From: a virus
Direction: 5' to 3' (one strand)
Virus record (IMG/VR): IMGVR_UViG_3300042549_000453
Span: 1 to 21,934 of that record
Length of the DNA: 21,934 bases
Shown piece after piece: positions 1 through 21,934 of the stretch. Under the pieces are notes generated by a model. The model searched no databases. It was not told the origin of the DNA and saw nothing but the letters and a program-made list of their open reading frames with translations. Position 1 is the stretch's first letter. Every line of letters starts with the position of its first letter. The position numbers and the translations under genes are program-made.

Positions 1-2
1 GC

Positions 3-1538
3 AGGGCTTTGGAAGCTGGCATGAAGTCTGTTCAGTACCAACCCCGCACACAAACCGCAAGGCAAGCGTTGGGTGCCGTTGGCGAGTTCTTGCAGCCGTT
101 GACTGCGGCACTGCCGCCAACACTTGGTAGTGTTGGCACCCCGTTAAACGCTCTGGCTTTTCCTGCCATACAGCAGACCGGCGCTGCCCTGCGGCCAATG
201 GTTGCGCAAATGGCACCACCAGTGCAAAACGCTTTGGCAAGAGTCTTGCCAACGCCACAACAGCCTCAAATGCAGGGCATGGGCGCTGCAACGACAGCGC
301 AAGACCTGTTACGTGCAGAACGTCTTGAACGCGCAAATATCCGTTCCACAGCCGGTGAACGTGAAAAAAGTTTGCAAAAACAGCAGTTTGAGTCTGATGT
401 TGAGCGAGGTGTTATCTCCGGTATTTCTGAAAATGCCAAAACAGAATTGACTGAACAAATGCGCAAGTTTCGCGCTGGTCAAAGAAAAGATATAACGTCA
501 AACTTTGAACGCATGACCGAGGAAGTTGGTGCCATAGCAGATCGTGGTGATCTGCGGTCTACGGGTAGGATTGTTGACAAGGCAATGAACGACATCTACA
601 GCAAAGAGTTTGATGCATACAAAGCCAAATACGCTTTGGCAGACAACTCGGGCGAGACGTTGCAGCAGGTGCCTTACCAAAGTTTGCTTACATACATTGA
701 CGCTCAAACACCTACACGCAGAAGCACGTTAGACCCCATTTTAAATTCAGTGGCAGAACAGTTGGCCATGAATGATCCCAGCAATACAGGAACCATTACG
801 ATTCGCGCATTAGAGGATATTTACCAGCAAATTGGTAAAGTAAAAAATTCTGCAAGCGCACCAGAATTAAAAGGTTTGATTGATGTAATTGGAGAGGGTG
901 CCGGTGGTGAGTTGTATCAATCTGCTCGGCAGGCCAGAAGAAAATTGGCAAACCAATTTGAGAATGTGTCACGGGTAGACAAGCTGCTAGGCACCAAGGC
1001 TGGGTACGCAGACCGTAGGGTTGCGCTTGATGATGTGTATGACCACATCATATTAGACGGTCCGTTAGAAGAGATGAGGACCGTGACCAGTTTGCTTAAA
1101 AAAGGTGGTCCTGAAGGCCGTCAAGCATATGCAGAGTTGCAAGGTCAAACCTTGCAAAGAATGAAAGATTTGTTGTTGAATAAGGGTGAAGAAGACAATC
1201 CTGTTGTTTTTGCAAAATTTAACAACTTTGTTACGCAGCTCGACCGAGAAGGAAAACTTGGTTACATGTACGGCAAAACTGGCCGTGATCGTATTTTGGA
1301 TACGCGAGATGCCATCAGAGATGTGTTGGTTAAAGAGCCAGGTGCGGTTAACTTTTCTAACACTGCGGGTGCTGTTTTGCGTGGCTTAGAAACCCTGCAA
1401 CAATTTAAAGTGCCATTGGCAAAAACAGCCGCTGAAGTTGCGCGTACACGCCAAGTAAAAAAGCAGTTTGAACAATCACTGCAACAGCCAAACCAACTGG
1501 CCCCAAAAACTACCAAACAAAACGCCCTTGTACCTTAA
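3..1538 (+). CDS. Probable virion/ejection-type protein, 5' end outside the window
   Basis: The reading frame is open to the left window edge, with no stop in the codons before the first possible start (TTG at 9, ATG at 21), so this is probably the 3' part of a longer gene. The visible 510 or so residues are Ala/Gln-rich at the N-terminus (including a PQMQGM motif near residue 87), then mostly charged helical sequence with coiled-coil character (about residues 100-200 and 300-400), ending in a Gln/Lys/Pro-rich tail. There is no signal peptide, membrane segment or enzyme motif I recognise. It lies directly upstream of the lysis cassette on the same strand, where podovirus-like genomes often carry internal virion or ejection proteins. 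That role is inferred from position and composition only. Confidence 0.6.
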   Translation, partial: RALEAGMKSVQYQPRTQTARQALGAVGEFLQPLTAALPPTLGSVGTPLNALAFPAIQQTGAALRPMVAQMAPPVQNALARVLPTPQQPQMQGMGAATTAQDLLRAERLERANIRSTAGEREKSLQKQQFESDVERGVISGISENAKTELTEQMRKFRAGQRKDITSNFERMTEEVGAIADRGDLRSTGRIVDKAMNDIYSKEFDAYKAKYALADNSGETLQQVPYQSLLTYIDAQTPTRRSTLDPILNSVAEQLAMNDPSNTGTITIRALEDIYQQIGKVKNSASAPELKGLIDVIGEGAGGELYQSARQARRKLANQFENVSRVDKLLGTKAGYADRRVALDDVYDHIILDGPLEEMRTVTSLLKKGGPEGRQAYAELQGQTLQRMKDLLLNKGEEDNPVVFAKFNNFVTQLDREGKLGYMYGKTGRDRILDTRDAIRDVLVKEPGAVNFSNTAGAVLRGLETLQQFKVPLAKTAAEVARTRQVKKQFEQSLQQPNQLAPKTTKQNALVP

Positions 1539-1555
1539 TACAAATTAGTTAAAAT
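1528..1555 (+). promoter_or_regulatory. Candidate promoter for the lysis cassette
   Basis: TTGTAC (1528-1533) and TAAAAT (1550-1555) are separated by 16 bp and lie just before the first lysis gene. The -10 box matches the sigma70 consensus at five of six positions, the -35 at three of six. It overlaps the end of the preceding gene. This is inference from motif match only. Confidence 0.35.
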
Positions 1556-1567
1556 ACGGGAACTTTC

Positions 1568-1813
1568 ATGATGGAATCAGCAGAAATGGCCGAGATCGAC
1601 CCAGTGAAGTACGGAGTCTTGTGGGAGCGCGTCAAGGGTTACGAACGTCGCTTCGATGAGATGAGCACCAAGATCGACAAGATGGAAGGTCATGTCGAGA
1701 AACTGGTGGCCCTTGCGAACCAAGGCCGTGGTGGGTTTTGGGCTGGAATGGCTTTTGTGTCATTCATTTCCAGCGGGGTAGGGTTTACCTTAAGCTGGAT
1801 CAAAGGGCACTGA
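1568..1813 (+). CDS. Small coiled-coil plus C-terminal TM protein (XhlA/holin-accessory-like)
   Basis: The 81-residue protein has a charged helical N-terminal part (about 10-50, with heptad-like spacing of hydrophobic residues) followed by one hydrophobic segment at about 56-78 ending in a short basic tail. This layout, soluble coiled coil and then a single C-terminal membrane anchor, is that of hemolysin XhlA-type phage proteins that sit in the inner membrane and assist holins. It is the first gene of a four-gene + strand cluster that ends with a 3TM holin and an endolysin. The start could be the ATG at 1568, the adjacent ATG at 1571 or the ATG at 1586; the ribosome binding site is weak. Function is inferred from topology and context. 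Confidence 0.75.
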   Translation: MMESAEMAEIDPVKYGVLWERVKGYERRFDEMSTKIDKMEGHVEKLVALANQGRGGFWAGMAFVSFISSGVGFTLSWIKGH

Positions 1814-1814
1814 G

Positions 1815-2270
1815 ATGGTTGACCTTACCAAGGCAATTGGGGCCGTTGCCGCTAGTGTTGCTGCACTAGGCGGCAGTTACACGCTGGCCGACAAGTTTGG
1901 CTGGCTTGACAGGGCCATCATTGAATGGTCTCCTGAGAACTTCAAGATCGTGGCGCAGGCCGGTGAGCCAATTAACGTCACCGTGGCGCGGATCAAAAAG
2001 CGCGACGATTGCTCTGTTGAAAGTTTTACCCCAAGCATTCGAGATGCTGCGGGCATGGTCCATGCAGCGACTACCACGGCCAGCAAGTTTAGCGGCCCAG
2101 CAGGGCCAGAAATTGACACCTTCACGTACCAGCTTACGATGGTGCAAAAAGAAAAGATCGCTGATGGCAGGGCCACTTTGCTGGCGACGATTAAATACAA
2201 ATGCCCAGAGGGCGAGCGAGTGGTTCAGTATCCCCGCCATCCAAACCTAAGTTTTGACCTAAAGGGGTAA
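1815..2270 (+). CDS. Unknown membrane-anchored protein within the lysis cassette
   Basis: This 151-residue protein begins one base after the previous stop, so it is very likely co-translated. Residues about 5-25 form a small-residue-rich hydrophobic helix that may be a signal anchor. The rest is soluble and beta-rich in appearance, with two cysteines (in the RDDCS and YKCPEG motifs) that could form a disulfide if the domain is periplasmic. I do not recognise a family. Its place between a coiled-coil/TM protein and a 3TM holin suggests a role at the envelope during lysis. It does not have the lipobox or proline-rich layout of a typical Rz/Rz1 spanin pair. Confidence 0.75.
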   Translation: MVDLTKAIGAVAASVAALGGSYTLADKFGWLDRAIIEWSPENFKIVAQAGEPINVTVARIKKRDDCSVESFTPSIRDAAGMVHAATTTASKFSGPAGPEIDTFTYQLTMVQKEKIADGRATLLATIKYKCPEGERVVQYPRHPNLSFDLKG

Positions 2271-2272
2271 GC

Positions 2273-2764
2273 ATGGACTGGCTCAAACAAATCGCACCAA
2301 CCATCGCCACGGCGCTTGGTGGTCCACTGGCAGGCATGGCTGTGTCGGTTATTTCCAAGGCCATTGGGGTTGACCCTGACAAAGTTGGTGACATGATCTC
2401 CAACAACAAGCTGTCAGCCGAGCAGATCGCCCAGGTCAAGATTGCCGAGATTGAGTTGCAAAAGCAGGCGCAGGAACTGGGCCTGAACTTTGAGAAGCTG
2501 GAAGTGGAAGACCGTAAGTCAGCTAGGGACATGCAGGCCACCACTCGCAGCCTGATGCCACCCATCTTGGCTGGCGCAGTCACCATCGGCTTCTTTGGCA
2601 TCATGGTCATGATGTTTTTCAACCAGATCGACAGCGGCAACCCGGCCATCTTGATGATGCTTGGCAGCTTGGGTACGGCATGGACTGGCATCATTGCCTA
2701 TTATTTCGGCTCGTCTGCTGGCTCCCAGGCCAAGACTGACATTCTCTCAAGAACAGCAAAATGA
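2273..2764 (+). CDS. Holin of the 3TM (GTA-type) family
   Basis: The 163-residue protein has a hydrophobic, glycine-rich N-terminal segment (about 7-31), a long charged amphipathic linker (45-92, rich in Glu/Lys/Gln) and two strong membrane segments (about 95-117 and 125-147). This is the layout of the 3TM holin family (PF11351, named for gene-transfer-agent release). Holins accumulate in the inner membrane and open holes that let the endolysin reach peptidoglycan. A good ribosome binding site (AAAGGGG) precedes the ATG, and the stop overlaps the start of the endolysin (ATGA at 2761-2764), so the two are translationally coupled. The family call rests on topology and remembered family features. 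Confidence 0.82.
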   Translation: MDWLKQIAPTIATALGGPLAGMAVSVISKAIGVDPDKVGDMISNNKLSAEQIAQVKIAEIELQKQAQELGLNFEKLEVEDRKSARDMQATTRSLMPPILAGAVTIGFFGIMVMMFFNQIDSGNPAILMMLGSLGTAWTGIIAYYFGSSAGSQAKTDILSRTAK

Positions 2765-3198
2765 ATTTAACACCCAACTTCACCCTTGACGAGTTGACGG
2801 CATCCGAGTCAGCCGAACGCAACGGCTGGGACAACACGCCCAACGATGCAGAACTTGAGAACCTCACACGACTGGCTGACTTTCTGGAACAGGTCAAAGT
2901 GGTGTTGGGCGGCAAGCCCATCATGATCAACTCGGCCTTCCGGTCCAAGAAGGTCAACGACTCGGTGGGCAGCAAGGACACCAGCCAGCACCGCATCGGG
3001 TGCGCTGCTGACATCCGTGTGCCCGGTATGACACCCGATGAGGTGGTGCGCAAAGTCATTGCCAGCGGGATTGGCTACGACCAAGTGATCCGCGAGTTCG
3101 ACCGCTGGACACACATCAGCATCCCCAACAGCGTGGACACCAGCCCCCGCAAGCAGGCGCTGATCATCGACAAGGCTGGAGCGCGTCAGTTTGCTTGA
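2761..3198 (+). CDS. Endolysin, M15 family zinc peptidase
   Basis: The 145-residue protein carries the M15 peptidase signature: a conserved Arg in NSAFRS (R61), then SQHRIGCAAD with zinc ligands H77 and D84, and WTHIS with the third ligand H118. An acidic residue before it (E112 in REFDRW) fits the catalytic base. Enzymes of this type (Peptidase_M15_3, PF08291) cut peptide bonds in the peptidoglycan stem or cross-bridge. No signal peptide is visible, so export should depend on the holin, whose stop codon overlaps this start. The 3' end overlaps by 35 bp the convergent gene on the other strand, which marks the border between the lysis/late and early transcription units. Confidence 0.93.
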   Translation: MNLTPNFTLDELTASESAERNGWDNTPNDAELENLTRLADFLEQVKVVLGGKPIMINSAFRSKKVNDSVGSKDTSQHRIGCAADIRVPGMTPDEVVRKVIASGIGYDQVIREFDRWTHISIPNSVDTSPRKQALIIDKAGARQFA

Positions 3199-3670
3199 TT
3201 GAGTTCACAATCGGGCGAGCCTTGCGCAGCCTGATTTCTTCTTCAACGATGAACAGCGCCTGCTCCATCTCCTTGACAGAGCAGTGGTCCAGTTGAGTGT
3301 CGTGCAGATCCATCACCAGCTTCACAGCAGTCATCTCTGGCCCTGTGAAGACGAACGACCCCTTCTCAAAGCCGCGCCTGCCCATCGTGTAAACAGCGTC
3401 CTGCGCGGCCCTGATCTCGTCGGCCCAGTCGCGGCCAAGATCGTCGCGCACCCTTATCAGCGCCTCGCTCATGTTGACTGCGGCAATGATCACGTCCACA
3501 TGATCTCTGGTGCCTTGGCCCCTCAAAATGGAGTCCAGCGCCTCGTAATTCTTAAGTTTGAGCGCCACCCCGGCAGTGGGTAGTGTGCCCACCTTCTTCA
3601 TGCCGGCAATGATCCACGACATGTTGTCGTAGCGCACGCCACGGGGTTTGTACTTGCTTTTCTTTTTCAT
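3164..3670 (-). CDS. Conserved phage-type protein of unknown function, last gene of the early operon
   Basis: The 168-residue protein starts with a lysine-rich stretch (MKKKSKYKPRG), followed by a mostly helical soluble sequence with no membrane segment and no catalytic motif I recognise. It overlaps the upstream gene by ATGA (3667-3670) and is the distal gene of the - strand operon. Its last 35 bp run into the end of the endolysin gene, tail to tail, with no room for an intergenic terminator. The basic N-terminus could touch nucleic acid, but that is speculation. Confidence 0.75.
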   Translation of the reverse strand: MKKKSKYKPRGVRYDNMSWIIAGMKKVGTLPTAGVALKLKNYEALDSILRGQGTRDHVDVIIAAVNMSEALIRVRDDLGRDWADEIRAAQDAVYTMGRRGFEKGSFVFTGPEMTAVKLVMDLHDTQLDHCSVKEMEQALFIVEEEIRLRKARPIVNSIKQTDALQPCR

Positions 3671-4299
3671 GTGCGCTCTTGGATGTCGTAGAACCAGTCA
3701 TCGCCAGCGGACCACTTGCGAGATCCGTCTACGGTGTAGAAGTCCTTGGCCGCTTGGAAGTCGGGGAACTTGACCTCCGCAGGAATCAGGCTCTGGTCGT
3801 ACCACAGGCATCGGTTGTTGGGCTGCGTGGCAAATTGGCCGTTCTCAAGCCGAATGAAGTTGAACGACTTGTGCTCCTCAGCCTGCTCAGTAAAGCCCGT
3901 GTCAGCGTCCATGCCGTCAGCGCAGAAGTCCACGGTGAACAGGTAGCGCCCGTGGTGCCACTGCTTGTCCTTGCCCAAGAACTTGACCCCGAGGTTGCGC
4001 AGGCCAATCTTCTCGCACACCGTGAAGCGGTAACCCATGCAGTCCCACAGTTGCAAGGTGTCGATGGGCAGGTCACCATCGTAATCCTCACGCCACACAT
4101 AAGCGTGTAAAGGCAGTTTGTCGTACAGTGCGCCGTAGTTGGGCAGCAACGACTCGATGCGGAACACTTGGCCTCGCAGCGCCTTGATGCTGACCCAGAT
4201 GGCAGGCTCCAACTCGCCGTGGCCTTTGGTGTGGTTGTACAAGAACTCGCGGCGCACAAAGCACTTGAGTGGTGGCAGCGATGCAATGATGTAGCTCAT
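3667..4299 (-). CDS. Conserved phage-type protein of unknown function
   Basis: A 210-residue soluble protein, rich in aromatic residues (Trp, Tyr, Phe) and with no membrane segments. Motifs such as LQLWDCMGYRFT and HHGRYLFTVDFC suggest a compact beta-rich fold, but I cannot assign a family. It is coupled at both ends: its ATG overlaps the stop of a 39-residue zinc-ribbon-like gene (ATGA at 4296-4299) and its stop overlaps the start of the next gene. It therefore belongs to the sub-operon headed by the DUF3310 gene. Confidence 0.78.
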   Translation of the reverse strand: MSYIIASLPPLKCFVRREFLYNHTKGHGELEPAIWVSIKALRGQVFRIESLLPNYGALYDKLPLHAYVWREDYDGDLPIDTLQLWDCMGYRFTVCEKIGLRNLGVKFLGKDKQWHHGRYLFTVDFCADGMDADTGFTEQAEEHKSFNFIRLENGQFATQPNNRCLWYDQSLIPAEVKFPDFQAAKDFYTVDGSRKWSAGDDWFYDIQERT

Positions 4300-4415
4300 T
4301 CAGTCTTCCCCTTCAGCATGGCCCATGCCGTTTCGTTGCACTTGGCGCATTGGTAACGGTAGTGGTTGCGGTCTGGCACTGGGGTCAGTATCCAGCGGTG
4401 TTTACATTGGTTCAT
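4296..4415 (-). CDS. 39-aa zinc-ribbon-like mini-protein
   Basis: This very short frame reads MNQCKHRWIL... and contains C4, H6, C22 and C25 (a CxH...CxxC set), followed by a basic tail, so it can fold around one zinc ion. The case for a real gene is its fit in the operon: its ATG overlaps the stop of the upstream gene (ATGA at 4412-4415) and its own stop overlaps the start of the 210-residue gene (4296-4299). Without it a gap of more than 100 bp would break an otherwise gapless series of overlapping genes. Its role is unknown; small phage zinc ribbons often bind nucleic acid or a host protein. Confidence 0.7.
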   Translation of the reverse strand: MNQCKHRWILTPVPDRNHYRYQCAKCNETAWAMLKGKTE

Positions 4416-4765
4416 GTCTTCATTCCTTTCAGCATCTCTGCTCTGCAATCGTTCCAGCCTTGGATGTATTGGGGATGCTCACCCTCACGAGTTCCAAACG
4501 CATCAGGCACGGCTGGCTGTGCTGCGGGTGGGGTGGTGTAACAAGCATTGTCAGGCGATGGAGTTGGCGGTAAATACGCAATTTGGGGCTTGCCAATATC
4601 AGGATAAAACTGTTCCCACGCCACAGGCTCCTGCACAGGTGCTGCAAGGGCTGAATGGATGACGGCCAAATACTCTCTTGCTGGCGTATCCTCAATGTAT
4701 GCTGGCAAGGCGTTTGCAACCTTCTCCAGCGCCAGCTTCAATGCTTCGTCTTTTGTGTGTGTCAT
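4412..4765 (-). CDS. Small phage protein with a KDEALxLALE N-terminus and GWNDCRAEMLK C-terminus
   Basis: I place the start at 4765 because this ATG overlaps the stop of the upstream gene (ATGA at 4762-4765); a longer frame to 4843 would run far into that gene. The 117-residue protein has an N-terminal helix (KDEALKLALEKVANAL), a proline-rich middle and a C-terminal motif YIQGWNDCRAEMLKGM that recurs in many small phage proteins of unknown function. Its N-terminal helix resembles that of the next upstream gene (KDEALRLALEALEAA), which points to a shared origin or shared partner. No enzymatic role can be assigned. Confidence 0.75.
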   Translation of the reverse strand: MTHTKDEALKLALEKVANALPAYIEDTPAREYLAVIHSALAAPVQEPVAWEQFYPDIGKPQIAYLPPTPSPDNACYTTPPAAQPAVPDAFGTREGEHPQYIQGWNDCRAEMLKGMKT

Positions 4766-5067
4766 GGCTGGCCTTTCGTGATGCCGTGGGTGGATCGCGC
4801 TTTCCAGCCCTCCCATCGGGCGCAAAATGTTTGAGCCTCCCAAGCGTTGTGGGATGTTGGTGCGTAACCGCCTTGGAATTTTGTGCAGTTTGATGGCAGC
4901 TTGAAAACCGATTCAAATTCGGCTTGCTCATCCGTCAGCGGCACAGGTGAGGGCTGTGCAGCCTGTGCTTCTCGCAGGGCGTCTTTTGCATCCTCAAATC
5001 CCCCAGCGCCGTATCGTGTTGCAGCTTCCAACGCCTCCAATGCGAGGCGTAGTGCCTCGTCTTTCAT
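4762..5067 (-). CDS. Small phage protein, paralogue-like to the next downstream gene
   Basis: A 101-residue protein that begins with the helix MKDEALRLALEALEAATRY, very like the start of the following gene (4412-4765). After a proline-rich linker comes a C-terminal part rich in aromatic residues and containing two Cys. Both ends overlap neighbours by ATGA (5064-5067 and 4762-4765). The family is common in phage early regions as far as I recall, but no function is known to me. Confidence 0.75.
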   Translation of the reverse strand: MKDEALRLALEALEAATRYGAGGFEDAKDALREAQAAQPSPVPLTDEQAEFESVFKLPSNCTKFQGGYAPTSHNAWEAQTFCARWEGWKARSTHGITKGQP

Positions 5068-5273
5068 GCCTGCTCCTCAGTGGCCTTGTGCAAATAGGCC
5101 GTCAGGCGCTTGATCTGCGCCTCGCGGTACTTGCACATGCTGTCGGCGTATTCACGCGCTGTCTGGGCCTCCAGCAGCCTGCGCTTGCTGTCCTCCAGTT
5201 CCCGAAGCGCCAGCGATTCAGCGGTCGGTGTGGCGTAGGCGCTTTTCACCCACTCAATGGTTTGACGAATCAT
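5064..5273 (-). CDS. Short coiled-coil protein
   Basis: The 69-residue protein is almost entirely charged helix (about residues 18-65, with Leu/Ala at heptad positions and many Glu, Arg and Lys) and so probably forms a coiled coil. The start shares one base with the stop of the DUF3310 gene (TAATG at 5273) and the stop overlaps the next start. No family is recognised. It may be a dimeric adaptor or inhibitor of a host protein, which is speculative. Confidence 0.72.
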   Translation of the reverse strand: MIRQTIEWVKSAYATPTAESLALRELEDSKRRLLEAQTAREYADSMCKYREAQIKRLTAYLHKATEEQA

Positions 5274-5533
5274 TATTTGGCTCCTTGGTGGCGTGTCTCT
5301 AGTTCGATCAACAACTCGATGTAGTGCTTGGCCTTCTCCAGATCAGCCATGCCGTTCTTTTTGCGCCAGCGGCTGATGTACTTGACCACGTTGCCCTCAA
5401 AGTAACCCAGTGCATTGGCGTGTATGTACTCAACTGGCTGGATCGGCAGATCCTTGTAATGGTTGCCAGCGACTTGCTTGTCCAACGCATTAAATGCTTC
5501 GTCTTCTTCCATCGTGATGGGTAAATCATTCAT
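5273..5533 (-). CDS. DUF3310 protein, first gene of the second early sub-operon
   Basis: The start is taken at the ATG 5533 because AGGAG (5541-5545) lies 7 nt upstream; a GTG at 5560 would add nine residues but has no ribosome binding site. The 86-residue protein shows the DUF3310 (PF11753) signature: GNHYKDLPIQPVEYI and then YFEGNVVKYISRWRKKNG...DLEKAKHYIE. The family is widespread in phages and sometimes annotated as nucleotide-kinase-related, but its activity is not established. The gene follows a perfect 17-bp operator palindrome (5569-5585), so it probably heads a separately regulated unit running to 3164. Confidence 0.88.
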   Translation of the reverse strand: MNDLPITMEEDEAFNALDKQVAGNHYKDLPIQPVEYIHANALGYFEGNVVKYISRWRKKNGMADLEKAKHYIELLIELETRHQGAK

Positions 5534-5566
5534 GTGTTTGCTCCTATGTTTGGTTGACACGCATAC

Positions 5567-5572
5567 AGTCTA
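5567..5572 (-). promoter_or_regulatory. Candidate -10 box for the DUF3310 sub-operon
   Basis: On the - strand TAGACT follows the operator TCTAGCA-ata-TGCTAGA so that the operator's last TAGA is the first part of the hexamer. The same arrangement is seen at the other promoter-operators of this window. No good -35 box lies 16-18 bp upstream; ATAACA at a 19-bp spacing is the best candidate. An activator or weak basal activity is possible. Confidence 0.45.
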
Positions 5573-5585
5573 GCATATTGCTAGA
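5569..5585. promoter_or_regulatory. 17-bp operator palindrome (site 1)
   Basis: TCTAGCA-tat-TGCTAGA is a perfect inverted repeat with 7-bp arms and a 3-bp centre. It is the best match to the operator family found three times near 11444-11545 and once at 17216-17232. It overlaps the stop codon of the upstream gene (TAG at 5581-5583) and the -10 box of the DUF3310 unit, so binding should block initiation there. Confidence 0.75.
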
Positions 5586-5784
5586 ACGGGATGTTATCCC
5601 ATGCCCAGTGCTCACAGTCCACGGTGCCGTGCAACCACTCAGCCGGTGGCCTGGCATCAAACTTTTGGCATACGTTGCCAGATTGCAAATGCTCACAGCG
5701 CAGGCAAGTGACTTGGATGGACTCAATGTCCTTCAGTTGCTTCTTCAAATGCGTTTTGATAGCGTTCAGTTCGATTAAATTCAT
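5581..5784 (-). CDS. Small four-cysteine zinc-binding-like phage protein
   Basis: The 67-residue protein has a helical N-terminal third and then a four-cysteine set C27-x2-C30, C39, C57 that fits one zinc site, in the context TCLRCEHL...GNVCQKF...VDCEHW. Its 5' part overlaps the 3' end of the helicase gene by 62 bp in another frame, an unusually long overlap for this operon. A GAGG sequence about 10 nt upstream of the ATG serves as the ribosome binding site. The stop codon lies inside the operator at 5569-5585. The function is unknown; similar short Cys-rich proteins are frequent in phage early regions. Confidence 0.75.
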   Translation of the reverse strand: MNLIELNAIKTHLKKQLKDIESIQVTCLRCEHLQSGNVCQKFDARPPAEWLHGTVDCEHWAWDNIPF

Positions 5785-7375
5785 ATTCTTTGACCTCTGT
5801 AAATTTTCCGTTCTTGCGGGTGGAAATGCGGGTGGGTGTTTTCAGTGTGTAGCCGGTGTCAAGCAATTCTTCGGTGGTGGTTTGGCATCCATTGCGTTGG
5901 TCGCACCAGTTCAGCGCCTTGCTTCTTGCAAAGCCACCATGATCTAAGCACACCCACTCACTGGCGCAGCGCAGCAGGCCATCGTAGTAATCCACTCGCA
6001 CGCTGTCGGGCTTGCCGGGTTTGCGGTGCAACTTGTACTCAACCCTGGTGACATCGTGCCAAGTGTTGACGGCCTGCTGTTGCGCTGACAACAAGGCAGC
6101 GTAGGACAGTTTGGCATCTATCAGCTTGGGCAACTCAAGTTCTTTAATCGTGCCACCACAGGCAGCGCACACCAGTGCTGCCGGTGCGTTGCGCTCACCG
6201 CACTCTGGGCAGATGCAAAACGGTGCAGACTGGTCACCAGTTCTCTTGCCACGGCTTTTGCCCTTGATAATGTCAACAGGGCCAAGGCGCTCAACGGTGT
6301 CGGTGAAGTCCAGCACCAAGCAGTCATCCTTGCCATCCGAAATGCGTGTGCCTCGGCCCATGCCCTGCACATACAGCACTGGCGACTTGGTGGGCCGGCA
6401 CCAGATGATGCAGTCAACGTCCGGCACATCAAAGCCAGTGGACAGCGCCAGCACAGTCACCAAGCAATGGACCTGATGCGCCTTAAAGTCACGGATCAAG
6501 TCTTCACGCTCTTGTGCCGGTGTCTCGCCACAAACCACGGCGCTGACAATGCCTCGCTCATTCAGCTTGTCTGACAGGCTTTCAGCGTTGGCAACACTTG
6601 GTGTAAAGGCAATCCATTTGCGTCGATGCTGGGCAAACACCACGGCTTCTTGCGCCACTTGCAGCAAGTAGGTATCCACCACCTCGGACAGTTCGCCAAT
6701 CTTGTAGTCACCATTGGAGATGCCAACATTGCTCACATCAATCTTGGTAGTCATCGGCACAGCCGGCGGCACCAGTGGCGACAGAAACTTCTGGTCCAGC
6801 AACTCACGCATGGTGACGTTGGACGCAATGCCAGTAAACAGCGGCTCATCGCCATCGGTCAGCCACACCTGGTTACCTCTAAACGGTGTGGCCGTCATGC
6901 CCACCGTGCGGAACTGGCAGATCTCGCCCAGCTTGGACAGGAACGTGCGGTACATGCCAGCGTCAGACGCCTTGGTGCTGACAAGGTGGGCCTCGTCAAT
7001 GATCACCACCTTGATGTCACCCAGCAGGTGTGCTGATTTGTGGATGCTGCCAATGGTGGCAACAATCACGTCAGCGTGGTGCTGCTTCTTGCCCAGGCTG
7101 GCGCTGACAAAGCCCACATGGATGTTGTCCGGCAGCAGCGCCTGCAACTTGGCTGCGTTCTGCTCGGCCAGTTCCTTGCTGGGCACCAGCACCACCGTGC
7201 GTGGCCGGTACTCAGGCCACTGGTCCCACATCTGACGCACGATCTCGGCGCAGATCACCGACTTGCCAGAGCCAGTGGGCAGCACCAGCAAGGGGATCTC
7301 TTCATGGCTCTGGTGCTTGGTCCACCAATCAAACAGGTCGCTGATCGTGCGGTTTTGATATTCACGAAGCTGCAT
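5723..7375 (-). CDS. Superfamily II DNA/RNA helicase with a C-terminal zinc ribbon
   Basis: The 550-residue protein has the ordered SF2 helicase motifs: Walker A LPTGSGKS (32-39), DEAH box VIIDEAH (124-130), motif III GMTATP (159-164), and motif VI QGMGRGTR (337-344). A four-cysteine zinc ribbon follows (C389, C392, C403, C406). The length and order fit the type III restriction/RecG/UvsW-like phage helicases that unwind or remodel forked DNA using ATP. It sits next to a Cas4-like exonuclease, a DUF669 protein and a Sak4-like ATPase, which suggests replication-fork or recombination work rather than restriction. Its start overlaps the preceding 52-residue gene by 14 bp. No methyltransferase is nearby. 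Confidence 0.93.
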   Translation of the reverse strand: MQLREYQNRTISDLFDWWTKHQSHEEIPLLVLPTGSGKSVICAEIVRQMWDQWPEYRPRTVVLVPSKELAEQNAAKLQALLPDNIHVGFVSASLGKKQHHADVIVATIGSIHKSAHLLGDIKVVIIDEAHLVSTKASDAGMYRTFLSKLGEICQFRTVGMTATPFRGNQVWLTDGDEPLFTGIASNVTMRELLDQKFLSPLVPPAVPMTTKIDVSNVGISNGDYKIGELSEVVDTYLLQVAQEAVVFAQHRRKWIAFTPSVANAESLSDKLNERGIVSAVVCGETPAQEREDLIRDFKAHQVHCLVTVLALSTGFDVPDVDCIIWCRPTKSPVLYVQGMGRGTRISDGKDDCLVLDFTDTVERLGPVDIIKGKSRGKRTGDQSAPFCICPECGERNAPAALVCAACGGTIKELELPKLIDAKLSYAALLSAQQQAVNTWHDVTRVEYKLHRKPGKPDSVRVDYYDGLLRCASEWVCLDHGGFARSKALNWCDQRNGCQTTTEELLDTGYTLKTPTRISTRKNGKFTEVKEYEFNRTERYQNAFEEATEGH

Positions 7376-7520
7376 TTTGGCGCTCCTTAATCATCTGATC
7401 GGCCAACTTCAAGGCTTGTTTAACTGCGGTCAAACGATCACCGTTGGCAAGCAAACCAGTCAATGCAGCAGCGGCGAAATAGTCACGCAAGGTGATGTCT
7501 TGGATGGGTGGGGGTGTCAT
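7362..7520 (-). CDS. 52-aa LRDYFAA-type small phage protein
   Basis: The short frame MTPPPIQDITLRDYFAAAAL... is coupled to both neighbours: its ATG overlaps the exonuclease stop (ATGA at 7517-7520) and its last 14 bp overlap the helicase start, for which it also supplies the ribosome binding site (AAGGAGC). The ITLRDYFAAxAL motif is familiar from short proteins of many temperate and virulent phages, where it is followed by a helical stretch as here. Their role is not established. Without this gene a gap of about 140 bp would remain in the operon. Confidence 0.75.
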   Translation of the reverse strand: MTPPPIQDITLRDYFAAAALTGLLANGDRLTAVKQALKLADQMIKERQNAAS

Positions 7521-8599
7521 ACAAATCGTCCTCCGTGTTGAAGTCTGAGATCCAAGGCAAACTCATCAACCAAAACCGTCTTGTCATTGCAAGCGTGGAT
7601 CTCAGCACTGCTGATGTGCGTTGCATGGTTGGCTGGCGTGCCGTTGACAAACCTTTTGCCATCCATCTCATACACCACACCACCAGGCACTAGGTCAACT
7701 GGCGTGGCGCTTTTGGACAGCAAGATTGGAATGTATCGGTGCAAGTCACAGCCGGTGCGCTGAGTGGCAACGGGTATGTCGGCTCGGTGCTCAGTGCAAG
7801 ACCAGCGTGCGTCACCATCCATCTCTGGCGTGGCATGGGCGCATGACCGGCAAGTGGGCGCTGGCACATCAGTGCCGTGGCAGATGCTGTGGTAATCGCA
7901 GAACTTGCACTCGTACCATGACGGGTCTTGACTGATCCCCACCGGCGGCTCGGTGGCCGTGATCACCGCCACGGCTTTTTCAATGATGGCTTTGGCTTCG
8001 TCCTTGTCGTACTCAAGGCGCTCAGTGTAAATGTCGTCGTTGTCCTTGTTGACCACAATGTAGATGGCACGGGTGCAGCCGTTCTCGCCGTAGAGGTCGA
8101 TGCTCCACTTCATGTACATTTGCATCTGCGCGTAGTGTTCGGGCTTGGCCTTCTTGACTCCAGACTTTTGCATGTCTGCAAACATCTTGGCAGATGCGGT
8201 CTTGATCTCCAGCACATGCGGCGACTTCGGTGCCTGCGGCAAGCCAGTCACGATACCGTCAGCATTGCCCTTAAAGTGGTTGCCACTGGTTGGCTCTGTA
8301 AACGACCACTGCTTGCCGGTCGATGGGTCCATGTCATACACCGTGCAGCCAATCGCAGCCAGGTCAGCGTAGATGCGCGGCTCTTGCAGGTGACCCGTCT
8401 GAAACACTCGATACAAGCGGCCAGAAAACTCGGCAGGCTTAGACCACCGAAAACTGTACCAGTGCTGGCGCAAGCAGGGCTTACCAATGGCACTGGCACC
8501 AAGATAGGGGCGCTGTGACTCAACGCCATACTTTGCCTTGTAACTGGCAAAGATGGCATCGGCCACAGGGTCCACAACAGATTGTGGAAGTGCGGCCAT
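7517..8599 (-). CDS. PD-(D/E)XK exonuclease, Cas4/RecB-like, with Cys clusters
   Basis: The 360-residue protein carries the RecB/Cas4-type nuclease motifs: H70/E73, D114 in NADGIV, E131-x-K133 in LEIKTA, and the following Gln-rich QMQMY (158-162). A lone upstream cysteine (C42, in GKPCLRQ) and three later ones (C231, C234, C240, in CKFCDYHSIC) match the four-cysteine iron-sulfur pattern of Cas4 and AddB nucleases. A further set (C250, C253, C268, C284) could bind zinc and is an addition to the basic fold. The enzyme probably resects double-strand ends to feed the adjacent ssDNA-binding-like (DUF669) and Sak4-like annealing proteins. No CRISPR genes are present, so a CRISPR adaptation role is unlikely. 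Confidence 0.88.
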   Translation of the reverse strand: MAALPQSVVDPVADAIFASYKAKYGVESQRPYLGASAIGKPCLRQHWYSFRWSKPAEFSGRLYRVFQTGHLQEPRIYADLAAIGCTVYDMDPSTGKQWSFTEPTSGNHFKGNADGIVTGLPQAPKSPHVLEIKTASAKMFADMQKSGVKKAKPEHYAQMQMYMKWSIDLYGENGCTRAIYIVVNKDNDDIYTERLEYDKDEAKAIIEKAVAVITATEPPVGISQDPSWYECKFCDYHSICHGTDVPAPTCRSCAHATPEMDGDARWSCTEHRADIPVATQRTGCDLHRYIPILLSKSATPVDLVPGGVVYEMDGKRFVNGTPANHATHISSAEIHACNDKTVLVDEFALDLRLQHGGRFV

Positions 8600-8602
8600 G
8601 AT

Positions 8603-9082
8603 TTACTTCTTGGCCCAGGCTGGTGCGCTCGGCTTGGCTTGTGCTTCTTCGGCCTGCGCCACAAAGGCTGGTGCAGCCGGACGAATACCGCCCGCGGCTT
8701 CGTAGCCCTTGATGTTGTTGCTGGCCTGATACTCACCCTTGGCCTCACGCACCACCACCTTGATGCTGACCGGCTTCATGTGCAGGGCAGCAGTGTCTTG
8801 CAGCTTGATCACGTTCACAGCGTGGCACAACGCAGACAGTTGCGACTGGGCAATGCGTTGCGTGTCTTCGTTGCTGTGCTGGATGTTCAAGTTGTCCCAC
8901 ACCTTGCGGCCCTTGTACTGGCCGTCAATGATCTCAAACGTCAGCTTCAAGCCAGTGCCGTTGCCCGAGCGCAGGGGCGCAACGTCAGACTCTGTGATGT
9001 GTGCCAGATAAGTGCCAGCAGGGATTGGGCCGTTGGATGCCTGGGGTGCCACTTGCGAGGCGTCAAAATTAAAATGTGCCAT
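8603..9082 (-). CDS. DUF669 protein, ssDNA-binding-like
   Basis: The 159-residue protein matches the DUF669 (PF05037) pattern: an N-terminal PAGTYLAHITES segment, a LKLTFEIIDGQYKGRKVWDN core, and a low-complexity Ala/Pro/Lys tail ending in a tryptophan-containing tip. DUF669 proteins occur in phage recombination cassettes beside annealing ATPases and exonucleases and are thought to bind single-stranded DNA. The same neighbours are present here: Sak4-like ATPase upstream and Cas4-like nuclease three bases downstream. The acidic C-terminal tip typical of classical SSB is absent; the tail is basic. Confidence 0.88.
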   Translation of the reverse strand: MAHFNFDASQVAPQASNGPIPAGTYLAHITESDVAPLRSGNGTGLKLTFEIIDGQYKGRKVWDNLNIQHSNEDTQRIAQSQLSALCHAVNVIKLQDTAALHMKPVSIKVVVREAKGEYQASNNIKGYEAAGGIRPAAPAFVAQAEEAQAKPSAPAWAKK

Positions 9083-9118
9083 TGTTTTCTTTCAAAGTTA
9101 AGGTTACGAACTGAGTGA

Positions 9119-9862
9119 TCAAGACTGCGCTGTGGTCAGTGCGTCTTGGAATGCCGCCCAGTCAAGCGGCATATTTGTGAGGCCAAAGCGGTTGCCACCA
9201 CAATGGGCTGGGTGAGGTTCAACGTGCAAGATGCGCTCACCAGTGGTGGTGGCCTTGGTTTCTTTGTTGCCAAAGCCAGCGTCTGTCTTACTGGTAAAAA
9301 TGCGATACCCTGCGTAGCCAACAACGTCAGCCCATTCTTGGACCAAGCCAGCAGCACGGTCATGCAGCTTCAAAACATGGCTGTCATAGCCCTCTGTCAA
9401 CGGGTCTTCAACTCTCTTGATCTTGTCGTGCGCAATCAAGATGATGCCCATGCCCTTGCTGGAGCGCAGCACCTCAAGACCAGACAACAAGTTGCGCCAC
9501 TCTTCGGCTGCGGCGATGTAGCCCTTGCCAAATCCTGGCTGCTCAATGTTCTTCCAGTTGTTGGCCTTGCACACATGTTCTTGCACCAATGGCTCAAGCC
9601 AATCGAGCGAGTCAATAAACAGAGTCTGAAACTCATGGTCTTGGTTGATCAGAGTATCAATGGCCGTGTAGACCTCGGCCAAGCTGGTCGCCAGTGGGAA
9701 TGCGTTGGCGTCCACGGCATCAGCGCCGTCCTCGGTCAAGATGCCAATGGCGTTGGGGGCCATAGCGGCAAAGGTGGTCTTGCCGATCTTGCCTTGACCA
9801 ACGATCACGATTTTGGGGCTGCGCACTCGGCGCGTTTTGGAGATGGATTTCAAATCAAACAT
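9119..9862 (-). CDS. Sak4-like RecA-fold single-strand annealing ATPase
   Basis: I take the ATG at 9862, which has AGGA 7 nt upstream, rather than the TTG at 9880. The 247-residue protein (AAA_24-type, PF13479) has Walker A GQGKIGKTT (22-30) and Walker B TLFIDSLD (80-87). A segment with IILIAHDK (after about residue 150) fits the sensor region of RecA-like phage ATPases. Sak4 proteins anneal ssDNA with help from an SSB and act in phage recombination; the DUF669 gene directly downstream fits that partner. The gene begins one base after the stop of the preceding gene. Confidence 0.87.
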   Translation of the reverse strand: MFDLKSISKTRRVRSPKIVIVGQGKIGKTTFAAMAPNAIGILTEDGADAVDANAFPLATSLAEVYTAIDTLINQDHEFQTLFIDSLDWLEPLVQEHVCKANNWKNIEQPGFGKGYIAAAEEWRNLLSGLEVLRSSKGMGIILIAHDKIKRVEDPLTEGYDSHVLKLHDRAAGLVQEWADVVGYAGYRIFTSKTDAGFGNKETKATTTGERILHVEPHPAHCGGNRFGLTNMPLDWAAFQDALTTAQS

Positions 9863-9863
9863 A

Positions 9864-10229
9864 TCAGTCCTTGAGTTCAATGGTGGGTTTTGCAGGTTTG
9901 CTCGTGATGTACTCAGCGGCTTGTGCGTAGGCTGCCGAATCCAAATCTTTTAAGGCACGCAGGTGCGTCAGGTCTACCTCGGCCTTCCAGCGGAAAGCAC
10001 TCTGGGCGTTGGGTTTCAGTGTGTCCCAGCCGGCTTGCACCTTGGCCGTGTCAACCGTGCGGTTGATCTTCCAGGTGATCTTGACCTCCTCGTCGGTGTG
10101 TGTGCCTTCACCGCCATCTGGCTTGGTGAATTGCTTTTCGATCAGGTCTTCAAGGCGCAGGCGCTCGGCCTTGGCTTTTGTTTCAGCCAGCTTGGCTTGG
10201 CGCAGTTGTGCGGTCAGTTCAGAAATCAT
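9864..10229 (-). CDS. Coiled-coil early protein upstream of the Sak4-like gene
   Basis: The 121-residue protein starts with a strongly charged helix (residues 3-35, rich in Lys, Glu, Ala and Leu) followed by a more globular part containing ITWKINRT and a tail ending in PTIELKD. I do not recognise a confirmed family. It overlaps the upstream gene by 11 bp and is followed at once by the Sak4-like gene, so it may belong to the recombination module as an accessory factor. A Gam-type nuclease inhibitor was considered because of the helical start, but the protein is too short and no Gam motif is visible. Confidence 0.72.
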   Translation of the reverse strand: MISELTAQLRQAKLAETKAKAERLRLEDLIEKQFTKPDGGEGTHTDEEVKITWKINRTVDTAKVQAGWDTLKPNAQSAFRWKAEVDLTHLRALKDLDSAAYAQAAEYITSKPAKPTIELKD

Positions 10230-10596
10230 TTTGGTCTTCCTCGATTTGTTTTAATGCGGCTTGCTCAATTTCCTCAACGATATCCTCTGACAGCAAGTGA
10301 GCGATATCCCGACCGTAGTGGTAGGCGCTGTCGAGGGTGATACTTTCAGGGCAACCAGGCTCGTCACGCGAACCAGTGAAGGCTGGATCGTAGTCAAGGT
10401 GGCAGATCAAATTGATGTCACCCTCAAAACTCATGGGCATGACCATGACACCTCGGGGTTGTTGGGGAGCCTTGCTGTGCTCCTCAATTACCAGTTCAGC
10501 AAAGCGGTGCAACTCGTTGACGGTGAACACAGCAATGGACAACTCGTCGTGTGCGGCTTGGTGGGCCAGCCGGATGATGGTGCTGTCGTCCATCAT
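10219..10596 (-). CDS. Acidic early protein of unknown function
   Basis: The start at 10596 is supported by GGAGG (10602-10606) five bases upstream and by an ATGA overlap with the preceding 36-codon gene; a longer frame starting at 10647 lacks a ribosome binding site. The 125-residue protein is acidic, with helical ends and a middle part containing His and aromatic residues. The start resembles short phage proteins with the pattern LAxxA...ELxRFAxLV, for which I know no function. The C-terminus is strongly acidic (EDIVEEIEQ...EEDQNDF), which could mimic DNA or contact a host protein. Confidence 0.7.
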   Translation of the reverse strand: MMDDSTIIRLAHQAAHDELSIAVFTVNELHRFAELVIEEHSKAPQQPRGVMVMPMSFEGDINLICHLDYDPAFTGSRDEPGCPESITLDSAYHYGRDIAHLLSEDIVEEIEQAALKQIEEDQNDF

Positions 10597-10703
10597 GATG
10601 ACCTCCGGCATTGCATGGCACAAGATGGCGCTTGCTTTGATTGACATACGCCAAAGATTTGGCAGCGTGTCAACGGTTTTGGTTTGATCCAGATGGTTTT
10701 CAT
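10593..10703 (-). CDS. 36-aa basic, cysteine-containing mini-protein
   Basis: The frame begins MKTIWIKPKPLTRCQ and has four cysteines (C14, C20, C28, C32), a high basic content and a C-terminal CRRSS. It overlaps the neighbouring genes by ATGA at both ends (10700-10703 and 10593-10596), which is the main evidence. It could bind one zinc ion. It fills what would otherwise be a gap of about 100 bp in the operon. It may also serve only to couple translation to the next gene. Confidence 0.5.
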   Translation of the reverse strand: MKTIWIKPKPLTRCQIFGVCQSKQAPSCAMQCRRSS

Positions 10704-10843
10704 GACGACCACCAAGCTACAAGCAAGACGGCCAAGCCAATGCCAATGGCGAGGGCCAGCACTAAGTCAAGGGCTGCTTGGGCGCGTGCGTGCAGCTTGG
10801 CTGCTTTGACTTGTGGGTGGTAGTGATATTTGTGGTGTTTCAT
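10700..10843 (-). CDS. 47-aa single-pass membrane mini-protein
   Basis: The frame MKHHKYHYHP... has a histidine-rich N-terminus, a basic helix and then a clear membrane segment (about residues 25-44, rich in Leu, Ala, Ile and Gly) ending in WWSS. The predicted layout is N-in/C-out because of the positive N-terminal part. Its stop overlaps the next start (ATGA at 10700-10703). It is one of the first products of the early operon, a position where phages often put superinfection-exclusion or host-takeover membrane peptides; that role is inference. Confidence 0.65.
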   Translation of the reverse strand: MKHHKYHYHPQVKAAKLHARAQAALDLVLALAIGIGLAVLLVAWWSS

Positions 10844-10861
10844 GGTTTGCTTTCAATGGTT

Positions 10862-10876
10862 GGGGGCCGTGGCCCC
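10862..10876. repeat. Intergenic GGGGC/GCCCC hairpin (copy 1)
   Basis: GGGGC (10863-10867) and GCCCC (10872-10876) enclose a 4-nt loop between two early genes. A near-identical element lies at 11160-11173; on the - strand both read GGGGC-nnn-GGCCCCCAA. It may tune mRNA stability or partly terminate transcription, as no U tract follows on the - strand. Confidence 0.5.
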
Positions 10877-10884
10877 GTGGGTAA

Positions 10885-11130
10885 TTAGTCAAGGCAAGAA
10901 AAACCAAAATTTTCTGGTTGGTGCGCGGGTTGGCTCATTTCCCAATCCCATTTAGCCTGAAGCTGGCGGGCTTTAGCGTGGGCGATGCCAAGCTGCTCGG
11001 CAGTGCCATAAACATCACCACCGTAGGTGATGCGGTAATCGTTTTTGCCGGCGTGCCACACAATGTGGTCACCGCAAGAACCTGCAAACTTCCAGCCTTC
11101 TGGGTGAGTTGGGATTAAGCGTTTTGTCAT
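10885..11130 (-). CDS. Small early protein of unknown function
   Basis: The start at 11130 has AAGGAAAC just upstream; a frame to 11217 would run through the leader hairpins. The 81-residue protein contains GWKFAGSCGDHIVWHAGKNDYRITYGGDVYGTAEQL, which looks like a small beta-rich domain, followed by a helix and a C-terminal FSCLD. No family is recognised. It is the second gene from the strong early promoter and is set off on both sides by GGGGC/GCCCC hairpins, so it may be expressed at its own level. Confidence 0.7.
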   Translation of the reverse strand: MTKRLIPTHPEGWKFAGSCGDHIVWHAGKNDYRITYGGDVYGTAEQLGIAHAKARQLQAKWDWEMSQPAHQPENFGFSCLD

Positions 11131-11143
11131 TTTGTTTCCTTTG

Positions 11144-11153
11144 GCCTTGCGGC
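11144..11153 (-). promoter_or_regulatory. GNRA-loop mini-hairpin beside the ribosome binding site (copy 1)
   Basis: On the - strand GCC-GCAA-GGC stands immediately before CAAAGGAAA and the ATG at 11130. The same arrangement, GCC-GAAA-GGC then CAAAGGAAA, precedes the gene starting at 11381. Both loops are GNRA tetraloops. Confidence 0.45.
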
Positions 11154-11159
11154 AAATTG

Positions 11160-11177
11160 GGGGCCGAAGCCCCTTTT
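11160..11177. repeat. Intergenic GGGGC/GCCCC hairpin (copy 2)
   Basis: GGGGC (11160-11164) and GCCCC (11169-11173) enclose CGAA, which on the - strand is a stable UUCG tetraloop. On the + strand TTTT follows (11174-11177), so it could be a weak terminator in that direction. It matches the element at 10862-10876. Confidence 0.5.
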
Positions 11178-11180
11178 GGT

Positions 11181-11381
11181 TTAGATGAAGTCGTAAGAAG
11201 TTTCGTTTTGACCGCACTTGCCAAAGCTGATTGCGGGCGTGACCTTTTCACAAATTTTAAAAAATACATCCGTTGCAATCTTGCTGTCTTGTGTTTCCAA
11301 AAACAAAGTGCCGTTAAAAAAGTATGCGGCAGTGTTGGTGATGGACTTAACAACTTCCAAGACGTTTGTTTCGTTGATCAT
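11181..11381 (-). CDS. First gene of the early operon, 66-aa unknown protein
   Basis: The ATG at 11381 has a clear ribosome binding site (AAAGGAAA, 5 nt upstream) and lies about 55 nt after the predicted start of transcription from the strong - strand promoter at 11442-11469. The 66-residue protein is soluble, with alternating hydrophobic stretches (AAYFFNGTLFLE) and two cysteines in the C-terminal half; no family is recognised. As the promoter-proximal gene it should be the earliest and most abundant product of this operon, a place typical for host-takeover factors. Confidence 0.72.
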   Translation of the reverse strand: MINETNVLEVVKSITNTAAYFFNGTLFLETQDSKIATDVFFKICEKVTPAISFGKCGQNETSYDFI

Positions 11382-11394
11382 TTAATTTCCTTTG

Positions 11395-11404
11395 GCCTTT
11401 CGGC
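11395..11404 (-). promoter_or_regulatory. GNRA-loop mini-hairpin beside the ribosome binding site (copy 2)
   Basis: On the - strand GCC-GAAA-GGC stands immediately before CAAAGGAAA and the ATG at 11381, as in the leader of the next gene (11144-11153). Confidence 0.45.
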
Positions 11405-11441
11405 GTGATGGTCAGTGAACTATTTCCCTGCCATGTGATGA

Positions 11442-11469
11442 ATTCTAGCAGGTTGATAGAACTCGTCAA
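11442..11469 (-). promoter_or_regulatory. Strong early leftward promoter
   Basis: On the - strand TTGACG (11464-11469) and TAGAAT (11442-11447) are separated by 16 bp; both hexamers match the sigma70 consensus at five of six positions. Operator 11444-11460 covers the spacer and -10 box, and operator 11466-11482 covers most of the -35 box, so a bound regulator should shut it off. It should drive the genes from 11381 towards 3164. Confidence 0.75.
11444..11460. promoter_or_regulatory. 17-bp operator (site 2)
   Basis: TCTAGCA-ggt-TGATAGA is an inverted repeat with one mismatch between the arms. It overlaps the -10 box of the leftward promoter. Confidence 0.72.
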
Positions 11470-11482
11470 GCAGTTTGCTAGA
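11466..11482. promoter_or_regulatory. 17-bp operator (site 3)
   Basis: TCAAGCA-gtt-TGCTAGA lies 22 bp (two helical turns, centre to centre) from site 2 and overlaps the -35 box of the leftward promoter, so cooperative binding is possible. Confidence 0.72.
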
Positions 11483-11528
11483 AATATTTCAATTATTTGC
11501 ATAGGTGCTTTCCCTAATGCGTTGTTGT

Positions 11529-11545
11529 TCAAGCAGTCTGCTAGA
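11529..11545. promoter_or_regulatory. 17-bp operator (site 4)
   Basis: TCAAGCA-gtc-TGCTAGA differs from site 3 only in the central spacer. Its centre lies 63 bp from that of site 3. It overlaps a -10-like TAGACT (11542-11547) just before the YdaS/Cro-like gene. Confidence 0.72.
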
Positions 11546-11547
11546 CT
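11542..11547 (+). promoter_or_regulatory. Candidate -10 box of the rightward promoter
   Basis: TAGACT shares its first four bases with operator 11529-11545. No convincing -35 box lies 16-18 bp upstream (TTGTTG is at a 14-bp spacing). The predicted start of transcription falls at about 11554, almost on the ATG at 11557. Confidence 0.4.
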
Positions 11548-11556
11548 CAGCCACCT

Positions 11557-11775
11557 ATGAACACACAAATCACACCAGACGAGCGCCGACAACTGGCAGA
11601 AAAAGTTGGCATCAATGAACAGTACCTCTACCAGTGCCTGACTGGCCGGCGGGAGATGTCAGCCTCTGAGGCTGTGAGGGTAGAACAAGAGACAGGTGGC
11701 CGGTTGGGGCGCAAGATGGTGTGCCAAGGCAGTTGGCAGTCCATCTGGCCTGAACTGGTGGAGGCTCGGGCATGA
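11557..11775 (+). CDS. YdaS/Cro-like helix-turn-helix regulator
   Basis: The 72-residue protein has a single helix-turn-helix of the YdaS/Cro type (about residues 9-48: RRQLAEKVGINEQYLYQCLTG, then EAVRVEQETGGRL). Proteins of this kind bind phage operators as dimers and repress the opposing promoter. It lies exactly where Cro or CII-like genes sit, divergent from the early operon and with three 17-bp operators between, so it is the best candidate in the window to bind them. No Shine-Dalgarno sequence precedes the ATG, and the only -10-like box is about 10 bp upstream, which suggests a leaderless message. The stop overlaps the primase-helicase start (ATGA at 11772-11775). Confidence 0.85.
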   Translation: MNTQITPDERRQLAEKVGINEQYLYQCLTGRREMSASEAVRVEQETGGRLGRKMVCQGSWQSIWPELVEARA

Positions 11776-13817
11776 CCTCTTTATCAACCATCTTCCCCAA
11801 CGGCTTTGCGGCAGCTACAGAAAGCCAAGACCTGATCAACCCTGAAGCTGCTTTCAGGACTCACTGTGAGGCATCTGGCTTGCTGATCAAAGACCTCATC
11901 GCTGACGGTGAGATCCACCGGGTGCCTCATGTTTCAAGTAAGAAGGGATCACTTGACGGGTGGTACATCTTGCACACCAGTGGCAAGGTGCCGGTGGGCA
12001 TTGCCGGCTGCTGGAAAGAGCCAACCTTTGAAGCCAAGTGGGTAGCTGACATTGGCCGGTCCATGTCGTTCACCGAGAGGTTTGAACATGACAAGTGGGT
12101 GGCTGACCTGAAAGCCAAAAAAGAAGCTGAGAGACTGGCATCTCAGGCAGTGGCAGCAGAGCGTGCAGAGGATGAGGTCGGCACATATGCTGATGCCAGC
12201 GATGATCATCCCTACTTGGTGAGAAAACACATTAGCGCACATGGGATCAAGATTGACCGTGCTGGCCGGCTGGTGGTGCCAGTGATCAACCAGTCTGGTG
12301 AGATTCTGTCGTACCAGACCATTGATGCAGAAGGAAACAAGCGGTTCTTGAAGGGTGGCAAGATCGAAGGCGGGTTCTTTGAGTTGCGAGGCAATCGCAA
12401 GATCGTGTTCGTGGGTGAGGGCTTTGCCACTTGTGCCAGTATTCATGAGGCTACGGGGTACACCGTCATGGTGGCGTTTGATTGTGGCAACCTGTCCAAG
12501 GTAGCCAAGGCAGCCAAAGAGATGTTCCCAGGCTCAAAGATTGTCATTGGCGCTGACAATGACCAGTTCACTGAGGGCAACCCTGGTGTGACCAAGGGCC
12601 GAGCAGCGGCAGCGATGGTGTTTGGCGAGATTGTGTACCCATCATTCGGGGATGCTGACATGGTGGACAACAAGCCAACAGACTGGAATGACCTGCACTG
12701 CCTGCAAGGACTGGATGCCGTGAAAGAACAAATCGAGCGCGTGGCTGGGCCTGTGCGTGACAAGCTGGCGTTTGAGTTCACCAGAGCAGATGCCTTGACT
12801 CTCAGCGAAATCAAGTGGGTGGTGGATGACTACATCGAGGCAGACTCGCTGGCGCAGGTGTTCGGTGATCCAGGTGGGGGAAAGTCTTTTGTCTCCATCG
12901 ACTTGGCCTGCTGCGTAGCAACCGGCAAGGACTGGCACGGTCACCAAGTGCAGCAGGGTGCGGTGTTCTACATTGCCGGCGAGGGCCACAACGGACTGGC
13001 TCGGCGCTTTAAGGGTTGGGAGTTGGGCAATGGGGCCACATTGGACGGGGCACCGTTGTTCAAAAGCCACAGGGCAGCGCAACTGTATGACGCAACAGAG
13101 GCTGCTCTAGTGGCTGACTCCATCAAAACCTTGTCGGCAGAGTGTGGGCACATCCCGTCCATGATCGTGATCGATACCTTGGCTCGGAACATGGGCGGGG
13201 ATGAGAACTCAACCCAAGACATGAACAGCTTTATTCAGCACTTGGACACGTATCTGCGCCAAGATTACAAGTGCTGCGTGCTGGTGGTCCATCACAGTGG
13301 GGCGATGGACAAGGACAGAAGCAGGGGCAGCACAGCCCTGAAAGGCGCACTGGATGCGGAGTACAAGTGCCAGTTGGATTCGGGCACTAAAACCATCCAG
13401 TTTGAGTCCAAGAAGATGAAGGACGCAGAGATGCCAGCGGCCAAGAATTTCCAGATCACCCAAGTCGATCTGCCCATCCTCGACAAGCACGGCAATGCGG
13501 TCAAGGGTGCGTATCTCACCAGCGTGGACATCTCGGGGCTGGTCAGCAGTGTGCAAAAGCGGACCATCTTGCCAGGCAACCAGTTGATTGCACTTAACTG
13601 CCTTGTCGCCATCGAGGTCAAGAAGCAGGCTGATGGGCTGGACGGTATGGCCGTGTCAGCGAACTACGATGAGTGGAGGGAATCGGCCAAGAGCCACGGG
13701 CTGAATTCCAGAAGATTTAAGGAATCGGTGGAGGGTTTGACCAAAAAGGACATGGTTAATGTGCGCAATGACGTGTACCGAACCGTACCGAAGGCACCAA
13801 ATTCTGAGGCAATTTAA
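11772..13817 (+). CDS. Toprim primase fused to RepA-type helicase
   Basis: The 681-residue protein joins a primase and a helicase. The Toprim domain shows VFVGEGFAT (catalytic E216) and VIGADND (D262, D264). The RecA-fold ATPase domain (AAA_25/RepA-like) has Walker A GDPGGGKS (365-372), Walker B MIVIDTLA (464-471), HHSG (507-510) and RGSTAL (518-523). It should prime and unwind phage DNA at the fork. No N-terminal CHC2 zinc finger is visible; the first 130 residues contain only scattered cysteines. It is coupled to the YdaS/Cro-like gene and has GGAGG upstream. Its last codons already contain the first two GTACCGA repeats of the downstream repeat field, which supports an origin next to its initiator-type enzyme. 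Confidence 0.93.
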   Translation: MTSLSTIFPNGFAAATESQDLINPEAAFRTHCEASGLLIKDLIADGEIHRVPHVSSKKGSLDGWYILHTSGKVPVGIAGCWKEPTFEAKWVADIGRSMSFTERFEHDKWVADLKAKKEAERLASQAVAAERAEDEVGTYADASDDHPYLVRKHISAHGIKIDRAGRLVVPVINQSGEILSYQTIDAEGNKRFLKGGKIEGGFFELRGNRKIVFVGEGFATCASIHEATGYTVMVAFDCGNLSKVAKAAKEMFPGSKIVIGADNDQFTEGNPGVTKGRAAAAMVFGEIVYPSFGDADMVDNKPTDWNDLHCLQGLDAVKEQIERVAGPVRDKLAFEFTRADALTLSEIKWVVDDYIEADSLAQVFGDPGGGKSFVSIDLACCVATGKDWHGHQVQQGAVFYIAGEGHNGLARRFKGWELGNGATLDGAPLFKSHRAAQLYDATEAALVADSIKTLSAECGHIPSMIVIDTLARNMGGDENSTQDMNSFIQHLDTYLRQDYKCCVLVVHHSGAMDKDRSRGSTALKGALDAEYKCQLDSGTKTIQFESKKMKDAEMPAAKNFQITQVDLPILDKHGNAVKGAYLTSVDISGLVSSVQKRTILPGNQLIALNCLVAIEVKKQADGLDGMAVSANYDEWRESAKSHGLNSRRFKESVEGLTKKDMVNVRNDVYRTVPKAPNSEAI

Positions 13818-14084
13818 GCAATGACCATGCCAGAAACAGCCAGAATTGATGTACCGATGTACCGAAACGGCAATTATTTTGAGGGTGAAATGTACCGAAC
13901 CGTACCGATCTGTACCGATTTCGGTACTCTCGGTACAGTCAGAGTGTACCGAAACCATGTACCGATGTACCGAAACGTACCGAAACGTACCGATGCCCGA
14001 CTTGCCCGTTGTACCGAAACGTACCGAAGGGGTATATATACCCCCTTCGGTTCGGTACACAAAGTCGGGTCGAATCGTCGGTAC
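13775..14084. repeat. GTACCGA iteron-like repeat field, candidate replication origin
   Basis: I count 14 direct copies of GTACCGA and four inverted copies (TCGGTAC) in 310 bp. Runs are phased at 10 bp (13892/13902/13912; 13967/13977/13987; 14011/14021; 13775/13785) with a few at 8 bp. The field begins inside the primase-helicase 3' end and fills the gap to the RusA-like gene. It ends with a large imperfect palindrome around an AT-only core (14021-14058). Iterons near a replication gene commonly mark an origin; this is the likely reading. A frame of about 100 codons (13821-14120) crosses the field but looks like translated repeat. Confidence 0.75.
14021..14058. other. Cruciform-forming palindrome with TATATATA core
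   Basis: GGGGTATATATACCCC (14029-14044) is a perfect palindrome, extended on both sides by CCGAA and TTCGG with one extra C and a small duplication on the right. The AT core flanked by G/C blocks would melt or extrude readily and fits an unwinding element or a replication hairpin. Confidence 0.6.
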
Positions 14085-14112
14085 ACGGATTTTAGGATTT
14101 TGAGGAGTCAGG

Positions 14113-14451
14113 ATGATTGAAGTTGAAATGGACATGAAGGTGGTCAGCATGGCGAACATGAGGATGCACTGGGCAGTGAAAGCCAAACTGGTGAAGAGTC
14201 AGCGCACAAAGGCGTTTAACGCGCTGGCGAGTGTTGCGGCACCTCCGGCCCCACCTTGCACGATTGTGCTCACCAGGGTGGCTCCAAGGGCTTTGGATGG
14301 GGATAATCTGCAATCTGGATTTAAGGCTGTGAGGGATGGGGTGGCTGATTGGCTTGGCATTGATGATGGGAGCCAGTTGGTTGAATGGCAGTACAGGCAG
14401 CGACCGGGTACGGTTAAGACTTACAAGGTTGAGATTGAGGTGATAGCATGA
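14113..14451 (+). CDS. RusA-like Holliday junction resolvase
   Basis: The 112-residue protein has the RusA-family core: LDGDNLQSGFKAVRDGVADW with acidic residues D62 and D64 and N65, K71 and RDG (74-76), followed by GIDDGS (D84, D85) that completes the metal site. RusA enzymes are dimeric and cut four-way junctions symmetrically, resolving recombination or replication intermediates before packaging. The length fits the family (about 115-120). GAGGAG lies 8 nt upstream of the ATG. It follows the candidate origin and precedes the terminase genes, a common place for this gene in phages. Confidence 0.88.
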   Translation: MIEVEMDMKVVSMANMRMHWAVKAKLVKSQRTKAFNALASVAAPPAPPCTIVLTRVAPRALDGDNLQSGFKAVRDGVADWLGIDDGSQLVEWQYRQRPGTVKTYKVEIEVIA

Positions 14452-14537
14452 TGGCGTGTGCAAATGCAGTTGCCGCACTTTTGGGGAAAGCACCGCACCG
14501 GTGTGAGTACCCTTATTTTTTAGGAGTCCACAAGTGA
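14448..14537 (+). CDS. Possible 29-aa coupling ORF between resolvase and small terminase
   Basis: The frame starts at an ATG overlapping the RusA-like stop (ATGA at 14448-14451) and ends at a TGA overlapping the GTG start of the small terminase (14534-14537). It has two cysteines and no recognisable domain. The two overlaps suggest translational coupling, but the product is so short that it may be chance. Confidence 0.35.
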   Translation: MMACANAVAALLGKAPHRCEYPYFLGVHK

Positions 14538-15052
14538 CTGAAAACTTGGCGTCAGAGATGACAGTGAAAAGAACAGGGCCAGGTCGAAAGCCGGTGTTTC
14601 CGATTGAACACCCATGCTGGCAAGAAATCTGCAAACAGATCTCAACTGGCAAAAGCCTGACCACCACACTCAAAGCCGAAGGAATGCCAAGCCTTCAATG
14701 CGCAATGGTGATGATTCGGAACAATCCAGAGTTTCGCGCCATGTACGACAAGGCGACCGAAAACAGAGCAGATCGACTGGCTGAAGAGATCATCGAGTTG
14801 TCCGATGCAGAGATGCCAGCACACTTGGAAGGACCAATGGCGTCTGCTTGGGTTCAGCAAAAGCGTATGCAGGTGGACGCACGTAAGTGGGTAGCGTCAA
14901 AGCTGTATGCCAAACGATACGGCGATCGCATTGACGTTGCCGTAACCGACACACGAATCAGCGTCATGGATGCGCTCAAAGAAGCAAAGCAGCGTGTGCT
15001 CAGAGATGAAAGCAACGTAGTGGATGTGGAGAGTAAGGCTGTCGATTCTTAA
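14534..15052 (+). CDS. terS: Terminase small subunit (Sf6/G1P-like)
   Basis: The 172-residue protein starts at GTG with AGGAG 8 nt upstream. The N-terminal part has a helix-turn-helix-like segment (about 35-75: ICKQISTGKSLTTTLKAEGM...MIRNNPEFRAMYDKA), followed by the helical RADRLAEEIIELSD region and KRMQVDARKWVASKL, a pattern typical of Sf6-type small terminases that recognise the packaging start site and form a ring on DNA. The C-terminus carries the part expected to contact the large subunit. Unusually, it is separated from the large terminase by 2.2 kb holding a 370-bp non-coding region, a 537-aa gene and a reverse-strand gene. Confidence 0.88.
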   Translation: MTENLASEMTVKRTGPGRKPVFPIEHPCWQEICKQISTGKSLTTTLKAEGMPSLQCAMVMIRNNPEFRAMYDKATENRADRLAEEIIELSDAEMPAHLEGPMASAWVQQKRMQVDARKWVASKLYAKRYGDRIDVAVTDTRISVMDALKEAKQRVLRDESNVVDVESKAVDS

Positions 15053-15137
15053 CTTCTGGTGTGGTAATACGTTGGGTTTTGGGCGCATTACGCCAAAAAA
15101 GTTTAACAATACGCACACGCGCCCAACCGGCTACGCA

Positions 15138-15153
15138 TCAGGGTTAACCCTGA
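15138..15153. repeat. 16-bp perfect palindrome
   Basis: TCAGGGTTAACCCTGA is a perfect inverted repeat with no spacer in non-coding DNA downstream of the small terminase. It may be a protein-binding site. It differs from the 17-bp operator family. Confidence 0.6.
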
Positions 15154-15206
15154 CAAAAACGTACGTCTACTTCCTACAACGTCCATTATGTAAAGTCGAT
15201 GCCAAG

Positions 15207-15295
15207 TTATCCACAGAAAAATTAACACCGACTGCCTACATTCCTAGTTATCCACAGGCCAGTGTGGATAACCCGCGCAAAAACCCTGTGGACAA
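15207..15295. promoter_or_regulatory. Cluster of four DnaA boxes
   Basis: TTATCCACA occurs at 15207-15215 and 15248-15256, its reverse complement TGTGGATAA at 15263-15271, and a one-mismatch copy TGTGGACAA at 15287-15295. The first three match the consensus DnaA box exactly. With the A/T-only stretch 80 bp downstream this has the parts of a DnaA-dependent origin. Confidence 0.75.
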
Positions 15296-15422
15296 CCCGT
15301 GGCGGGCCGTCCCGCCGGCGAGGGCGGGGGGGGGAGGGCCGGCGGCGAAGGGTCACGGTGACGGTACCCCCACGAACATTTTTTAATTTTTTGTTTTTTT
15401 AAAAATCAATTAACATCGCCCC

Positions 15423-17036
15423 ATGCCGATCTACCAAAACGCTTTAGCCCAGCGTCCAGCCAACAGGCTGGCGTACCAAGACACCATGAGTGCGACCCCG
15501 CGTAACCAGGTGCTTGGGTACTTGGCTGATTTGGCGGCTGCGTCTTACTCACCGCAGCGCACGCAGCAGATGCAGGGCATGGCGCAGTTCTTGTCACTGC
15601 CAGCGGTTTCACAGACGCTGGACCGGCTGTCCTATGGCGAGCCACTGACCACTGGCAGAGGGATGACCACCCAGATCAGACCAGAGGCTATTGAGGCGGC
15701 AATGGCCGTAGCACCACTGGCGCAACCGGTGACGATGGCAACGCTGGCCGCATCGAGGGCAGCGACAAGGGCAGCGATGGCTGGTGGCAGGGCTGGCGAG
15801 CGTTATGCTGAACGTGTGCTGCCAGGCATCATGGAGCGCGGTGGGTTGCCGGCTCAACTGGTGATGGATTTGACGCAGGGAACCACGGCCAACATGGCTG
15901 AGCGAGTTGGACGGCTCAAAGCAATTGAGGCGTTGTTTCCTGGCAAGACTGAAGCCGCATTAAACCCGGCTGAAAAGTCTGCGCTGACAAAATACAAACA
16001 AATTTTGGATACGCCTGCGGTGATGCGCAGAGAGCAGGCCAGATTGTTTGGCACTGGTGACGTTGTGCAGCCATCATTAAATGTGGCGCAAGAGATTGGT
16101 GTGCATCCCACGGCGTTGCTGGACAAGTATGCGGTGCCTATTTTGTGGGACACCTCGGCCACTGGCGGTAACGTAACGCAGATTGCTGGCGTTCCGTTGA
16201 CGCAAGGGTTGAGGGATGCAACGCCATCGTTTGTTCAGCGTCAAGGCGGCAGGCGTTACCCGTACATTGCGGAAAACTTGCAACAAGGCGTTGGTGGTGC
16301 ATCTAACGAAACAGCGCAGATTTCAAAAATCAACAACTTGAACAAGTTCAGCAATTTGGGCGACACCATTGGTGTGCAAATGAACTTAGCGCCAAGTGGC
16401 ATTAATTTTTCTCACCATGTGGCCGAGTCTTATGTGGGCGCATTGAATACGCTCAAGCCTTCGCGTGAGGCGCTGACATCGTTTAGGGATGCGGTAAGAA
16501 ATACTAAGGTGCAAAACCCCGTCACAAAAGAAATCTTGTACCCGTACAGCAAGTTCCCTGGTTTGGACAGTCCCAACATTCGGGAGATCATGGCCCAAGG
16601 AACTGACGAATACACCCCAGGCAACATTCGCAAGGCAATTGCCGAGGTTGGCTCAACAGCCGCAATGGAGAAGCAAGGCTTTCCCCGCTGGCAAGACATT
16701 TACAACGTGATGAGTGAGCCTGGTGCCGAAACTGGCATGGCGCATACCCTGCTATCGGTCAAGCCAAACACTCAGATGGTGACGCCAAACTTTCAGCACG
16801 GCTCTTACAACGCTGGCCTTGAGGCGCAAGTGCTTGGTTCATTGCAGAATGCACAAGGCCAAGTTGTTGGGGTGCCAGATCGGCTAATGTTACCCAAGAC
16901 ATTTGCCAACAAATTGGCCGAAGGCAAGAACATCAATAACATTCGCACATCGTTGCTCAAAAGCCATCATGGCGAAAAACTGGATCAAGAAGCAATTGAC
17001 AATATTGCTAGATACCTTGGGTATCAGGTTGATTGA
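15423..17036 (+). CDS. Unknown 537-aa protein between small and large terminase genes
   Basis: The protein is soluble with an Ala/Gln/Met-rich N-terminal region (PQRTQQMQGMAQF near 40-52) that resembles the MQGM stretch of the probable virion protein at the left edge of the window. The rest has GINFSHHVAESYVGAL, SREALTSFRDAVRN and a C-terminal MLPKTFANKLAEG / SHHGEKLDQEAIDNIARYLGYQVD. I do not recognise a characterised family; the size and composition suit a virion-associated or large polyvalent-type protein. No Shine-Dalgarno sequence precedes the ATG, which follows an A/T-only tract. The last 29 bp overlap the convergent small gene on the other strand. Confidence 0.8.
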   Translation: MPIYQNALAQRPANRLAYQDTMSATPRNQVLGYLADLAAASYSPQRTQQMQGMAQFLSLPAVSQTLDRLSYGEPLTTGRGMTTQIRPEAIEAAMAVAPLAQPVTMATLAASRAATRAAMAGGRAGERYAERVLPGIMERGGLPAQLVMDLTQGTTANMAERVGRLKAIEALFPGKTEAALNPAEKSALTKYKQILDTPAVMRREQARLFGTGDVVQPSLNVAQEIGVHPTALLDKYAVPILWDTSATGGNVTQIAGVPLTQGLRDATPSFVQRQGGRRYPYIAENLQQGVGGASNETAQISKINNLNKFSNLGDTIGVQMNLAPSGINFSHHVAESYVGALNTLKPSREALTSFRDAVRNTKVQNPVTKEILYPYSKFPGLDSPNIREIMAQGTDEYTPGNIRKAIAEVGSTAAMEKQGFPRWQDIYNVMSEPGAETGMAHTLLSVKPNTQMVTPNFQHGSYNAGLEAQVLGSLQNAQGQVVGVPDRLMLPKTFANKLAEGKNINNIRTSLLKSHHGEKLDQEAIDNIARYLGYQVD

Positions 17037-17196
17037 GCGATTCAAGATGCTCTTTTTCTTTTGCCAACTCTTCGATCAACTGGTTGACGATTTCCAGCCG
17101 CACAGCATCAGGCTGGCCGGAAAAAGCCTCTGGCATTCGCAAGTACGCTGAGTTGTTTGAAAAATTGAATCCGCAGTAGGCAACGACTTTTTTCAT
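17008..17196 (-). CDS. Isolated reverse-strand 62-aa gene inside the late block
   Basis: The ATG at 17196 has GGAGG (17201-17205) 4 nt upstream. The protein begins MKKVVAYCGFNF and continues with a helical C-terminal half (DAVRLEIVNQLIEELAKEKEHLESL) of coiled-coil character. No family is recognised. It lies on the opposite strand to all neighbours within 5 kb and has its own promoter (TTGCAT-16-TAGAAT) overlapped by a 17-bp operator, in the same geometry as the main early promoter. It is therefore probably an early, regulator-controlled gene placed between late genes, and its transcript would be antisense to the end of the 537-aa gene. A role in regulation or host takeover is inferred only. 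Confidence 0.75.
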   Translation of the reverse strand: MKKVVAYCGFNFSNNSAYLRMPEAFSGQPDAVRLEIVNQLIEELAKEKEHLESLNQPDTQGI

Positions 17197-17213
17197 ATGG
17201 CCTCCAAACCTCC

Positions 17214-17241
17214 ATTCTATCAAAACGCTAGATAAATGCAA
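17214..17241 (-). promoter_or_regulatory. Early-type promoter of the isolated reverse-strand gene
   Basis: On the - strand TTGCAT (17236-17241) and TAGAAT (17214-17219) are 16 bp apart, the same spacing and -10 sequence as the promoter at 11442-11469. The -35 box overlaps the annotated start of the large terminase. Confidence 0.65.
17216..17232. promoter_or_regulatory. 17-bp operator (site 5)
   Basis: TCTATCA-aaa-CGCTAGA combines the half-site variant seen in site 2 (TGATAGA in reverse) with a near-consensus half. It starts two bases inside the -10 box at 17214-17219, exactly as site 2 does at its promoter. Confidence 0.65.
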
Positions 17242-18762
17242 ACCACCATCTACAAGCCCGAAGACGAACAGGAGTTAATGGCAACGCTGTGGACACCGGC
17301 GATTGCCGATGACCCCGAAGCCTTTGTGTTGTTTGCTTTTCCCTGGGGCCAAGAGAACACGCCACTGGCGAACTTCAAGGGGCCAAGGAAGTGGCAAAGG
17401 GAAGTGCTGCGTGAGATCACTGAGCACATCAAGCGCCAGCAGGGCCGCATAGACTTTGAGACGCTGCGCAATGCTGTGTCTTCTGGCCGTGGTATTGGCA
17501 AGTCTGCACTGGTGTCGTGGCTCACCATCTGGATGCTGTCCACCCGCATAGGCTCAACCACCATCATTTCGGCCAACTCAGAGTCTCAGCTTCGTGCGGT
17601 GACATGGGCCGAGATCACCAAGTGGTTGGCGATGTCAATCAACAGCCACTGGTTTGAGGTTGCAGCGACCAAGATCACCCCTGCCAACTGGCTCACTGAG
17701 CTGGTTGAAAAAGATCTCAAGAAGGGCACGCGCTACTGGGCGGTTGAGGGCCGGTTGTGGTCAGCCGAAAACCCAGATGCCTATGCTGGAGTTCACAACT
17801 TTGATGGTGTGATGGTGATTTTCGACGAAGCATCCGGTATTGAGGACAGCATCTGGGCTGTTACGGCTGGATTCTTTACCGAAAACACACCTAATCGCTT
17901 GTGGCTGGCTTTTTCCAACCCACGGCGAAACACTGGGTACTTCTACGAGACCTTTCACTCTAAGCGAGACTTCTGGAACACCAAGGTGGTGGATGCCCGG
18001 ACGGTGGAAGGCACCGACAAGGCTGTGTACCAGAACATCATTGACGAGTATGGCCCTGACTCAAGCCAGGCGCACGTTGAGGTTTACGGGCAGTTTCCTA
18101 ATGCTGGCGATGACCAGTTCATACCGTCGAACATTGTGGATGAGGCGATGGGCAGGTCCAAGTACAAGGACCAGACAGCGCCGATCATTGTGGGGGTTGA
18201 CCCTGCACGCTTTGGCGCTGATGCCACGGTGATTGCCATCCGGCAGGGCCGTGACATAGTGCGCATTGACCGCCACCGGGGAGATGACACCATGACGGTG
18301 GTGGGACACATCATTGAGGCCATTGAGGAGTTCAAGCCTGCCTTGGTGGTGATTGACGAGGGAGGTCTTGGGGCTGGCATTGTTGACCGGCTGAAAGAGC
18401 AGCGGTACAAGATCAAGGGTGTCAACTTTGGCAACAAGAGTGCGAACCCCATCATGTATGGCAACAAACGTGCTGAGATGTGGGGCAAGATGAAGGACTG
18501 GCTGAGATCTGCCAGCATTCCAAAGGACAGGTTCTTGAAGACTGATCTGGTTTCGCCTATGATCAAGCCTGATTCAAGGGGTACGATCTTTTTGGAGAGC
18601 AAGAAGGACATGAAGGCCCGTGGTTTGGCGTCACCTGATGCTGCTGACGCCATCTGCGTGACTTTTGCGTTCCCTGTGGCTCACAGAGAGTACACTGAGC
18701 AACCACTCACTAGGCGCAACGCTCAAAACGGTGTCGCCCTTACTTCATGGATGGGTTCGTGA
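17236..18762 (+). CDS. terL: Terminase large subunit
   Basis: The 508-residue protein has the two terminase domains. The ATPase shows the N-terminal FVLFAFPWGQ (30-39), a Walker A-like SSGRGIGKS (82-90), Walker B VMVIFDE (192-198) and a coupling motif in LAFSNPRR (224-231). The RNase H-like nuclease has acidic residues D322 (VGVDPARFG), D374 (VVIDEG) and D471 (near the C-terminus, PDAADA). It pumps DNA through the portal into the prohead and cuts the concatemer. The start at 17236 has no ribosome binding site; an in-frame ATG at 17278 follows AGGAGTTA and is a plausible alternative. The stop shares a base with the next start (TGATG). Confidence 0.95.
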   Translation: MQTTIYKPEDEQELMATLWTPAIADDPEAFVLFAFPWGQENTPLANFKGPRKWQREVLREITEHIKRQQGRIDFETLRNAVSSGRGIGKSALVSWLTIWMLSTRIGSTTIISANSESQLRAVTWAEITKWLAMSINSHWFEVAATKITPANWLTELVEKDLKKGTRYWAVEGRLWSAENPDAYAGVHNFDGVMVIFDEASGIEDSIWAVTAGFFTENTPNRLWLAFSNPRRNTGYFYETFHSKRDFWNTKVVDARTVEGTDKAVYQNIIDEYGPDSSQAHVEVYGQFPNAGDDQFIPSNIVDEAMGRSKYKDQTAPIIVGVDPARFGADATVIAIRQGRDIVRIDRHRGDDTMTVVGHIIEAIEEFKPALVVIDEGGLGAGIVDRLKEQRYKIKGVNFGNKSANPIMYGNKRAEMWGKMKDWLRSASIPKDRFLKTDLVSPMIKPDSRGTIFLESKKDMKARGLASPDAADAICVTFAFPVAHREYTEQPLTRRNAQNGVALTSWMGS

Positions 18763-19025
18763 TGGCTACCAAGAAAACTGTTTCTTTGAGCGTCAAAAAG
18801 GGCGAGAAGCTGCCGGTGTCCAAGGGCGCGGGCTTGACAGAGAAGGGCCGCGCCAAATACAACGCAGCCACAGGGTCAAACCTGAAGGCGCCAGCACCAA
18901 GCCCCAAGACAAAGGCCGACCAAGGCCGTAAAGATTCGTTCTGTGCCCGCATGGAAGGGGTTGTCAAAAACGCCAAAGGTCCAGCAGAACGGGCCAAGGC
19001 ATCACTCAAACGATGGAAGTGCTAA
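18762..19025 (+). CDS. Small basic DUF6321-like protein
   Basis: Start chosen at 18762 (TGATG overlap with the terminase stop); an ATG at 18747 would add five residues. The 87-residue protein is rich in Lys and Ala and contains GLTEKGRAKYNAATGSNLKAP, then a KDSFCARMEGV motif and a C-terminal RAKASLKRWKC. I recall this pattern in short phage proteins labelled DUF6321, function unknown. It sits between terminase and portal with two other lysine-rich small genes, so a role with DNA in the capsid or in assembly is a reasonable guess. Confidence 0.8.
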   Translation: MATKKTVSLSVKKGEKLPVSKGAGLTEKGRAKYNAATGSNLKAPAPSPKTKADQGRKDSFCARMEGVVKNAKGPAERAKASLKRWKC

Positions 19026-19028
19026 ATC

Positions 19029-19193
19029 ATGGCTACAAAACCCGGACTCTATGCCAACATCAACGCCAAGCGCGAGCGTATCGCTGCTGGCTCTGGCGAG
19101 AAGATGCGCAAACCCGGCGCTGCCGGTGCACCTACGGCCAAGGACTTTAAGGAGTCGGCCAAGACTGCAAAACCTGCTAAAAAGGCCAAGTGA
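19029..19193 (+). CDS. 54-aa lysine-rich phage protein (GLYANIxAKRERI type)
   Basis: The frame reads MATKPGLYANINAKRERI... and continues with GSGEKMRKPG, APTAKDFKESAKTAKPAKKAK. This is a recurrent short phage protein type, very basic, of unknown function, always found near packaging and head genes as far as I recall. It starts 3 bp after the preceding stop and its stop shares a base with the next start (TGATG at 19191-19195). The high lysine content suggests nucleic-acid contact; no structure can be inferred beyond that. Confidence 0.78.
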   Translation: MATKPGLYANINAKRERIAAGSGEKMRKPGAAGAPTAKDFKESAKTAKPAKKAK

Positions 19194-19363
19194 TGCCACT
19201 CGTCAAGTCACCCTCAAAAGAGGCATTTCGCAAGAATGTCAAGGCCGAAGTGTCTGCGGGTAAACCCGTAAAGCAGGCCGTGGCAATTGCGTATTCCGTC
19301 AAGCGCGCGGCGTCCAGCAGCGGTACCTCTGCCAAAAAACCAACAATGAAGACCAAAAAATGA
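19193..19363 (+). CDS. 56-aa lysine-rich phage protein (MPLVKS...QAVAIAYSVKR type)
   Basis: The frame MPLVKSPSKEAFRKNVKAEV... continues with AGKPVKQAVAIAYSVKR and a Ser/Lys tail. I recognise the pattern from small uncharacterised proteins in many tailed phages, next to terminase and portal genes. It overlaps both neighbours (TGATG upstream, ATGA at 19360-19363 downstream), so it is translated in the same series as the GroES-like gene and portal. Function unknown. Confidence 0.78.
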   Translation: MPLVKSPSKEAFRKNVKAEVSAGKPVKQAVAIAYSVKRAASSSGTSAKKPTMKTKK

Positions 19364-19608
19364 GCCTCCAAGCCCTGCAAGACTGCCTGATCGTGCGCCC
19401 AGACATGGAAAAACACGAGTTGTTTATCCTCTTGAGGCAGAAACAAACTGGTACGGGTGTGGTAATCTCCGTTGGGCCTAAAGCCAAGGACGTAAAAGTC
19501 GGCGACAAGGTGCTATTTGGTGATTCCATCGGACAAGACCTAAAATACGAGGGTGACAACCTTCTGGTCATGAGGGAATCACACACCCTCGGAGTATTTG
19601 ACGCATGA
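19360..19608 (+). CDS. GroES-like (Cpn10-fold) co-chaperonin
   Basis: The 82-residue protein follows the Cpn10 pattern: an N-terminal strand LQDCLIVRPD, a loop (18-30) whose FILLR corresponds to the hydrophobic tripeptide of the GroES mobile loop that docks on GroEL, then GTGVVISVGP (31-40), VKVGDKVLFG (46-55) and the C-terminal YEGDNLLVMRESHTLGVF. It is shorter than GroES (about 97 residues), mainly in the roof loop. Phage co-chaperonins such as T4 gp31 replace GroES to fold the major capsid protein. Its place directly before the portal gene (ATGA overlap at 19605-19608) fits that role, which remains inference. Confidence 0.85.
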   Translation: MSLQALQDCLIVRPDMEKHELFILLRQKQTGTGVVISVGPKAKDVKVGDKVLFGDSIGQDLKYEGDNLLVMRESHTLGVFDA

Positions 19609-21803
19609 AAGACACTACCGGAATCGTAGCCGCAGCAAATGTGGCAAAAAACGGACCAAACTCGTCAAAAGGCGGTTCCGAGGAAATTCTGACCGTTGCC
19701 CGTTCACGTTTGAACACAGCGATGACTGCGTTTTCCGAAACACGCGAAGACGAACTTGACGATTTGCGGTTCTACGCTGGCTCTCCAGACAACCAGTGGC
19801 AGTGGCCCGCTGACGTGCTCCAGACCCGTGGCTCTTTGCAGGGTCAAACGATCAATGCCCGCCCCTGCCTGACCATCAACAAGCTGCCGCAGCACGTTCA
19901 CCAAGTGACGAACGAGCAGCGCATGAACCGCCCTGGCATTAAGGTGATCCCGGCTGACGACAAAGCCGATGTGGACATGGCAGACGTGTTCAACGGCGTG
20001 ATCCGCCACATCGAGTACATCTCCGATGCTGACGTGGCCTACGACACCGCCTGCGAGAACCAAGTGTCCTACGGCGAAGGCTACATCCGGGTCTTGACCG
20101 AGTATTGCGATGACAAATCGTTCGATCAAGACATCAAGATCGGGCGCATCCGCAACAGTTTCTCGGTTTACATGGACCCCTTGATCCAAGACCCCGCAGG
20201 CGCAGACGCCCGCTGGTGCTTCATCACGGAAGACATTCCCAAAGCCGAATACGAGCGTTTGTACCCCGATGCAGCGCCGATCAGCACCCTCATGAGCCTT
20301 GGCGTGGGCGATCAGTCCATCGCCCAGTGGATTGGTGAGAACACCATCCGCATCGCCGAGTATTTCTACATCGAGTACGAGAAGCACACGCTCAACCTGT
20401 ACCCCGGCAACCAGACTGCGTTTAGCGGTACGCCCGAGGACAAGATGTTGCGTGAAATGTTCGGCAAGCCGATCCGCACCCGCGAAGCTGACCGCAAAAA
20501 GGTCAAGTGGTGCAAGATCAACGGCTACGACATTCTTGAAGAACGCGAGTGGGCTGGCTCCTACATCCCCGTGGTGCGCGTGGTCGGCAACGAGTTTGAG
20601 GTGGACGGCCAGATGTACGTGTCGGGCTTGGTGCGTAACGCCAAGGATGCCCAGCGCATGTACAACTACTGGGTGTCGCAGGAAGCTGAGATGCTGGCGC
20701 TGGCTCCCAAAGCCCCGTTCATCGGGTACGGCGGTCAGTTTGAAGGCTACGAGCAGCAGTGGAAGACTGCCAACACAAACAACTGGCCCTATCTGGAGGT
20801 CAATCCAGACGTTACAGACGGTCAAGGCGCTGTGTTGCCACTACCCCAGCGGGCACAACCTCCAATGGCCTCCAGCGGCCTGCTGCAAGCCAAGGCGGGT
20901 GCTGCCGAGGACATCAAGTCGGCCACCGGTCAGTACAACGCATCGCTGGGGATGACCAGCAACGAGCGTTCTGGTAAAGCCATCCTTGCGCGTCAGCGTG
21001 AGGGCGACATCGGCACCTACCACTACGTTGACAACTTGGCCCGTGCGATTCGTCACATTGGTCGTCAACTCGTGGACCTGATTCCCAAGATTTACGACAC
21101 CGAGCGCATCGCCCGCATCATTGGTGAAGATGGTGAGCCATCGACCGTCAGGATGAACCCAGGGCAGCAAGAGCCGGTCAAGCGGATCGTGGACCAAGAA
21201 GGCGTGTTGATCGAGAAGATCTACAACCCCGGCGTTGGCAAGTACGATGTGCGCGTGATTACCGGTCCTGGCTACGCCACCAAGCGTCAAGAGGCTTTGG
21301 AGAGCATGGCTCAGTTGCTGCAAGGCAACCCACAGTTGTGGCAAGTTGCTGGCGACCTGTTTGTCAAGAACATGGACTGGCCCGGTGCCCAAGACCTTGC
21401 CAAGCGGTTCAAGAAAACCATTGACCCCAAAGTGCTGGCCGATGAAGACGATCCAGCCTTGGCCGCTGCCAATCAGCAGATGCAGGCCATGCAGGCTGAG
21501 ATGGAAAACATGTTCCAGATGTTGCAAAACGTCAACCAGAGCATGGAAGTCCGTGACTTGGAGATCAAGGAACAGGCCAACCAGATCAAAGCATTCGATG
21601 CTGAGACTAAGCGCATTTCCGCTGTCCAGGCTGGCATGAGTGAGCAACAAATCCAAGACATCGCTATGGGTGTTGTCGCTGCTGCAATGGAAAGCAACGA
21701 CAATATGGTCATGATGAGCCAGCAGCGCGAGATGCCCGAGATGATGCCCGAGATGCAGCCCGAGATGATGCCACCTCAAGGAGAGATGAATGAAATGCGC
21801 TGA
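19605..21803 (+). CDS. Portal protein, P22 type
   Basis: The 732-residue protein matches the P22-type portal family (PF16510): an N-terminal REDELDDLRFYAGSPDNQW, INARPCLTINKLPQHVHQVTNEQRMNRP, and the SVYMDPLIQDPAGADARWCF segment. A long helical C-terminal part ends in a Met/Glu/Pro-rich repeat. Twelve copies should form the ring at the capsid vertex through which terminase pumps DNA. The length is close to the P22 portal (about 725). The C-terminal helices (about 630-680, Gln/Met-rich) could form a barrel-like extension, as in P22. It overlaps the GroES-like gene at its start and the next gene at its end. Confidence 0.93.
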   Translation: MKDTTGIVAAANVAKNGPNSSKGGSEEILTVARSRLNTAMTAFSETREDELDDLRFYAGSPDNQWQWPADVLQTRGSLQGQTINARPCLTINKLPQHVHQVTNEQRMNRPGIKVIPADDKADVDMADVFNGVIRHIEYISDADVAYDTACENQVSYGEGYIRVLTEYCDDKSFDQDIKIGRIRNSFSVYMDPLIQDPAGADARWCFITEDIPKAEYERLYPDAAPISTLMSLGVGDQSIAQWIGENTIRIAEYFYIEYEKHTLNLYPGNQTAFSGTPEDKMLREMFGKPIRTREADRKKVKWCKINGYDILEEREWAGSYIPVVRVVGNEFEVDGQMYVSGLVRNAKDAQRMYNYWVSQEAEMLALAPKAPFIGYGGQFEGYEQQWKTANTNNWPYLEVNPDVTDGQGAVLPLPQRAQPPMASSGLLQAKAGAAEDIKSATGQYNASLGMTSNERSGKAILARQREGDIGTYHYVDNLARAIRHIGRQLVDLIPKIYDTERIARIIGEDGEPSTVRMNPGQQEPVKRIVDQEGVLIEKIYNPGVGKYDVRVITGPGYATKRQEALESMAQLLQGNPQLWQVAGDLFVKNMDWPGAQDLAKRFKKTIDPKVLADEDDPALAAANQQMQAMQAEMENMFQMLQNVNQSMEVRDLEIKEQANQIKAFDAETKRISAVQAGMSEQQIQDIAMGVVAAAMESNDNMVMMSQQREMPEMMPEMQPEMMPPQGEMNEMR
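21727..21772 (+). repeat. Short tandem repeat in the portal C-terminus
   Basis: Four imperfect units based on GAGATGCCC / GAGATGATGCCC encode EMPEMMPEMQPEMMP. Copy number may vary between relatives by slippage. Confidence 0.6.
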
Positions 21804-21934
21804 TTTTGTAGGCGAACTGTTCTTGGCCCGTGACGTGGCCCACTCGGTTCACCTGAACACCCGCAGCTTCTCCAAGCACTCGGCGCTGAACACGTTCTAC
21901 GACGAAGTGATCGACTTGGCCGACAAGTTTGCCG
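21790..21934 (+). CDS. DUF5856-like (ferritin-like) protein, 3' end outside the window
   Basis: The gene starts at ATG 21790, inside the end of the portal gene in another frame (overlap 14 bp), with AGGAG (21779-21783) 6 nt upstream. The 48 visible residues read MKCADFVGELFLARDVAHSVHL and go on with NTRSFSKHSALNTFYDEVIDLADKF, a helical pair with His and Glu positions like those of Dps/ferritin-type four-helix proteins; I recall this pattern as DUF5856 of phages. Whether metal is bound cannot be judged from the fragment. Confidence 0.75.
   Translation, partial: MKCADFVGELFLARDVAHSVHLNTRSFSKHSALNTFYDEVIDLADKFA

What the first reader, a model, noticed from the sequence alone, without database searches (positions are those of the whole stretch)
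17008..17241. Lone reverse-strand gene inside the late block with its own copy of the early switch
A 62-codon gene with a good ribosome binding site runs against all late genes between a 537-aa gene and the large terminase. Its promoter (TTGCAT-16-TAGAAT) and operator (17216-17232) have the same offset, two bases inside the -10 box, as the main early promoter. A small early gene placed under the master operator inside late genes looks like a dedicated regulatory or host-takeover unit, and its transcript would be antisense to late mRNA. I know of no described system of this form.
Basis: partly seen in the sequence, partly recalled or inferred. Interest (0 to 1): 0.75.

Follow-up and report, generated by a model that had tools for sequence, protein, structure and literature searches.

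The report
Early gene paired with late effector
A small backwards gene in a freshwater phage carries its own copy of the phage's early control switch and is inherited as one swappable cassette with the variable end of a neighbouring, probably virion-delivered, effector protein, so it looks like an early-made antidote or partner for a late-made effector.

Summary
A 62-aa reverse-strand gene (p62, 17008-17196) lies between a 537-aa late gene and TerL. Its promoter (TTGCAT-16-TAGAAT) and operator (17216-17232) have the geometry of the main leftward early promoter, and it is a real protein gene (dN/dS about 0.07).

The interpretation shifts: p62 is half of a pair. The 537-aa gene has a conserved N-terminus and a swappable C-terminus. 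Type A comes with p62; type B with an unrelated 68-aa gene (p68) at the same antisense place under the same operator. Between two otherwise near-identical phages the 1.4-kb block [C-terminus + small gene] is exchanged while operator, promoter and TerL stay. In unrelated phages p68 ends an early-type operon, still tail-to-tail with its effector. Sibling C-termini at the slot hit LPD23 and (weakly) ART-PolyVal, domains of injected 'polyvalent' proteins.

Best reading: a polymorphic phage effector made late and a cognate antidote (or partner) made early, split onto opposite strands. Pairing, exchange and promoter structure are seen in sequence; early expression, toxicity, neutralisation and injection are inferred. 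Against: about a third of slots lack a good operator, and one distant effector relative shows no antisense partner.

The parts
17008..17196 (-). p62, 62-aa gene, candidate antidote or partner of the effector
17201..17205 (-). GGAGG ribosome binding site of p62
   Evidence: read from the sequence
17214..17241 (-). p62 promoter TTGCAT-16-TAGAAT; the -35 box overlaps the first two TerL codons
17216..17232 (.). operator copy TCTATCAAAACGCTAGA
15423..17036 (+). 537-aa polymorphic effector gene, C-terminus type A
15801..17209 (.). exchanged cassette (effector C-terminus + small gene) relative to L048; borders approximate
17236..18762 (+). large terminase
11557..11775 (+). 72-aa Cro/YdaS-type regulator, candidate operator-binding protein
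   Evidence: Pfam match below its cut-off
11442..11469 (-). main leftward early promoter TTGACG-16-TAGAAT
11444..11460 (.). early operator, same offset to the -10 box as at p62
11466..11482 (.). early operator, 1 mismatch
11529..11545 (.). early operator at the regulator promoter, 1 mismatch
5569..5585 (.). fifth operator, inside the left early block

Best explanation
p62 is the early-made cognate partner, most likely the antidote, of a polymorphic phage effector. The effector is made late with the packaging genes and, as its polyvalent-type siblings suggest, packaged and delivered into the next host cell. Early in infection the operator at 17216 is free, so the opposite-strand promoter makes p62 before new effector is produced and soon after any injected effector arrives. 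Later the Cro-type protein fills the operators and rightward late transcription crosses the small gene, so p62 stops while the effector is made and packaged. When an effector C-terminus is exchanged its small gene goes with it, while promoter and operator stay with the phage. Shown in sequence: the pairing, the tail-to-tail overlap, the cassette exchange, the promoter-operator geometry, protein-level selection, and p68 at the end of early-type operons elsewhere. Inferred: early expression, packaging and injection, harm done by the effector, neutralisation by the small protein, and which protein binds the operator.
For: One-to-one pairing: type A in 27 of 28 p62 contigs (the other ends inside p62), type B in 46 of 46 p68 contigs, none mixed. 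From the effector side: 23 of 23 type-A loci have p62 antisense; 79 of 80 type-B loci kept have p68 antisense with overlapping ends, the exception ending 10 nt past the effector. Window versus L048: 93-96% identical flanks, no detectable similarity over 15800-17210, operator and -10 box identical. All 46 contigs with the operator at a TerL start lead into p62 or p68. p68 after co-directional small genes in L165, L168, L171, L172; in L172 that run starts at TTGACC-16-TAGAAT with a one-mismatch operator at the same offset. In 12 of 15 contigs holding both, slot and early operators agree. Slot siblings hit LPD23 and, below cut-off, ART-PolyVal. dN/dS 0.07 and 0.10.
Against: No expression, toxicity or binding data. 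Physical linkage (overlapping convergent ends) alone could produce the pairing. 10 of 28 evaluable p62 slots and 13 of 37 p68 slots have 2 or more operator mismatches; G011, G012 and G020 break the agreement. Phage C72C1 (L175) has a 25% effector relative followed by co-directional small genes and no p62- or p68-like antisense frame. The type-A effector has no recognised toxin domain or fold. The other effector types (e.g. ART-PolyVal-like) have no such small gene, so not every effector at the slot needs one.
Confidence: 0.5

Rival explanations
1. p62 and p68 are specific early partners of the effector other than antidotes: adaptor, activator or off-switch acting on effector delivered by the infecting virion.
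For: Everything that shows pairing fits equally; no toxin domain was recognised in types A or B.
Against: Exchange of C-terminus plus small gene with a constant N-terminus is the usual signature of toxin and immunity genes.
Confidence: 0.22
2. p62 and p68 are independent early anti-defence or host-takeover genes that sit beside the effector and hitch-hike with it.
For: Lone early genes with their own promoter are a typical layout of anti-defence genes (recalled). Linkage alone could give the pairing.
Against: 79 of 80 type-B loci keep p68 in several different genome contexts, 28 of them without a TerL homologue in the locus; p68 was not seen without type B in 46 contigs.
Confidence: 0.15
3. 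The function is mainly antisense: reverse transcription from the operator-controlled promoter silences the effector gene early in infection.
For: Overlapping convergent ends in 79 of 79 type-B loci with sequence past the effector; no terminator-like site on the - strand in 15300-17400, though that scan finds fewer sites than shuffles do.
Against: dN/dS 0.05-0.10 shows that the protein is under strong selection; the small gene is exchanged with the effector type although any reverse transcript would do.
Confidence: 0.1

Closest known systems
Polymorphic toxin-immunity systems, phage MuF toxins (Jamet 2017, PMC5576092, passages seen; Apk2 toxins, PMC12226406, first quarter read)
   Same: Constant N-terminus, variable C-terminus, small cognate-looking gene next to the C-terminus that is exchanged with it.
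   Different: No MuF domain recognised; small gene on the opposite strand, convergent, under the phage's early operator; no integrase found in 14 large related records.
Polyvalent proteins of phages and conjugative elements (Iyer 2017, PMC5512222, passages seen)
   Same: Slot siblings carry LPD23 and ART-PolyVal-like domains; phage-encoded, near packaging genes; proposed to be injected with the DNA.
   Different: Types A and B match no catalogued polyvalent domain; the passages seen do not describe an early antisense partner gene.
Roseobacter phage CRP-902 gp72/gp71 (OQ401624)
   Same: gp72 is a distant relative of the effector (22.5% to type B of L165, 23.1% to the MW202879 relative); gp71 (77 aa) is a lone antisense gene directly after it among oppositely oriented genes.
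   Different: gp71 resembles neither p62 nor p68, the ends do not overlap, both are uncharacterised, and its promoter was not analysed.
Dispersed repressor operators (phage P1 c1) and the P22 immI region inside the late genes (both recalled, no call)
   Same: Copies of an early operator at scattered promoters; regulated early-type genes inside a late block.
   Different: Here the gene under the extra operator is the exchanged partner of a late effector.

Membership tests
Polymorphic toxin-immunity system | Constant N-terminus with exchangeable C-terminal domains | tested here: met
Polymorphic toxin-immunity system | Small gene specific to each C-terminal type, exchanged with it | tested here: met
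   for types A and B; types with LPD23 or ART-PolyVal-like domains have none
Polymorphic toxin-immunity system | Immunity gene immediately downstream (usual layout, PMC5576092) | tested here: not met
   Adjacent, but on the opposite strand with overlapping ends; a usual rather than a strict criterion
Polymorphic toxin-immunity system | C-terminal domain is toxic and the small protein neutralises it | not testable with these tools
   needs expression experiments
MuF toxins | N-terminal MuF domain | tested here: not met
   No Pfam or PHROG match to the 537-aa protein; the only Pfam row at E up to 5 is an unrelated one at E 0.12
Polyvalent protein | Recognised polyvalent-type domains | tested here: inconclusive
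   Not in types A or B; LPD23 E 2.7e-11 in L061 and ART-PolyVal E 2.3e-5 (below cut-off) in L065 at the same slot
Polyvalent protein | Packaged and injected with the DNA | not testable with these tools
   Only indirect: placed after DNA-transfer-like genes in L165 and MW202879
Type II toxin-antitoxin operon (definition recalled) | Both genes in one self-regulated operon | tested here: not met
   Opposite strands, separate promoter with the phage early operator

The most novel reading that the evidence does not exclude
Phages without a detected integrase carry a temporally split effector-antidote system: a polymorphic virion-delivered effector made late, and a cognate antidote on the opposite strand wired to the phage's early regulator, so that a cell's fate depends on whether the incoming genome starts early transcription. 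Cells that take in the effector but destroy or silence the phage DNA would make no antidote.
Probability: 0.3. Interest if true: 0.88.

Novelty: new variant of a known kind. Interest (0 to 1): 0.7.

Why it matters
Exchange of toxin C-terminus together with its immunity gene is described for bacterial weapons and for prophage MuF toxins. Here the same exchange signature appears in phages with no detected integrase, with the partner gene moved to the other strand and, by a copy of the master operator, apparently to the early temporal class. It gives a large set of uncharacterised phage proteins (462 type-B matches in one scan) a testable partner and shows how one gene can be regulated against its operon. 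A cultured relative with the same layout (CRP-902 gp72/gp71) opens the question to direct test. My searches of the held library listed no paper on it; that is a limited search.

Tried and rejected
Rejected: (1) chance ORF or chance operator. (2) The operator-promoter travels with p62: it stays with the slot and serves p68 equally. (3) A lysogenic moron gene: 0 of 14 large related records match the integrase family PF00589; their completeness is unknown, so this is weak. (4) A known structured RNA: no Rfam match in the window at gathering thresholds.

Led nowhere: fold of the effector. The model is poor (mean pLDDT 61.5, residues 1-159 below 50). No PDB match at E 0.001 or better; VIA-align best Z 5.4, 132 residues, rmsd 4.0, against YTH domains, a level the tool calls common. 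BFVD gave 11 matches at E 0.001 or better, uncharacterised or without a name except one ART-PolyVal-like. The p62 model (pLDDT 82.9) gave no useful match. PDB sequence searches gave none for the effector profile and only weak, unrelated-looking ones for p62 and p68. NCBIfam and PADLOC gave nothing useful. p62 and p68 have no match in the phage collection at E 0.1.

Weak or inconclusive: the 64-aa antisense frame in MW202879 resembles p62 only over its first 19 residues (E 3.5e-4 in a set of three sequences), while its effector is nearer to type B (30%) than to type A (24%). At the L073 slot the contig ends 17 codons into an antisense frame; joining the contig ends gives a 19-aa frame. The slot site of G020 has no counterpart in its own early region. 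G014 has a slot operator but no match to the 72-aa regulator in the part held, G013 has neither. That G010's 69-aa gene is an HTH regulator is judged by eye.

Counting notes: L028, L030 and L308 are cut by contig ends. One search kept the best 80 of 462. Lists from different calls share contigs; counts are per call. The list is not exhaustive (L063, L081, L178, L183, L190, L199, L208 also carry p68). In 'no small gene' means neither p62 nor p68.

Full report
What is there. The window is a 21,934-base virus record. Early genes run left from about 11.4 kb; a 72-aa Cro/YdaS-type regulator and a primase-helicase run right from 11,557; then come TerS (14534-15052), a 537-aa gene (15423-17036), TerL, a GroES-like gene and portal. 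The only phage record matching by near search, DSL-LC05 (OR003940), has TerS directly before TerL and so neither the 537-aa gene nor p62 there.

The reported gene is real. p62 (17008-17196, reverse) has GGAGG before its ATG, a promoter TTGCAT-16-TAGAAT and an operator over the -10 box. The main leftward early promoter, TTGACG-16-TAGAAT, has an operator at the same offset. Five sites with 0-1 mismatch lie in the window against 0.05 expected from a Markov model. Twenty distinct sequences give dN/dS 0.073.

The neighbour is polymorphic. Twenty-eight viral contigs encode p62, and 80 TerL loci show the slot in other phages (the best 80 of 598). The 537-aa gene keeps its N-terminus while its C-terminus changes. 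Type A is paired with p62. Type B is paired with an unrelated 68-aa gene, p68, at the same antisense position under the same operator-promoter. Other C-termini hit LPD23 (L061, E 2.7e-11) or ART-PolyVal (L065, E 2.3e-5, below the curated cut-off), domains of polyvalent phage proteins, or nothing (L062, L067). In L061, L062, L065, L067 and L093 the effector ends at the TerL start, leaving no room for a small gene, and there is no operator. Types A and B align over the C-terminus with 25 invariant columns in 45 sequences; directly they are below BLAST detection, but both match the MW202879 protein (E 2e-12 and 1e-40). So one effector family seems to have two unrelated partners.

The pairing is one-to-one. 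p62: 27 of 28 contigs have type A, and the other ends inside p62. p68: 46 of 46 contigs have type B. No mixed case. From the effector side, 23 of 23 type-A loci have p62 on the opposite strand, and 79 of the 80 type-B loci kept have p68 antisense with overlapping aligned ends, the exception ending 10 nt past the effector. Of those 79, 51 start within 60 nt of a TerL start and 28 have no TerL homologue in the locus. A 53%-identical type-B relative in a contig labelled as a Flavobacteriaceae MAG also has a diverged antisense p68 (profile E 3.5e-12 in a three-sequence set). Physical linkage could explain part of this.

The exchange can be seen. Window and L048 are 93-96% identical on both sides of 15800-17210 but share no detectable DNA inside. 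The right border falls between the -10 box and the small gene: the last 26 bases before the TerL ATG, with operator and -10 box, are identical. Effector C-terminus and small gene move together; the operator-promoter stays.

The operator belongs to the slot and tends to follow the phage's regulator. A scan of all viral contigs for the operator next to a TerL start gave 46 contigs, all leading into p62 or p68 (ten read out, the others known). Of 80 TerL loci, 10 have the operator, all with a small gene; one has p68 without operator; 69 have neither operator nor p62/p68. Among evaluable slots, 18 of 28 p62 and 23 of 37 p68 promoters have a perfect site, one more p68 site has one mismatch, and the rest have 2-6. 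In 15 contigs holding both slot and early region, the slot site agrees with the early operators in 12: G005, G006, G010, G015-G019, G021, G024, G025 and the window. G010 is telling: it has no match to the 72-aa regulator, and its slot promoter shares TAGTCAATT-N6-TAGGAT (15 of 15 positions) with a site at 3227 between a 69-aa gene that looks like a regulator and the rightward early-type genes; no other place in the record scores above 13. The three failures are G011 and G012 (same slot sequence, operator decayed although G012 has canonical early sites; G011's early region is cut) and G020. G023, with an ART-PolyVal-like type effector and no small gene, has early operators and none at the slot (L066 is its locus). 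So the operator is common but not indispensable.

p68 is early by position elsewhere. In L165, L168, L171 and L172 p68 follows co-directional small genes, and type B with another N-terminus ends the opposing run. In L165 the gene before the effector is a DNA-transfer-like protein (24.6% to the protein so named in DSL-LC05; L172's is 71% identical to it; MW202879's 26.5%). In L172 the small-gene run starts with TTGACC-16-TAGAAT and a one-mismatch operator at the same offset. In L167 and L145 p68 is again a lone antisense gene, at other places. MW202879 has an effector relative with an unannotated antisense 64-aa frame behind a 129-aa frame 45% identical to the gene before p68 in L168. The cultured Roseobacter phage CRP-902 has gp72 (distant effector relative) followed by antisense gp71; passages of its paper report no lysogeny genes and suggest a strictly lytic cycle (PMC10149686). 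Against universality, phage C72C1 has a 25% effector relative followed by co-directional small genes and no p62- or p68-like antisense frame.

How it probably works. The effector is late and perhaps delivered; the small protein is early. The p68 start codon lies 6 nt after the -10 box, so its message is probably leaderless, while p62 has a Shine-Dalgarno sequence. Early synthesis would put the antidote in place before new effector is made and soon after any injected effector arrives; later the regulator and opposing late transcription would shut it off. Pairing, exchange and promoter structure are shown; timing, injection, harm and neutralisation are inferred.

Comparison. It works like a polymorphic toxin-immunity pair; for MuF toxins the small gene usually follows immediately downstream (passages of PMC5576092; first of four parts of PMC12226406). 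I do not file it as MuF (no MuF domain recognised) nor as a type II toxin-antitoxin operon. The polyvalent link rests on slot siblings (passages of PMC5512222). Dispersed operators in P1 and the P22 immI region are recalled parallels.

Limits. No structure match identifies the effector's activity. Nothing here measures expression or toxicity.

Noticed in passing
window 10886-11374: Second segment replaced relative to L048 while flanks are 93-96% identical: the first leftward early genes (66-aa frame) also seem to be exchangeable.
   Followed up: no
window 5569-5585: Fifth operator inside the left early block, before a 73-aa reverse frame (5308-5529), with a TAGACT -10-like box at the same offset; G005 and G015, G016, G018, G019, G021, G023, G024 have a perfect site several kb from the regulator too. 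Possibly a second early promoter.
   Followed up: partly
L174 (MW202879) 5013-5207, reverse strand: 64-aa frame overlapping the effector gene's 3' end, not annotated in the record.
   Followed up: partly
L073 / L334 / L333 (contig 3300037487_000033): TerL-side promoter variant with an antisense frame cut by the contig end and a different effector C-terminus at the other contig end.
   Followed up: partly
L029, L077, L170, L335: A promoter variant TTGCCTAGTTTTCCTGTAA shared by type-A (L029) and type-B (L077, L170, L335) slots, without the canonical operator; its regulator is unknown.
   Followed up: no
L154, L155, L156, L160, L161: p68 promoters with a TTTGGC-N5-GGTAAA site in place of the operator; perhaps another operator specificity.
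   Followed up: no
window 19360-19608 and 3667-4299: GroES co-chaperonin-like gene between TerL and portal, and an early-block gene matching a PHROG named ferredoxin.
   Followed up: no
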